Position numbers and translations under genes: made by a program. From Oscillospiraceae bacterium (GTDB lineage: Bacteria > Bacillota > Clostridia > Oscillospirales > Ruminococcaceae): DNA of 55,877 nt. This document shows positions 1 to 55,877 of this stretch, piece after piece. The notes under the pieces were generated by a model. The model searched no databases. It was given only the letters and a program-made list of their open reading frames with translations, and was not told where the DNA came from. Position 1 is the stretch's first letter; each line of letters starts with the position of its first letter. Where the stretch lies: NCBI GenBank assembly GCA_017547525.1, contig JAFYPL010000029.1:1-55877 (forward strand), read 5' to 3'.

Positions 1-83
1 CCGGCGTTGCTTCGCTCATATCGTCGCAAAGTCGTATCCCCATTCAGACGGTCATTCAATTTTGAAATCGGCATCTGTTTCAT
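1..83 (-). CDS. Unrecognised protein, 5' end only (runs off the window)
   Basis: The ATG at 83 follows a GGAG about seven bases upstream and opens 27 complete codons to the window edge. The visible product starts MKQMPISKLNDRLNG and continues rich in Arg and Asp. I do not recognise the family from this fragment. It sits behind a strong promoter (381-410) and a roughly 290-nt structured leader with a terminator-like hairpin, so its expression is probably controlled by attenuation. In this context it is a cargo, resistance or mobilisation gene of the element, but which cannot be told. Confidence 0.5.
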   Translation of the reverse strand, partial: MKQMPISKLNDRLNGDTTLRRYERSNA

Positions 84-375
84 GGGGTAGCTCCGTGTCA
101 GATATTTTGTGAAAACAAAAAAGCCGATTACGCAGAGCATCACAAACCGGCGGGAGCATGGCTCTCGCTTCAAAGCGATGTTCTATGTAATCGGCTTTTA
201 ATTCAAAGTCGGGTTCTGCTTCGTACAGCTCCCGCCAACAGAACCAAAGGCGTGGTGGAGCAGTTCGGTGCTTCCGGTGTACCGATACCGTGTCGGATGA
301 ACCGACTAATTAAGTCTCAATATGGTCGAACATTTTTATTCAGTTGTTTATGTATGTGTGGGTAAACTTTCCACG
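84..375 (-). promoter_or_regulatory. Structured 5' leader of the truncated gene
   Basis: This gene-free stretch holds, in minus-strand order, a possible seven-codon leader peptide (MFDHIET, 333-310, no clear Shine-Dalgarno), a hairpin closed by GGTTCTG/CAGAACC (245-212) whose loop exposes GGCGGGAGC, and then the U-tailed hairpin at 198-120 whose loop exposes the complement GCTCCCGCC. The two loops could kiss, or form an alternative pairing that breaks the terminator. No known riboswitch class was recognised. Confidence 0.45.
120..198 (-). terminator. Long hairpin with U-tract in the leader (candidate attenuator)
   Basis: On the minus strand AAAGCCGATTAC (187-198) pairs with GTAATCGGCTTT (120-131), followed at once by a run of T and the start codon about 35 bases on. 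The loop contains GCTCCCGCC (149-157), which is perfectly complementary to GGCGGGAGC (228-236) earlier in the same leader. Because it lies between promoter and start codon it fits an attenuator better than an end-of-gene terminator. Confidence 0.6.
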
Positions 376-380
376 GCATT

Positions 381-410
381 ATTATACAAGAAATAACAGT
401 TTCCTGTCAA
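381..410 (-). promoter_or_regulatory. Sigma-A type promoter for the truncated gene
   Basis: Minus strand: TTGACA (410-405), 18-bp spacer, TATAAT (386-381). Both hexamers are perfect consensus. It reads towards the leader and the truncated gene at 83. Confidence 0.8.
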
Positions 411-463
411 CGCTGTAAATGTTAATTTTATAAGAACGAAGCATCGCCAAATCCATAGCACAG

Positions 464-506
464 AAAAAAGCAAGGCACAACCTTTTTATAGTTAGTGCCT
501 TGCTTA
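464..506 (-). terminator. Rho-independent terminator of the HelD-like gene
   Basis: AAGCAAGGCAC pairs with GTGCCTTGCTT around a 16-base loop, followed on the minus strand by TTTTTT. It lies about 15 bases after the helicase stop codon. Confidence 0.8.
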
Positions 507-520
507 AAAATGTGTTTACA

Positions 521-3500
521 TCAAGGAAGCGTCACCACATCCAAATCTCTGATTGCTCTTGTGCAAGCAACATACAGCTGATTTTGAGTCATATCCTTGT
601 CGATCACAATAACCTTTTCAAATTCGAGACCCTTTGCTTGTGCAACCGTTAATACGTTATAACAATTCTTGTGGATTGCACCCTCTGCATTGTAATCGCG
701 GATGGCTGCATTTTCATCACCAAGAGCCAACTGTTCGAGAATAGATTCATCGGCAATGATTATTGCACCTCTGTCGTCATTTTCAAGTTTTCCCAAAGAG
801 AACAATTTACTTTCTTTGACGCTGCCAGGCAATCCGATTTTATACATATCCATTCCGAATCGCTTGTTCACATATGCGGTGATCTCGCTGGAGTTTCTGT
901 AGTTTTCCTTCAACTCGTATTCGCCATCGAAAGACATTATCCTGCGAAGCGTACTAATGTCGTTAATACCACTTGCGTTAATGCATTGGTTCACGTCACC
1001 ATACAGGTTAATGACTGCGTTGGAGAAATATTTTTGAATATCAGCCAACTCTTCAGCGGAGTAATCTTGGAACTCGTCCAAGAAAAGATAGAATCTACGC
1101 TTGTCCGGTTTGCCAAACTTTTCGATCAGTACATGCAGCATTTTTTGAAGTTGTTGCTTGTTGATTGTAATCTTCCGATCTTGCCTATCTCGTTCGATAT
1201 TCATTTGTCTGAGCAGCATATCAAAGACATAGTCATTGGAGCGATTAGCACTATTCAGCATTTGCAGCTCTTTTTCAATGTCGTTATATGCCCCAAAAAT
1301 CACAAACGGATTCACGTTTGCAACCTCGCAAGCTTGTTCAACCTTTTGCACGAACGCCAGCAGATTCTCAAAACGGCCAATGATTTCTTGGGCGTTTACA
1401 GTATTTAGTGAATCATCACCAACATAGTCAACAACATCAACCGTACTTTCCAACGCCTCTCGGATTCTATCAAGTTTCTTCAGCTGCTCAATTTCAGCAT
1501 CAACCAAGTAAGCCATATACTCAACTTCGCCATAAGTCAAGCCTTTGATGTCATCGATCATCTGCTTAATCTCTTTTGCGTCACGTTCATCAGACAAAAG
1601 GCTTACTGCTTGAACAAATCTGGTTACCGGCTGTTTGGTTTCTACATTCACAGAATCCATAGATGCAAAATCTAATTTGTCAACATGAGCCAAAACACGT
1701 TGGAAGCGTCTACGGATTTTAATTTCGTCGAATTCTTCTTTTTTGGAAGAACCTTTTCTCAGACATTCGAGCAGATACAACAACGCCAATTCTCGGTTTT
1801 CTTTGATCGGCAATTCGGTATCGACCTTGTTTGTGACATATTGAATGATGGTAGAAATATCATTGCCGGAGCAAGTAGCCAATTCCGTCATTGCCTTCAA
1901 ATAATAAGAATTTCCGTTCAGCAGATTTACTTCGCCAATGGTTGCTGCAGTTTGCTTTTTCTCATCCGCAAGCTTTTTTTGAGCGGCACTAACATAGAAG
2001 CGTTTCTGCAAAAGTTTTCCGCTGATAATATCCAAGCAGGAAGTAACCGCAGTATTCTCTACATTAGTGTTGGAATCGCAAATCTGAAATTCTTCCACTC
2101 TGTGGAACATACCGTTGGCATCAAAAATGTCACGAATGATATTCGTGTAGAAGCTTGCCGTAGAACGCTGATTGACTTTATCGATGTTCAGTATTTTTGC
2201 AAGTTCTTTGCTTTCTCTGCCCAAAATATCGGTCGGAGAAACAATAACCAAGCTATTTGTATCCACATCGGGATTGTTGAACAGTATGTATCTGATTCTG
2301 TGCAGCAGAATCATGGTTTTACCGGAACCGGCACAACCAAGTACAAGATATCCTTTTTCCATGTCTTGGGTGATAATCTCATACTGTTTTGCTTGAATTG
2401 ATTCAACAATATCGTGTATTGCTTTGGAAGCTCTATTGCGCTCAATAATCTCAATCAGCTTTTCATCTGCAACACTGGCATACTGATTTCCAGAACCACC
2501 GGACACCGTTCCTTTGCGATTATACAAATCGTGAAAATCAGAGAACATACCATTTTTGAGGGTAATGTCTCTTACGAAGTTGATGCCGAGCTGTTGATCA
2601 ACAGTATAAATCTTGTATTCGTAATAATAGGCTGCTCGCTTATCCGCCCAATCCACAACATAGCCAGGGATAGCATTTTTTCCAATATACAAATCCGGAT
2701 CGCCCTTGTAATCAACATGAGCGAAATATGCCTCTCTTGCAATTTTGCGAGCTGCAGCTTCAGCGTTAAGCCTCAACTGAGTTTCATCGTAACTGTCTTT
2801 CTCCGTTACCCAAAGGCCGCTTCGATCAATATAAGTTCTTTCTCGGAGACTAACCTTGCTGCGTTCTCTTGGGATCAATACAGAATCACGATAGTTGGAA
2901 TATAAAAACTGTCGTACTTTGGTGTGGTACAAAGACTCTCGCTCGTGATCAGCACCCATTCCGTCATCGTCAAGGAAAAAGAGATTCATAAAGTTCTCTA
3001 TGGTTGCTTCTGTACGGATGCCGGTTCCACGATGATTATCCATAGTGTAGCAGACTCGTGTTTTTCCACGGGCATCAATTCGACCACGCTCACCGGTTTT
3101 CTTGTTTTTGATACGCAGACCATATTGTATTTGTTCCGGGTTGGTAATGAGTGCTTTTCGCTTACCGTTAACATTCAAGCCGTTTTTGTCATAGCCTTCC
3201 CTGTCAAAGCCTAAGCGATTGTAACCAAGTTTGTCAAAACCATCCTTGTTATAGCCCAGTCTATCAAAGCCAGCTTCATTGTAACCGGAGCGATTATAGC
3301 CTTCACGATCATAGCCTTTTCGGTTGTAGCCGTACTGGTTATAACCATCTCGGTCATATCCATCCTTGTCAACACCATCAATGTCGAAGCCATCCCTATC
3401 GAAACCGGCTGCGTTCAATCCGTTGACATTATAACCCTCACGGTCGTAGCCGTTAGCGTTTAACCCTGTATACTTGTTAAAACCACGCTCGTCAAAATCG

Positions 3501-4642
3501 TCTTTATGGAACCCGTCTTGGTTAAAGCCTTCTCGATTAAAACCTGCCTTGTCATAGCCTGTCAGCCCATAACCCTCACGGTCTCGTCCGAACACATCAA
3601 AGCCGTCAAGATCATATCCATCTACTGCAAAGCCATACTTGTCAAAGCCGTCTTTGTTGTAACCATTGCGGTCAAAGCCCGCTCTGTTATATCCGTCAGA
3701 GTTATAGCCATCTTTATCATAGCCTTTTTCATCATAGCCTTGGCGATTAAAGCCTTTTCGATCATATCCGTCTTTGTTATAACCTTCTCGGTCATAACCC
3801 TCAAAATTGAAGCCAGCTTCATTGTAGCCCCATTTATCATATCCATTACGATCGAAGCCTTTGCTATTGAAACCGGCTCGGTCATATCCATCTACATCAA
3901 AGCCTTCGGCGTTGTAACCACTCTTATCAAAGCCAGATTTGTTAAAACCGCTTGCATCATAGCCATCGGCATTATATCCGTCTGCGTCATAGCCATCGAC
4001 ATTGTAGCCATTTTTGTCATAGCCGTCAGAATTAAAACCATCGGCATTGTACCCGTTAGCATCATACCCATTACGGTCATATCCATTACGGTCGAAACCG
4101 TCACGGCTGAAACCGTCTTTATCATACCCGGTTACATCATAGCCGTGAACATCAAATCCATAAACATCGAATCCCGCAGCATTAAAGCCTAACCGATTAT
4201 AGCCCTGTTTATCAAAACCATTTACATCGTAGCCGTCTTTGTCAAAACCATTTGCGTCAAAGCCTTGCTTGTTATAGCCCGAGCGATCAAATCCGTTCTT
4301 GTCAAAGCCATCAACGGTGTAACCATCCTTGCCGAAGCCATTTATATCAAAGCCTAACGCATTAAACCCATCTCGGTTATACCCGTTTTTATTGTATCCG
4401 TCATGGTCATATCCATCACGATCATAACCATCAGAGTTGAAACCGGTTTTGTCATAGCCATCTTTGTCAAAACCGTCTTTATTAAGACCGGTAAGCTTGT
4501 TAAAGCCTGCTGCGTTAAAACCACGCTTGTCATATCCGTCCTTGTCAAAACCCTGTTTGTTATAGCCGAATTTATCGAAACCAAGCTTGTTATAACCGTT
4601 TTCGTCAAAGCCGTTTTTATCATACTTCTTTCTCTCAAACAC
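521..4642 (-). CDS. HelD-like superfamily 1 helicase with ~97 N-terminal pentapeptide repeats
   Basis: Residue numbers count from the upstream ATG at 4,663. Residues 14-499 are a nearly unbroken tandem array with consensus G-[FY]-[DN]-x-x. About 100 residues of unknown fold follow, then a HelD-like body: AYFAHVDY, YIGKNAIPG and VVDWADKRAAYYYEY resemble the HelD region before Walker A. Superfamily 1 motifs follow: Walker A GCAGSGKT (about 775), Walker B FLFLDEFQD (about 1193), LYGDVNQC, LKENYRNS, QAKGLEFEKVIVID (about 1345) and LYVACTRA. HelD proteins remodel or recycle RNA polymerase; that role here is inference. I chose GTG 4,642 because GAGG at the stop codon of the preceding regulator gene gives it a site, implying coupling; ATG 4,663 lacks one. 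The repeat array is not PF00805, in which Asp/Asn precedes the central hydrophobic residue. Confidence 0.8.
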   Translation of the reverse strand: MFERKKYDKNGFDENGYNKLGFDKFGYNKQGFDKDGYDKRGFNAAGFNKLTGLNKDGFDKDGYDKTGFNSDGYDRDGYDHDGYNKNGYNRDGFNALGFDINGFGKDGYTVDGFDKNGFDRSGYNKQGFDANGFDKDGYDVNGFDKQGYNRLGFNAAGFDVYGFDVHGYDVTGYDKDGFSRDGFDRNGYDRNGYDANGYNADGFNSDGYDKNGYNVDGYDADGYNADGYDASGFNKSGFDKSGYNAEGFDVDGYDRAGFNSKGFDRNGYDKWGYNEAGFNFEGYDREGYNKDGYDRKGFNRQGYDEKGYDKDGYNSDGYNRAGFDRNGYNKDGFDKYGFAVDGYDLDGFDVFGRDREGYGLTGYDKAGFNREGFNQDGFHKDDFDERGFNKYTGLNANGYDREGYNVNGLNAAGFDRDGFDIDGVDKDGYDRDGYNQYGYNRKGYDREGYNRSGYNEAGFDRLGYNKDGFDKLGYNRLGFDREGYDKNGLNVNGKRKALITNPEQIQYGLRIKNKKTGERGRIDARGKTRVCYTMDNHRGTGIRTEATIENFMNLFFLDDDGMGADHERESLYHTKVRQFLYSNYRDSVLIPRERSKVSLRERTYIDRSGLWVTEKDSYDETQLRLNAEAAARKIAREAYFAHVDYKGDPDLYIGKNAIPGYVVDWADKRAAYYYEYKIYTVDQQLGINFVRDITLKNGMFSDFHDLYNRKGTVSGGSGNQYASVADEKLIEIIERNRASKAIHDIVESIQAKQYEIITQDMEKGYLVLGCAGSGKTMILLHRIRYILFNNPDVDTNSLVIVSPTDILGRESKELAKILNIDKVNQRSTASFYTNIIRDIFDANGMFHRVEEFQICDSNTNVENTAVTSCLDIISGKLLQKRFYVSAAQKKLADEKKQTAATIGEVNLLNGNSYYLKAMTELATCSGNDISTIIQYVTNKVDTELPIKENRELALLYLLECLRKGSSKKEEFDEIKIRRRFQRVLAHVDKLDFASMDSVNVETKQPVTRFVQAVSLLSDERDAKEIKQMIDDIKGLTYGEVEYMAYLVDAEIEQLKKLDRIREALESTVDVVDYVGDDSLNTVNAQEIIGRFENLLAFVQKVEQACEVANVNPFVIFGAYNDIEKELQMLNSANRSNDYVFDMLLRQMNIERDRQDRKITINKQQLQKMLHVLIEKFGKPDKRRFYLFLDEFQDYSAEELADIQKYFSNAVINLYGDVNQCINASGINDISTLRRIMSFDGEYELKENYRNSSEITAYVNKRFGMDMYKIGLPGSVKESKLFSLGKLENDDRGAIIIADESILEQLALGDENAAIRDYNAEGAIHKNCYNVLTVAQAKGLEFEKVIVIDKDMTQNQLYVACTRAIRDLDVVTLP
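3167..4624 (-). repeat. 15-bp coding minisatellite, about 97 degenerate units
   Basis: The DNA encodes the pentad G-[FY]-[DN]-x-x about 97 times in frame, with only two six-residue units (GFNKLT and GFNKYT, each followed by GLN). Synonymous codons vary between units, so protein sequence is conserved more than DNA. Third and fourth pentad positions favour K, R, D and N. Confidence 0.9.
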
Positions 4643-4649
4643 GGTTATA

Positions 4650-4862
4650 TCACCTCTTTTCATCCGGTATAAATTCTAAAATATCGTCTACACAGCAGTT
4701 CAATGCATAGCAGATCTTCTCGATGCTGTCCATCGACACATAATTGTCACGTTTCAGCCTTGTAATAATATTTGCACTAAAACCGCATTTTTCGGTCAAC
4801 TCGGCGTTAGTCATTCCTTTATCAATCAAAAGGTGGAATAATTTTTTGTAGCTTACTGCCAT
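4650..4862 (-). CDS. Small Cro/CI-type (XRE) transcriptional regulator
   Basis: A 70-residue protein that is essentially one helix-turn-helix domain: GMTNAELTEKCGFSANIITRLKR carries the two DNA-binding helices, and CYALNCCVDDILEFIPDE is the usual end of the stand-alone HTH_26/YozG-like group. ATG 4,862 has AAGGAGGG eight bases upstream. Its TGA overlaps the start region of the HelD-like gene, so the two are one translationally coupled unit, and it likely autoregulates that unit. A good promoter lies just upstream (4,893-4,921). Confidence 0.85.
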   Translation of the reverse strand: MAVSYKKLFHLLIDKGMTNAELTEKCGFSANIITRLKRDNYVSMDSIEKICYALNCCVDDILEFIPDEKR

Positions 4863-4892
4863 TATTCAGCCCTCCTTCATACGATAAAAACA

Positions 4893-4921
4893 ATCATATC
4901 ACGAAAATGTGAATTTTTCAA
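4893..4921 (-). promoter_or_regulatory. Promoter of the XRE regulator / HelD-like operon
   Basis: Minus strand: TTGAAA (4921-4916), 17-bp spacer, TATGAT (4898-4893), about 30 bases before the regulator start. Confidence 0.7.
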
Positions 4922-4936
4922 GGTATTTGGCAAAAC

Positions 4937-4969
4937 AGGGGCTTGTGCCCTATTTGAGTACAAGCCCCT
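4937..4969 (-). terminator. Hairpin after the DUF6809-type gene
   Basis: AGGGGCTTGT pairs with ACAAGCCCCT, followed on the minus strand by GTTTTG. The U-tract is short, so termination may be partial and the downstream regulator and helicase could also be read from the tnpV promoter. Confidence 0.55.
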
Positions 4970-4983
4970 ATGAACATATTCTG

Positions 4984-5247
4984 TTATTCCGCCATGACTT
5001 CTAACATCATTCGTGCGCCCAGCTTAAAGCCATTCTGAAAGATCAAACAGTCTGTATTGGTTTGATGCTCTCGCACACAATCGGTGTATTTCTCAAACAG
5101 TTCTTTCTGTTCATCCGTCATGGTATCTTTGAGTTTTTCTTCATTCCTACAAATCAGTTCCAGTAACTTCTTGTATTCTTTGTAAGAGGATGTGTCATAC
5201 TCGGTTGGCTCGATGTTGCCGTACCAAAATTCTTCAAGGATTCTCAT
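4984..5247 (-). CDS. DUF6809-type small protein of mobile elements
   Basis: An 87-residue acidic, mostly helical protein starting MRILEEFWYGNIEP and ending FKLGARMMLEVMAE. It matches the pattern of the DUF6809 family (function unknown), usually found beside tnpV. ATG 5,247 is preferred over an upstream in-frame ATG because AGGAGG lies eight bases before it and the ATGA overlap with the tnpV stop indicates coupling. No catalytic motif is visible. Confidence 0.7.
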   Translation of the reverse strand: MRILEEFWYGNIEPTEYDTSSYKEYKKLLELICRNEEKLKDTMTDEQKELFEKYTDCVREHQTNTDCLIFQNGFKLGARMMLEVMAE

Positions 5248-5609
5248 ACCGCATCCTCCTCGTAGATCATTTCGTGTAGAACGATTTCCTCGGCTCGGTT
5301 GCGGATGCTGTTCATAGCTCCAACCCATGCCATCTGATCGTACTGCTTCATGTGCTCTGTCACGCCTTCAGCAGCTTTCATTTGCTCAATGATAAGTTCA
5401 AGGCGGCTCTGCGCCTGCTCGTTCAAATCAGCCAGATACGTCCACAATTCGCCGCTAAGACACAGATCGTTGAAGCGAATGGGGTTATGCTCCTTGATAT
5501 AATCTCTGTGCATACGCCCCCAGCGACCAATAGATCTGGTTTCCTCTGGCAAGCGAATATCGGGAATATAGTAATCACCACAACGGATATAGTTCAGTTC
5601 CTGCATCAT
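5244..5609 (-). CDS. tnpV: TnpV, transposon-encoded protein
   Basis: 121 residues. YIRCGDYYIPDIRLPEE, IGRWGRMHRDYIKEH, SGELWTYLADLNEQAQ and the closing NSIRNRAEEIVLHEMIYEE are characteristic of TnpV of Tn4451-like elements. Its biochemical role is unknown and it is not needed for excision by the TnpX recombinase. An in-frame ATG at 5,621 exists, but TGGAGG lies between it and ATG 5,609, so 5,609 is taken as start. It overlaps the next gene by four bases. Confidence 0.88.
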   Translation of the reverse strand: MMQELNYIRCGDYYIPDIRLPEETRSIGRWGRMHRDYIKEHNPIRFNDLCLSGELWTYLADLNEQAQSRLELIIEQMKAAEGVTEHMKQYDQMAWVGAMNSIRNRAEEIVLHEMIYEEDAV

Positions 5610-5649
5610 ATGTACCTCCAATAAGATTCAAACATTCTGTTAAAGATAG

Positions 5650-5688
5650 AAAAAAGGCGATACCTGGTTGTGAAAACCAAGTATCGCC
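5650..5688 (-). terminator. Hairpin with T-run upstream of tnpV
   Basis: GGCGATAC pairs with GTATCGCC around a 17-base loop and is followed by TTTTTT on the minus strand. It lies 40 bases before tnpV, so it either ends transcription entering from the chromosome or works as an attenuator for tnpV. Confidence 0.65.
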
Positions 5689-5791
5689 AATTTTTCTTGT
5701 CGCACTCCTGTACGGCAGCTACCCTATGCCAGTAATGTTCTCATACTGTCTTATTGGAAGTTACCCCAGGGGCTGTTTTTATTTTATCTAC

Positions 5792-6748
5792 TTATTTTTC
5801 AGCATAATATTTGCACATATCTTTCATCATCTGTACAAATTTTGGCTGGTCAACATCCATAGCAATCCAGCAGTTTGGTTCTTTACCGCTTGTACCTTCA
5901 AGGTCAACAATAGTCTGGCCAACGTTCTTAACTTCTCTGTCTTCTACATGAATGTAGTATTTTTTGTAGTTAAGAATTTCAGGATCGATTTCGCCTGCCA
6001 CTGCAAGGGCATCGTGAATAACGTTGTTGTCTTCGCCACGGCCAAAGCTGTTTTCTTTGGAGAACTTAGACAGCTTGTTCAGGAAGTCAGAAGCTTTGTT
6101 TGTGCCTTTTGAAGTAACTTCAATCATTTCATCAAAGTCTTTTTCTTCAACTGCAGCTGCATGTGTAGCGTTGAGGCCAACCATGTAAACTTCCAGTTTT
6201 TCAAATACTTCTTTTGCAGCATGTGGGTCAACCCAGATATTAAATTCAGCGGTTTCACCTGTAGCTGAAACGTTACCGAATGTACCACCGCCCATAATAA
6301 CGAATTTTTTCAGGTATTTAGGCAGGTCAGGGTATTTACGCAGACATGTTGCAATATTTGTCAGAGGACCTACTGCAAACAGCACCAGTTCACCGTTGTG
6401 TTTAACAGCTTCTTCGTAAATAACGTCCCATGCTTCTTTCTGTTCTGGTTCTTTTGTTGGGGCTTCAAACTGAATACCGCCAACGCCGCCTTCGCCATGG
6501 GTTACGCTAATTTCGCGGAAATACTGGCGTACCAGTGGCACTGTTGCGCCGTAAGCAACTTTTGTGTTTTCCATTTCAAATGTTTCACGCAGGCACAGGC
6601 AGTTGTATCTTGTAAGTACTGCAGGCACGTTGCCTTCAACAGCTGTAAGTGCAACCAGTTCAAATTCTGGGTGAGAATTTGCAAGGGCAATAGCATAGCT
6701 GTCGTCTACGCCTGGGTCACAGTCGATAATAATAGGGATTTTGCGCAT
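5792..6748 (-). CDS. Inosine-uridine preferring nucleoside hydrolase
   Basis: 318 residues, the usual length. Hydrolyses the N-glycosidic bond of ribonucleosides to ribose and free base. The Ca2+-binding signature DCDPGVDD is at residues 9-16, VTHGEGGVGG supplies the loop equivalent to VHGxDGLGG, AEFNIWVDP the substrate-binding Asn, and IHDALAV the C-terminal Asp ligand. ATG 6,748 has GAGAGG about ten bases upstream. The DUF401 permease gene lies upstream in the same direction but is separated by a terminator and this gene has its own promoter. It borders the mobile element, and its own terminator appears split (see findings). Confidence 0.92.
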   Translation of the reverse strand: MRKIPIIIDCDPGVDDSYAIALANSHPEFELVALTAVEGNVPAVLTRYNCLCLRETFEMENTKVAYGATVPLVRQYFREISVTHGEGGVGGIQFEAPTKEPEQKEAWDVIYEEAVKHNGELVLFAVGPLTNIATCLRKYPDLPKYLKKFVIMGGGTFGNVSATGETAEFNIWVDPHAAKEVFEKLEVYMVGLNATHAAAVEEKDFDEMIEVTSKGTNKASDFLNKLSKFSKENSFGRGEDNNVIHDALAVAGEIDPEILNYKKYYIHVEDREVKNVGQTIVDLEGTSGKEPNCWIAMDVDQPKFVQMMKDMCKYYAEK

Positions 6749-6788
6749 AGTAAAATACCTCTCAGTTTATAAATTTTTCTTTAATATT

Positions 6789-6817
6789 ACTATAACAAAT
6801 AGTGAGGTTTATTTCAA
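6789..6817 (-). promoter_or_regulatory. Promoter of the nucleoside hydrolase
   Basis: Minus strand: TTGAAA (6817-6812), 17-bp spacer ending TGT, TATAGT (6794-6789), which makes an extended -10. Confidence 0.65.
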
Positions 6818-6837
6818 TTATTTTCTATTTATACAGC

Positions 6838-6866
6838 AAAAAAAGCAGGGAATAGGCCCTGCTTTT
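6838..6866 (-). terminator. Terminator of the DUF401 gene
   Basis: GCAGGG/CCCTGC stem flanked by AAAA and TTTTTTT on the minus strand, directly after the stop codon. Confidence 0.8.
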
Positions 6867-6871
6867 AATAT

Positions 6872-8110
6872 TTATGCAACTATAAACATATACAGATAGA
6901 ACAGCACAAAGCTGTAAACAGCAAGGCATGGAATAAGTTTGGAATATTCTTTGTACACCGGTCCATTGCCGCAGCCCACGTGTTTTACTGTCAGCAACTG
7001 ACACATATGCAGTGGAGAGAAGAAATAGCCGATAAAGCTCCAGATATAAATAAAGAAGCAATAAACCAGTTTTACTTCTGAAGTAAGTGGCAGATTGTTT
7101 ACCAGTGGCAGGATTATTCCAAGTGGTACCATTGAAAGGCCGGTAGTCAGACCGAAAAGTACAGCTGCACAGGCAATAACTATCAGAATACTGAAGCCTG
7201 ATGCATTGTTGAACAAAGTCACAAAGCCGTTCATTACCTGGTCGAGACTCTGAATAGTGTTCTGTACAAAATATACACCCACCAGCATAGTAAATGTGCT
7301 AGTACTGATGCCTTTATAAGCTGTTACAGCATAATCTTTCACATCCTTCAGACCCCACAGAAGCAGAATAATCATAAGTGAAAGAATAGCACTGATGTAC
7401 ATTTCAATGCCAAAAATACCATTGAAAACTACTACCATGTAAATAGGTGACAGGTAAATCATTAGGTTTTTGAAAGAAGCCATTTTGTTATCGCTGGTCT
7501 TGTCACTTTTTACATCAGGATACTTTCTCAGATACAGCATATATGAGGTGAACTGCATCAGCAGTACAAATCCCAGGTTCATGGCAATAAGACCATAAAA
7601 GTTTACATCAGGGAATATGGTGGTTACCATGATAATGCTGGTGCTGGTAGGCAGCAGAAACATTGAAATGTGTCTGAATGAAAGGTTGATAACACTGCGT
7701 ACTTCCCCGCTCATACCCATATCGTCGCCGATTTTATCAACAAATGGTATGGAAAGTGCGGCGCCGCCAGGTACTGACAGCAGCCCGATTACTGCAGGCA
7801 GTACAGTGATGATGGTTTTCTGGCTGCTGATGAGTTCTTTCAGACTATCTACGATTTTATCCAGTATACCGTAGTGTTTCATCAGTGCGCCAAGCATACC
7901 TACTATAACAACTATTATAATAGTTTTCAGTGTAGATGGTGTGGTAAATACAGAAATAAAGTTATTTATTATATCCACAGGTGCTACACCAGCTATCAGG
8001 CTTAAAAGCAGGCCTGTGATAATCAGCATAGGACCGAAGCCCAGCTTTTTCTTTGTCCAGAAAGGCATAAGGGCAAAGGCCACACCAATGGCTAAAAACT
8101 GTCTTAACAT
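6872..8110 (-). CDS. DUF401 family membrane permease
   Basis: 412 residues with about ten to twelve hydrophobic segments, beginning MLRQFLAIGVAFALMPFW. The conserved LPAVIGLLSVPGGAALSIPFVDKIG and FSPLHMCQLLT stretches fit DUF401 (PF04165), whose members are predicted anion or organic solute permeases of the inner membrane with no proven substrate. The nucleoside hydrolase downstream suggests, without proving, a nucleoside- or pentose-related substrate. ATG 8,110 follows AAGGAG. A 21-bp palindrome (8,129-8,149) lies just upstream and may be an operator. Confidence 0.75.
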   Translation of the reverse strand: MLRQFLAIGVAFALMPFWTKKKLGFGPMLIITGLLLSLIAGVAPVDIINNFISVFTTPSTLKTIIIVVIVGMLGALMKHYGILDKIVDSLKELISSQKTIITVLPAVIGLLSVPGGAALSIPFVDKIGDDMGMSGEVRSVINLSFRHISMFLLPTSTSIIMVTTIFPDVNFYGLIAMNLGFVLLMQFTSYMLYLRKYPDVKSDKTSDNKMASFKNLMIYLSPIYMVVVFNGIFGIEMYISAILSLMIILLLWGLKDVKDYAVTAYKGISTSTFTMLVGVYFVQNTIQSLDQVMNGFVTLFNNASGFSILIVIACAAVLFGLTTGLSMVPLGIILPLVNNLPLTSEVKLVYCFFIYIWSFIGYFFSPLHMCQLLTVKHVGCGNGPVYKEYSKLIPCLAVYSFVLFYLYMFIVA

Positions 8111-8128
8111 ATATATACTCCTTATATT

Positions 8129-8149
8129 TAATGTATATATATTACATTA
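8129..8149. promoter_or_regulatory. 21-bp inverted repeat before the DUF401 gene
   Basis: TAATGTA and TACATTA form perfect 7-bp arms around a 7-bp AT spacer, 19 bases before the start codon. It is a candidate repressor site; no family consensus was recognised. Confidence 0.4.
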
Positions 8150-8264
8150 TCCGGCCCTTTTTAACAAGGGGTAAAGGCTTTAAAGGGGCGGTATAATTAC
8201 AATGCCAAAATAAACTGAACACTTTTGTCTAAACTGTCAAATTTGTATAAATAACCAAATTTGC

Positions 8265-8293
8265 TTGCTAACACCACATATCCATGGTATAAT
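8265..8293 (+). promoter_or_regulatory. Promoter of the 8,380 gene
   Basis: TTGCTA (8265-8270), 17-bp spacer ending TGG, TATAAT (8288-8293). This is an extended -10 promoter. Confidence 0.7.
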
Positions 8294-8379
8294 ATGAGCA
8301 ATAATATAGTGATATAAATATATTGATATGACGAAATCAATTTGTTTTTATCTAATACTGGATATTAAGGAGAAATACT

Positions 8380-8760
8380 ATGGCTGTTCATGACAAACCT
8401 TTACTGCTTGTTGACGACAACAACATTCTGAGCATTATCAACGAAGGCGAATTCAAATGCTACAATCTCACATTTGACGAAGTTCACGCTATGCTTGATA
8501 CATACCCTGAAGATGCTGTTGCAAAATGCTTCTCCAGTTTCGAACTGGAAGAAATCGTTTTTGACTACATCGGCGCTGAAAGAAAAAATTATCTGCAGCT
8601 GTGTATGACAAACCTGCAGGTAGATCAGTATGCTATCGCATTTAAACTGTACAGAACACCATCTGAAACACAGCCTGTTGTTACTACAATCAATGGCGCT
8701 CAGGCTAAAAAAATCCAGAACGTTTATGTATACTGTCAGCTGATTACAAGAATTAAATAA
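8380..8760 (+). CDS. Uncharacterised 126-aa protein, possibly STIV B116-like (DUF1874)
   Basis: Starts MAVHDKPLLLVDDNNILSI after AAGGAG. The layout NLTFDEVHAMLDTYPEDAVAKC, then FDYIGAERKNYLQLCMTNL, then DQYAIAFKLYR resembles the small alpha/beta fold DUF1874 (STIV B116), in which LTxEEA is followed by a conserved central helix and a strand-forming end. This is a pattern resemblance only. No membrane segment or signal is present. It is monocistronic between its own extended -10 promoter and a bidirectional terminator. Confidence 0.6.
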   Translation: MAVHDKPLLLVDDNNILSIINEGEFKCYNLTFDEVHAMLDTYPEDAVAKCFSSFELEEIVFDYIGAERKNYLQLCMTNLQVDQYAIAFKLYRTPSETQPVVTTINGAQAKKIQNVYVYCQLITRIK

Positions 8761-8775
8761 CAAATGACAAAATAT

Positions 8776-8800
8776 AAAAGGCACCTTATGGTGCCTTTTA
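8776..8800. terminator. Bidirectional terminator between convergent genes
   Basis: GGCACC-TTAT-GGTGCC with AAAA on one side and TTTTATTT on the other. Confidence 0.8.
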
Positions 8801-8801
8801 T

Positions 8802-9689
8802 TTATTTCAGTAATCCTATAGCTTCAGGAATTACATCTATATTTACATCGGTTATGTTACCACCGAATTCGCCGTCCAGCGTCCATGGAGTTTCATTTTC
8901 GAATTCGATTTTGATACTGTCTGTCTTGAAATATCGCAGTGCATCACCTTCAAAGTTGCGCATTATCAGTGCCTGCATAATGTCATTCATATCAGTTACA
9001 GTTTTAGGGGCCCTAACCAGTAATACTTCAAACAGTCCGTCGTTCATGTGGATGCTATGGTCATTTACTATGCTCATGCCGCCCATACTAGTGGTGTTTG
9101 CCACAGCGCCAAAAAAGAAGTCATCGGTGAAAGTTTCTCCGTTTACAGTTACAGTGGCGGTGTGGTGAGTACCTAGTGGCAGATGACGCATGGCTTCTAT
9201 CACATAGGCCAGATGCCCCAGCTGATTTTTAGTGGACTGTGGTGTAGTGTACGGCACCTGAGTGAAAGCACCGAATGCCGCCACATAGTTAAAATATGTG
9301 TTGTTAAATTTACCTATATCATAATAAAATGGCTGGCCATATGCTACACTGCGGCATGTGCTTATTACATCTTTAATGCCCATTGATGAAGCAAAGTCGT
9401 TTGTGGAACCGGAAGGTATATACCCTAGCACAGGTTTTTTATCACTTTTTAACTGCATTAATCCGTTAATCGTATGATTCAGCGTACCGTCGCCACCACA
9501 GCACAGTATCCGGTCAAAATTTCCGGCTTCTTCGGCGATTATTCTTTCAGCGCCCCAGCCTTTCAGTGTAGGATAGGGGATAACTCTGCAGTTATCACTG
9601 CAAAGCTGGTTTATGGCTTTTGGCAAGATTTCTTCTGCGTGGTTTTTACCAGCAGAAGGGTTATATATAAAAAGAACTTGTTTTCTCAT
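8802..9689 (-). CDS. YegS/diacylglycerol kinase-type lipid kinase
   Basis: 295 residues. LFIYNPSAGK at the N-terminus, the nucleotide-binding CCGGDGTLNHTINGL, and YIPSGSTNDFASSMGI identify the diacylglycerol kinase catalytic family (PF00781), which phosphorylates diacylglycerol or related lipids at the membrane face. The C-terminal beta domain ends WTLDGEFGG. ATG 9,689 is chosen because CCGGAGGAC lies right before it; the in-frame ATG further upstream (9,812) has no ribosome binding site and adds 41 non-homologous residues. Confidence 0.88.
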   Translation of the reverse strand: MRKQVLFIYNPSAGKNHAEEILPKAINQLCSDNCRVIPYPTLKGWGAERIIAEEAGNFDRILCCGGDGTLNHTINGLMQLKSDKKPVLGYIPSGSTNDFASSMGIKDVISTCRSVAYGQPFYYDIGKFNNTYFNYVAAFGAFTQVPYTTPQSTKNQLGHLAYVIEAMRHLPLGTHHTATVTVNGETFTDDFFFGAVANTTSMGGMSIVNDHSIHMNDGLFEVLLVRAPKTVTDMNDIMQALIMRNFEGDALRYFKTDSIKIEFENETPWTLDGEFGGNITDVNIDVIPEAIGLLK

Positions 9690-9843
9690 GATGTCCTCCG
9701 GGGTTGCTATACTTATATAATATACCATATTTGTTAAAAAACAATGAATATTTTGACATGTGGATAAAACATTTTTCCATATGATAGCAATACTACATTG
9801 AATTTTACACAAATGTTGATGTTTTTTTTGTGCAAATAAATGA

Positions 9844-9892
9844 AAACAATATATTGGTGAATTACCACTTGAAAAAGCACAAGATATAGTGA
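9844..9892 (+). promoter_or_regulatory. Two candidate NrdR boxes upstream of nrdD
   Basis: Against the NrdR consensus ACACWATATATWGTGT, 9,844-9,859 matches 12 of 16 and 9,877-9,892 matches 13 of 16. Centres are 33 bp apart, about three helical turns, as expected for paired NrdR sites. The second box covers the -35/-10 spacer of the nrdD promoter, so binding would block transcription when dATP is plentiful. Confidence 0.55.
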
Positions 9893-9898
9893 TATTAT
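9869..9898 (+). promoter_or_regulatory. Promoter of nrdD
   Basis: TTGAAA (9869-9874), 18-bp spacer ending TGA, TATTAT (9893-9898), giving an extended -10. Confidence 0.6.
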
Positions 9899-9931
9899 GA
9901 TAATGCTCATAAGAACAAACAGGAGGTAAAA

Positions 9932-12079
9932 ATGATAGAAATCACTGTTATAAAACGTAACGGTCGCAAGACTGAATTTGACCCTACAAAGATTGAACAG
10001 GCCATTCTCAAGGCTATGAAATATGGCAGCGGTATCGTAAATGAAAAAATGGCTAGAGAAATCAGCCTTGGTTTCGAAAGCGAAAAAACCGTTGTAACAA
10101 TTAAAGAAATTGAAGACTATGTATATAAAGCACTGGTTGACTCCGGCGATATGCTGACTGCTAAATGTTACGAAGCATACCGTGCTGTACGTGAATATCA
10201 GCGTCAGAGAAATACTATCGACAATAAAGTACTGGGCGTAGTAAATGGTAATGAAAAGGATATCCTTACATCAAACTCCAACAAAAACTCCGCTCTTATT
10301 TCCACAATGCGTGACCTGGTAGCTGAAGAAGTTTCAAAAGACGTGGCACTGCGTATGATGCTGCCACCACATCTGGCACAGGCACACCGTGAAGGTCTCA
10401 TTTATATTCACGACCTCGGTCACTACCTTAATCCATCATTCAACTGCTGTCTGGTAAACCTGGCTGATATGCTGGAAAACGGTACTGTTATCAATGGCAA
10501 GCTGGTAGAAAAAGCACATACTTTCCGCACAGCATGTACTATTGCTACACAGATTATTGCACAGGTAGCTTCCGGCCAGTTCGGTGGCCAGACCATTACT
10601 CTGGGCCATCTGGCACCATTTGTAAGAATTTCAAAAGAAAAATTTATCCGTGACACCCGTAAAGAATGGGATGCCATGGGCTTTGCATACACAGAAGAAC
10701 AGCTGATGGAAGCAGTAAAAGTAAAGCTGGAAGAAGAAGTACGTGGTGGTATCCAGACATTCCAGTATCAGATCAACACTCTGCAGACTTCCAATGGTCA
10801 GGCCCCATTCCTTTCTGTATTTATGTACATCAACGAATATCCTGAATATGAAGAAGAAACAGTTATGCTGATTGAAGAAATGCTGAAACAGCGTATTCAG
10901 GGTATGAAAAATGAAGTGGGCGCATGGATTACTCCTGCTTTCCCAAAACTGCTGTATGTAACTGATGAAAACAATATTCATCCGGACAGCAAGTATTTCT
11001 GGCTGACACAGCTGGCAGCTGTATGTGTTTCCAAACGTATGATGCCTGACTTCATCAGTGCAAAACATATGCGCGCAAACTATGAAGGCAACGTTTTCGG
11101 CTGTATGGGTTGCCGTGCATGGCTGTCTCCATACAGAGGTCCTATCAATAATACTGAGGGTGCATACAAATGGTATGGCCGTTTCAACATGGGCCTCACA
11201 TCACTGAACCTTGCTGACGTTGGCCTTTCTGCAAAAGGTGATACACGCAAATTCTGGAACATTCTGGAAGACAGACTGGAACTGTGTAAAGAATCACTTA
11301 TGCTGCGTTACGACAAACTGAAAGATGTAACATCTGATGTTTCACCTATTCACTGGCAGTATGGTGCGATTGCACGTCTGGGTAAACACGAACCTATATA
11401 CCCACTGTTGCAGGATGGTTATGCTACAATTACTCTGGGTTACATCGGCCTGTATGAATGTGTAAAAGCGCTCACAGGCAAAAGTCATACAACACCAGAA
11501 GGTGAAGCACTGGCATTAGACATTATGAACCACCTCAAGAGCAAAATTGTTCTTTGGAAACGCCAGACAGGCCTTGGTTTTGCTCTGTACGGTACACCAA
11601 GTGAAAGCCTTACAGAATACTTTGCAAAATCACTGCAGAGACGTTTTGGTATAATCGAAGGTATCACAGACAGAAACTATCTGACAAACTCTTACCATGT
11701 ATTTGTACAGGAAGAAATTGATGCTTTTGCAAAACTGAAATTTGAAAGTCAGTTCCACCCGATTTCATCCGGTGGTGCTATCAGCTACGTTGAACTGCCA
11801 AACCTGGCAAATAACCCTGAAGTTATTCTGACACTTATCCAGTATATGTATGAAAACGTACAGTATGCTGAAATGAATACAAAACTGGACTTCTGTATGG
11901 AATGTGGTTTTGAAGGCGAAATACAGTGTGATGATAACCTGCAGTGGTATTGCCCTAACTGTGGCAACCGCGACAAAGACAGAATGAACGTAGTACGTCG
12001 TACTTGTGGTTATCTGGGTGAAAACTTCTGGAATGAAGGCAGAACACAGGAAATCAAAGAACGTGTAATGCACCTGTAA
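9932..12079 (+). CDS. nrdD: Anaerobic (class III) ribonucleoside-triphosphate reductase
   Basis: 715 residues, full length. Reduces NTPs to dNTPs using a glycyl radical installed by NrdG. Residues 2-90 form an ATP-cone allosteric domain (VIKRNGRKTEFDPTKIEQAI). The catalytic barrel includes FNCCLVNL and GCMGCRAWLSPY. The C-terminal zinc site is CMECGFEGEIQC...CPNCGNRD, and the radical Gly is in RTCGYLGENFWNEGR close to the end. ATG 9,932 follows AGGAGG. The activase gene nrdG is not adjacent but lies about 5 kb downstream (17,126). Confidence 0.96.
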   Translation: MIEITVIKRNGRKTEFDPTKIEQAILKAMKYGSGIVNEKMAREISLGFESEKTVVTIKEIEDYVYKALVDSGDMLTAKCYEAYRAVREYQRQRNTIDNKVLGVVNGNEKDILTSNSNKNSALISTMRDLVAEEVSKDVALRMMLPPHLAQAHREGLIYIHDLGHYLNPSFNCCLVNLADMLENGTVINGKLVEKAHTFRTACTIATQIIAQVASGQFGGQTITLGHLAPFVRISKEKFIRDTRKEWDAMGFAYTEEQLMEAVKVKLEEEVRGGIQTFQYQINTLQTSNGQAPFLSVFMYINEYPEYEEETVMLIEEMLKQRIQGMKNEVGAWITPAFPKLLYVTDENNIHPDSKYFWLTQLAAVCVSKRMMPDFISAKHMRANYEGNVFGCMGCRAWLSPYRGPINNTEGAYKWYGRFNMGLTSLNLADVGLSAKGDTRKFWNILEDRLELCKESLMLRYDKLKDVTSDVSPIHWQYGAIARLGKHEPIYPLLQDGYATITLGYIGLYECVKALTGKSHTTPEGEALALDIMNHLKSKIVLWKRQTGLGFALYGTPSESLTEYFAKSLQRRFGIIEGITDRNYLTNSYHVFVQEEIDAFAKLKFESQFHPISSGGAISYVELPNLANNPEVILTLIQYMYENVQYAEMNTKLDFCMECGFEGEIQCDDNLQWYCPNCGNRDKDRMNVVRRTCGYLGENFWNEGRTQEIKERVMHL

Positions 12080-12095
12080 TAGTAAAATAATAAAT

Positions 12096-12122
12096 AAAAA
12101 GAGGCAGAAATGCCTCTTTTTA
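12096..12122 (+). terminator. Terminator of nrdD
   Basis: AAAAAGAGGCA-GAAA-TGCCTCTTTTT, 17 bases after the stop. Confidence 0.85.
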
Positions 12123-12198
12123 TTTGTTTTAAAAATTGAATGTTTCGTTTAAATATGAACAAATTGTTAATAAAATATTTTTTGCGTCTGTTCATAAT

Positions 12199-12245
12199 TT
12201 ACATATATGTAACTACTGTAAAAGGCTTATCTGTTATTATATAAT
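12199..12245 (+). promoter_or_regulatory. Promoter and palindrome before the vitamin B6 cluster
   Basis: TATAAT (12240-12245) with a weak -35 TGTAAA (12217-12222) at 17 bp. Just upstream lies the perfect 14-bp palindrome TTACATATATGTAA (12199-12212), a candidate operator or activator site. Confidence 0.5.
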
Positions 12246-12259
12246 CATAGAGGTGTACT

Positions 12260-13090
12260 ATGAATTACAAAAGAATTATTACAGTGCAGGATATTTCCTG
12301 TGTGGGGCAATGTTCTGCTACAGTGGCGCTTCCGGTATTGTCACTGTGCGGCTTTGAAACAGCGGTTTTACCTTGCAGCCTGCTTTCAAATCATACAACA
12401 GGGTTTGATAGTTACTCTTTTAAAGATTTATCCCGGGATATGGTGGAAATATGTGACCAGTGGAAAGAACAGGGCATCAGTTTTTCAGCGATATATTCCG
12501 GTTATATAGGAAATACAACCCAACTGGCAAACCTGCAGAAAGTAATGGATGCCTGTCTGGAAAAAGATGCGATAAAAATAATGGACCCTGCTATGGCAGA
12601 TGATGGTGAATTGTATCCGGGTTTTGACTGTGAATTTGTGAATGAAGTGAAGAAAGCGGCGGCAAAAGCTGATTATCTGCTTCCGAATATGACAGAGGCC
12701 TGTTTGCTGACAGACACCACATACACGGACAATTATGACGAAGTTTTTGTGAAAGGGCTTTTGGATAAACTGTCTGCTATAGGATGTAAAAACATTGTTA
12801 TCACAGGTGTTTCATATTCGGATAATACAACAGGCGTGGTAGTGTATGAAAACGGAGTTTACAGTTATCACAGCCATGAAAAAGTAGCCAGATCTTCACC
12901 GGGTACAGGGGATGTATTCGCATCAGTGTTTACTGGTGCGATTCTTAAAGGTAACAGTGCCCTGAAAAGTGCAGATATGGCGTCACAGTTTGTAGTGGAG
13001 TGCCTGAAAGAAACAATGAAATATCCACAGCACAGATATGGACCGGTGTTCGAACCAGTGCTGGCAAAACTTATTGAAATAATGAAATAA
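12260..13090 (+). CDS. pdxK: Pyridoxamine kinase
   Basis: 276 residues, ribokinase-like fold. Phosphorylates pyridoxal, pyridoxine or pyridoxamine with ATP in vitamin B6 salvage. It starts KRIITVQDISCVGQCSATVALPVLS, typical of the Firmicute pyridoxamine kinase group; MDPAMADDGELY and LLPNMTEACLLT fit the PdxY/PdxK core, and SSPGTGDVFASVF holds the GTGD anion hole and catalytic Asp. It is followed by ywlG-like and ECF S-component genes that support a B6 uptake and trapping operon. Confidence 0.88.
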   Translation: MNYKRIITVQDISCVGQCSATVALPVLSLCGFETAVLPCSLLSNHTTGFDSYSFKDLSRDMVEICDQWKEQGISFSAIYSGYIGNTTQLANLQKVMDACLEKDAIKIMDPAMADDGELYPGFDCEFVNEVKKAAAKADYLLPNMTEACLLTDTTYTDNYDEVFVKGLLDKLSAIGCKNIVITGVSYSDNTTGVVVYENGVYSYHSHEKVARSSPGTGDVFASVFTGAILKGNSALKSADMASQFVVECLKETMKYPQHRYGPVFEPVLAKLIEIMK

Positions 13091-13114
13091 AATTTACAAA
13101 CGGAGAAATATATT

Positions 13115-13660
13115 ATGAAAGAAAAACTTGTTATGCAGGCAACTGCACTTATGGAAGAATTTGTGGAAAAAGCTAAACTCAAAGCTGGCGATATTATGGT
13201 AATCGGTTGCTCAACCAGTGAAATTATCGGTTCAAAAATTGGTTCAAACTCCAGTCCGGAAACAGCTGCAGTAGTATTTGACGCTATCCATGGCTATGCA
13301 AAAGAAAAAGGTATTTACATTGCGGTACAGTGCTGTGAACATCTTAACCGTGCCATTGTTGTGGAAAAAGCCGCTGTTCCTTTTGCTGACCCTGTAAACG
13401 TGGTGCCACAGCCTAAAGCAGGTGGTTCCTTTGCTACACAGGCTTATGCAAAGTTTGAAAACCCAGTAGTGCTGGAAGAAATAAAGGCAGACGCTGGCAT
13501 AGATATTGGCCTTACACTTATTGGTATGCATCTTAAAAAGGTGGCAGTACCTGTACGTCTTGAAAATAAAATGATTGGCGAAGCTTTGGTAGTTGCCGCA
13601 CGTACACGCCATAAATTCATCGGTGGCGTAAGAGCAATTTACAACGAGGAGCTTCTGTAA
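13115..13660 (+). CDS. TIGR01440/YwlG family (UPF0340) protein
   Basis: 181 residues. KAGDIMVIGCSTSEIIGSKIGSNSS and IAVQCCEHLNRAIVVE are hallmark stretches of the YwlG (DUF436) family. Function is unknown; it is conserved in Firmicutes and here lies between a pyridoxamine kinase and an ECF substrate-binding subunit with gaps of 24 and 4 bases, so a link to B6 metabolism is plausible inference. The ATG has CGGAG upstream. Confidence 0.85.
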   Translation: MKEKLVMQATALMEEFVEKAKLKAGDIMVIGCSTSEIIGSKIGSNSSPETAAVVFDAIHGYAKEKGIYIAVQCCEHLNRAIVVEKAAVPFADPVNVVPQPKAGGSFATQAYAKFENPVVLEEIKADAGIDIGLTLIGMHLKKVAVPVRLENKMIGEALVVAARTRHKFIGGVRAIYNEELL

Positions 13661-13664
13661 TTAT

Positions 13665-14174
13665 ATGAAAGTGTCACAGAGAAACAACACAACCCAGTTG
13701 CTGGTAAAAGCATCGATGTTTTCCGCACTTGTATGTGTGGCGACAATGGTAATAAAAATACCATCACCACTCAGCGGCTATATAAATCTGGGTGACAGTA
13801 TGGTGCTTATTGCCGGGTGGATGTTACCGCCTGCCTATGGTTTTCTTGCCGCAGGCATGGGCAGTGCCATGGCAGATATATTCAGTGGATATGTGTTTTA
13901 TGCTCCGGCTACTTTTATCATAAAGGGTGTAATGGCTGTTATTGTGAATAAATGTGTACAAAAACTGCCTTCAGCCAGATACTCAAAGCTTATCGGTGGA
14001 ATAACTGCGGAAACTGTTATGGTGACAGGCTATCTGCTATTTGAAAGTATGATTTACGGTTTTGCGGCATCGGTTGTGAATGTGCCTGCAAACAGTGTTC
14101 AGGGTGTGGGCTGCCTTTGCATAGCTTTGATTACAGCCAGAATACGGGATAATCATTTTTCACATATGAGATAA
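13665..14174 (+). CDS. ECF transporter S component, probably for a B6 vitamer
   Basis: 169 residues with about five to six membrane segments. ALVCVATMVIKIPSPLSGYINLGDSMVLIAGWMLPP and GMGSAMADIFSGY match the substrate-binding S-component fold, which partners with the EcfA1A2T energising module encoded elsewhere. Linkage to pyridoxamine kinase points to pyridoxine uptake (PdxU2-like), but the substrate is inferred from context alone. It starts four bases after the previous stop and is probably translationally coupled. Confidence 0.75.
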   Translation: MKVSQRNNTTQLLVKASMFSALVCVATMVIKIPSPLSGYINLGDSMVLIAGWMLPPAYGFLAAGMGSAMADIFSGYVFYAPATFIIKGVMAVIVNKCVQKLPSARYSKLIGGITAETVMVTGYLLFESMIYGFAASVVNVPANSVQGVGCLCIALITARIRDNHFSHMR

Positions 14175-14213
14175 CACACTGATTATAGGTTATAATTAAA
14201 TGTTGTTTTAAAT

Positions 14214-14254
14214 AAAAGAGGTACAACCATTTATTGGGGGTTGTATCTCTTTTG
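14214..14254 (+). terminator. Terminator of the B6 cluster
   Basis: AAAGAGGTACAACC pairs with GGTTGTATCTCTTTT around a 10-base loop. Confidence 0.8.
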
Positions 14255-14356
14255 TGTGCCTATAAATATATTAAAAATGTTGCGGTAATGTATAAAATAT
14301 GATACCATAGTATTATAGATAACTGTGTGCATTACACAAGACTACGGGTAAATTTC

Positions 14357-14384
14357 CCACCCATCTTCGGTGTGGGTTTATTGT
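14357..14384 (+). promoter_or_regulatory. Hairpin in the deoD leader
   Basis: CCCACCCA-TCTTCGG-TGTGGG forms a strong short stem followed by TTTATTG, 40 bases before the deoD start. It may be an attenuator or a stabilising hairpin. It does not match a purine riboswitch aptamer. Confidence 0.35.
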
Positions 14385-14419
14385 ATATTTTTATAAATTC
14401 AAGAAAGAAGGTAATTACA

Positions 14420-15139
14420 ATGAACGAATTCAAAGGTACTCCTCATAACACTGCCAAAGCAGGTGATTTTGCTAAAACAGTACTTATGCCTGGTGACCCA
14501 CTGCGCGCTAAATACATCGCAGAAACATTCCTGGAAAATGTAAAAGAAGTTAACGGCGTACGTGGTATGCTGGCTTTCACAGGTACATACAAAGGTAAAG
14601 AAGTTTCTGTAATGGGCCATGGTATGGGTATCCCATCTATCGCTATCTACTCTTACGAACTTTACAAATTCTACGGTGTAGAAAACATTATCCGTATCGG
14701 TTCCTGCGGTTCTGACCTGCCAGCTTACAGCGTTATCGTTGGTAACAAATCTTACAGCCGTTCTTCCTTTGCTAAAGACGCTTTCGGCTATGAAGAAAAC
14801 TTTATGATGCCATCTGAAAAACTGAACGCTGCTATTATCGAATCTGCTGAAAAACTGGGTAAAGAAATTCACGTTGGCCCTATCGCTGCTGGCGATGCAT
14901 TCTATTCTGACCCTGACGTTGCAAGAGCTCCATTCCCAGAAGAAATTATCGGCGGTGAAATGGAATCCTTCGGTCTGTTTGCAAACGCACGTTACCTGGG
15001 CAAAAACGCTGCTTGTCTGATTACAGTTTCTGACAGTAACGCTAACAAGGACGAAAAAGTTGTTATCAGTGCTGAAGCACGTCAGACAGCTATGAAAGAT
15101 ATGATGGTTATCGCTCTGGAAGCAGCTATCACTCTGTAA
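14420..15139 (+). CDS. deoD: Purine-nucleoside phosphorylase, DeoD type
   Basis: 239 residues. Cleaves purine (deoxy)nucleosides with phosphate to base and (deoxy)ribose-1-phosphate; the family is hexameric and cytosolic. Signatures are LMPGDPLRAKYIAE, GHGMGIPSIAIYSYEL, IRIGSCGS, EMESFGLFANAR and ITVSDSN with the catalytic Asp. ATG 14,420 has AAGAAGG upstream; the longer in-frame ATG at 14,327 is rejected because it lacks a site and adds 31 residues absent from the family. Flanked by its own leader hairpin and a bidirectional terminator. Confidence 0.95.
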   Translation: MNEFKGTPHNTAKAGDFAKTVLMPGDPLRAKYIAETFLENVKEVNGVRGMLAFTGTYKGKEVSVMGHGMGIPSIAIYSYELYKFYGVENIIRIGSCGSDLPAYSVIVGNKSYSRSSFAKDAFGYEENFMMPSEKLNAAIIESAEKLGKEIHVGPIAAGDAFYSDPDVARAPFPEEIIGGEMESFGLFANARYLGKNAACLITVSDSNANKDEKVVISAEARQTAMKDMMVIALEAAITL

Positions 15140-15160
15140 TAACAAATACAATTGAATATT

Positions 15161-15190
15161 AAAAGAGCCTGCGGTTGCAGGCTCTTTTTT
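15161..15190. terminator. Bidirectional terminator
   Basis: AAAAGAGCCTGC-GGTT-GCAGGCTCTTTTTT between convergent deoD and DUF975 genes. Confidence 0.88.
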
Positions 15191-15205
15191 AATATATAAC
15201 TTATG

Positions 15206-16012
15206 TTAATATTCTGTTGTCTGTGTATATTTTGGTGTTATGTTCATGCGGTAAAAGGCGGCTTCTGCGGCGGACATGTATGCGCTTAAAGCAACGCCTG
15301 CAACAAAACCTGCCATCATAAGCGGTACAATAAGGATAAGCGTAAAAATATTGCCACCACCCATAATATTGTTGGTTATTATTGAAGTAACAATGGCACT
15401 TGGTATACCTGCCAGCAGTCCCCAGCCCAAAAAGCTGAGTTTAAGTACGAAAAGGTCCATTTTTTTGCCATTCATCAGTTCTTTTGACATTGTGATGGCC
15501 TGAGATGCTGTCATACCTGGATTCTCTGCCATTATGTAAGGCGCCATGCTGTAGGCAAAGGACTTAACAATGCCTGGTATTACAAAAAGTAACGCCCACA
15601 GGAAAGTATAAAGCCCTGTAAGTAACTGAAGGCAAATGCCGTCAATAATACGACGTATCTGGGAAAACAAATCTTCAACTTGAGGATTGTTGTTATCTAT
15701 AAGGTTAAGATTAAATGTGCAGTATCCCATTCTGAAAGAACCACTAAGAATAAAATAGGCCAAAGATATTATCAATGCAAATCCTGTAAAAATTGCAACT
15801 ACATAACTTAAAACTGGAAGTATACCGCTGTTTCGAAAATATGCTAAAAACTGTTCAGAGGATATCTGATAATTCTGTTTAACGGTAATATCAAATCTGT
15901 CATAGCCAACACCGCTTACAATGCTTGCAATAAGAGAAACTATGATAGCTTTTGGCCAGTTGCCTTTAAGGGCATCAAGGGCGGTTTTTTTGTAATCAGG
16001 TGTGTAATGCAT
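15206..16012 (-). CDS. DUF975 family integral membrane protein
   Basis: 268 residues. The start YKKTALDALKGNWPKAIIVSLIASIVSG is typical of DUF975 (PF06161), followed by five or six membrane segments, and IPGIVKSFAYSMAPYIMAENPGMTASQAI is the conserved cytoplasmic motif. Function is unknown. Monocistronic, divergent from the GT2 gene. Confidence 0.82.
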   Translation of the reverse strand: MHYTPDYKKTALDALKGNWPKAIIVSLIASIVSGVGYDRFDITVKQNYQISSEQFLAYFRNSGILPVLSYVVAIFTGFALIISLAYFILSGSFRMGYCTFNLNLIDNNNPQVEDLFSQIRRIIDGICLQLLTGLYTFLWALLFVIPGIVKSFAYSMAPYIMAENPGMTASQAITMSKELMNGKKMDLFVLKLSFLGWGLLAGIPSAIVTSIITNNIMGGGNIFTLILIVPLMMAGFVAGVALSAYMSAAEAAFYRMNITPKYTQTTEY

Positions 16013-16132
16013 AGTATACTCCTTTCTCTTTTGCTATTAATACCATTGTAGCACAAAAAAATGGTGGTGCATATATGTAGGGGTAATGTTTCACACAAAT
16101 AACAAATTTACAGGTTGAATATGGGTATTTAG

Positions 16133-16161
16133 TTTACAAAAAAGTTTTGAAATGGTATCAT
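16133..16161 (+). promoter_or_regulatory. Promoter of the GT2-nrdG-dut operon
   Basis: TTTACA (16133-16138), 17-bp spacer ending TGG, TATCAT (16156-16161), an extended -10. Confidence 0.65.
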
Positions 16162-16182
16162 AATGTAATGAGGTGATATGCA

Positions 16183-17121
16183 ATGAAAAAGCTTATATCA
16201 GTAATAGTACCCTGCTATAACGAGCAGGAAGTGCTTAATATGTTTTATGACGAAATCACAAGAGTAGCAGGCGAAATGTCTGGCTACGACTTTGAATTTA
16301 TATTTGTAAATGATGGTTCAAGAGATAATACACTGGCTATCTGCAAAGAACTGGCTGCAAAAGATGAAAGAGTAAAATACATATCCTTTTCCCGTAACTT
16401 TGGCAAGGAAGCAGGTATTTTTGCCGGTTTTGAAAAAAGCAAAGGTGACCTTGTGTGCATGATGGACGCTGACCTGCAGGACCCACCTGCACTTCTGCCA
16501 GAAATGGTAAAGGCGATCGAGGAAGAAGGCTATGATTCTGTGGCAACACGCCGTGTTACAAGAAAAGGGGAGCCACCTATACGTTCTTTCTTTGCCAGAA
16601 TGTTCTATAAACTGATGAACAAAATCAGTAAAACAGAAATTGTGGACGGTGCACGTGACTACCGTCTGATGACACGCCAGTTTGTAAACAGCCTGATGGA
16701 ACTGCGCGAATATAACCGCTTTTCCAAAGGTCTTTTCGGCTGGGTAGGCTACAACACCAAATGGCTGGAATATGAAAATGTAGAACGTGCCGCTGGCGAA
16801 ACCAAATGGTCATTTTGGAAACTGCTGCTGTACAGTATTGAAGGTATTATGGCATTCTCCACAGTACCGCTGGCTATCAGTGCTGTAGCAGGTATTGTGT
16901 TCTGTCTGGTATCATTTGTGGCAATCCTGTTTATAATAGCTAAAACGCTTATGTTCGGCGATCCTGTCGCCGGCTGGCCTAGCACAGCCTGCCTTATCCT
17001 TTTTGTAGGCGGTGTACAGCTGTTCTGTCTGGGTATCGTAGGACAGTATCTGTCCAAAACATACCTGGAAATCAAAGGCAGACCTATTTATATCTGCAAA
17101 GAAACAAATATAGAGGACTGA
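16183..17121 (+). CDS. GT2 glycosyltransferase with two C-terminal membrane segments (GtrB/DPM1-like)
   Basis: 312 residues. SVIVPCYNEQEVL and FVNDGSRDNTL open the GT-A fold; MMDADLQDPP carries the DxD motif for divalent metal and nucleotide sugar. RKGEPPIRSFFARMFYKLMNKIS and DYRLMTR are typical of the polyprenyl-phosphate glycosyltransferase group (GtrB, ArnC, YkoT), which charges undecaprenyl or dolichyl phosphate with a sugar. Two hydrophobic segments at about residues 228-290 anchor it in the membrane. The sugar cannot be told. The stop is only four bases before nrdG. Confidence 0.88.
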   Translation: MKKLISVIVPCYNEQEVLNMFYDEITRVAGEMSGYDFEFIFVNDGSRDNTLAICKELAAKDERVKYISFSRNFGKEAGIFAGFEKSKGDLVCMMDADLQDPPALLPEMVKAIEEEGYDSVATRRVTRKGEPPIRSFFARMFYKLMNKISKTEIVDGARDYRLMTRQFVNSLMELREYNRFSKGLFGWVGYNTKWLEYENVERAAGETKWSFWKLLLYSIEGIMAFSTVPLAISAVAGIVFCLVSFVAILFIIAKTLMFGDPVAGWPSTACLILFVGGVQLFCLGIVGQYLSKTYLEIKGRPIYICKETNIED

Positions 17122-17125
17122 TAAT

Positions 17126-17632
17126 ATGAAATATGTACAGATGCGCCAGTTTGATGTGGCCAATGGTGTAGGTATACGCACCAGCCTCTTTACCAGTGGC
17201 TGTCACTTCCACTGCGAAAACTGTTTTAACGAAGAATACTGGCCTTTTGATTACGGCACCGACTACGATGATGCCGCCATGCAAAAGTTTATTGATATGG
17301 GTAAAAACCCTAATGTAACAGGCTATTCACTGCTGGGGGGTGAACCACTGGACCAGCTTATGGATGACATGATGCTGAAAACAGTACAGGAAATTAAAAA
17401 GCAGACTGGTAAAACCATTTGGATGTGGACCGGATTCACTTTTGAAACCCTTAATGCAAAGCAGAAAGAAATTGTAAAATACGTAGATGTTCTTGTGGAT
17501 GGCCAGTTTGTCAACGAAAAGAAAAATCTGACACTGCTTTTCCGTGGCAGTGAAAACCAGAGAATCATCGACGTTCAGAAAACACTGGCTGCCGGTGAAA
17601 TTATTCCTTGGGAGAGAGAAAATGGATATTAG
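17126..17632 (+). CDS. nrdG: Anaerobic ribonucleotide reductase activating protein
   Basis: 168 residues, radical SAM enzyme that forms the glycyl radical on Nrd[14 protein letters not shown] gives the CxxxCxxC motif that binds the [4Fe-4S] cluster, with [13 protein letters not shown] as the GGEP SAM motif. Family length is about 155-180. It sits between a glycosyltransferase and dut rather than next to nrdD; its last 11 bases overlap dut. Confidence 0.95.
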
Positions 17633-18050
17633 AATCAAATATTTCAATGAAAATATAGACAAAATTGCACCTATTTCAAAAGGTGACTGGGTGGACCTGC
17701 GTGCTGCAGCTACTGTAGAAATGAAAGCAGGGGAATTCAAACTGATTCCACTGGGTATTGCCATGCAGCTGCCAGCCGGTTACGAAGCACATGTATGCCC
17801 ACGTTCATCCACCTTTAAAAATTTTGGTGTGATACAGACAAACTCTATGGGTATCATAGATAACTCATACTGTGGCGATAACGACCAGTGGTTCTTCCCG
17901 GCTTTCGCTATGAGAGATACAGTTATTAATGAAAATGACCGTATCTGTCAGTTCCGTATTATGGAAATCCAGCCACGGCTGAATTTCGTTACAGTGGAAA
18001 CATTGGGCAACGCAGATCGCGGCGGCCATGGTTCAACAGGTGTCAAATAA
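17622..18050 (+). CDS. dut: dUTP diphosphatase family protein
   Basis: 142 residues. Hydrolyses dUTP to dUMP and pyrophosphate, protecting DNA and feeding dTMP synthesis. All five trimeric dUTPase motifs are recognisable: [39 protein letters not shown] and the P-loop-like RGGHGSTGV. Motif 1 has Arg-Ala in place of the common AGxDL arrangement, so dCTP deaminase-like activity is a remote alternative. ATG 17,622 lies inside the end of nrdG, which implies coupled translation and links both to dNTP supply. Confidence 0.88.
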
Positions 18051-18056
18051 AAATAA

Positions 18057-18083
18057 AAAGACAGGGTATTAACCCTGTCTTTA
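18057..18083. terminator. Bidirectional terminator
   Basis: AAAGACAGGGT-ATTA-ACCCTGTCTTT between convergent dut and the 18,086 gene. Confidence 0.82.
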
Positions 18084-18085
18084 TT

Positions 18086-18625
18086 TTATTTTCCGAAAAT
18101 TTTTGGTCTTAACCTGTAGATATACACTATCAGCATTGTTGCAGCGGCTTTGTCGTAAAGAATAAAAAGGGCATTGAACATCACCATAAGAATTACAATA
18201 AAACCAATGCCGTAAACTGAAAACTCCTCCACCAGCATAGCTACCGGGAAAACAAACAGCAGAATGCCATAGCTTATGATAATACCAGTGTTTACATATA
18301 TCAGCTTCAGTATGATACGCAAGGTTTTGCTTTTGATTTTATCTACAGTGAATTTTATAACTGTGTAAAAACCAAAAACAAAAATAAACATAAATACCAT
18401 TTCCTGTTCAGGCACCAACATGACAGCCAGGAAAGAAACGGCCAGATAAAGGGTAAATGCTGTTTTTTGACCATATTCGTGTACTATCGGTAACAGACAG
18501 CAGGCGGCTATTGCCGGGCAGGCATAGGTGGCAAAAGGAAACAGGAAGCCTAAAAAGAGTATTGTTATGATAAGTGCCCCCATAATACCACAAAGGGCTA
18601 TTTTCATTGTATTATTCTTACGCAT
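18086..18625 (-). CDS. Uncharacterised multi-pass membrane protein
   Basis: 179 residues with five or six hydrophobic segments. The N-terminal stretch ALCGIMGALIITILFLGFL then FPFATYACPAIAACCLLPIV resembles a family common in Clostridia without assigned function; the overall size and layout recall ECF S components, but no substrate motif is visible. ATG 18,625 is preferred because AGGAG lies five bases upstream; a TTG 15 bases earlier would overlap that site. Confidence 0.65.
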   Translation of the reverse strand: MRKNNTMKIALCGIMGALIITILFLGFLFPFATYACPAIAACCLLPIVHEYGQKTAFTLYLAVSFLAVMLVPEQEMVFMFIFVFGFYTVIKFTVDKIKSKTLRIILKLIYVNTGIIISYGILLFVFPVAMLVEEFSVYGIGFIVILMVMFNALFILYDKAAATMLIVYIYRLRPKIFGK

Positions 18626-18668
18626 TTTTCTCCTATTCAAAAGAGGTATTCGTGATTTCGATACAGTC

Positions 18669-18697
18669 CGACATATATAAGTATTGTAATTATGTCG
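18669..18697. promoter_or_regulatory. Inverted repeat in a divergent intergenic region
   Basis: CGACATA (18669-18675) and TATGTCG (18691-18697) form 7-bp arms around a 15-bp AT-rich spacer, between the divergent membrane protein and nucleoside hydrolase genes. Candidate operator; no family recognised. Confidence 0.35.
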
Positions 18698-18786
18698 ATA
18701 TATTCTCTTTTAATTCTGTAAAAGATATGTTACAATAAAAAAAGATAAATTGCAACTTAATTAAACTTATATACTGGGAGGAAAAC

Positions 18787-19749
18787 ATGAGCAAAATTCC
18801 TGTTATGATTGACTGCGACCCTGGCAAAGATGATTCCATTGCTATCATTATGCTTGCAGGTTCCGGCAAAGTAGACATCAAAGCTATTACCACAACCCAC
18901 GGCAACGTAGGTCTGGAAGGCACAACAAGAAATGCCCTTGCCCTGAAAGACTACCTTGGTCTGGACTGTGTTGTGGCTAAAGGTGCGGCAAAACCTATGA
19001 TTGTACCACTTAAAGACGCAAGCACAGTGCATGGTCTTAATGGTCTGGGCGACTATGAACTGCCACCAGCTGTTTCTGTGCCTGAAAAGGACGCCGCATG
19101 GGATGTTATGTACCGCCTGGCAAAAGAATCCAATGGTGAAATGGTGCTGGTTGTTCTTGGCCCTATGACAAATGCCGCACTGACAATTCTCAAATACCCA
19201 GATTTCAAAAACTATGTTAAAGGCATCTATATGATGGGCGGCAGCCGCAACTGGGGCAATCATTCACAGAATGCTGAATTCAACATCTGGGGCGACCCAC
19301 ACGCTTGTCAGGTTGTGCTGTCCAGTGGTATTCCTATCACAATGGCTGATATGGCTTTCGGCGGCCAGAACGGCTTTACAGGTGAAGAAATAACAGAAAT
19401 GTACTCCCACGCCAAAAAACTGAAACCAATGCTGACACAGTTCCAGGAACACGACAAAATCTGGCTTAAAAGCGAACGGGACCGCCTTGGTAAAGAGTTT
19501 AACTACGATACAGAAATTACAACTATCTACGATTCTACAGCCGCTATCGCACTGCTGGAAGATGGTGAAAGCCTTGTAACAGAAGAATACTATGTAGTAT
19601 GTGAAACACAGGGTACAGAGACAGAAGGTCAGACAATATTTGACTACAAAGGTCAGTACGGCAAAGCACCAAACGTGCGCCTGACTATCAGCGTTGACAG
19701 AGAAAGATATAAAGATGCTTTCCGCAAAGCATTTGCACATTTTGAATAA
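18787..19749 (+). CDS. Nucleoside hydrolase
   Basis: 320 residues, IUNH fold. DCDPGKDD at residues 9-16 is the Ca2+ site, TVHGLNGLGD the VHGxxGLG loop, NAEFNIWGDPHA the substrate Asn and DP motif; the C-terminal HDA Asp ligand appears as YDSTAAIALL, so Asp is kept but the preceding His is not. Cleaves ribonucleosides to base and ribose. It forms a two-gene unit with the paralogue 13 bases downstream. ATG follows GGGAGGAAAAC. Confidence 0.9.
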   Translation: MSKIPVMIDCDPGKDDSIAIIMLAGSGKVDIKAITTTHGNVGLEGTTRNALALKDYLGLDCVVAKGAAKPMIVPLKDASTVHGLNGLGDYELPPAVSVPEKDAAWDVMYRLAKESNGEMVLVVLGPMTNAALTILKYPDFKNYVKGIYMMGGSRNWGNHSQNAEFNIWGDPHACQVVLSSGIPITMADMAFGGQNGFTGEEITEMYSHAKKLKPMLTQFQEHDKIWLKSERDRLGKEFNYDTEITTIYDSTAAIALLEDGESLVTEEYYVVCETQGTETEGQTIFDYKGQYGKAPNVRLTISVDRERYKDAFRKAFAHFE

Positions 19750-19762
19750 GGAGGACGGGTTA

Positions 19763-20719
19763 ATGGAAAAAATTAAAATTATTATGGACCTTGACGTAGG
19801 TCTGGACGATGCCATTGCCATGTGCCTTGCCCTTGGTAATGAAAGATTTGATGTCCTTGGTTTTACAACTACATACGGCAACCGCCACGTAGATGTAACC
19901 ACAAAAAATACACTTAAAATTCTTGAACTGCTTGGCCGTACAGATATTCCTGTTGCACGCGGCAGTGTAAGACCAATTGTTGCACCATACGACCCACCAT
20001 ACAAAAGCATTGTACATGGTCATGACGGTCTGGGCGACAGCGCAAACCCACTGCCAGAACCAACAATAAAAGAAATTGATATTTCAGCTGTTGAATTTAT
20101 GGCACGCACCCTGCGTGAAAGCGAAGAACCAATTACAATTGTGGCTGTAGGTCCGCTGACAAACGTGGCTACACTTATTATGACTCACCCGGAACTTATG
20201 CCAAAAGTCAAAGAACTGGCCATCATGGGCGGTTCCACACTTAAAGGCAACAGAAACCCGGTTGCTGAAGCCAACATTGTAATGGACCCGGAAGCAGCAC
20301 ATATCGTGTTCAAAAGCGGTCTTAAAATTAAAATGGCCGGCCTTGATGCCACATGGAAAGGCTATATCGGTTTTGACGAAATTGAAGAATTCGGCAATAC
20401 AAACTGGCTGACAAAAACAATTTACGATATGCTGGGCATTTACATTGAACATTACCGTGACAGAATTAAAAACCCTGGTCTTGCAATGCACGACAGCCTG
20501 CCACTGGCATGGCTGCTTAACCCAGAACTGGTTGAAAGCGAAGATTTGTATGTAACAGTTGACATCAACGGCCGTTATACATATGGTATGACAGTAACTG
20601 ATGTTAACAGAATTCTTAACGAAAAACCAACTGCACAGGTTGCTCTGGGTGTAAAACGTGAAGAATTTATTCAGCTTATCAAAGATGCTATGGCAAAACT
20701 GGCAGCTGAAAAGAAATAA
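19763..20719 (+). CDS. Nucleoside hydrolase paralogue with altered signature
   Basis: 318 residues. The N-terminal signature reads DLDVGLDD instead of DxDPGxDD: the three Asp ligands stay but the Pro is Val. IVHGHDGLGD is canonical, AEANIVMDPEAA replaces the usual FNxWxDP (Asn kept, aromatic lost), and AMHDSLPLAWLL provides the C-terminal His-Asp. This suggests an active enzyme with a different substrate preference from its neighbour, which is inference. ATG 19,763 has AAGGAGG; an upstream in-frame start (19,694) lies inside the previous gene and lacks homology. Confidence 0.88.
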   Translation: MEKIKIIMDLDVGLDDAIAMCLALGNERFDVLGFTTTYGNRHVDVTTKNTLKILELLGRTDIPVARGSVRPIVAPYDPPYKSIVHGHDGLGDSANPLPEPTIKEIDISAVEFMARTLRESEEPITIVAVGPLTNVATLIMTHPELMPKVKELAIMGGSTLKGNRNPVAEANIVMDPEAAHIVFKSGLKIKMAGLDATWKGYIGFDEIEEFGNTNWLTKTIYDMLGIYIEHYRDRIKNPGLAMHDSLPLAWLLNPELVESEDLYVTVDINGRYTYGMTVTDVNRILNEKPTAQVALGVKREEFIQLIKDAMAKLAAEKK

Positions 20720-20731
20720 TTGAAAACAATC

Positions 20732-20756
20732 ACAGCCGTCATTAACTGACGGCTGT
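20732..20756 (+). terminator. Hairpin between nucleoside hydrolase and rmuC
   Basis: ACAGCCGTCA-TTAAC-TGACGGCTGT is a strong stem, but on the plus strand it is followed by AAAATTTAAG rather than a clean U-tract, so it may be a partial terminator or an mRNA end protector. Confidence 0.45.
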
Positions 20757-20782
20757 AAAATTTAAGGGGAAGAAAATATTTT

Positions 20783-22105
20783 ATGGCTTATTCCGAATAT
20801 ATAATAACAGGTCTTCTTGTACTGTCGGTGTTACTGAATATCATCGTATTGCTGAAAATCGGCCGAAAAAGTGATATCTCTGCCAGAATAGATAAACTGG
20901 AAAAAGATCTGTATGATTATTCTGATAAAAATTCGAAAGATACTCTGGACTTTGTGGGCAGACAGATGGAGTCATCCGCGCGAAGTGCCAAGGCAACCCA
21001 GGAAGCTCTTGCACAGATGGAAGCCCTGCGCTTTTCAGATTTTTCACAGCGCACAAACGAAACGCTGGAAACAATGCGAAAAACTTTCAGTAACAATACA
21101 GAACAGCTGGACCGTCGCTTTGAGTTTTTCCAGAAACAAAGTAACCGTCAGATGGATATAATTCGCCAGACTCTGGATAAGCAAATGAAAGATATGCAGG
21201 AGTCCAACGAGAAAAAACTGGAAGAAATGCGACGGACAGTGGACGAAAAACTGCAAAAAACACTGGAAGACCGCATAAGCCAAAGCTTTAAAATGGTTAG
21301 CGAAAGACTGGAACAGGTTTACGCTTCGCTGGGGGAAATGCAGAAAGTAGGTGCCGGTGTAGATGATCTGAAACGTGTGCTTTCCAATGTAAAGACACGT
21401 GGCATTTTGGGAGAAGTACAATTAGGTGCTATACTGGAAGAAATTCTGTCTCCGGAACAGTATGAAAGTAATATTGCTACTAAAAAAGGCTCTGCGGACA
21501 GGGTTGAGTTTGCAGTAAAACTGCCGGGGGATGATGAAAAACCGGTGTATCTGCCTGTGGATGCAAAATTTCCGCTGGATGCTTATCAGAAACTTCTGGA
21601 TGCTTATGACAGCGCAGACTCCACACAGGTTCAGCAGGCAGTGAAAGAACTGCGTACCAGAATAAAGGGTTTTGCCAGAGATATACGTACTAAATATATC
21701 GATGTGCCAAACACCACCGAATTTGCGATTATGTTTCTGCCGGTAGAGGGACTTTATGCTGAGGTAGTACGCTATGGCATGGTGGAAGAACTGCAGAAAG
21801 AAAAAATAAATATTGCCGGACCTACTACTATGGCAGCCCTTCTTAACAGCCTGCAGATGGGATTCCGCACACTGGCGATACAGAAAAATTCCACACAGGT
21901 ATGGAAAGTGCTGGGTGAAGTAAAAACCGAATTTGAAAAATTTGAAAAAGTGCTGGACAAAGCCCACGACAAAATGCTGGCCGCCAGCCGAGAGCTGGAC
22001 GATCTGGTAGGTGTACGCACTCGTGCTATTAACCGAAAACTGCGTGATGTAAGCGAATATGCATTGCCACAAACAGAAAATGTAAATATTTCTGAAAAAA
22101 TGTAA
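20783..22105 (+). CDS. rmuC: DNA recombination protein RmuC
   Basis: 440 residues. An N-terminal membrane anchor (residues 7-27), then a long coiled coil to about residue 190 rich in Q, K and E, then the RmuC nuclease-like domain: TRGILGEVQLGAILEEIL, VYLPVDAKFPLDAYQKL, TEFAIMFLPVEGLYAEV and AGPTTMAALLNSLQMGFRTL are family signatures. Proposed to limit rearrangements during recombination. Placed right before tRNA-Leu. Confidence 0.92.
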   Translation: MAYSEYIITGLLVLSVLLNIIVLLKIGRKSDISARIDKLEKDLYDYSDKNSKDTLDFVGRQMESSARSAKATQEALAQMEALRFSDFSQRTNETLETMRKTFSNNTEQLDRRFEFFQKQSNRQMDIIRQTLDKQMKDMQESNEKKLEEMRRTVDEKLQKTLEDRISQSFKMVSERLEQVYASLGEMQKVGAGVDDLKRVLSNVKTRGILGEVQLGAILEEILSPEQYESNIATKKGSADRVEFAVKLPGDDEKPVYLPVDAKFPLDAYQKLLDAYDSADSTQVQQAVKELRTRIKGFARDIRTKYIDVPNTTEFAIMFLPVEGLYAEVVRYGMVEELQKEKINIAGPTTMAALLNSLQMGFRTLAIQKNSTQVWKVLGEVKTEFEKFEKVLDKAHDKMLAASRELDDLVGVRTRAINRKLRDVSEYALPQTENVNISEKM

Positions 22106-22113
22106 AAAATCTG

Positions 22114-22142
22114 TTGACAAACTGAAATTATGGTGATATAAT
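22114..22142 (+). promoter_or_regulatory. Promoter of tRNA-Leu
   Basis: TTGACA (22114-22119), 17-bp spacer ending TGA, TATAAT (22137-22142). Perfect hexamers, as expected for a tRNA gene; it starts nine bases after the rmuC stop. Confidence 0.85.
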
Positions 22143-22173
22143 AACTCTTGCACTGATGAGGTGCAAGTGATTC

Positions 22174-22260
22174 GCGGATGTGGTGGAATCGGCAGACACG
22201 CCAGCTTGAGGGGCTGGTGGTAGCAATATCGTGCAAGTTCAAGTCTTGTCATCCGCACCA
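22174..22260 (+). tRNA. tRNA-Leu (GAG)
   Basis: 87 nt with encoded CCA. Acceptor GCGGATG pairs with CATCCGC; the anticodon stem CCAGC/GCTGG encloses TTGAGGG, giving anticodon GAG; a long variable arm follows as in class II tRNAs; the T stem-loop GCAAG-TTCAAGT-CTTGT is intact. Confidence 0.95.
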
Positions 22261-22287
22261 AAGACCAGCTGAAAGGCTGGTCTTTTT
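22260..22287 (+). terminator. First terminator after tRNA-Leu
   Basis: AAGACCAGC-TGAAAG-GCTGGTCTTTTT directly after the CCA end. Confidence 0.85.
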
Positions 22288-22302
22288 ATTTATTTGTATC
22301 AT

Positions 22303-22338
22303 AACGGCTGACCGAAAGGTTGGCCGTTATTTTTTTTG
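22303..22338 (+). terminator. Second terminator after tRNA-Leu
   Basis: AACGGCTGACC pairs imperfectly with GGTTGGCCGTT and is followed by eight T. It backs up the first hairpin 20 bases upstream. Confidence 0.8.
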
Positions 22339-22471
22339 CAAAATTTATTTTTTATATGCCAGGTAATTAATTACGCATATTGCGCCAGATTGAAAATATT
22401 TGTTACAGCCATCAGTTTTTATATGGTTCCAATAATACAGTTAAAAGATATGTAAAATTTAATCCTACCCG

Positions 22472-22500
22472 TTGACGGGGGTTTGCTGCGGGGATATAAT
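22472..22500 (+). promoter_or_regulatory. Promoter of the hydrogenase operon
   Basis: TTGACG (22472-22477), 17-bp spacer, TATAAT (22495-22500), 50 bases before the first ferredoxin gene. The rest of 22,340-22,550 shows no gene or clear operator. Confidence 0.8.
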
Positions 22501-22550
22501 AGAAAATATGGTATCGATATAAAAAAATTGATTTAAATAAAGGAGCATTT

Positions 22551-22796
22551 ATGAAAGTTACAGTATGTATTGGCAGTTCCTGCCATATAAAAGGTTCCCG
22601 TCAGGTTGTTACACAGCTGCAGCGGCTTATTACACAGCACAATCTGGAAGAAAAGGTTACTCTGGGCGGCACATTCTGTATGGGTCAGTGTCAGAAAAGC
22701 GTTTGCGTTACTGTAGATGATGCTTTCCATTCTGTTTCACCAGAAACTGTGGAAGAATTTTTTACAAACCACATTTTTGCAAAAGTACGGGGGTAA
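22551..22796 (+). CDS. Thioredoxin-like [2Fe-2S] ferredoxin
   Basis: 81 residues. VCIGSSCHIKGS (Cys 6 and 11) and GGTFCMGQCQKSV (Cys 43 and 47) give the Cx4C...Cx3C pattern of the NuoE/HydC-type [2Fe-2S] domain. Likely carries electrons to or from the hydrogenase proteins downstream. AAGGAG precedes the ATG. First gene of a five-gene operon. Confidence 0.85.
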   Translation: MKVTVCIGSSCHIKGSRQVVTQLQRLITQHNLEEKVTLGGTFCMGQCQKSVCVTVDDAFHSVSPETVEEFFTNHIFAKVRG

Positions 22797-22799
22797 AAC

Positions 22800-23051
22800 A
22801 TGGTTATTCAGGTGTGCGTAGGTTCTTCCTGCCATCTTAAAGGTTCACAGCTTATTGTGGAACTTCTGCAAAAGGCAATCCGGGCAAATGGTCTGGAAAA
22901 TGAAATTACCCTTGTGGGTACTTTGTGTGTTGGCAAATGCAACCGTGTAGGTGTTTCTGTACAGGTTGATGACGATATTTTTGCCGGCATCACAGCCGAA
23001 AATTTTGGCGACTTTTTTGCCGAAAATATTCTTAAAAAACTGCGAGGTTAA
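22800..23051 (+). CDS. Thioredoxin-like [2Fe-2S] ferredoxin, second copy
   Basis: 83 residues, a paralogue of the preceding gene: VCVGSSCHLKGSQ and GTLCVGKCNRVG keep the four cysteines. The gap is three bases. Two such domains side by side, each on its own chain, suggest a two-step electron relay or a heterodimer. Confidence 0.85.
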   Translation: MVIQVCVGSSCHLKGSQLIVELLQKAIRANGLENEITLVGTLCVGKCNRVGVSVQVDDDIFAGITAENFGDFFAENILKKLRG

Positions 23052-23057
23052 AAGCAA

Positions 23058-24734
23058 ATGCCAAATATTCTTACCCTTAAAAAATCCAACTGTAAAAACT
23101 GTTACAAATGCATACGCTACTGCCCGGTAAAATCTATACGTTTTTCCGGCAATCAGGCATATATTATTGGTAACGAATGTATACTTTGCGGCCAGTGCTT
23201 TGTTGTTTGCCCGCAGGAAGCTAAAGAAATCAACAGCGAACTGGAAAAAGTAAAGGTATTTATTCAGGCCGGTGTACCGGTGGTGGTGAGCCTTGCACCA
23301 TCATTTGTGGCTAACTATAACGGCCGGGGCATCAATGCTATGTCCACGGCTCTTAAAAAGCTGGGCTTCCATTCAGTGGAAGAAACAGCCCTTGGTGCAA
23401 CTGTGGTTAAAAATGAATACGAAAGAATGCTGGCAGAAGATGACCGTGATGTGCTTATTTCCTCCTGCTGTCATTCCATTAACCTGCTTATCCAGAAGCA
23501 CTACCCACAGGCGCTGGAATACCTGGCAGATGTGGCTTCCCCAATGCAGGTTCACTGTCGTGATATCAAACTGCGCATGCCAGAAGCCAAAACTGTGTTT
23601 ATCGGCCCTTGCGTTGCCAAAAAGGACGAAGCCGAACATTACGCGGGTATAGTGGACGCTGTGCTTACTTTTGAAGAACTTTCAGCATGGCTTAAAGAAG
23701 AAAATATTGAAATTGTGCCGGAAGCTGAAGACACAAACACAGGCAAAGCCCGTTTCTTCCCAACCACAGGCGGTATTCTTAAAACCATGGCGCAGACCAT
23801 GCCGGGCTACACTTACATGGCTATTGACGGTGTGGAAAACTGCAAACTGGCAATTAAGGATATTATTGATGGCAAGGTACATAAATGCTTTATTGAAATG
23901 TCTGCCTGCCCAGGCAGCTGTGTTGGCGGTCCTATTATGGAAAAATATCATCATTCTTCCATTAAAGACACTATTGCCGTAAACAGCTATGCAGGCGAAA
24001 AGGACTTTGATGTAGAACAGCCAAGTCCGTCAGAACTTAAAAAGAACTTTGAATATATTGAACAGCGTGGTATCCGCCCGGGCGAAAGCGAAATTATGGC
24101 TATTATGCGCCAGATGGGTAAATTCAAACCATCACAGGAACTTAACTGCGGTTCCTGCGGTTACAACACCTGCCGTGAAAAAGCTGTTGCAATCTGGCAG
24201 GGCAAGGCAGAAGTTTCTATGTGTATGCCTTTCCTTAAAGATAAAGCCGAAAGCTTTTCTGACAATATTGTTAAAAACTCTCCAAACGGCCTTATTGTTC
24301 TCAACGACCGTCTGGAAGTACAGCAGATTAACGAAGCTGCAAGAAAAATTATAAATATCCGCAATGCCAGCGATATTCTTGGCGATAAGGTTGTGCGTGT
24401 TCTTGACCCTACCGATTTTATGAAAGTGCTTACAACCGGTAAGGAAATAAGAAACCAGCGTGTATATCTGGCAGAATACAACCGCTATGTGGAACAGACA
24501 ATCTTCCTTGACAGGGAATCCAACCTTGTTATCGGTATTATGACCGACGTTACAGAAGATGAAACCCAGCGCAGACGTAAAGAAGCCATCAGCCGCCAGA
24601 CTGTGGAAGTTGCCGACCAGGTGGTAGATAAACAGATGCGCATTGTACAGGAAATTGCCTACCTGCTGGGCGAAACAGCTGCCGAAACCAAAATTGCTCT
24701 CAGTAAACTTAAGGAGTCTATATCAAATGAATGA
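23058..24734 (+). CDS. Sensory-type [FeFe]-hydrogenase homologue with PAS domain (HydS-like)
   Basis: 558 residues. Two [4Fe-4S] ferredoxin motifs (CKNCYKCIRYCP, residues 12-23; CILCGQCFVVCP, about 42-53), then the hydrogenase H-cluster domain with ISSCCHSINLL, FIGPCVAKKDEAEHY and EMSACPGSCVGGP, a [4Fe-4S] four-Cys domain (NCGSCGYNTCREKA...CMPF, about 360-395), and a PAS domain (NGLIVLNDRLEVQQINEAARKI, about 410-500). The PAS end and the missing extended TSCCP motif fit the sensory group C, thought to sense H2 or redox state rather than turn over H2 fast. The next gene, a SpoIIE phosphatase, overlaps by eight bases and is the probable output. Confidence 0.88.
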   Translation: MPNILTLKKSNCKNCYKCIRYCPVKSIRFSGNQAYIIGNECILCGQCFVVCPQEAKEINSELEKVKVFIQAGVPVVVSLAPSFVANYNGRGINAMSTALKKLGFHSVEETALGATVVKNEYERMLAEDDRDVLISSCCHSINLLIQKHYPQALEYLADVASPMQVHCRDIKLRMPEAKTVFIGPCVAKKDEAEHYAGIVDAVLTFEELSAWLKEENIEIVPEAEDTNTGKARFFPTTGGILKTMAQTMPGYTYMAIDGVENCKLAIKDIIDGKVHKCFIEMSACPGSCVGGPIMEKYHHSSIKDTIAVNSYAGEKDFDVEQPSPSELKKNFEYIEQRGIRPGESEIMAIMRQMGKFKPSQELNCGSCGYNTCREKAVAIWQGKAEVSMCMPFLKDKAESFSDNIVKNSPNGLIVLNDRLEVQQINEAARKIINIRNASDILGDKVVRVLDPTDFMKVLTTGKEIRNQRVYLAEYNRYVEQTIFLDRESNLVIGIMTDVTEDETQRRRKEAISRQTVEVADQVVDKQMRIVQEIAYLLGETAAETKIALSKLKESISNE

Positions 24735-25899
24735 TTTATGTGCAGATATCGGCTATAAAAGTATAAACCACGTTGGCGAACAGCTTTGTGGCGACCACGT
24801 GGAAATGGTGGAAGCCGAAGACGGCTCCACAATAATCGTTCTTTCCGACGGTCTGGGCAGTGGGGTAAAGGCAAGTATTCTTTCTACCCTTACATCTAAA
24901 ATTATCTCCACAATGATGGCGGCAGGTCTGCCTATTGAAGACTGCGTTGCCACCATTGCCGACACTTTGCCGGTTTGTTCACTGCGCGGGGTGGCATATT
25001 CTACCTTTACTATCATGCGCATTATTGATAATCAGGCCTGCGAAATTTTCCAGTACGATAACCCACATGTGGTTGTTATCCGCAACGAAAAAAACTACGA
25101 TTACCCTAAAACCGAAATGAACATAGGCGGCAAGCGTGTGTATAAATCGGTTATTCCACTGCAGGAAAATGATATTTTCGTGGCCATGAGCGACGGTTGC
25201 CCACATGCCGGCATAGGCACAGCCTATAACTTTGGCTGGAAAAGGGAAGATATTATTGAATTTTTAGAAACTATGGCACCTGCCGGCTACACAGCCAAAA
25301 ACCTTTCTACCATACTGGTGGACGAATGCAACCGCCTTTATGGTGGCCGGCCGGGGGACGACGCCACAGCCTGCATTGTACGTATAAGAAAACGTGTACC
25401 TATGAACATGCTGTTTGGTCCGCCAAGCCACCGTGATGACGCCAACCGTATGATGAACCTTTTCTTCTCCAAAGAAGGCAAGCATATTGTATGCGGCGGC
25501 ACCACATCATCAATCGTTTCAAAATATCTGGGCAAACCTGTAAGGGCTTCCCTCAGCTTTGAACGGTCAGATGTACCACCAACTGCCGAAATTGAAGGTG
25601 TTGACCTTGTTACCGAAGGTGTTATCACCGTAAACAAAGTGGTGGAATACGCCCGTGACTATCTGGGCGAAAACAAATATTACGAACACTGGAACTTCAA
25701 AAAAGACGGCGCTTCACTTATAAGCCGCCTGCTGTTTGAAGAGGCCACCGATATTAACTTCTACGTTGGCAAGGCCATTAACCCAGCCCACCAGAACCCG
25801 GACCTGCCAATTAACTTCAACATTAAAATGAATCTGGTAGAAGAACTTTCAAAATCTCTGCGCCTTATGGGTAAGCGCATTAAAGTAAGCTATTTTTAA
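24727..25899 (+). CDS. SpoIIE family PP2C-type protein phosphatase
   Basis: 390 residues. TIIVLSDGLGSGVKASILS, VAMSDGCPHAGIG and GRPGDDATACIVRI are the metal-binding motifs of the PPM/SpoIIE fold. About 120 C-terminal residues after 270 (FGPPSHRDDANRMM to the end) form an extra domain without known function. The N-terminus lacks the membrane segments of true SpoIIE, so this is a cytosolic signalling phosphatase. ATG 24,727 has AAGGAG 11 bases upstream and overlaps the HydS-like gene, which suggests that hydrogenase-PAS sensing controls dephosphorylation of an unknown target. Confidence 0.88.
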   Translation: MNDLCADIGYKSINHVGEQLCGDHVEMVEAEDGSTIIVLSDGLGSGVKASILSTLTSKIISTMMAAGLPIEDCVATIADTLPVCSLRGVAYSTFTIMRIIDNQACEIFQYDNPHVVVIRNEKNYDYPKTEMNIGGKRVYKSVIPLQENDIFVAMSDGCPHAGIGTAYNFGWKREDIIEFLETMAPAGYTAKNLSTILVDECNRLYGGRPGDDATACIVRIRKRVPMNMLFGPPSHRDDANRMMNLFFSKEGKHIVCGGTTSSIVSKYLGKPVRASLSFERSDVPPTAEIEGVDLVTEGVITVNKVVEYARDYLGENKYYEHWNFKKDGASLISRLLFEEATDINFYVGKAINPAHQNPDLPINFNIKMNLVEELSKSLRLMGKRIKVSYF

Positions 25900-25910
25900 A
25901 GGAGACCACT

Positions 25911-27359
25911 ATGGAAAAGTTTGATAAAAAAGTAGTGCGTAAATTTGACACCAAGGTGCAGTACCTTAAATACAAGGTGTTAAGGGAAGTTGCCCGCCAC
26001 GCATGGGACGATACCCTTGCAAAAAATGTAATGGATATTCCAAAAAACATTGTACCGGGCAAACAGCCAACAATGCGTTGCTGTATTTATAAAGAAAGGG
26101 CAATCCTTGGCGAAAGGGTAAAAATCGCCATGGGTGGCGACCCGGATAACAAAAATATTATTCAGGTTATTGATATTGCCTGCGACGAATGCCCTGCAGC
26201 CGGTTACGAAGTTACCGACTCCTGCCGTGGCTGTCTTGCCAACCGTTGCGAAGACGTTTGCCCACGCGGTGCAATCTCCTTCGACCACAACCACGTGGCA
26301 CATATAGATAAATCCAAGTGTGTGGAATGCGGTAAATGTGCACAGGTTTGCCCATATTCCGCTATTGTAAACCGCAAACGTCCATGCCAGATTGCATGTA
26401 AGGTAAAGGCTATTTCTATTAACGAAGAACAGGCAGCTATTATTGACGAAGAAAAATGCACATCCTGCGGTGCCTGTGTTTACCGGTGCCCATTCGGTGC
26501 TATTTCCGACAAATCCTATATTCTGGACGTAATCGACCTTATCAAGCAAAGCGAGAACAGCAAAAAGTTCAAAGTTTACGCAGTTGTTGCACCATCAGTT
26601 TCCAGCCAGTTCTCCTACGCAAAACTGGGTCAGGTTATTACCGGCCTTAAAGAACTGGGCTTCCATACAGTTGTTGAAGCCGCCCTTGGTGCTGATCTTG
26701 TTGCCATGAGCGAAGCAAAAGAACTTACTGAAAAAGGCTTCCTTACAAGTAGCTGTTGTCCGGCATTTGTTTCATATGTGAAATCTGAATTCCCAGATCT
26801 GGTACAGCATATTTCCCATAACCTTTCCCCAATGGTGGAAATTTCCAAGTACATCAAAAAGACAGACCCAACAGCAAAAACAGTGTTCATTGGACCATGT
26901 ACTGCAAAAAAAGCAGAAGCCCAGCTGGAAAGTGCAAAACCTTATGTGGACAGCGTGCTGACCTTTGAAGAACTGCAGGCACTGTTTGACAGTAAAAGTA
27001 TGGATATTACTACGCTGGAAGAAGGCGTGCTGGACAATGCTTCCTACTTTGGCCGTATATTTGCCCGCAGCGGCGGCCTTTCCGATGCTGTTGTGCAGGC
27101 ACTTAAAGAACAGGGACTGGAAGACTTCACACTGAAAGCTATTGCATGCAATGGCATTGAAGAATGTCGTCTTGCCTTGCTTAAAAAGCGCAAAGGCGTG
27201 CTGGATGCCAACTTTATTGAAGGTATGGCATGTATCGGCGGCTGCATCGGCGGTGCAGGCTGTCTTACACATGGTGTAAAAGATAAAGCAGAAGTAGACA
27301 AATATGGCAAAGAAGCTATGGAAAAAACTATTTCCGAAGCTATTTCTCTTATAAAATAA
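25911..27359 (+). CDS. Monomeric [FeFe]-hydrogenase, group B type
   Basis: 482 residues. [4Fe-4S] motifs CRGCLANRCEDVCP, CVECGKCAQVCP and CTSCGACVYRCP at about residues 120-200, then the H-cluster domain with TSSCCPAFVSYVKSEFP (L1), FIGPCTAKKAEAQ (L2) and EGMACIGGCIGGAGCL (L3), all four H-cluster cysteines present. The layout matches group B enzymes of Clostridia. Expected to catalyse H2 oxidation or proton reduction with ferredoxin; direction in vivo is unknown. Last gene of the operon, 11 bases after the phosphatase. Confidence 0.9.
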   Translation: MEKFDKKVVRKFDTKVQYLKYKVLREVARHAWDDTLAKNVMDIPKNIVPGKQPTMRCCIYKERAILGERVKIAMGGDPDNKNIIQVIDIACDECPAAGYEVTDSCRGCLANRCEDVCPRGAISFDHNHVAHIDKSKCVECGKCAQVCPYSAIVNRKRPCQIACKVKAISINEEQAAIIDEEKCTSCGACVYRCPFGAISDKSYILDVIDLIKQSENSKKFKVYAVVAPSVSSQFSYAKLGQVITGLKELGFHTVVEAALGADLVAMSEAKELTEKGFLTSSCCPAFVSYVKSEFPDLVQHISHNLSPMVEISKYIKKTDPTAKTVFIGPCTAKKAEAQLESAKPYVDSVLTFEELQALFDSKSMDITTLEEGVLDNASYFGRIFARSGGLSDAVVQALKEQGLEDFTLKAIACNGIEECRLALLKKRKGVLDANFIEGMACIGGCIGGAGCLTHGVKDKAEVDKYGKEAMEKTISEAISLIK

Positions 27360-27367
27360 CAACTTAT

Positions 27368-27398
27368 AAAAAGGTACGGCACATTGCCGTACCTTTTC
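27368..27398 (+). terminator. Terminator of the hydrogenase operon
   Basis: AAAAGGTACGGCA-CAT-TGCCGTACCTTTT right after the stop. Confidence 0.85.
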
Positions 27399-27490
27399 TT
27401 GTTTACTTTGAGTATGTATGGTAATATATTGGTATAGAGTACTGTAAAATAAGTATAAACTGCAGCAAAATATCAGTGGAGGATTATATT

Positions 27491-27904
27491 ATGACAGCAA
27501 GAGAACTTCTGGACGAGGCTATAAAAGCCAGAGAAAAATCATATTCACCTTATTCAAATTTTCAGGTAGGTGCAGCACTGGAAACAAAGGATGGTAAAAT
27601 CTACCACGGCTGTAATATAGAAAACGCGGCCTATTCACCAACCAACTGTGCCGAACGCACCGCTTTTTTTCGCGCTATTTACGAAGGGGAAAGACAATTT
27701 GCAAGAATTGCTATCGTAGGCGCACCAAAGGGGAAAAGTACCGATATTTTAACAGCACCATGCGGCGTGTGCCGTCAGGTTATGGCTGAATTCTGCGACG
27801 CTGAAACATTTGTTATCATTATGCCAGACGGCAAAGGCGGCATTGTAGAAATGTTGCTTAAAGACATGTTGCCATATGGCTTCAGCCCCGAAAATCTTAA
27901 ATAA
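27491..27904 (+). CDS. cdd: Cytidine deaminase
   Basis: 137 residues, the homotetrameric length. Deaminates cytidine and deoxycytidine to uridine and deoxyuridine. YSPYSNFQVGAAL, CNIENAAYSPTNCAERTAFF (zinc Cys and catalytic Glu) and APCGVCRQVM (two zinc Cys) are complete. ATG 27,491 follows TGGAGG; the in-frame GTG 15 bases earlier overlaps that site and is rejected. Monocistronic. Confidence 0.95.
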   Translation: MTARELLDEAIKAREKSYSPYSNFQVGAALETKDGKIYHGCNIENAAYSPTNCAERTAFFRAIYEGERQFARIAIVGAPKGKSTDILTAPCGVCRQVMAEFCDAETFVIIMPDGKGGIVEMLLKDMLPYGFSPENLK

Positions 27905-27907
27905 TTT

Positions 27908-27938
27908 AAAAAAGCTCACCTTATGGTGAGCTTTTGTT
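27908..27938. terminator. Bidirectional terminator
   Basis: AAAAGCTCACC-TTAT-GGTGAGCTTTTG between cdd and srtB. Confidence 0.82.
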
Positions 27939-27946
27939 TTGTGTCA

Positions 27947-28738
27947 CTATTTCATTATTTCATTGCCGCTGGCATCATAGCGCTTTGCGGGTGACTGGGA
28001 TATTTTTCTTGCTATCAGCACACAGCGCCCGTCAGTCATTGTGTACTCACAGGTAGACAGTGTCAGTAACTCATCACCATATTCGGCACTCACTCCGGTT
28101 TCGTAAGGTGCAGCAGATTTGGCATACCGGATAAAGGCGTTGAAATCTTCTTCAGTTTCGAAATCTACATTTTCATAAAATGCAGTACCCTCTGTCCGCA
28201 CATCAATTTTCAGCACGCATATAACTTCATATCTGCTGAATGAATCCAGAGTGTCAAATCTGATATAACGGTGATTTTCATAGTAGTCAGGATCCATATA
28301 GTATTCTACAGCGCTGAACATAGTACCGTCTTTCATATTGTGACTGTATACTATTATATTATCACTTTCATTCAGAGTGCATCTGTAGTCTATAAATGGT
28401 ACACCATGAAAATTATATTTTTTTGTAAAATCACGGCGCAGATAATATTCAGGCTCATTTTTTGTCTGCATTACAGGATAATTCAGCAGTGAATCATCTA
28501 TTGTTATCCATGCAACAAAGTCGTTGTTTTCATTATATATCGGCATATATTTTTCAGTTGCAGTTACAGTGGTTATATCTTCTTCGAGCTCCAATGGTCG
28601 GTTCGCTATGTTTTCCAGCTGTTCGAACTGCTGATGGCTTTCTTTGCTGTCTTTCCATTCGCTGTATAGTTTGTAGCCGGAAAAACACATTACGCACAAT
28701 AAAATTATAATCAATATATCTGTAAGTTTTCGCTTCAT
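27947..28738 (-). CDS. srtB: Class B sortase
   Basis: 263 residues. One N-terminal membrane segment (about 8-25) as signal anchor, then the sortase beta barrel. Catalytic residues are visible: His in NIIVYSHNMKDGTMF, Cys in LLTLSTCEYT and Arg in DGRCVLIARK. Class B sortases link proteins with NPQTN-like sorting signals to peptidoglycan or build pili. No sorted substrate is encoded in the window. Confidence 0.92.
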   Translation of the reverse strand: MKRKLTDILIIILLCVMCFSGYKLYSEWKDSKESHQQFEQLENIANRPLELEEDITTVTATEKYMPIYNENNDFVAWITIDDSLLNYPVMQTKNEPEYYLRRDFTKKYNFHGVPFIDYRCTLNESDNIIVYSHNMKDGTMFSAVEYYMDPDYYENHRYIRFDTLDSFSRYEVICVLKIDVRTEGTAFYENVDFETEEDFNAFIRYAKSAAPYETGVSAEYGDELLTLSTCEYTMTDGRCVLIARKISQSPAKRYDASGNEIMK

Positions 28739-28796
28739 ATTTCACCTGTCAATAATTACTAACATATATTATAACTTATTGAATAGTTTATGACAA

Positions 28797-28826
28797 TAAA
28801 AAACATGGCAGCAATGCTGCCATGTT
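28797..28826 (-). terminator. Terminator of the dusB-yfbR-yfhO-tex operon
   Basis: AACATGGCAGC-ATT-GCTGCCATGTT followed on the minus strand by TTTTATTG. Confidence 0.82.
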
Positions 28827-28830
28827 CTGT

Positions 28831-31032
28831 TTATTTGGAAGGTTTGTTTTCTTTTGGTTTTCTCATAGTAAGAGAAATTCTTTTCTTTGCAGTATCCACG
28901 CTGAGAACCCACACATCTACAACATCCCCTACCTTCACTTCTTCGGAAGGATGCTTGATGTAGCGGTCACATATCTGGCTTAAATGCACCAGACCGTCCT
29001 GATGAACGCCGATATCCACAAATGCACCAAAGTCGATTACGTTTCTTACAGTACCCTTCAGCTGCATACCTGGTTTCAAGTCGTTCATGTCCAGTATATC
29101 TTCACGCAGCAATGGGCTTGGCAGGTCATCACGCATGTCTCTGCCCGGTTTGATAAGTTCAGATATAATGTCCTTCAGTGTAGGGATACCTGTATTCAGC
29201 TGTTCAGCCAGTTTACTGAGACCTATTTTTTCTGCGTCTTCAGCAAGATTTTTGATTTTTTCAGTGCCAATATCGTCAGGTGTGTAACCTACGGCAGACA
29301 GTAACTGTTTTGCGGCATCATAGCTTTCAGGGTGAACAGAAGATGAGTCCAGTTTATCTTTTGCACCAGGTATACGTAAGAAACCTGCACACAGCATGTA
29401 GGCTTTAGGCCCCAGTTTGCTTACTTTCATCAGCTGACTACGTTTTGTGAACCGGCCATTTTCCTGTCTGTATTCAACGATGTTTTTGGCTGTGGTTTTA
29501 TTCAGACCGGAAACTCTTTCCAGCAGTGGTGCGCTGGCAGTGTTCAGGTCTACACCTACAGTGTTTACACAGAACTCCACTACACCATCCAGGCTTTCTT
29601 CCAAACGTGCTTTAGGCATGTCGTGCTGGTACTGGCCTACGCCGATGGATTTAGGATCGATTTTTACCAGCTCAGCCAGTGGGTCCTGCAGACGGCGTGC
29701 TATAGAAACAGCACTTCTTAAAGAAACGTCAAATTCAGGGAATTCCGCGGCAGCCAGTTTGGAGGCAGAATAAACAGATGCACCGGCTTCATTTACTACA
29801 GCATAGCTGATTTTTTTATCCAGTTTTTTCAGCAGAGCTGCTACAAACATTTCAGTTTCTTTTGTTGCAGTACCATTGCCGATAGAAATAATGTCTACGT
29901 CATACTTTCTGATAAGTGTTGTCAGCTGTTTTTCAGCTAAATCTTTTTTGTGGTTTGGCAGTGTCATGTAAACAACACCTGTGTCCAGTACTTTACCTGT
30001 TTCATCCACGACAGCCATTTTACAGCCTGTACGGTAACCAGGGTCCAACGCCATACATATTTTACCTTTTACAGGAGGTACCAGCAGTAACTGGCGCAGG
30101 TTATCGCCAAACAGTTTTATTGCACCTTCATTGGCAATATCAGTCAGATTATTTCTGATTTCAGTGTCCAGAGAAGGATGAATCAGTCTTGTGTAACCAT
30201 CTGAGATAGCTTCCTTTACCACATCGGCACATTCGCCTTTACCGGTGATGTAGATTTTTTCAATCTCATTGATAGCGGCCTGTGTATCAACTGTGATGTT
30301 TACTTTCAGGAAATCTTCTTTTTCGCCACGGTTAAGTGCCAGTACACGGTGTGATGCGATTTTATTTACAGGCTGTGAGAATGCATAGTACTGTGTGTAC
30401 ACACTTTCTTTTTCCTCGTCGCCTTTACTTTCTACCAGACCAGTACGGTTATACAGTCTTTTCAGCACGGTACGCACCTGTGTATTGTCAGAAACATCTT
30501 CAGCTATAATATCCATTGCACCTTTCAGTGCATCTTCTGCAGTTGCCACACCTTTTTCTTCGTTTATGTACAGTGGCAGCAGCTCTGCCAGCACAGTTTT
30601 TTTGTTCTGTTCCAGAATTGTCTTTGCCAGCGGTTCCAAACCTTTTTCTTTGGCAATTGACGCCCTTGTTTTTCTCTTTGGTTTGAATGGGCGGTAGATA
30701 TCTTCCACTTCTGCCAGTGTGATTGCGTTTGAAATGGATTTTTCTATTTCGTCAGTCATTTTTTCCTGGCCGAGAATAGAGTTGTATACTTCTTGTTTTC
30801 TGCTGTCCAGATTGCGCAGATAGGCAACCCTGTCAGAAACATTTCTGATGGTCTGGTCATCCAGCTCACCTGTTTTTTCTTTTCTGTATCGGGCTATGAA
30901 CGGAATAGTAGCACCTTCATCCAGCAGTGCCACTGTGTTTTCTGCCTGCCATGGCTTAATGGAAAACTCTCTGGCCAGAACACTGTTCACGTCAGTCCGG
31001 AATACTTTTTCCTGCATAATTGTTTCGCTCAT
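28831..31032 (-). CDS. tex: RNA-binding transcription accessory protein Tex
   Basis: 733 residues. N-terminal helical region (GATIPFIARYRKEKTGELDD), YqgF-like RNase H fold (ALDPGYRTGCKMAVVDETGKV), helix-hairpin-helix repeats (VGVDLNTASAPLLERVSGLNK, LGPKAYMLCAGFLRI), and a C-terminal S1 domain (GMQLKGTVRNVIDFGAFVDIGVHQDGLVHLS). Binds RNA and works with RNA polymerase. Its start overlaps the yfhO stop (ATGA), so it is coupled to that gene. Confidence 0.95.
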   Translation of the reverse strand: MSETIMQEKVFRTDVNSVLAREFSIKPWQAENTVALLDEGATIPFIARYRKEKTGELDDQTIRNVSDRVAYLRNLDSRKQEVYNSILGQEKMTDEIEKSISNAITLAEVEDIYRPFKPKRKTRASIAKEKGLEPLAKTILEQNKKTVLAELLPLYINEEKGVATAEDALKGAMDIIAEDVSDNTQVRTVLKRLYNRTGLVESKGDEEKESVYTQYYAFSQPVNKIASHRVLALNRGEKEDFLKVNITVDTQAAINEIEKIYITGKGECADVVKEAISDGYTRLIHPSLDTEIRNNLTDIANEGAIKLFGDNLRQLLLVPPVKGKICMALDPGYRTGCKMAVVDETGKVLDTGVVYMTLPNHKKDLAEKQLTTLIRKYDVDIISIGNGTATKETEMFVAALLKKLDKKISYAVVNEAGASVYSASKLAAAEFPEFDVSLRSAVSIARRLQDPLAELVKIDPKSIGVGQYQHDMPKARLEESLDGVVEFCVNTVGVDLNTASAPLLERVSGLNKTTAKNIVEYRQENGRFTKRSQLMKVSKLGPKAYMLCAGFLRIPGAKDKLDSSSVHPESYDAAKQLLSAVGYTPDDIGTEKIKNLAEDAEKIGLSKLAEQLNTGIPTLKDIISELIKPGRDMRDDLPSPLLREDILDMNDLKPGMQLKGTVRNVIDFGAFVDIGVHQDGLVHLSQICDRYIKHPSEEVKVGDVVDVWVLSVDTAKKRISLTMRKPKENKPSK

Positions 31033-33368
31033 TGTATCTCCTTATGCTTTCTTTTTATATTCAATACACACCCTGCGTACACCGCCCAGCCGATTACAGT
31101 GGTTGTTATACCAATTGTCAGTCCCGGTGTACGGTAGGTAAATATTATTTCATTGTCACCGGCCGGTGCATAAACTGCACACAAACCGTAATTTACTTTT
31201 TCTATCTCTGTTTTTTCACCGTTTACCCATGCGGTGAAACCTGTATCATAAGGCACAGAGAAAAATACCAGATTTGGCTGATTAAGATTTATTTTACACT
31301 GGAAACCGTCATCAGTCTGCTGGAAATAGTAGGCAGACAAGTTTCGTCTTTTGGTTACATCTTCAATAAAAGTGGTATAAGTGTAGTCAAACATTTCTGA
31401 ATCTGACAGCTGTTTAAGCCCCAGATTATATTTTTCTATGACTTCACCATCAACTGCCAGTGCCCTTACCAGTACATTACTGCGGTTCAGGCTGTTTACC
31501 TGACTTAACTGGTCATATTCCACATACTTGTCGTATGCAAATCCCATTGTAACAAAGTTCATGTTTTCGTATACAGTGTAAGGATATTCATGATTGATTT
31601 TATAATAGTTGGCATTTCTTGCGCTGTCCAAAAAATTGGATTCTTCCCACTCTGGCATAACTATATATTTCACACTCAGAAGGGTGCGCAGTGCATACAG
31701 TGACCGGTCAGGTTTTGAAGACACATCTCTTTTTACACCAACAGCAGGATAAAACTCCATGATTGACGGTGTAACAGTACTGTTGAAAAACTGCAGGTTC
31801 GGCATGTTTATAAACAGGCCCATGTTATCATAGCAATTATATGTGTCCATACGCCAGTTGGCTTCAGTTTCGCCGAAAGTGAAATCATAACTGTCCAGCA
31901 CATCGTAGTTCTGTGGTTTATACAGTTTGTCTGCTTCCCATTGTGGCATTTTTGTCAGTGCCAGATGTGTACAGCCGAACAGCATTGTTATAATCAGACA
32001 GCCACTCATGAGCCGTTTGGTGTAATGTGGTTTATCTTTGTGATTATACACCACGAAAAACGCCAGATATATGCTCAGCAGGGCGATCATAATATTCAGT
32101 ATGAATATTGCGGGCTCTTCAGCAATTCCAAGAATAAATTCACCCTCGTCATTTGTGGAAGGAGTCAGCGCAAATACTGACAGGCACAGTGTCAGTACAG
32201 CTGTGGTTTTCAGACCGTAGAATATCTGTTGTTTTTCCAGGGTAAAACTCTGCATGTTCATGGCGGACAGCATCAGTAAAGGCATATAGAACCAGCGGGC
32301 ATAGTATGCGGAGTTGAATGCATAAAATGTGCTGTTCAGCACAGGTACCAGTGCTGAAATAACAGATATGGTAAATATTTTGCCGAAAGAAGAGTTATTG
32401 TTGTATTTTCTGAAAATGAAATATCCGGCCATACCACCCATAGCCATAAATGCACTCATACTGGTCCATTTTATTGTCCCCATTGTAAACAGGGCAGGTA
32501 TATATGGCGGATCAGGTGGCAGCAGGGCAGAGGCGATTATGGCAAAATATTGCTGTACATTATTGTACAGCCACAATCCCATTCCGTTCAGAGTGCTGGT
32601 TGAACGCGGATTTTCCAGTACGCTTAGTATTGATGGTATAAACAGCACTATACCCATCAGGCATCCGGTAAATGACTCGAAAGCCAGGGTGAAAAAATCT
32701 TTTTTATTTATGCGATATTCTTTTGTGTATGTTTTTACACCGAAATATATAAACAGGAATACTACCTGACCGATAAAGAAGAAATAGTTGTTTATCAGAT
32801 TCAGTGCAACTATCAATGGGAAGATGCCACGTTTTTTGTTATAAATAAACTCGTCCAGCGCCCATAACAGGTATGGAAAAAATACCACTGATTCCAGAAA
32901 ATGGTTGAAGAATATATTATAAACAGAAAATCCACTGAAGGTATACAGTACAGCGCCTATCATAGCGTAGTTATCGTTTTTACTATATCTGCGCAGATAT
33001 CCAAAAGCTCCAAGATTGCCCACAGCAAATTTCAGTATCAGCAATAACGGCATTATATAGGGTACTGCCTTATAAGGAAAAATACAGCTTAGCCAGAAAA
33101 AAGGTGAACCCAGCAGATAAAAAGAGTAGCTGTTTATAACAGAAGAGCCCAGATCGGTGGCCCAGCTCCAGTTCATGCTACCGCTTTTTACCATCTGGTT
33201 CATATACATGTAAAAAGGTATCTGCTGGCTGTCAAAATCACCTGCATAGGTGAAAAAACCGCCATCCGCCACCCAGAATGGTACCAGCAGGCAGAAGGCA
33301 GTCAGTCCACCCAGAAGGAAGGATTTAAGATATACATTTTTAAACAAATCTTTTTTCAATCTGTTCAC
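31029..33368 (-). CDS. yfhO: YfhO family membrane protein
   Basis: 779 residues with about a dozen N-terminal membrane segments and a large C-terminal extracytoplasmic domain, closed by one more membrane segment (LTIGITTTVIGWAVYAGCVL). The start SFLLGGLTAFCLLVPFWVADGGFFTYAGDFDSQQIPFY is typical of YfhO (PF09586), GT-C-like lipid-linked sugar transferases in Firmicutes proposed to glycosylate lipoteichoic acids or other envelope polymers. The start abuts the yfbR stop and the stop overlaps tex. Confidence 0.87.
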   Translation of the reverse strand: MNRLKKDLFKNVYLKSFLLGGLTAFCLLVPFWVADGGFFTYAGDFDSQQIPFYMYMNQMVKSGSMNWSWATDLGSSVINSYSFYLLGSPFFWLSCIFPYKAVPYIMPLLLILKFAVGNLGAFGYLRRYSKNDNYAMIGAVLYTFSGFSVYNIFFNHFLESVVFFPYLLWALDEFIYNKKRGIFPLIVALNLINNYFFFIGQVVFLFIYFGVKTYTKEYRINKKDFFTLAFESFTGCLMGIVLFIPSILSVLENPRSTSTLNGMGLWLYNNVQQYFAIIASALLPPDPPYIPALFTMGTIKWTSMSAFMAMGGMAGYFIFRKYNNNSSFGKIFTISVISALVPVLNSTFYAFNSAYYARWFYMPLLMLSAMNMQSFTLEKQQIFYGLKTTAVLTLCLSVFALTPSTNDEGEFILGIAEEPAIFILNIMIALLSIYLAFFVVYNHKDKPHYTKRLMSGCLIITMLFGCTHLALTKMPQWEADKLYKPQNYDVLDSYDFTFGETEANWRMDTYNCYDNMGLFINMPNLQFFNSTVTPSIMEFYPAVGVKRDVSSKPDRSLYALRTLLSVKYIVMPEWEESNFLDSARNANYYKINHEYPYTVYENMNFVTMGFAYDKYVEYDQLSQVNSLNRSNVLVRALAVDGEVIEKYNLGLKQLSDSEMFDYTYTTFIEDVTKRRNLSAYYFQQTDDGFQCKINLNQPNLVFFSVPYDTGFTAWVNGEKTEIEKVNYGLCAVYAPAGDNEIIFTYRTPGLTIGITTTVIGWAVYAGCVLNIKRKHKEIQ

Positions 33369-33953
33369 CTAAATTTTTGCCAGTTCGTCCAGACAAAGCC
33401 TGTAACTGTCAAGCATATTTTCCATAAAGTAATCCACCTCATCCAGCTGCATTTCTTTTAATGCCACAAAAGTTGAATTAAAAGCAGACTGGAATTCTTT
33501 ATTGCCACCCTGCAGTTCTTCTATACACTTTGTCAGGGCACACAGTCTGTCAGCACCTTTCAGAATCGCTTTTTCATAATCTGTCAGTTCTTCCTGTGTC
33601 AGATATGGTCGCAGACTGTCTTTTATATCAGGATGTGCAGTTTCCAGCAGCCGGTTTACAGCGTGTCTTTCCACTTCTTTGTAAGCTTTCTGTATCCGTG
33701 GATTATTGTATTTTACCGGTGTAGGCAGATCGCCTGTAAGTATTTCGCTTACATCATGATAAAGTGCACAGGTAATAACTTTTTCACTGTTTACATTATG
33801 GCCGAACATGTTGTTTGCCAGCAGGCACAGTGTGTGTGCAGTAATCATCACTTCACTGGTATGCTGTGCTACATCTTCCTGTGTGTTCCGTCGCATAAGG
33901 CTCCAGCGTGGTATATATTTCATTCTTGCCAGCAAAGCATTGAAATTAAACAT
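33369..33953 (-). CDS. yfbR: 5'-deoxynucleotidase, HD superfamily (YfbR-like)
   Basis: 194 residues. RMKYIPRWSLMRR, EDVAQHTSEVMITAHTL (metal His) and LYHDVSEILTGDLPTPVKY (His-Asp pair) are the YfbR signature; ILKGADRLCALTKCIEE carries the last metal Asp. Dephosphorylates deoxyribonucleoside 5'-monophosphates, tuning dNTP pools. Overlaps the dus gene by eight bases. Confidence 0.92.
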   Translation of the reverse strand: MFNFNALLARMKYIPRWSLMRRNTQEDVAQHTSEVMITAHTLCLLANNMFGHNVNSEKVITCALYHDVSEILTGDLPTPVKYNNPRIQKAYKEVERHAVNRLLETAHPDIKDSLRPYLTQEELTDYEKAILKGADRLCALTKCIEELQGGNKEFQSAFNSTFVALKEMQLDEVDYFMENMLDSYRLCLDELAKI

Positions 33954-34920
33954 TACCGTTCTCCTTTAATACTTCTTTTACCAGATTTTCTGCGTCAGCA
34001 AAAACGGAAAGACTATTTGTCAGATAGCGCATTTTTGCAGCACCACGGAGGCCTTTCATATACAGTGCAGCCTGACCGCGGGCTTTTTTCATGCCCAGGT
34101 GTTCACCATTTACCTCACATAGTTTTTCAATATGCCACAGTAACAGTGCCATTCTTTCTTCCACAGTAGGGTCATCATCAGGTGTGATACCTGCCAGCGC
34201 CTGATTTATCTGTTTGAAAATCCATGGTCGGCTGAGGGCTTCTCTGCCTACCATGACAGCATCACAGCCAGTGTAATCCATCATGTTTATGGCGTCCTGT
34301 GGTGTCACTATATCACCGTTACCGATTACAGGAATGTTTACAGCCTGTTTTACAGACTTTATGGCATCCATATCTATACCAGGATGGTACATCTGCTGTC
34401 TGGTACGGCCGTGTACTGTAATAAAGTTTACGCCAACGCTTTCCACTTTTTTAGCCAGTTCAACACAGCTTATGCAGTTGTCGTCCCAACCTTTACGCAT
34501 CTTTACACTTACAGGTGTGCCGTTTGCATTATCTACTACAGTTTTTGCTATCTGCATGGCCAGGTCGGTGTTTTTCATCAGGGCACTGCCGGCACCATTT
34601 GTAACTATTTTAGGGGCAGGGCAACCCATGTTTATATCAATAAAGTCAGGGTTGCATTCCAGTGCCAGCTTTGTGGCATGCTCAAAATCCACAGGGTCAA
34701 AACCAAACAGCTGTATACCGTATCTGCCTTTGTGGTCCCATGTGGCCATCAGCTGTTTGCTTTTTTCGTCACCGTAGTACAGTGCACGGGCAGACACCAT
34801 TTCGCTGATGGTGAAACCTGCTCCGAAGTCATCAGCAACTTTTCTCAGCACAATGTCACAGAAACCTGCCATAGGTGCAAGAACAGCTTTGGAATCTATA
34901 TTTAATCCGTTTAAATTCAT
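33946..34920 (-). CDS. dusB: tRNA-dihydrouridine synthase (DusB-like)
   Basis: 324 residues, FMN-dependent TIM barrel. Reduces uridines in the D-loop of tRNA. VLAPMAGFCDIVLRK, FIDINMGCPAPKIVTNGAGSALMK with the active-site Cys, ITVHGRTRQQMY, and IPVIGNGDIVTPQDA for phosphate binding are complete. First gene of a four-gene minus-strand operon (dus, yfbR, yfhO, tex). Which uridine it modifies is not clear from sequence alone. Confidence 0.92.
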   Translation of the reverse strand: MNLNGLNIDSKAVLAPMAGFCDIVLRKVADDFGAGFTISEMVSARALYYGDEKSKQLMATWDHKGRYGIQLFGFDPVDFEHATKLALECNPDFIDINMGCPAPKIVTNGAGSALMKNTDLAMQIAKTVVDNANGTPVSVKMRKGWDDNCISCVELAKKVESVGVNFITVHGRTRQQMYHPGIDMDAIKSVKQAVNIPVIGNGDIVTPQDAINMMDYTGCDAVMVGREALSRPWIFKQINQALAGITPDDDPTVEERMALLLWHIEKLCEVNGEHLGMKKARGQAALYMKGLRGAAKMRYLTNSLSVFADAENLVKEVLKENGNV

Positions 34921-34952
34921 TTTTACCTCAAATATTTAAAATTAGTTAATAC

Positions 34953-34985
34953 AGTATACCACAAAATATAAAAATGTGGTATACT
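34953..34985. promoter_or_regulatory. Palindromic divergent promoter (dusB operon / polA)
   Basis: GTATACCACA (34954-34963) and TGTGGTATAC (34975-34984) are perfect 10-bp inverted arms around 11 bp of AT. Each arm holds an extended -10 (TGG TATACT), one reading to polA (34980-34985) and one to dusB (34958-34953). No good -35 exists for either. Confidence 0.6.
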
Positions 34986-35031
34986 AATATAGTTATAAAG
35001 AAAATTTATTTTAGTGTATAAGGAGATTCCT

Positions 35032-37560
35032 ATGAAACTTCTGGCAATAGATGGTAACAGTATACTTAACCGTGCCTTTTTCGGTATAAAAGTGCTGACT
35101 ACAAAAGATGGTCAGTATACAAATGGTATTTATGGTTTTCTGAATATCCTCAATAAACTGGAGGCAGATATTCAGCCGGATGCTGTTGCAGTGGCTTTTG
35201 ACATGAAAGCCAAAACATTCCGTCATGAAATGTATTCCGAATATAAAGGTAACCGAAAAGGTATGCCGGAAGAATTGGCCAGCCAGATGCCTTTACTGAA
35301 AGAAATTCTGGGTAATCTGGGCTATGTAATGGTTTCACAGGAAGGCTGGGAAGCTGACGATATTCTGGGTACACTGGCTAAATCTGCCACAGATAATGGC
35401 CACAGATGCTATATCGCCACGGGTGACCGTGATAGCCTGCAGCTGGTAAATGATAATGTAAACGTGGTACTGGCCACAACCAGCATGGGCAAAAGCCGGA
35501 ATGTACTGATGGACAAAGAAGCTGTAAAAGAAAAATATTCACTGGATGTTTCACAGCTGATAGACCTGAAAGCACTTATGGGCGATACATCAGATAATAT
35601 CCCTGGTGTAAAGGGTGTAGGCGAAAAGACAGCGGTATCATTACTGCAGAGATTCGGTACACTGGACAGCATTTATGAAAATATAGAGGACTCCTTTATC
35701 AAAAAAGGTGTGCGTGAAAAACTGAAAAACGATAAAGACATGGCATATCTTTCCAGACAGCTGGGTACAATCAGCACAGATGCACCTGTAGATACACAAC
35801 TGGAAAACTATACAAGACAGCCGGCAGACCTGACAAAAGCCAGAGAAATTCTGACCAGACTGGAAATGTACAATATGGCAGACCGCCTGTGTGGTGAACA
35901 GCAGCTCTCTTTCGAAACTGCTGTGACAGAAACTACACTGGAAACAGTAGCAGTAGCTGACTATACCGCAACCATGGATAAAGCCATAGTGTGGCTGACA
36001 GACAGCCATGCAGTAATGGTATGGGATAAACAGGTGGAAAAACTGCTGCTGGAAGACGAAAGACTGAAGGGCTGGCTGGAAGATACATCCAAAGAAAAAA
36101 TAGCATACGACAGCAAGACTTTGTATAAATATTGTTTCGCAAATGGTATCACACCGGCAAACATCACTTTCTGTCTGAAACTGGCTGCATACATCGTAAA
36201 TCCGCTGGCAAACAGCTACGATATGGATGTAATTCACATGTCATTGTCAGCAGAAAAAGCATTTGAGTGTGAAGACAGTTTTGCACCATATGCACACAGT
36301 TGTTATAAAATACTGAAAGAAAATATAGAAAAAGATAATCAGCAGTCCCTGCTTTATGATATAGAAATGCCGTTGGCAGAGGTACTGGCAAACATGGAAC
36401 ACCGTGGGTTTGCTGTAGACAAAGCAGGAATAGCTGAATTTGGTGTAAAACTGAAAGAACAGCTGGAAAAAGACCAGGAAACTATTTACGAAATGGTGGG
36501 TGAAAAGTTCAACCTGAACAGCCCTAAACAGCTGGGTCATGCATTGTTTGAAGTGCTGGGACTGCCAGCTGGCAAAAAAACAAAAACAGGTTATTCCACA
36601 AACGCGGAAACTCTGGAAGGTCTGCGTAAATATCATCCGGTGATAGATGTTATCCTTAATTACCGCACTTATCAGAAACTCAATTCCACATACGTGGAAG
36701 GCCTTATAGATAAAATTGCACCGGACGGCAGAATATACTCCACATTCAACCAGACAGAAACACGCACAGGCCGTATTTCTTCATCTGAACCGAATATGCA
36801 AAATATTCCGGTGCGCACACAACTGGGTAGTGAACTGCGTAAATTCTTCGTGGCAAAAGAAGGCTGCACTCTGCTGGATGCTGACTATTCCCAGATTGAA
36901 TTACGCATACTGGCTCACATCAGTGGTGATAAAGTAATGAGCGAAGCTTTCCTTAACGGCGAAGATATTCACGCACGTACAGCATCACAGGTACTGAAAC
37001 TGCCTATTGAAATGGTTACACCACAGCTGCGTAGCCGTGCAAAAGCTGTAAACTTCGGTATAGTTTATGGCATCGGTGCTTTTTCATTGTCAAAAGATAC
37101 AGGTATGACAGTGAAAGAGGCAGATGCGTTTATAAAAGACTATTTGCATAACTTCAGCGGTGTAGCAGACTATATGAACAGTATCACACAGTTTGCCAAA
37201 GAAAATGGTTACGTGTCTACATTGTATAACCGCAGACGCATTCTGCCGGAAATCAACAATTCAAACAAGAATGTGCAGGCACTTGGCGCCAGAATGGCCA
37301 TGAATACACCTATTCAGGGCACCAGTGCAGATATAATCAAAATAGCTATGGTACGTGTTTACAACCGTCTTAAAAACGAAAACATGAAATCACAGCTGGT
37401 TCTGCAGGTACATGACGAACTGATAGTTGAAGCACCATTCGACGAAGTGGAAAAAGCATCACGTATACTCAGCGAAGAGATGCAGAATGCCGCAAATCTT
37501 TCCATACCACTGAAAGCAGACGTAAACAGCGGTGAAAACTGGTATATCGCAAAAGGATAA
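35032..37560 (+). CDS. polA: DNA polymerase I
   Basis: 842 residues. N-terminal 5'-3' exonuclease (LLAIDGNSILNRAFFG, VAFDMKAKTFRHEMYSEYKG, GDTSDNIPGVKGVGEKTA). The middle 3'-5' exonuclease-like domain is degenerate: AIVWLTDSHAVMVW lacks the DxE metal ligands, so proofreading is not expected, as in many Firmicutes. Polymerase motifs A (DADYSQIELRILAHIS), B (RSRAKAVNFGIVYGIGAFSL) and C (LQVHDELIVEAP) are intact. ATG 35,032 follows AAGGAG; the GTG 18 bases upstream is rejected. rimI follows after five bases. Confidence 0.96.
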   Translation: MKLLAIDGNSILNRAFFGIKVLTTKDGQYTNGIYGFLNILNKLEADIQPDAVAVAFDMKAKTFRHEMYSEYKGNRKGMPEELASQMPLLKEILGNLGYVMVSQEGWEADDILGTLAKSATDNGHRCYIATGDRDSLQLVNDNVNVVLATTSMGKSRNVLMDKEAVKEKYSLDVSQLIDLKALMGDTSDNIPGVKGVGEKTAVSLLQRFGTLDSIYENIEDSFIKKGVREKLKNDKDMAYLSRQLGTISTDAPVDTQLENYTRQPADLTKAREILTRLEMYNMADRLCGEQQLSFETAVTETTLETVAVADYTATMDKAIVWLTDSHAVMVWDKQVEKLLLEDERLKGWLEDTSKEKIAYDSKTLYKYCFANGITPANITFCLKLAAYIVNPLANSYDMDVIHMSLSAEKAFECEDSFAPYAHSCYKILKENIEKDNQQSLLYDIEMPLAEVLANMEHRGFAVDKAGIAEFGVKLKEQLEKDQETIYEMVGEKFNLNSPKQLGHALFEVLGLPAGKKTKTGYSTNAETLEGLRKYHPVIDVILNYRTYQKLNSTYVEGLIDKIAPDGRIYSTFNQTETRTGRISSSEPNMQNIPVRTQLGSELRKFFVAKEGCTLLDADYSQIELRILAHISGDKVMSEAFLNGEDIHARTASQVLKLPIEMVTPQLRSRAKAVNFGIVYGIGAFSLSKDTGMTVKEADAFIKDYLHNFSGVADYMNSITQFAKENGYVSTLYNRRRILPEINNSNKNVQALGARMAMNTPIQGTSADIIKIAMVRVYNRLKNENMKSQLVLQVHDELIVEAPFDEVEKASRILSEEMQNAANLSIPLKADVNSGENWYIAKG

Positions 37561-37565
37561 GTGAC

Positions 37566-37997
37566 ATGAATATAACTGTAGAAAAATTTTCAGCCAATCA
37601 TCTGGAACATATAGCCGCTATACACAGTGTTGTGAATGACGGTTGGTCAGCACAGGGGCTGGCTGATGATATAAAAAACGATTCCACACACAGCTTTGTT
37701 GCAGTGGCTGATGGCAGGGCGGTAGCTTTCTGTTCGTATCTGGTTACATTTGATGCAGAACTGATTTTTGTATGTACTCATCCGGATATGCGCGGCCACG
37801 GAATAGCCGCAAAACTGCTGACAGAAACAATGAACTCACTGCCGGAAGGAATCACTACTGTAGTTCTGGAAGTGCGCAGTAAAAACGAGCCTGCACTGGC
37901 GTTGTATAATAAATTGGGTTTTGAAAAACTGGGTCTGCGTAAAAATTTTTATTCCAATCCGCAGGATGATGCAGTGGTTATGGAAAAAACAATATAA
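37566..37997 (+). CDS. rimI: GNAT N-acetyltransferase, RimI-like
   Basis: 143 residues. VCTHPDMRGHGIAAKLLTE is the acetyl-CoA binding motif A, and EVRSKNEPALALYNKLGFEKLGLRKNFY closely follows the RimI pattern (protein N-terminal alanine acetyltransferase acting on ribosomal protein S18). The gene precedes tsaD, the usual RimI neighbour, which supports the call. TsaB and TsaE are not in the window. Confidence 0.86.
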   Translation: MNITVEKFSANHLEHIAAIHSVVNDGWSAQGLADDIKNDSTHSFVAVADGRAVAFCSYLVTFDAELIFVCTHPDMRGHGIAAKLLTETMNSLPEGITTVVLEVRSKNEPALALYNKLGFEKLGLRKNFYSNPQDDAVVMEKTI

Positions 37998-38007
37998 AAA
38001 CTTGCAA

Positions 38008-38059
38008 AAATAAAACAGGAAAAAGAAATGTATATATTAGGTATTGAATCCAGCTGTGA
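38008..38059 (+). repeat. 52-bp direct repeat, copy 1 (duplicated tsaD 5' end)
   Basis: Identical over 52 bases to 38,217-38,268. It holds the tsaD ribosome binding site, ATG (38028-38030) and codons to MYILGIESSCD, then runs into the insert and stops at TAG 38,067 after 13 residues. Confidence 0.95.
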
Positions 38060-38069
38060 TGGGAAGTAG
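38028..38069 (+). pseudogene. Truncated 13-codon tsaD start copy
   Basis: ATG 38,028 opens MYILGIESSCDGK and ends at TAG 38,067-38,069. The first eleven residues match tsaD; the last two come from the insert. If translated it is a leader-like peptide ahead of the intact gene. Confidence 0.75.
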
Positions 38070-38216
38070 CCGAGCGCTGCCAGTGGCAGAGGGAGCGAGG
38101 CGGATGACAGTATGAAATAAGGAGAATTTGAAAGGCGCTTCAGCGCATTTCAAAGGCGACTATATTTCATTCCGTTATTTCGGCGCAGCGGAGGAAAACC
38201 GCAAAAAAGTTTATGG
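38060..38216. mobile_element. 157-bp structured insert between the tsaD repeats
   Basis: The insert is GC-richer than its surroundings and rich in hairpins: CTGCC-AGT-GGCAG near 38,080; a long imperfect stem in which ATGAAATA, TTTGAAA and GCGC pair with GCGC, TTTCAAA and TATTTCAT around a TTCA loop (38,112-38,170); and GCGG...CCGC near 38,190. It has no ORF. It looks like a small repetitive non-autonomous element, but only one copy lies in the window, and it has no evident terminal repeats. Confidence 0.55.
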
Positions 38217-38268
38217 AAATAAAACAGGAAAAAGAAATGTATATATTAGGTATTGAATCCAGCTGTGA
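38217..38268 (+). repeat. 52-bp direct repeat, copy 2 (functional tsaD start)
   Basis: Identical to 38,008-38,059. It restores the ribosome binding site AGGAAAAAGAA, the ATG at 38,237 and the first codons to the intact tsaD frame. Confidence 0.95.
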
Positions 38269-39238
38269 CGAAACAGCAGCTTCCATTGTAAAAGATGGTA
38301 GAACAATCGTTTCAAATATAATTTATTCACAGGCCGAAGAACATGGTCTGTATGGTGGCGTTGTACCGGAAATTGCTTCCCGCCGCCACATTGATGCTAT
38401 CAGTGAAGTTGTACAGAAATGTTTTGATGACGCAGGTCTTACTGTTAACGATATAGATGCAGTTGCGTGTACATATGCACCGGGTCTTATCGGCGCACTG
38501 CTGGTTGGCCTCAACTATGCAAAAGGTCTTTCTTTTGCCAGCGGTAAACCACTGGTGCCGGTACATCATCTGCGTGGCCATATTGCGGCGCTGTACCTGA
38601 CACATCAGGAACTTAAACCACCATTTATATGTCTGGTTGCTTCCGGTGGTCACAGCCATATCGTTGCTGTGGATGACTACACAAAATTCCGTGTAATCGG
38701 CCGCACTATTGATGATGCAGCAGGCGAAGCATTTGATAAAGTAAGCCGTACACTGGGTCTTGGCTACCCGGGTGGTCCTGCAGTGGCAAAAGCAGCCCTT
38801 ACGGGTGACGCCACAAAATATAAACTGCCTACACCGCATACTGAAAATAAATATGATGTAAGTTTTTCTGGACTTAAAACTGCAGTTATCAACACTTTCA
38901 ATACCAATAATATGAAAGGTGAAGAAACTGACATCAACAGCCTTGCCGCTTCATTCCAGGAAAAAATTTCACAGATTCTCAGTGATAACCTTGCAAATGC
39001 CGCTGCAGAATTTGGTTATGATAAAATTGCAATAGCCGGCGGCGTATCAGCAAACAAACGTCTGCGTGAACTGATAGCAGAAAAAACACCGGGCAAACAG
39101 TTCTATGCACCTACTATGGACCTGTGTGGTGACAATGGTGCTATGATTGCAGCGCAGGGTTATTATGAGTTTATAAATGGTCGTACTGCGGGTATGGAAC
39201 TTAATGGCATAGCCAGCCTGGCTATAGATTTTGACTGA
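38237..39238 (+). CDS. tsaD: tRNA N6-adenosine threonylcarbamoyltransferase
   Basis: 333 residues, Kae1/Qri7 family. Transfers threonylcarbamoyl to A37 of tRNAs reading ANN codons. ILGIESSCDETAASIV opens the ASKHA fold; PVHHLRGHIAALYL gives the two metal His of HxxxH; LVASGGHSHIV, DDAAGEAFDKVSR and AGGVSANKRLRE complete the family. ATG 38,237 gives the canonical MYILGIESSCDET; ATG 38,213, 24 bases upstream, lies partly in the insert and adds eight unrelated residues. The region before the gene has been reshaped by a 52-bp duplication around a 157-bp insert. Confidence 0.95.
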   Translation: MYILGIESSCDETAASIVKDGRTIVSNIIYSQAEEHGLYGGVVPEIASRRHIDAISEVVQKCFDDAGLTVNDIDAVACTYAPGLIGALLVGLNYAKGLSFASGKPLVPVHHLRGHIAALYLTHQELKPPFICLVASGGHSHIVAVDDYTKFRVIGRTIDDAAGEAFDKVSRTLGLGYPGGPAVAKAALTGDATKYKLPTPHTENKYDVSFSGLKTAVINTFNTNNMKGEETDINSLAASFQEKISQILSDNLANAAAEFGYDKIAIAGGVSANKRLRELIAEKTPGKQFYAPTMDLCGDNGAMIAAQGYYEFINGRTAGMELNGIASLAIDFD

Positions 39239-39244
39239 AAAATC

Positions 39245-39272
39245 TTGACAAACAGGTCAAAAACAGTACAAT
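39245..39272 (+). promoter_or_regulatory. Promoter of acpP with a palindrome over the -35
   Basis: TTGACA (39245-39250), 16-bp spacer, TACAAT (39267-39272). TTGAC and GTCAA (39245-39260) form an inverted repeat across the -35, a possible fatty acid regulator site, but it does not match the FapR or FabT consensus. Confidence 0.55.
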
Positions 39273-39323
39273 AATAAGTAACTATGTATCAATAAATTTT
39301 ATTTCTTACAAAGGAGAAATGTT

Positions 39324-39563
39324 ATGAATAGAGAAGCTATCGAAAGCAAACTGGTTGAAATCATTGCTGAACAGCTGGGTCTGGAAGTAGAAGAAGTGTC
39401 CCTGGATGCAAACATCAGAGATGATTTTGATGCTGACAGTCTGGATATGGTAGACATCGTTATGAGCTGTGAAGATGAATTCTCTGTTGAATTCCCTGAA
39501 GATTCAATGGATAACCTTGTTTACGTAAAAGATGTTGTAGACTTTATCGAAAAAAATATGTAA
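39324..39563 (+). CDS. acpP: Acyl carrier protein
   Basis: 79 residues, very acidic. DFDADSLDMVDIVMSCEDEF holds the DSL serine that receives phosphopantetheine. Carries acyl chains in fatty acid synthesis. ATG follows AAGGAG. No other fatty acid gene is adjacent; a short-chain dehydrogenase of FabG type lies 3 kb downstream. Confidence 0.95.
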   Translation: MNREAIESKLVEIIAEQLGLEVEEVSLDANIRDDFDADSLDMVDIVMSCEDEFSVEFPEDSMDNLVYVKDVVDFIEKNM

Positions 39564-39571
39564 TAAAAATT

Positions 39572-39607
39572 TTTGCCCCTTATAGCGATATAAGGGCAAA
39601 TCTTTTT
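39572..39607 (+). terminator. Terminator after acpP
   Basis: TTTGCCCCTTATA and TATAAGGGCAAA form a stem with one bulge, followed by TCTTTTT. It lies only about 18 bases before proS, so read-through may feed proS. Confidence 0.75.
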
Positions 39608-39624
39608 AAAAAAAGAGGTATAAA

Positions 39625-41064
39625 ATGGCAAAAGATAAAAAATTTGTTAGTGAAATCACTGCACGCGACGTGGATTTCGCACAGTGGTTCACTGATGTTT
39701 GTGTAAAAGCAGAACTTATAGATTACTCATCTATCAAAGGCTTTACAATCATGCGTCCATACGGTCAGGCCCTGTGGGAAAACATCCAGAAAATCATGGA
39801 TGCACGCTTTAAATCTGTAGGTGTGGAAAACGTTGCTATGCCTATGCTGATTCCAGAAAGCCTTCTGCAGAAAGAAAAAGATCATGTTGTTGGCTTTGCA
39901 CCAGAAGTTGCATGGGTAACACACGGTGGTAGTGAAAAACTGGAAGAAAGACTGTGTGTACGTCCTACATCAGAAACACTTTTCTGTGACCATTGGGCAC
40001 ACATCCTGCAGACATATCGTCAGCTGCCAATGAAATACAATCAGTGGTGCAGCGTTGTAAGATGGGAAAAAACAACACGTCCATTCCTGCGTGGTCGCGA
40101 ATTCTTCTGGCAGGAAGGTCATACAATTCATGAAACAGCTGAAGAAGCTAAAGACTTTACTCTGAAAATCCTGGACATCTATGCTGATTTCGCAGAAAAC
40201 AGCCTGATGATGCCAGTTATCAAAGGTAGAAAAACTGAAAGTGAAAAATTTGCAGGCGCAGAAGCTACATATACTATCGAAGCTATGATGCACGATGGTA
40301 AAGCTCTGCAGTCTGGTACATCCCATTACTTCGGTGATGGTTTTGCACATGCTTATGATGTAAACTTCGCTGACAGAAACAATGGTATCTCTTTCCCACA
40401 CCAGACAAGCTGGGGTGTGTCCACACGTATCATCGGCGCTCTTATCATGAGCCACGGTGATGATTCCGGTCTGGTTGTGCCACCTGCAGTTGCACCTATC
40501 CAGCTGGTTATCGTACCAGTTGCACAGCACAAGGAAGGCGTACTTGAAAAAGCAAACGAACTGAAAGAACGTCTGTCTGCTAACTGGAGAGTAAAACTGG
40601 ATGATTCCGACAACTCACCAGGCTGGAAATTCAATCAGTACGAAATGAAAGGTGTACCACTGCGTCTGGAAATCGGTCCTAAAGATATCGAAAATGGTCA
40701 GTGTGTACTGGTTCGCCGTGATAACCGCGAAAAAACATTTGTACCACTGGATCAGCTGGAAACAGTTATCCCACAGCTGCTGAAAGATCTGGAACAGGCT
40801 ATCTATGCAAAAGCAAAAGCAAACATGGAAGCAAGAACAGAACAGCTGTCTACAATGGAAGAAATTATTGCTTCATCCCAGGCAAAAGATGGTTTCATCT
40901 CTTCACTGTGGTGCGGTGACGCAGAATGTGAAGAAGCTATGAAAGAACAGGCTGGTTTATCCAGCCGCTGTATGCCATTCGGCCAGCAGGATGATGTGGA
41001 TGGCGTATGCCCGGTTTGTGGCAAACCAGCTAAACACAGAGTAATCTGGGGCAAAGCATACTAA
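39625..41064 (+). CDS. proS: Proline--tRNA ligase (short archaeal/eukaryotic-like type)
   Basis: 479 residues, class II synthetase of the ProS type without the editing insertion. [53 protein letters not shown] (motif 2), [31 protein letters not shown] (motif 3) and the anticodon-binding domain are present. The C-terminal extension has four Cys (WCGDAEC...CPVCGK) as in the archaeal type and may bind zinc. Confidence 0.95.
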
Positions 41065-41111
41065 TGTTACCCTTCTGCTATATGCAGAAACTGTAATTCA
41101 TATCAGTAATG

Positions 41112-41142
41112 CGGGGCGGGCTTTTACGCCCGCCCCGTTTTG
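41112..41142 (+). terminator. Terminator of proS
   Basis: CGGGGCGGGC-TTTTAC-GCCCGCCCCG followed by TTTT; unusually GC-rich for this window. Confidence 0.82.
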
Positions 41143-41173
41143 AATAAACAATATAAATACGGAGGAATTTTTT

Positions 41174-41788
41174 ATGGCTTTTATGTCTTATGACCCATGG
41201 GCAGGCATTACCAGCCGCAGCGGCGTTCCTGGTGACGAACTGGTAGCAGGTCTGCAGAAATCCATCAGACGCGCTGACTACGAAATCGCTGTAAGAATCG
41301 CATACGAAATGTACATTACCAGTGAACAGTTTGAAGACAAACTGTGGCGCCGTCTTACTATCATAGCCTGTGAAGATATCGGCTTTGGCAACCCATACGC
41401 AATCTGCGTAATCAACAAACTGGATGAAGCAAGAAAACAGTTCAGATACACAGACGGTGACCGTCCGCTGTTCTTTTTCTATGCTATCCGCTATCTGTGC
41501 ATGCAGCCTAAAGAACGTTCCACAGACTGTCTGAAAAACCTTGTTATCAAAAAATTTGAACAGGGCTATGTACCAGAAGTACCAGACTATGCATACGATG
41601 TGCACACAGCAAAAGGTCGTGCAAAAGGCCGCGATGTAATGCATTTCCTGGACGTTTCCAGCCGGGTTACTCCTCTTATGGAAGGCTATGACGATACATA
41701 CCGCCTGAAATTCAGAGAAGTTGTTAAAAACGAAATCGAAAACAACATTCAGCCTAAAGAAGGCTCATTCGAATACACAATAGACTGA
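41174..41788 (+). CDS. Stand-alone RarA/MgsA C-terminal-like protein, copy 1
   Basis: 204 residues. ELVAGLQKSIRRADYEIAVRIAYEMY and LWRRLTIIACEDIGFGNPYAICVI followed by GDRPLFFFYAIRYLCMQPKERSTD match the helical C-terminal (tetramerisation) region of RarA/MgsA replication-associated AAA+ ATPases, where the core reads KSIRGSD...ASEDVG. No Walker A or B is present, so it is not an ATPase. The end, PDYAYDVHTAKGRAKGRDVMHFLD, is conserved in the next gene. Role unknown; an accessory factor acting on RarA or replication forks is inference. GGAGG precedes the ATG. Confidence 0.7.
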   Translation: MAFMSYDPWAGITSRSGVPGDELVAGLQKSIRRADYEIAVRIAYEMYITSEQFEDKLWRRLTIIACEDIGFGNPYAICVINKLDEARKQFRYTDGDRPLFFFYAIRYLCMQPKERSTDCLKNLVIKKFEQGYVPEVPDYAYDVHTAKGRAKGRDVMHFLDVSSRVTPLMEGYDDTYRLKFREVVKNEIENNIQPKEGSFEYTID

Positions 41789-41800
41789 CGGAGGTAAATT

Positions 41801-42424
41801 ATGGCTACAACTGATACTTTTGACCCTTGGGGCAGCATGAAAAGCAGAAACGGCCTGCCTTGCGACGAACTGATTGCAGGCGTACAGAAAGCCATCCGCC
41901 ATGCTGATTATGAAATTGCCGTAGAAATGGCATATGAACTTTACATCACCAGCGAACATCTGGAAAACAAACTGTGGCGCAGACTGAATGCTATCGCAGT
42001 AGAAGACATTGGTTTTGGTAACCCACGTGCTATCGAAGTTATCCGCAATCTGGATATCGCACGTCAGAAATTCCCATACTTTGACGGAGACAGACCATTT
42101 TTCTTCTTCCATGCTATCCGCTTCCTTTGCGAGCAGCCAAAAGACCGTTCAACAGACTGTCTGAAAAATATCGTTGTTAAAGAAGTTGAACAGGGTGCTG
42201 TTTGCGAAATCCCTGACTACGCTTACGACGTGCATACTGTAAAAGGCAGAGCAAAAGGCCGTGATATCATTCACTTCCTTGATGAAGCCAGCAAGGTTTT
42301 CCCAGTAATGGAAGGTTACGACGATACATACCGCCTGAAACTGAAAGAAGTTATTCAGGAAGAAATCAAAAATGATACAAAACCACTGCCAGGTTCATTT
42401 ACATACAACCCATGGCAGGCATAA
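41801..42424 (+). CDS. Stand-alone RarA/MgsA C-terminal-like protein, copy 2
   Basis: 207 residues, a clear paralogue of the preceding gene over the full length (for example RHADYEIAVEMAYELYITSE, WRRLNAIAVEDIGFGNP, IPDYAYDVHTVKGRAKGRD). Twelve bases separate the genes. The N-terminus differs slightly (TFDPWGSMKSRNG against SYDPWAGITSRSG). Both keep the same length, so this is duplication with retention and perhaps a heteromeric complex. No ATPase motifs. Confidence 0.7.
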   Translation: MATTDTFDPWGSMKSRNGLPCDELIAGVQKAIRHADYEIAVEMAYELYITSEHLENKLWRRLNAIAVEDIGFGNPRAIEVIRNLDIARQKFPYFDGDRPFFFFHAIRFLCEQPKDRSTDCLKNIVVKEVEQGAVCEIPDYAYDVHTVKGRAKGRDIIHFLDEASKVFPVMEGYDDTYRLKLKEVIQEEIKNDTKPLPGSFTYNPWQA

Positions 42425-42437
42425 TAAACTGATTATT

Positions 42438-42467
42438 AAAACCGGGAATATATCCCGGTTTTATTTT
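42438..42467 (+). terminator. Terminator after the RarA-C-like pair
   Basis: AAAACCGGGA-ATATA-TCCCGGTTTTATTTTT. Confidence 0.85.
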
Positions 42468-42544
42468 TATGGTTTTATTATAAAGTAGACAAGCAGAATA
42501 AATTATTCTATAATTGAGTTATAAATTTGTTTACGGAGAATTTT

Positions 42545-43264
42545 ATGAAAACAGTATTGATTACCGGTGCGTCAGGCGGAATAGGCGAGGCAATAGCCAG
42601 AGAAATGGATAAATATGGTTATGCTGTGGCTGTTACCTATAATAAAAACAAAGAAAAGGCGGACAAATTGTGCAGTGAACTGCAGAATGCAATGGCTTTT
42701 CAGTGTGATGTCTCTTCTTTTTCTTCAGTGGAAAAGCTGTATACCGATGTGATAAATACATTTGGTCATATTGATAGTGTAATTAACAATGCCGGCACAG
42801 CTTTTACAGGCCTGTTGCAGGATATGACAGAAGAACAGATACTCAATATCATCAATACCGACCTTAATGGCGTTATCTATTCCACAAAATTTGCCGCCCG
42901 TGCCATGGTAAAACAGCACAGTGGCAATATTATAAATATTTCATCAGTATGGGGCGTGGTTGGCGCCTCCTGCGAAGCGGTATATTCTGCCGCAAAAGGT
43001 GGGGTAGTCACCTTTACAAAAGCCATGGCCAAAGAGCTTGCACCATCTGGTATACGTGTAAACTGCATAAGCCCCGGTGTTATAAAAACCCCAATGCTGG
43101 ATTGCTATTCTGCCGAAGATTTACAGGCACTGGCAGATGAAACACCGCTGGGACGTATAGGCACCCCACAGGACGTGGCAAATACAGTGGCTTTCCTTGC
43201 ATCAGACAACTCCGCATTTATCACCGGCCAGAATATTGTGGTTGATGGTGGATTTGTGCTTTAA
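42545..43264 (+). CDS. Short-chain dehydrogenase/reductase (FabG-like)
   Basis: 239 residues. TGASGGIGEAIA is the Rossmann NAD(P) motif, INNAGTAF the NNAG motif, and Ser (ISSVWG), Tyr (YSAAKGG) and Lys form the catalytic set; SPGVIKTPML and the C-terminal FITGQNIVVDGGF are typical of 3-oxoacyl-ACP reductases. Because acpP is 3 kb upstream but no fab genes adjoin, a role in fatty acid synthesis is possible but not assured. ATG 42,545 follows CGGAGAA; the longer start at 42,527 is rejected. Confidence 0.82.
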   Translation: MKTVLITGASGGIGEAIAREMDKYGYAVAVTYNKNKEKADKLCSELQNAMAFQCDVSSFSSVEKLYTDVINTFGHIDSVINNAGTAFTGLLQDMTEEQILNIINTDLNGVIYSTKFAARAMVKQHSGNIINISSVWGVVGASCEAVYSAAKGGVVTFTKAMAKELAPSGIRVNCISPGVIKTPMLDCYSAEDLQALADETPLGRIGTPQDVANTVAFLASDNSAFITGQNIVVDGGFVL

Positions 43265-43276
43265 ATCTTGATAATA

Positions 43277-43312
43277 ACAAAGCCGCAATTACAGATTGCG
43301 GCTTTGTTATAT
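43277..43312 (+). terminator. Terminator after the SDR gene
   Basis: AACAAAGCCGCAAT-TACAG-ATTGCGGCTTTGTT. Confidence 0.78.
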
Positions 43313-43398
43313 TTATTTGATGGTAAACATCTGTGTCTGATGATATAATAAAACCATAATAGGTACCTTAACTTACTGCTTTTATAGAGGATACTGAA

Positions 43399-43929
43399 AT
43401 GACATTTGGTGCAAAATTACAGAATTTAAGAAAACAGACAGGTATGTCTCAGGAATCACTGGCCGAAAGACTAAATGTTTCCCGTCAGGCTGTGTCACGT
43501 TGGGAACAAAATTTGTCATTGCCAGAAACAGAAAATATAATAAACATTGCGAAAATCTTTGATGTTTCTTTTGATTATCTCTTAAATGAAAATATAGAGA
43601 GTACAACATCAGTTGAACGTGTTGCGGAAAAGATAATACCGGTAAAAAAAATCGCAGATGCCTTTAAAAGATACGGATATATTTTTGGGTATATTGTTGC
43701 AGGTTTTTCACTATACTGCCTTGTAGGCTACATTATTACACTGTTTTCTGTATATAAAATGAGTATTCCTCCACAAGGTTTTACATTATCCGGAGCAAAC
43801 GGTATTTTCAGTTCTTTTTATGGCATACTTGCTTTATACATTGTGATTTCGACAGCAGGCTGTATAGGTGGTTTAGCTGGTGCGGTCTTTATGAAAAGGA
43901 AATTTTCAAAGGGCGGTGGAGACAAGTGA
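43399..43929 (+). CDS. Membrane-bound XRE-family regulator
   Basis: 176 residues. Residues 1-65 are a Cro/CI helix-turn-helix (TGMSQESLAERLNVSRQAVSRWEQNLSLP), ending in DVSFDYLL as usual for this group. The rest has two to three hydrophobic segments (about 90-112, 130-155). A DNA-binding domain tethered to the membrane suggests it senses an envelope or membrane signal. The next gene overlaps by four bases and encodes its probable partner. An extended -10 (TGATATAAT) lies about 50 bases upstream. Confidence 0.82.
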   Translation: MTFGAKLQNLRKQTGMSQESLAERLNVSRQAVSRWEQNLSLPETENIINIAKIFDVSFDYLLNENIESTTSVERVAEKIIPVKKIADAFKRYGYIFGYIVAGFSLYCLVGYIITLFSVYKMSIPPQGFTLSGANGIFSSFYGILALYIVISTAGCIGGLAGAVFMKRKFSKGGGDK

Positions 43930-44528
43930 AAAAGGCACTGGTAATAATGGCTTGTGCGGTTGGGTTTGTGTATATCTGTCTGTTTGCCAAAATCAAAGGT
44001 GAACAACCACAGTTTTTAGATGCAGCAGTTACTTTAGCACAGCAGAATATAACAATAGAAAAAATACAAGCTCCCATCAGTACAACTGAAAATATGTATT
44101 TTAAAATAACAAACCATTTTTTATCCAAAGAACGGTATGAGCTTCAGGGGAATATCCAAGTTTTTGCTGTTGTAGACACTGACCGGGCAGGGGATATAAC
44201 ATCAGTAGATATAGTGGATATAACTGCTACGGGTGGTATGGATGGCTATCAACTGGTAGGGTTAAGCACATATACTGATATAACTCCAATGGGTGAAATA
44301 CATGTAAGCTTTCTTGGGAATTTCAAAAAAGATTTTGTAATTGATAAAATACCTCTTATAAAGTACCTGCCTGGTAGATTTTTAAATATTTCGCTCACAC
44401 AGCCAGCATATTACACAACTGAAAGCATAACAGTGCATTTTTCTATTGATAGAGATGAACTGATGCAGGCTGATAAAAATAAAATATTTACTAAAGAAAT
44501 AATCAACACAAAAAATTTTAACTATTGA
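43926..44528 (+). CDS. Uncharacterised signal-anchored protein
   Basis: 200 residues, GTG start overlapping the previous stop (GTGA). One N-terminal hydrophobic segment (about 4-20) then a mostly beta extracytoplasmic domain without cysteine. The family was not recognised. Coupling to the membrane XRE gene suggests that it is the sensor or target of that regulator, which is inference from gene order only. Confidence 0.65.
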   Translation: MKKALVIMACAVGFVYICLFAKIKGEQPQFLDAAVTLAQQNITIEKIQAPISTTENMYFKITNHFLSKERYELQGNIQVFAVVDTDRAGDITSVDIVDITATGGMDGYQLVGLSTYTDITPMGEIHVSFLGNFKKDFVIDKIPLIKYLPGRFLNISLTQPAYYTTESITVHFSIDRDELMQADKNKIFTKEIINTKNFNY

Positions 44529-44562
44529 AAATATCCGCAGTTTTCTGCGGATATTTTATTTT
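44528..44562 (+). terminator. Terminator after the XRE pair
   Basis: AAATATCCGCAG-TTTT-CTGCGGATATTTTATTTT. Confidence 0.85.
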
Positions 44563-44679
44563 ATATTACAAAAGTATCAAAACCCTATGTTAAAACCCAT
44601 AAAATGTGTTATAATATATTAAATTCAACAAAATCCGACAAAATATAATTAAACAAATACAAAGTACAGGAGAAAAGTT

Positions 44680-45606
44680 ATGAATATCGTAGTAATGGGC
44701 GCCACTTTTGTGGATATTAAAGGTTTTCCTTTTGGTGCATATATTCCTACAGGCCGTAACGTGGGCCGTATTGAATATATCCATGGTGGTGTTTCCCGCA
44801 ATGTAGTAGAAGATATAGCAAATATGGAACTTCGCCCTACATACCTTGGTATGGTGGATGATACTCCACTGGGCCGCGACGTTATTGCAAAACTTAACGA
44901 CCATAAAGTAAACACAAGTTACATGCTTACACGTCCTAACGGCATGGGTACATGGCTGGCAGTTTTTGATGCTAATGGCGACGTTGCAGGCTCTATTTCT
45001 GTGCGTCCTGATATGATGCCACTGCTGGAAGTACTGGAACAGCACGGGGACGAAATTTTCTCCCAGGCAGACAGTATCGTACTGGAAGTTGACCTTGAAA
45101 AAGAAATTGTTAAACGGACACTGGATCTGTGTGAAAAATACAACGTGCGTGCATATGGCGTTGTTTCCAACATGAGCATTGCTGCTGAACGCCGTGATTT
45201 CCTGCAGCGTTTCTCATGTTTTGTATGCAATCAGGAAGAAGCAGGCCTGCTGTTCCTTGATGACTACAGCCAGACAACACCGGAAGCTATGGCAGAAATT
45301 ATTTCTTCCAAAATCAAAGGCGCGAAAATTCCATCAATGGTTGTTACAATGGGTGCAAAAGGTGCGGTTTATGCAACTATGGATGGTGAAAAAGGTGTTT
45401 GCCCAGCAAGAAATGTGCGGGTAAAAGATACTACAGGCGCAGGCGATGCTTTCTGTGCAGGTGTTTCTGCCGCACTTACTTATGGTAAAACACTGCCAGA
45501 AGCTATTGATATTGGTTCTATCCTTGCGGCTTCTGTTATCACATCCAGCGAAAACGTTTGCCCACGCTTCCAGCCACAGGAACTGGGTATGGACGTAACA
45601 AAATAA
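44680..45606 (+). CDS. PfkB family sugar or nucleoside kinase
   Basis: 308 residues. GGVSRNVVEDIANMELRPTYLG is PfkB signature 1 and DTTGAGDAFCAGVSAAL is signature 2 with the catalytic Asp. The GGVSRNVxEDxA form is common in pseudouridine kinases, so pseudouridine is the best single guess for substrate, but ribose or another nucleoside is possible. No pseudouridine-5'-phosphate glycosidase gene adjoins. An extended -10 (TGTTATAAT) lies about 60 bases upstream. Confidence 0.78.
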   Translation: MNIVVMGATFVDIKGFPFGAYIPTGRNVGRIEYIHGGVSRNVVEDIANMELRPTYLGMVDDTPLGRDVIAKLNDHKVNTSYMLTRPNGMGTWLAVFDANGDVAGSISVRPDMMPLLEVLEQHGDEIFSQADSIVLEVDLEKEIVKRTLDLCEKYNVRAYGVVSNMSIAAERRDFLQRFSCFVCNQEEAGLLFLDDYSQTTPEAMAEIISSKIKGAKIPSMVVTMGAKGAVYATMDGEKGVCPARNVRVKDTTGAGDAFCAGVSAALTYGKTLPEAIDIGSILAASVITSSENVCPRFQPQELGMDVTK

Positions 45607-45621
45607 TTTTTGAACGTTATA

Positions 45622-45656
45622 TTTCCGGCAGTACATACTACTGCCGGAAATTTTTC
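45622..45656 (+). terminator. Terminator of the PfkB gene
   Basis: TTTCCGGCAGTA-CATAC-TACTGCCGGAAATTTTT. Confidence 0.85.
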
Positions 45657-45746
45657 TTGATATTACTGGGATTTTTAGTTATAATAGCATTTACAATGTA
45701 AAATTGTAATCAAATTTTTTAAACAAAAAAGGAGTTGTTTTTTAAA

Positions 45747-46748
45747 GTGGACACGGACAGTTTATTACTGTACTTATTCTTTTTATTATGTTCTGCATAT
45801 TTTGCAGCAAGCGAAACAGCCTACACAGCTGTAAGCAGGGTGCGCCTGCGTACTCTGGCAGATAAGGGCAACAAACGTGCAAAACGCGCATTGTGGATTT
45901 GCGACCGTTTTGATAAAACCCTTACTACAGTACTTATCGGCAACAATATTTTCCATGCCGCCTGTGCTTCTCTGTCTGCATTGCTGGTTATCAACCAGTT
46001 TTCTGAACAGTATGTTGTGTACGGCACATTGCTTACCACAGTTATAGTTTACCTTTTTGCAGAAATGCTGCCAAAAAGTCTGGCAAAGGTACGCAGTGAA
46101 GAAATTGCCCTGCTGTTTTCTTCCAGCATGACAGTTATTATACGCTTGCTTACACCGGTTTCTTTCCTGTTTTCAGGTATTTCAGCCCTGCTTTCCAAAG
46201 TGTTCAAGGCGGACAACAGCGACACCATGACGGAAGAAGACCTGATTAACATTATCGAAACCATTGAAGACGAAGGTGTTCTTGAACCTGAAAAACAGGC
46301 TCTTGTAAACTCCGCCATGGAGTTCGGCACAAAACTTGCCGAAGATATTATGATTCCTATTGACCAGGTTGTGTCAGTACCTGCCACAATGCCTATGGAC
46401 AAGCTGGCAGAATATGTTAAAACCCTGCCACATTCCCGTCTGCCTGTATATGAAGGCAGTAAGGATAATATAGTAGGTATTCTCCCTGTAAATATCTTCC
46501 TTACAAGATATGTTATGAAAAAACCTTTCCTGATGAGAAAAATTCTTATCAAGCCATATGTTTTTGACAGAAAAACTGAAGTACCACAGCTGTTACAGCG
46601 CATGCGCCTTAACAAACTGCACATGGTATTTATCTGTGATGAAAACCGCCGCAAACTGGGTGTTATCACCATGGAAGATATTCTGGAAGAACTGGTTGGC
46701 GACATTCAGGACGAAAGCGACGCAGGCGAAGGCCTGCAGCTTATGTAA
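45747..46748 (+). CDS. CNNM/CorC-type membrane protein (hemolysin C family)
   Basis: 333 residues. An N-terminal CNNM domain (DUF21) with three or four membrane segments (ASETAYTAVSRVRLRTLADKG, GNNIFHAACASLSALL, FAEMLPKSLAK), then tandem CBS domains (residues about 195-325) ending VITMEDILEELVGDIQDE. The C-terminal CorC_HlyC domain found in full-length members is missing. The family moves or senses Mg2+/Co2+. GTG 45,747 is chosen: GGAG is 12 bases upstream; a TTG directly after GGAG is too close. Partner gene 13 bases downstream. Confidence 0.83.
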   Translation: MDTDSLLLYLFFLLCSAYFAASETAYTAVSRVRLRTLADKGNKRAKRALWICDRFDKTLTTVLIGNNIFHAACASLSALLVINQFSEQYVVYGTLLTTVIVYLFAEMLPKSLAKVRSEEIALLFSSSMTVIIRLLTPVSFLFSGISALLSKVFKADNSDTMTEEDLINIIETIEDEGVLEPEKQALVNSAMEFGTKLAEDIMIPIDQVVSVPATMPMDKLAEYVKTLPHSRLPVYEGSKDNIVGILPVNIFLTRYVMKKPFLMRKILIKPYVFDRKTEVPQLLQRMRLNKLHMVFICDENRRKLGVITMEDILEELVGDIQDESDAGEGLQLM

Positions 46749-46761
46749 GGGGGGTGCAGGT

Positions 46762-48039
46762 ATGGAATATATAGCTATTTTTGTTCTGCTTATGGGCTCT
46801 GCATTCTTTTCCGGTACAGAAATCGCCTATACATCTCTCAATAAACTGAGAATGAAAGACGATACCGAAAATATGTCAGCTACCGACAGAATGGTAAAAT
46901 ATATTTACCGCCATTTCGACAGTGCTTTGTCTACCGTGCTTATCGGTAACAACCTTGTAAACATTGGCGCCACATCCCTTGCCACTGTGCTGGCAATCCG
47001 CCTTGCAAAAGGTATGAACGGCAAAATCACAGACGACCTTGCTTCCACCATAGTAACTGTTGTTATGACAGTGCTTATCCTTATTTTTGGCGAAATTACT
47101 CCAAAAATGGTGGCAAAACGCAAAAACGAATCTATTGCACGCTTTGCCGCATACCCACTGCGCCTGCTTATGATAGTATTTTCACCACTGGTGCTGGTTA
47201 CCACAGGTATTGTAAATCTGTTCAGTCTGCTGTGGCGTAAAACAGATGAAGAAGTTACTATCACAGAAGAAGAATTTGAAAATATTCTAGACGATATTGA
47301 AGACGAAGGTATCATTGACGAAAACCAGACTGACCTGCTTATGTCTGCCCTGGAATTTACTGATACCAACGCCGCAGATATCCTTACTCACCGTATCGAC
47401 GTTATCGGTTTTGAAATAAACGACAGCATCGACCATATTATTGACGTTATCAACGAAACACAGTTTTCACGTTTCCCTGTGTACGAACGTACCATTGACC
47501 ACGTGGTAGGTATTCTGTATGTAAAACAGTTCCTTAAAGAAATTGTGGAAAACGAAAACATTCAACTGCGTGATATGCTGCTGGAACCTGTGTACATTCC
47601 ACGGACCATGAAACTGAACGCTATTATGAATCAGTTCCGTCAGAATCAGACACATATTGCCATAGTTGCCGACGAATACGGCGGTACAATGGGTATTGTT
47701 ACAATGGAAGACGTACTGGAAGAGCTGGTTGGCGAAATCTGGGACGAAAACGACGATATCATAAATGACTGGCAGGAAATTACAGAAGACCGCTTTGAAT
47801 GTTCCGGTGATCTGAACTTAAGCGAATTTTTTGATAATCTTGACCTTGATGACGAAAAGCTGGAAAGCGAATGTACCACAGTTGGTGGCTGGGCTACAGA
47901 AGTTATTGGCGCTATGCCGGTGGCCTTTGACGCTTTCGACTGGGAAAACTTTACAGTTGTTGTAAAACACGTGGACGAAAACCACCGTATCAACCGCCTG
48001 CTGGTACTAAAACACCACTGGGAAAAAGATGAAGATTAA
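46762..48039 (+). CDS. CNNM/CorC-type membrane protein, full length
   Basis: 425 residues. CNNM domain (FFSGTEIAYTSLNKLRMK, LIGNNLVNIGATSLATVL, FGEITPKMVAKRKNE), CBS pair (DILTHRIDVIGFEINDSIDHI, VADEYGGTMGIVTMEDVLEELVGEIWDE) and the C-terminal CorC_HlyC domain (DLNLSEFFDNLDLDDEKLES...VGGWATEVIGAMP). Likely works with the shorter paralogue as a heteromeric divalent cation exporter or regulator. ATG 46,762; a much longer in-frame start overlaps the previous gene and is rejected. Confidence 0.88.
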   Translation: MEYIAIFVLLMGSAFFSGTEIAYTSLNKLRMKDDTENMSATDRMVKYIYRHFDSALSTVLIGNNLVNIGATSLATVLAIRLAKGMNGKITDDLASTIVTVVMTVLILIFGEITPKMVAKRKNESIARFAAYPLRLLMIVFSPLVLVTTGIVNLFSLLWRKTDEEVTITEEEFENILDDIEDEGIIDENQTDLLMSALEFTDTNAADILTHRIDVIGFEINDSIDHIIDVINETQFSRFPVYERTIDHVVGILYVKQFLKEIVENENIQLRDMLLEPVYIPRTMKLNAIMNQFRQNQTHIAIVADEYGGTMGIVTMEDVLEELVGEIWDENDDIINDWQEITEDRFECSGDLNLSEFFDNLDLDDEKLESECTTVGGWATEVIGAMPVAFDAFDWENFTVVVKHVDENHRINRLLVLKHHWEKDED

Positions 48040-48042
48040 AGT

Positions 48043-48072
48043 AAAAGCGATGTGAATTTCACATCGCTTTTT
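48043..48072 (+). terminator. Terminator of the CNNM pair
   Basis: AAAAGCGATGTGAA-TTTCACATCGCTTTTT. Confidence 0.85.
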
Positions 48073-48086
48073 ATTTTGTAACAACA

Positions 48087-48112
48087 AAAAGGACGGCATT
48101 GCCGTCCTTTTC
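48087..48112 (-). terminator. Terminator of pepV
   Basis: AAAAGGACGGCA-AT-GCCGTCCTTTTTG on the minus strand, just after the pepV stop. Confidence 0.8.
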
Positions 48113-48122
48113 GATTACAAAA

Positions 48123-49517
48123 TTAATATTCCAGTTTCTGCAGTTCGTTCATGGAAATAATAATAATTTCCAGTGCGTTCATAAAGCCTTCAATGGAATA
48201 ACCTTCTTCAGCACCATGTGCGCCGCCAACAAAGTCTGGCAGTTCGCTGCCGTTTGGTTCAATACCAAATGCCACACCCAATGGGAAGTGTCTTGCATAA
48301 GTACCGCCACCAATTGTGTAAGGTTCAGCGTTCCGTCCTGTAACTTCGTTGTATGTGCTCATCATAGCCTGTACAATTGGGTTTGCAGGGTCAATGTAGA
48401 ATGGTGTTGCGCCTGCAGCTTCAGGTACATGGCCGCCAACAGCTTCAAACTGTGCGGAAAGGATACCATGCATTTTTTCTGGGTTTGTGTTTGTTGGGAA
48501 ACGGATGTTGATGTTCTGGCAGTATACGCCATCAGCATAGTTCATCACGCCACCAATACATGTAAGTGGGCTGAACAGACCATCATCTGCATCAATGCCA
48601 AGGCCACTGCCGTCTGTTACAGCGTGCAGTTTTGCCAGCAGTTCAAAGTATGGTTTTTCTTCTTCACTGAACAGGTTGTTTTCCAGACCGTAGTTTACCA
48701 GCATGCCCAAAGCATTTTTTGTGCCTTTTGGGAATGCGGCATGACCACCGATGCCATGGGCTGTCAGTTTAACGCCTTCAGCTGTTTCTTCCACATCAAT
48801 GCCTTCGCATGCAGGGAATGTGCCAACGCCAGCTTTAAATGTAACTTCTGCCAGGTCAGGTATAACGTTGCTTGCAACACCGGCATCAAATTTTACAACA
48901 TTTGTATTTTCCACTTTTTTGCTGTACAGTCTGTAGCTGATAATACCTTTTTCACCACAGCAAACAGGGAAGTTAGCATCAGGTGTAAATACAAACACTG
49001 GTGCTTTTTCTTTTGCCAGATAGTAATCAACATCTGTCATACCTGTTTCTTCGTCTGCACCAAACAGTGTTCTTATTGTGTATGGCAGTTTAACGCCCTG
49101 TTCTTTAAAGAATTTCAGCATGTACATTGTCAGTACAGCGGCACCTTTGTTGTCGCTTACGCCACGGCCAAGCAGCCAGCCGTCAACTTCTCTTACCACA
49201 AATGGGTCAGCTTTCCAGCCGTTGCCTTCTGGTACAACGTCCAGATGGCAAATTGTTGCAAGATAATCTTCTTTTTCGCCTTCCAGTTCAGCATAACCAA
49301 GGTAGTTATCCACGTTAACTGTTTTTACGCCAAATCTTGCAGCCATTTCAAGGCCTTTTTCAAGGGCGGCTTTTGGGCCAGGGCCAAATGGCATGCCTTC
49401 AGCCTTTTCACCAGCTACAGATTTTACTGCAACCAGATCTTTAATATCCTGTACGATATCGTCTTTATTATTTTTTACAAATTCCTGCACTTTTGCTCTG
49501 AAAGTAGCGTCTATCAT
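48123..49517 (-). CDS. pepV: Sapep/PepV family M20 dipeptidase
   Basis: 464 residues, dinuclear metal peptidase. ICHLDVVPEGNGW (metal His, Asp), GRGVSDNKGAAVL (bridging Asp), GADEETGMTDVDYYL (catalytic and metal Glu) and the C-terminal GGGTYARHFPLGVAFG (His) are intact. Cleaves dipeptides in the cytosol. The family usually has GHLDVVP; here Cys replaces that Gly. The plus strand opposite carries a 480-codon open frame, which is a shadow of the biased codon use and not a gene. Confidence 0.93.
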   Translation of the reverse strand: MIDATFRAKVQEFVKNNKDDIVQDIKDLVAVKSVAGEKAEGMPFGPGPKAALEKGLEMAARFGVKTVNVDNYLGYAELEGEKEDYLATICHLDVVPEGNGWKADPFVVREVDGWLLGRGVSDNKGAAVLTMYMLKFFKEQGVKLPYTIRTLFGADEETGMTDVDYYLAKEKAPVFVFTPDANFPVCCGEKGIISYRLYSKKVENTNVVKFDAGVASNVIPDLAEVTFKAGVGTFPACEGIDVEETAEGVKLTAHGIGGHAAFPKGTKNALGMLVNYGLENNLFSEEEKPYFELLAKLHAVTDGSGLGIDADDGLFSPLTCIGGVMNYADGVYCQNINIRFPTNTNPEKMHGILSAQFEAVGGHVPEAAGATPFYIDPANPIVQAMMSTYNEVTGRNAEPYTIGGGTYARHFPLGVAFGIEPNGSELPDFVGGAHGAEEGYSIEGFMNALEIIIISMNELQKLEY

Positions 49518-49658
49518 AAAAAACCTCCGATTTTCAATTAGTTGTCACCATTGTATCATAAAATTTTCAGAAATGCACTATGGAAAAATTTTAACATATA
49601 GTGTATAATACATTTTTGTACGAATATTTTATTAACATATCAAAAAAGAGGATTTATC

Positions 49659-50012
49659 ATGAAAAAATATCTTAACATAAATACATTCCTTATCGGTCTT
49701 GTACTGGTAGCGGCTATGGGCATGTACTTCTGGCGTACAGCAAATGCAAATGCAGGCGGTATTGCTATTGTGCGGTTTGACAATACAGATGTAAGAATGG
49801 AAATCCGTCTGGATGAAGACAAGGTTTACGATATCAAAGGCGGCAAGCTGAAAGTAACATTGGAAGTAAAAGATGGCGCAATCAGATTTGTGGATACTGT
49901 GTGCCCAGACCATCTGTGTGAAAACGAAGGCTTTATCCGTTACGAAGACGAATCTGCTATCTGCATGCCTGCAGGTGTAGCGGTACTTGTTACAGACGAA
50001 TTTAAAGGTTAA
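49659..50012 (+). CDS. NusG domain II (KOW-less) exported or anchored protein
   Basis: 117 residues. One hydrophobic segment (about 8-24), then the NusG_II domain (PF07009): RLDEDKVYDIKGGKLKVTLEVKDGAIRFVDTVCPDHLCENEGFI...ICMPAGVAVLV. The CPDxxC pair and later Cys are typical. These small proteins are frequent near Rnf and FMN-binding genes in Firmicutes; the rnf operon starts 1.4 kb downstream. Function unknown. Confidence 0.85.
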   Translation: MKKYLNINTFLIGLVLVAAMGMYFWRTANANAGGIAIVRFDNTDVRMEIRLDEDKVYDIKGGKLKVTLEVKDGAIRFVDTVCPDHLCENEGFIRYEDESAICMPAGVAVLVTDEFKG

Positions 50013-50028
50013 TTAAAGGCATACAAAT

Positions 50029-50056
50029 AAAACCACCCATTACGGGTGGTTTTTAT
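50029..50056. terminator. Bidirectional terminator
   Basis: AAAACCACCC-ATTA-CGGGTGGTTTTTATT between convergent genes. Confidence 0.82.
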
Positions 50057-50067
50057 TTTGTAATATT

Positions 50068-50418
50068 TTATTTTACTGCAGCTATACAGGTTACTTCAAC
50101 CAGAATACTTGGTGAAGCCAGTTTTGCTTCCACACATGCTCTTGCAGGTTCGTTGTCTTTAACAACCCATGCATCATAAACGCTGTTCATTTCTTTGAAC
50201 AGGGACATATCTTTTATATACACGGTGTTGGACAGCATGTGTTCTTTGTCACTGCCATATTTCAACAGGAGTTCTTCGATTTTTGCCAGAGTTTCAGCTG
50301 TCTGTGCCTTGATGTCACCAGCTGGGTTTGAACATACCTGACCGCTGATGTACAGGATGCCATTGTGTTCAACTACTCTTGAAAATCTGCCGTTTGATTC
50401 AAATCTTCTGATTGCCAT
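50068..50418 (-). CDS. ridA: RidA family enamine/imine deaminase
   Basis: 116 residues. VVEHNGILYISGQVC, GDIKAQTAETLAKIEELL and PARACVEAKLASPSILVEVTCIA with the conserved Arg that binds the substrate carboxylate. Hydrolyses reactive 2-aminoacrylate and related imines released by PLP enzymes. The conserved Gly-Gln of the core is kept. Last gene of a probable three-gene minus unit; 42 bases separate it from the small membrane protein gene. Confidence 0.92.
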   Translation of the reverse strand: MAIRRFESNGRFSRVVEHNGILYISGQVCSNPAGDIKAQTAETLAKIEELLLKYGSDKEHMLSNTVYIKDMSLFKEMNSVYDAWVVKDNEPARACVEAKLASPSILVEVTCIAAVK

Positions 50419-50460
50419 AATATTACTCCTTTTTATCTGCGGGCATACTGATCCCGGGAT

Positions 50461-50598
50461 TAAAATAATTCGTTACCGTCATCGTCTATAACGATGTACT
50501 TATGTTCTTTTGCTTTTTCACTCAGGAAAGTTACTACCATTGTGAAAGCAGTAAGAAAAGCCAGAATAGAAGCCAGCAGTTTAATCAATGTTCTCATA
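50461..50598 (-). CDS. Small single-pass membrane protein (45 aa)
   Basis: Starts MRTLIKLLASILAFLTAF, one membrane segment at residues 4-25, then a charged tail SEKAKEHKYIVIDDDGNELF. GGGGGA lies upstream of ATG 50,598. It starts 20 bases after the stop of the next gene upstream and lies ahead of ridA. The hydrophobic helix plus acidic tail and good spacing argue for a real gene. Not recognised. Confidence 0.7.
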
Positions 50599-50618
50599 AA
50601 TTCATATCCCCCGTTTTA

Positions 50619-51161
50619 TTAATAATTCAGTACTACAAAGACTTTCATTTCGGCAGTCCGGTCGTATCCATCGCATTCGGCATCTCCGAACAATACAGCC
50701 ATATCACCATCAGGGAAGGTCTGAGTCAGGTTCATGGTCAGAATACTTTTCTCCATAAGCTCTGTACCGTAATGTTCAGCGATGAAACCACCATCGATTT
50801 TTATTTCACCACACCAGTAAAAGCCCTGTTCGTCATCAGCCTTGAAAGAACGGTAAGTTACCGCGTTGTCAGCAGGCTTGTCAGTAACTAAACTTTCGAT
50901 ACCATCGAATCCATAGTTGATTACAATCACGTTATCAGGATTTTCAGGATTCAGCCCCAGATACAGATGCATGTTTGCACCATCAGCAGGCTTTTCAGTG
51001 AAGCAGTATGAGCACAGTACCAGGTCGTTTTTGTGCACATAGGATTTCATATAGCAGAAAACCATATGCTCTTCCTTGTGCGCCCTGTAGCTGTTCATTT
51101 TAAAAGCACTCTGGGTGTCCCATGGTATGATGTTTTCAGATTTGTACAGAATGTTTTCCAC
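50619..51161 (-). CDS. Uncharacterised 180-aa beta-rich protein
   Basis: Begins MENILYKSENIIPWDTQSAF; no signal peptide or membrane segment. Alternating hydrophobic strands such as NDLVLCSYCF, ANMHLYLGLNP and GFYWCGEIKIDGGFI suggest a beta sandwich, perhaps like family 9-type carbohydrate-binding domains, but no motif is decisive. Co-directional with the small membrane protein and ridA. An extended -10 (TGGTACAAT, minus strand, 51,210-51,202) lies 40 bases upstream. Confidence 0.65.
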   Translation of the reverse strand: MENILYKSENIIPWDTQSAFKMNSYRAHKEEHMVFCYMKSYVHKNDLVLCSYCFTEKPADGANMHLYLGLNPENPDNVIVINYGFDGIESLVTDKPADNAVTYRSFKADDEQGFYWCGEIKIDGGFIAEHYGTELMEKSILTMNLTQTFPDGDMAVLFGDAECDGYDRTAEMKVFVVLNY

Positions 51162-51329
51162 AGAAACCGCCTTTTTAATACGAATAAAACTATTTTCCTT
51201 TATTGTACCACATTTTTTATAATTGAGTATACCCCAAAATGATATTTAACAAAAATTTTAAATTTGTCTTTTTAGATACATTAACAAGTATAACATCACT
51301 ATAAGTAATAAATATATAATAATTAACTA

Positions 51330-51358
51330 TTGAAAAAAATCTGTGTTGATGGTACAAT
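51330..51358 (+). promoter_or_regulatory. Promoter of the rnf operon
   Basis: TTGAAA (51330-51335), 17-bp spacer ending TGG, TACAAT (51353-51358), an extended -10. The rest of 51,162-51,422 shows nothing else that I can support. Confidence 0.7.
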
Positions 51359-51422
51359 TTATAGTTGAAAAAGTGACTTTTTATTAAAAAAGTGAGAAAA
51401 GTCTTTAAGGAGGATTATATAA

Positions 51423-52739
51423 GTGGCAGTATTGAAAAAACTGGTTCGCAGTGCAGAAGGCGCACATGTGCCTCATAACAAAAACACTGAGAACTGTGAA
51501 ACTGTTAAAATGCCGGTACCAAAAAGAGTGTTTGTTTCTATGAGTCAGCACATCGGTGCACCGGCTAAAGCTTGTGTAAAAAAAGGCGTTGAAGTAAAAG
51601 TTGGCGACGTTATCGGTACAGCCGGCGGCTTCATTTCTGCACCGGTTCATTCTTCCGTAAGCGGTAAAGTATTTTCCGTTGATGAAGTTATGATGCCAAA
51701 CGGCAGAAAAGCACAGGTAGTTGTTATTGACACTGACGGTCTGCAGACAGTAAGTGAAAATGTAAAAGCTCCTGAAGTAACAGACCACGCTTCTTTTGTA
51801 CAGGCAATTAAAGACAGCGGTCTGGTAGGTCTGGGCGGCGCAGGTTTCCCAACAGGCGTTAAACTTGACCCACAGAACCTGGATGAAGTTGATACTCTGG
51901 TTATCAACGCAGCTGAATGTGAACCATATATCACAGCTGACTATCGCGAAATGATGGAATGCGGTGAAGATGTTGTTGAAGGTGCAAAACTGGTAAAAGA
52001 ATATCTGAACCTGTCCAAAGTTATTATCGGCATCGAAGCTAACAAACCACAGGCTATCGCTAAAATGAAAGAACTGACAAATGGTCTGGAAGGCTTCACT
52101 GTTGCCACATTACCAAGCGTTTACCCACAGGGTGCTGAAAAAGTTCTTATCGAACAGACAACAGGCAAAGAAGTACCACAGGGTGCTCTTCCAGCTGCAG
52201 TTGGCTGCATTGTTATGAACGTTGCTTCTGTTGGCTTTGTAAACAGATATATGAAAACAGGTATGCCTCTGGTAACAAAACGTCTGACAGTGGATGGCGA
52301 CGCAGTTGCTAACCCACAGAACGTTGAAGTTGTTATCGGTACAACTGTTAAAGATGTAGTAGAATTCTGTGGTGGTTACTCACAGGAACCAGGCAAAATC
52401 ATCTCCGGTGGCCCAATGATGGGTACAGCTTTGGCTACAGATGAAATGCCTGTAATGAAACAGAACAATGCTATCCTGGTATTTGGTGCTGAAAAAGCAA
52501 AACTGCCTGAAGAAAGCCCATGTATCCGTTGCGGCAGATGTATCAACGCTTGCCCAATGGGTCTCTCACCAGTAGAAATTGCTCTGACACTGTCCGTTAA
52601 AGATGCAGACGAACTGAAAGCTCTGTTCACAGACCTGTGTATGGAATGTGGCAGCTGTTCATTCGTATGTCCAGCTAAACGCCCAGTTGCTCAGACAATG
52701 AGAGAAGCAAAAGACTTTATGAGAAAGGCGGCTAAATAA
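51423..52739 (+). CDS. rnfC: Rnf complex subunit C
   Basis: 438 residues, GTG start with AAGGAGG upstream. VGLGGAGFPTGVKLD is the NADH/FMN-binding loop shared with NuoF; INAAECEPYITADYR follows; CIRCGRCINACPMG and CMECGSCSFVCPAKRP bind two [4Fe-4S] clusters. RnfC is the peripheral NADH-facing subunit. The N-terminus (AHVPHNKNTEN) is the conserved Rnf start. Its TAA shares one base with the rnfD ATG. Confidence 0.96.
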   Translation: MAVLKKLVRSAEGAHVPHNKNTENCETVKMPVPKRVFVSMSQHIGAPAKACVKKGVEVKVGDVIGTAGGFISAPVHSSVSGKVFSVDEVMMPNGRKAQVVVIDTDGLQTVSENVKAPEVTDHASFVQAIKDSGLVGLGGAGFPTGVKLDPQNLDEVDTLVINAAECEPYITADYREMMECGEDVVEGAKLVKEYLNLSKVIIGIEANKPQAIAKMKELTNGLEGFTVATLPSVYPQGAEKVLIEQTTGKEVPQGALPAAVGCIVMNVASVGFVNRYMKTGMPLVTKRLTVDGDAVANPQNVEVVIGTTVKDVVEFCGGYSQEPGKIISGGPMMGTALATDEMPVMKQNNAILVFGAEKAKLPEESPCIRCGRCINACPMGLSPVEIALTLSVKDADELKALFTDLCMECGSCSFVCPAKRPVAQTMREAKDFMRKAAK

Positions 52740-53659
52740 TGAAACTTACAGTATCATCTGCTCCACATATTACCAGCAAAGATACCACAGCTTCAATCAT
52801 GCGTGATGTTTGCATTGCTATGCTCCCAGCGCTGGCAGCTGCTTGTGTATTTTTCGGTTTAAATTCTCTCATCCTCACAGCTGTTTCTGTAGCAGCATGT
52901 GTAGGTTTTGAGTTCCTGTACGAAAAAATGCTGAAACAGCCAATCACAATCGGTGACTGGTCAGCAGTAGTTACAGGTATGCTTATCGCATTTAACTGCC
53001 CACCATCACTGCCTCTGTGGGTTGTGGTTGTTGGCGCATTCTTTGCAATCGTTATCGTAAAACAGCTGTTTGGCGGTATCGGTTTCAACTTTGCTAACCC
53101 TGCTATCGTAGCAAGAATCATCATGGGTCTGGGTTACACAGGCATGATGACAGCATGGGTATTCCCAGATGCTACAGCTACAGCTACTCCACTTGCTATG
53201 TACCGTGCAGGTACAACACCTAACTACATCGATATGTTCATCGGCCGTACAGGCGGTGTTCTGGGTGAAGTTAGTGCTGCTGCTCTGCTGGTTGGTTTTG
53301 CTTACCTGCTGGTTAAAAAAGTTATCACTCCAACAATCCCAGTTACATACGTAGCTACAGTTGCTGTTATGGCTCTGGTTCTGGGCGTTGATCCAGTTGT
53401 TTACGTACTGGGTGGCGGTCTGCTGCTGGGTGCTATCTTTATGGCTACAGACTACACAACAAGCCCTTACACAATGAAAGGCCAGATTATCTACGGTATC
53501 GGCCTGGGTGTTATCACAGTTCTGATCCGCCGCTTCGGTTCTATGACAGAAGGCGTTTCCTACGCTATCCTGCTGATGAACCTGGTTGTTCCTTACATCA
53601 ACAAAGCTTGCAGACAGAAACCACTGGGTGCACCAGCTAAAGTAAAGGAGGCTAAATAA
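52739..53659 (+). CDS. rnfD: Rnf complex subunit D
   Basis: 306 residues, eight to ten membrane segments. SSAPHITSKDTTASIMRDVCIAMLPA is the standard start; the flavin-attachment Thr is probably in DATATATPLAMYRAG (about residue 150), and MATDYTTSPYTMKGQIIYGIGLG is conserved. Membrane flavoprotein in electron and ion transfer. One-base overlap with both neighbours. Confidence 0.95.
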   Translation: MKLTVSSAPHITSKDTTASIMRDVCIAMLPALAAACVFFGLNSLILTAVSVAACVGFEFLYEKMLKQPITIGDWSAVVTGMLIAFNCPPSLPLWVVVVGAFFAIVIVKQLFGGIGFNFANPAIVARIIMGLGYTGMMTAWVFPDATATATPLAMYRAGTTPNYIDMFIGRTGGVLGEVSAAALLVGFAYLLVKKVITPTIPVTYVATVAVMALVLGVDPVVYVLGGGLLLGAIFMATDYTTSPYTMKGQIIYGIGLGVITVLIRRFGSMTEGVSYAILLMNLVVPYINKACRQKPLGAPAKVKEAK

Positions 53660-54636
53660 TGAAAAAGAATAACTCCACATGGAACGACATTCTGAAACCA
53701 GTTGTTGTTCTTACAGTTATCTGTGTTGTTGTTTCCGGCCTTCTTGGTTTTACAAACAGCATCACAGCTCCTATCATTGAAGAAAATGCACGTCTTGCTG
53801 CAGACGCAGCACGTATCGAACTGCTGCCAGAAGCTACAACAGGCTTTGAACTGGTAGAAGGCGTTGATATGGACGGCGTAACAGAAGTTTACAAAGCTAT
53901 GAACGGCTCCGGCTACACAATCACAGCTTTCGGTAAAGGTTACGGCGGTAACGTTGAACTGATGTTTGCATTTAACGATGCAGGCGAAATCGTAAACCTG
54001 AAAGTTCTTTCACATTCTGAAACTGCAGGTCTCGGTTCAAAAATTGAAAATCCTGAATTCCTTGCTCCATTTGTAGGCGCAACAGAAGAACTGAAATCCA
54101 GCGACATCGACATGATCGGTGGTGCTACAATTTCTTCCAACGCTGCTCTGACAGCTGCTAACAATGCTAGAAAAGCATTCAACCAGTACGCTAAAGGTAT
54201 CGTTGTAGTTGAACTCACATTTGAAGAAAAACTCGGCCAGCTGTTTGGCGAAGGCACACCAGCTGCTACAGTTACAACAGACTACGCACACAAAGATGCA
54301 GTTGAATTCTGGCAGACAGAAAAAGGTATCATTGTTGTTACAGAAGGTAAAGGTAACGGTATCATCGGTGACGAACACCCATCCGGCCTGCCTCTGAAAG
54401 GTTATGTAGCATTTGACGAAACAGGCGCAGTATGCGGCGTTATGTTCGATGCTTCTTCCGAAACACAGGGTCTGGGTACAAAAGTTTGCGACGAAGCTTA
54501 CATCGCTAACTTTATCGGTATGACAGATGCTGAAGCTGCAAATGGTGTAGACCTTATTGCTAACTGCACATACTCCTCTAAAGGTGCTATGGAATGTGTA
54601 GCAAAAGCTATCACAGTATACAACGCAATCAAGTAA
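53659..54636 (+). CDS. rnfG: Rnf complex subunit G with two FMN-binding domains
   Basis: 325 residues, against about 200 for ordinary RnfG. One membrane helix (14-33), then FMN-binding domain 1 with SETAGLGSKIENPEFLAPFVG (119-140) and flavin-attachment motif GGATISS (Thr 157), then a second repeat with SETQGLGTKVCDEAYIANFIG (267-287) and ANCTYSS (Thr 304). Spacing from SET to Thr is 38 and 37 residues, so the domains are homologous. The second lacks Gly-Gly-Ala before Thr, so covalent flavin there is doubtful. Located between rnfD and rnfE. Confidence 0.93.
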   Translation: MKKNNSTWNDILKPVVVLTVICVVVSGLLGFTNSITAPIIEENARLAADAARIELLPEATTGFELVEGVDMDGVTEVYKAMNGSGYTITAFGKGYGGNVELMFAFNDAGEIVNLKVLSHSETAGLGSKIENPEFLAPFVGATEELKSSDIDMIGGATISSNAALTAANNARKAFNQYAKGIVVVELTFEEKLGQLFGEGTPAATVTTDYAHKDAVEFWQTEKGIIVVTEGKGNGIIGDEHPSGLPLKGYVAFDETGAVCGVMFDASSETQGLGTKVCDEAYIANFIGMTDAEAANGVDLIANCTYSSKGAMECVAKAITVYNAIK

Positions 54637-54654
54637 GAAAGGAATTTGGAAACA

Positions 54655-55344
54655 ATGGCTAAAAATAATAAATTAGAATTGCTTACCAGGGGCCTTATTA
54701 AAGAAAACCCAGTTCTCAGACTGGTACTTGGTACATGTCCTACTCTGGCTGTTACAACTATGGCTGTTAACGGTCTGGGCATGGGTGTAGCATCTACATT
54801 TGTTCTTATCTGTTCAAATGCAGTTATCTCTGCACTTAGAAAAATTATTCCAGATAAAGTACGTATCCCAGCATTTATCACAGTTATCGCTGGTTTCGTT
54901 ACTATCGTACAGATGATTGTTAAAGCTTTCCTGCCATCCCTCGATACAGCTCTGGGCGTATTTCTCCCACTGATTGTTGTTAACTGTATCATTCTGGGTC
55001 GTGCTGAAGCTTTCGCATCCAAAAACAACGTTCTTGATTCTGCTCTTGACGGTCTGGGTATGGGTATCGGCTTTACTCTTACACTTACAATCATGGGCGC
55101 TATCCGTGAATTCCTGGGTTCAGGCGCTATCTTCGGTTTCGCTATCCCTGGCATGGATAAATTCGCTCTGTCTGTTATGACAAGCGCACCAGGCGGCTTC
55201 CTCGTATTCGGTTTACTGATGGCTGCTGCTGTTAAACTTGAAATCGCTAACCCATCCAAACTGGGTGACGGCTCCGGCTGTGCAGGCGGTTGTATGGGTT
55301 GCCCATATGCTTGCGGCAAAGAACCAGAAGGAGGTAACGCATAA
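54655..55344 (+). CDS. rnfE: Rnf complex subunit E
   Basis: 229 residues, six membrane segments. LTRGLIKENPVLRLVLGTCPTLAVTT, IPAFITVIAGFVTIVQM and FLPLIVVNCIILGRAEAFA are RnfE signatures; the Cys pairs in membrane helices 1 and 4 of the RnfA/E pair are present (GTCPTLAV, VVNCIILGR). The C-terminal tail GCAGGCMGCPYACGKE adds four Cys (Cx3Cx2Cx3C). ATG 54,655 with AAAGGA upstream. Confidence 0.93.
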   Translation: MAKNNKLELLTRGLIKENPVLRLVLGTCPTLAVTTMAVNGLGMGVASTFVLICSNAVISALRKIIPDKVRIPAFITVIAGFVTIVQMIVKAFLPSLDTALGVFLPLIVVNCIILGRAEAFASKNNVLDSALDGLGMGIGFTLTLTIMGAIREFLGSGAIFGFAIPGMDKFALSVMTSAPGGFLVFGLLMAAAVKLEIANPSKLGDGSGCAGGCMGCPYACGKEPEGGNA

Positions 55345-55877
55345 TGGCAAAACTTGCTTCAATTTTCTTTAGCATGGTACTCGTAAACAACTACGTTCTG
55401 GTTAAATTTATGGGTATCTGTCCATTCCTTGGTGTTTCCAAGAAACTCGACTCTTCTGTTGGTATGTCCGCTGCTGTTACATTCGTTATGCTGATGGCTA
55501 CAGCTGCTACATGGCCAATTTACAACTATCTGCTGGTACCAGCAGGTCTTGAATACCTGAACACAATCGCATTTATCCTTGTTATTGCTGCTCTGGTACA
55601 GCTGGTTGAAATTATTCTGAAAAAATACATTCCAGGTCTGTACACATCTCTGGGTGTTTACCTCCCACTGATCACAACAAACTGTGCTATCCTGGGTGTT
55701 ACACTGCTGAACGTTGAAAGCGGCTATACATTCGCTGAATCTATGGTTGCTTCTGCAGGCGCAGGTATCGGCTTCCTTATCGCTATGGTTCTCTTCACAG
55801 GCGTTAGAAGCACACTTGAATACGCAAAACCACCAAAATCATTCGAAGGTCTTCCAATCACTCTCGTTGCAGCTTCA
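55344..55877 (+). CDS. rnfA: Rnf complex subunit A, 3' end outside window
   Basis: 178 residues seen, no stop. MAKLASIFFSMVLVNNYVLVKFMGICPFLGVSKKL and VYLPLITTNCAILGVTLLN are RnfA signatures with the two Cys thought to hold an [2Fe-2S] cluster with RnfE. About 15 residues should be missing. ATG shares one base with the rnfE stop. rnfB is expected next, beyond the window. Confidence 0.93.
   Translation, partial: MAKLASIFFSMVLVNNYVLVKFMGICPFLGVSKKLDSSVGMSAAVTFVMLMATAATWPIYNYLLVPAGLEYLNTIAFILVIAALVQLVEIILKKYIPGLYTSLGVYLPLITTNCAILGVTLLNVESGYTFAESMVASAGAGIGFLIAMVLFTGVRSTLEYAKPPKSFEGLPITLVAAS

Follow-up and report, generated by a model that had tools for sequence, protein, structure and literature searches.

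The locus

The stretch of DNA analysed here (the window) spans 55,877 nucleotides of a contig from a gut bacterium of the family Oscillospiraceae, and it carries on a mobile element a helicase gene with a long N-terminal array of five-residue repeats. The features are as follows.

521-4663, minus strand: helicase open reading frame, 1380 aa
3167..4642, minus strand: pentad array of the N-terminus, G-[FY]-[DN]-x-x (residues 1-492, counted from the GTG)
524..3166, minus strand: predicted HelD-like superfamily 1 (SF1) ATPase body, 881 aa
2642..2653, minus strand: DWAD, at the position of the HelD DWR motif
2315..2338, minus strand: Walker A, GCAGSGKT
1064..1078, minus strand: motif II, DEFQD
617..634, minus strand: motif V, KGLEFE
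4640..4657, minus strand: likely helicase start, GTG 4642-4640, with AGAGGTG at 4657-4651 overlapping the XRE stop (read directly)
4650..4862, minus strand: XRE/Cro-type regulator, 70 aa, HTH_26 (Pfam)
4984..5247, minus strand: DUF6809 gene (start by likeness to relatives)
5244..5609, minus strand: TnpV, transposon-encoded protein (PF14198, E 2.3e-45; start by likeness to relatives)
5726..5784, no strand assigned: right-hand end of the mobile element, with an open frame (..FSYCLIGSY..) similar to frames at the L187 and L188 ends

The long array-bearing reading frame described in the earlier note is thus present. The GTG at 4642 is likely a better start than the ATG at 4663, because AGAGGTG precedes it and because the resulting protein of 1373 aa, beginning MFERKKYDKNGFD, is similar at its N-terminus to the homologue from Faecalibacterium, which begins MPRILYDRFGFD. 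As to the translational coupling to a regulator that had been proposed, an HTH_26 gene does lie directly upstream, but with the GTG start the two genes do not overlap, the XRE stop and the helicase start being probably 7 nt apart.

Distribution of the fusion

How widespread is such a protein? A genome scan with the array returned 20 loci (L numbers denote loci, G numbers genomes), two of which are helicase fusions: one in Faecalibacterium prausnitzii APC923/61-1 (L048, taken as the contig of G171), with an array of 347 aa and a body 32% identical to that of the window, and one in an uncultured Anaeroplasma MAG of the Mycoplasmatota (L059), with an array of 222 aa and a body identity of 30%. 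The fusion occurs in one of the 16 genomes of the window's genus, namely its own, in one of the 31 genomes of the genus Faecalibacterium (G171), and in these same two among the 297 genomes of the family, counted over the 27 in which the helicase had a match of any kind. At the limits set, the helicase matches 6 of 391 class genomes and 3 of 398 phylum genomes, and apart from the window these are array-less relatives or a contig-end fragment; the family, class and phylum counts are lower bounds, two or three candidates having been scored per genome. The earlier note had named rarity of the array among relatives as counting against it, and in the family the fusion is indeed rare. Two weak array hits in family genomes proved to be unrelated GYPQQ repeats. 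Scans of viral contigs with body or HelD-like alignments gave nothing useful (one returned 80 loci, nearly all short matches around motif II, and was left unused), searches of plasmid and phage proteins gave partial matches only, and a search of plasmid DNA gave none. Searches of the open PMC literature listed no paper whose title or opening part of the abstract describes the fusion, the array or the slot discussed below.

The helicase body and its relationship to HelD

The best profile matches of the body are HelD_BACSU (81 bits, E 3.7e-23, curated cut-off 419), HelR and HelD_MYCSM, all far below the curated cut-offs of NCBIfam (81/419, 53/750, 46/1100 and 38/1051 bits for the HelD/HelR profiles), and the sequence hits in the PDB are headed by the HelD structures 6wvk (E 2.6e-18) and 6yxu. 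The possibility that the body is an ordinary UvrD, which the earlier note had allowed for, is not borne out. All three fusions retain intact SF1 motifs (GCAGSGKT, DE[FY]Q[DN], GDxxQ, NYR, KGLEFE and a final R-A), and the distance from Walker A to motif II is 409 in the window, 420 in L048 and 262 in L059. The DWR motif is called absolutely conserved in HelD in PMC8655204. At this site the window and L048 read DWA and L059 reads DWR, so that the tryptophan is kept; among the 31 rows compared, 29 read DWR. In a tree of these 31 rows the three array fusions group together as a single clade (100/98); with L069, L070 and L035-L038 they make up a branch of nine rows (100/100) that is distinct from the 22 other HelD-like rows; L059, L069 and L070 are long branches, and their placement is less certain. 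In the AlphaFold model the pLDDT of the body is mostly below 50, too low for a reading of the two arms of HelD, the secondary channel arm (pike) and the clamp arm (bumper).

We classify the body from these comparisons as HelD-like, a divergent branch outside HelD proper, because the scores are far under the cut-offs, two of the three fusions have DWA, and the branch is a separate one; the HelD-like SF1 assignment of the earlier note stands in this form, and membership of HelD itself does not. For the stretch between the array and the motor, a PcrA-Tudor reading is no more than a hint, PF21196 scoring 12.5 against 23.9 bits in L059 and giving nothing in the window, and a comparison with the PDB brought no convincing match; a Tudor-like domain may lie ahead of the motor, on the basis of that below-cut-off match in the relative L059 only. 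As a separate observation, HelD-like UvrD genes with DWRSP are found on Enterococcus faecium plasmids (L281:369-2519 and L282:4522-6657) that are named after or annotated with resistance genes.

The affinity to HelD raises the possibility that the protein recycles RNA polymerase as HelD does and is merely carried by a mobile element; it would then free stalled polymerase, with the array recruiting it. That HelD_BACSU and HelR are the best family matches, and that HelD heads the PDB hits, speaks for such a role; the shortfall against cut-offs of 419-1100 bits, the replacement of DWR by DWA in two of three fusions and the separate 100/100 branch all speak against it, and on balance we consider it unlikely.

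The transposon and its cargo slot

From the right end of the element the gene order is TnpV, DUF6809, XRE, helicase. In 8 of the 16 genus genomes, likeness to the chromosomal side, with its nucleoside hydrolase gene, ends at window positions 5782-5796; this stop alone is weak evidence of a boundary because 5792 is also where the nucleoside hydrolase gene ends. Sequence of the element side is found again at other sites, at 88-98% identity, in G691, G686, G685 and G101, and DNA of the right end matches 52 of the 297 family genomes, at least in part. Of the mobile element that had been claimed, the right side is accordingly supported, and the left side is cut off by the contig end. In related elements the place of the helicase is taken by other genes. 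Behind the XRE of L185 lies a DNA methyltransferase gene (TnpV 90%, DUF6809 94% and XRE 82% identical to the window); in L186, from the same genus, the slot holds a C5 methyltransferase, a type II restriction enzyme (REase_II) and an AriA/OLD-like ATPase (TnpV 92%, DUF6809 94%, XRE 42%); in L187 it holds HsdM and further genes that are RhuM- and HsdS-like by eye (TnpV 88%, XRE 75%, with DUF6809 not found at this locus). The window helicase stands directly behind a defence-type XRE in a TnpV element.

Relatives of the window XRE at E up to 1e-10 are present in 98 of the 297 family genomes. We assembled a near-XRE set of 45 loci: five of six related element ends (the sixth, L190, was set aside since its contig stops at the XRE), and 40 loci chosen by hand from the upper part of this list of relatives while the genes behind them were still unseen. 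The selection left out, within the upper range, five hits inside frames of 408-437 aa and five others without a rule. Identity of the XRE to that of the window across the set is 42-82%. The first gene encodes a DNA methyltransferase, a restriction-modification (R-M) protein, Mrr/GmrSD or BREX in 29 of the 45 loci (fragments among these calls are L223, L250 and L255), and with the next two genes or PADLOC taken into account, defence genes occur within three genes in 35 of 45, as follows.

First-gene defence loci (1): L185, L186, L187, L189, L223-L225, L227-L230, L232, L235, L236
First-gene defence loci (2): L238-L240, L242, L244, L245, L247, L249, L250, L252, L255, L256, L258-L260
Added to reach 35: L226, second gene Mod-like
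Added to reach 35: L246, HmaB
Added to reach 35: L251, PbeA
Added to reach 35: L253 and L254, PLD helicase resembling that of L072 (PADLOC: type IV restriction enzyme)
Added to reach 35: L257, SspB

The ten loci without a clear defence gene are L188, L221, L222, L231, L233, L234, L237, L241, L243 and L248; L237 was counted here on account of main domains that resemble primase, next to an HSDR_N stretch. In closeness to the window XRE, L221 and L222 rank second and third, and L222 starts with a short HsdM-like remnant (by eye). There are 44 first genes, L248 having none within 300 nt, and they were assigned by Pfam (30 genes), by PADLOC (44 genes, for which one gene's table and the commonest families were reported) and otherwise by phmmer. 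With phmmer, 32 of the 44 match one or another of 11 queries that came from the set itself; without these 11, matches were obtained for 21 of 33 (including L233, an M48 peptidase) versus 1 of 14 control genes.

The control set consisted of 20 loci with XRE identities of 32-39%, 14 of which have a same-strand gene within 300 nt, four of these being TnpV. Its only R-M first gene is at L264, where DUF6809 is also present; BrxP is the second gene of L267 (PADLOC on 10 control proteins), and the same second gene is found at L268 and L269, so that defence genes amount to 1/20 by first gene and 4/20 within two genes, against 29/45 and 35/45 in the near set. A PADLOC match to mad2 at L279 was not counted, the protein being a generic methyltransferase by length and place. 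In the XRE tree, which has few columns and many open forks, the XREs of the four positive controls fall within the large branch of the near set, the defence label needs 9 changes versus 20 in shuffles, and the window row sits at an open fork among both labels.

The earlier note saw in the XRE the helicase's own partner. This view does not hold: relatives of the XRE precede many unrelated defence operons, a tblastn search of the 21-kb stretch around the Faecalibacterium homologue found no such XRE, and this helicase and that XRE are coupled at the window locus only. More generally, an HTH_26 XRE gene often stands ahead of R-M loci of types I, II and III and of BREX, Hma, Ssp and Pbe loci (L187, L189, L224-L260 and others), and the gene could be usable as a marker for new defence operons, for example at L233/L234 (M48 peptidase), L243 and L241.

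The neighbours of the homologues vary. The Faecalibacterium copy has a DUF6061 gene on one side and, on the other, genes for Mob_Pre-like (below cut-off), VapE-like and Tn916-type integrase proteins, with a partial AbiD gene farther out. The array-less relative at L069/L071 lies some 1.4 kb before genes for DUF499, DUF3780 and a DUF1156-methyltransferase, and that at L070/L072 adjoins a PLD helicase that PADLOC scores as a type IV restriction enzyme. The array-less relative at L071:5679-8377 is split into a 147-aa ORF and an overlapping open frame of 760 aa.

Could the helicase, then, help the element's own transfer or maintenance rather than defence? Both the window and the Faecalibacterium genes are on or beside mobile elements, the latter among the mobilization- and integrase-type neighbours just named; but in related transposons this slot is often occupied by R-M or other defence genes, and the window and Faecalibacterium elements differ in type, which makes a helper role, in our estimate, quite improbable.

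The pentad array

The window array comprises 96 G[FYLVRW] units over about 490 residues; the spacing is exactly 5 in 90 of 95 cases, and 83 units have the strict form G[FY][DN]. Position 2 is Y in 48 and F in 41 of the 96 units, position 3 is D or N in 89, position 4 is mainly K/R/A/V and position 5 mainly D/N. The DNA 15-mers of the 87 G[FYL][DN] units are all distinct, and likeness between adjacent units (0.55) does not exceed that over all pairs (0.56), from which it follows that the array is old and, judging by these sequences, not a product of chance, a collapsed tandem repeat or an assembly artefact; the sequencing artefact feared in the earlier note is not in evidence, TRF reporting five rows in the window, each a short patch of the array.

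Two six-residue bumps interrupt the register of the window array, GFNKLT at 46 and GFNKYT at 387. Hexad bumps recur at the same two places in the window and L048, 7 units after the start of the array and 20 units before its end (the simulated chance of both matches under random placement is 0.003), and the stretch between them differs by 145 residues, that is, 29 whole pentads; the array of L059 has other irregularities. The variable positions 4 and 5 are conserved in register no better than out of register. The net charge of the array is -31 in the window and -27 and -7 in the other two fusions. An AlphaFold model (three sequences) gives block pLDDT of 61-79 over 200 array residues, with single-residue bridges, at an overall mean pLDDT of 40.8 and pTM of 0.28, which fits a regular fold but is no proof of one. 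The suggestion that D-x-[DN]-G might form calcium-binding loops finds no support, there being no RTX, EF-hand, dockerin or other calcium-repeat Pfam family among the hits to E 1, and no Pfam family reaches its cut-off on the window array. That the array is a neutral low-complexity extension devoid of function, to which the unremarkable positions 4 and 5 and the 29-pentad length difference might point, seems highly improbable in view of the reading frame kept at this large indel, the bumps matching from both ends in two homologues, and the single clade of fusions across two phyla.

Arrays of the same kind stand alone in Nitrosopumilus and Ichthyocystis loci and are fused to varied proteins elsewhere. 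The frames from Nitrosopumilus and Thaumarchaeota (L051-L058 and L062) are of 229-263 aa, almost all pentads, and start with MGLFD or MGFLD where complete. On a viral contig (L040:7821-16566) at least five neighbouring paralogues share an N-terminal domain of ~330 aa followed by a C-terminal pentad array. By eye, the array is fused to a HEPN/DUF4145-like stretch in L041:9797-10969 and to tandem AAA+ domains in L066, and is part of a lipoprotein with LRR-like repeats in L064:9881-11611. The pentad repeat appears to be reused from archaea to Clostridia on many proteins.

A possible role in defence

The reading that we favour, with moderate confidence, is that a small Clostridia transposon carries the helicase gene as defence cargo, directed against phage or mobile DNA, and that the gene encodes an XRE-governed, HelD-like motor with the array as an arm. 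The XRE ahead of the cargo slot would govern expression of the helicase; the HelD-like SF1 motor would hydrolyse ATP while engaged with nucleic acid or with complexes of transcription or replication, and would work by ATP-driven displacement on nucleic acid or polymerase complexes; and the array of 490 residues would serve as a long arm that keeps its register and either tethers the motor or recognises a target. The strongest pointer to function is the association with defence cargo, and the defence setting envisaged in the earlier note agrees with a slot that related elements share with R-M and other defence genes. The retention of the array over body identities of 30-32%, with matching bumps in the window and Faecalibacterium, also argues for the cargo reading, as do the SF1 motifs conserved among the fusions, the defence genes next to two array-less relatives (L071 and L072) and the partial AbiD gene near the Faecalibacterium copy. 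Against it, the functional evidence is all by association, and the 10 of 45 near-XRE loci without a clear defence gene include L221 and L222. PADLOC offers no family that spans the body well (GajB scores about 30 bits).

More tentatively, defence cargo of this kind might constitute a new single-gene anti-phage system, in which a HelD-derived motor would attack the transcription or replication complexes of phages, an arm in the form of a pentad solenoid would steer it, and transposons would shuttle it by way of the XRE-controlled slot, relatives of which also hold R-M, BREX, Hma and Ssp genes; this we regard as possible, though somewhat doubtful. What is new is the arrangement itself, a helicase behind TnpV, DUF6809 and XRE at the end of a transposon, in a slot often used for defence, and it makes this HelD-like branch a source of candidate defence motors.

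Comparison with known systems

Among known systems, Gabija GajB and other UvrD-like defence helicases have the SF1 motifs in common with the window protein, with a weak PADLOC score of about 30 bits, but the window has no GajA OLD-type nuclease between the helicase and the right end of the element, the left side lying beyond the contig. The decapeptide region of DotG/IcmE (PF25296; NF033900) likewise consists of a short G/D-rich repeat; as an identification it was rejected, NF033900 scoring 42/750 bits and PF25296 22.7 against a gathering threshold of 45, which likely reflects composition. Rfr pentapeptide repeat proteins of the MfpA/Qnr type have a period of five residues, the central one being aromatic or hydrophobic. 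The period is shared, whereas the pattern in the window is G-[FY]-[DN] and no Pfam pentapeptide family appears to E 1. Transposons of the Tn4451 type carry TnpV, and so does the end of the window element, for which neither a recombinase nor a left end was seen before the contig ends. HelD and HelR share with the window protein the SF1 UvrD-like core and a DW-containing N-terminal region and provide its best-matching profiles; from them it differs in scoring below their cut-offs, in the DWA of two of the three fusions, in its separate branch and in the pentad array at its N-terminus.
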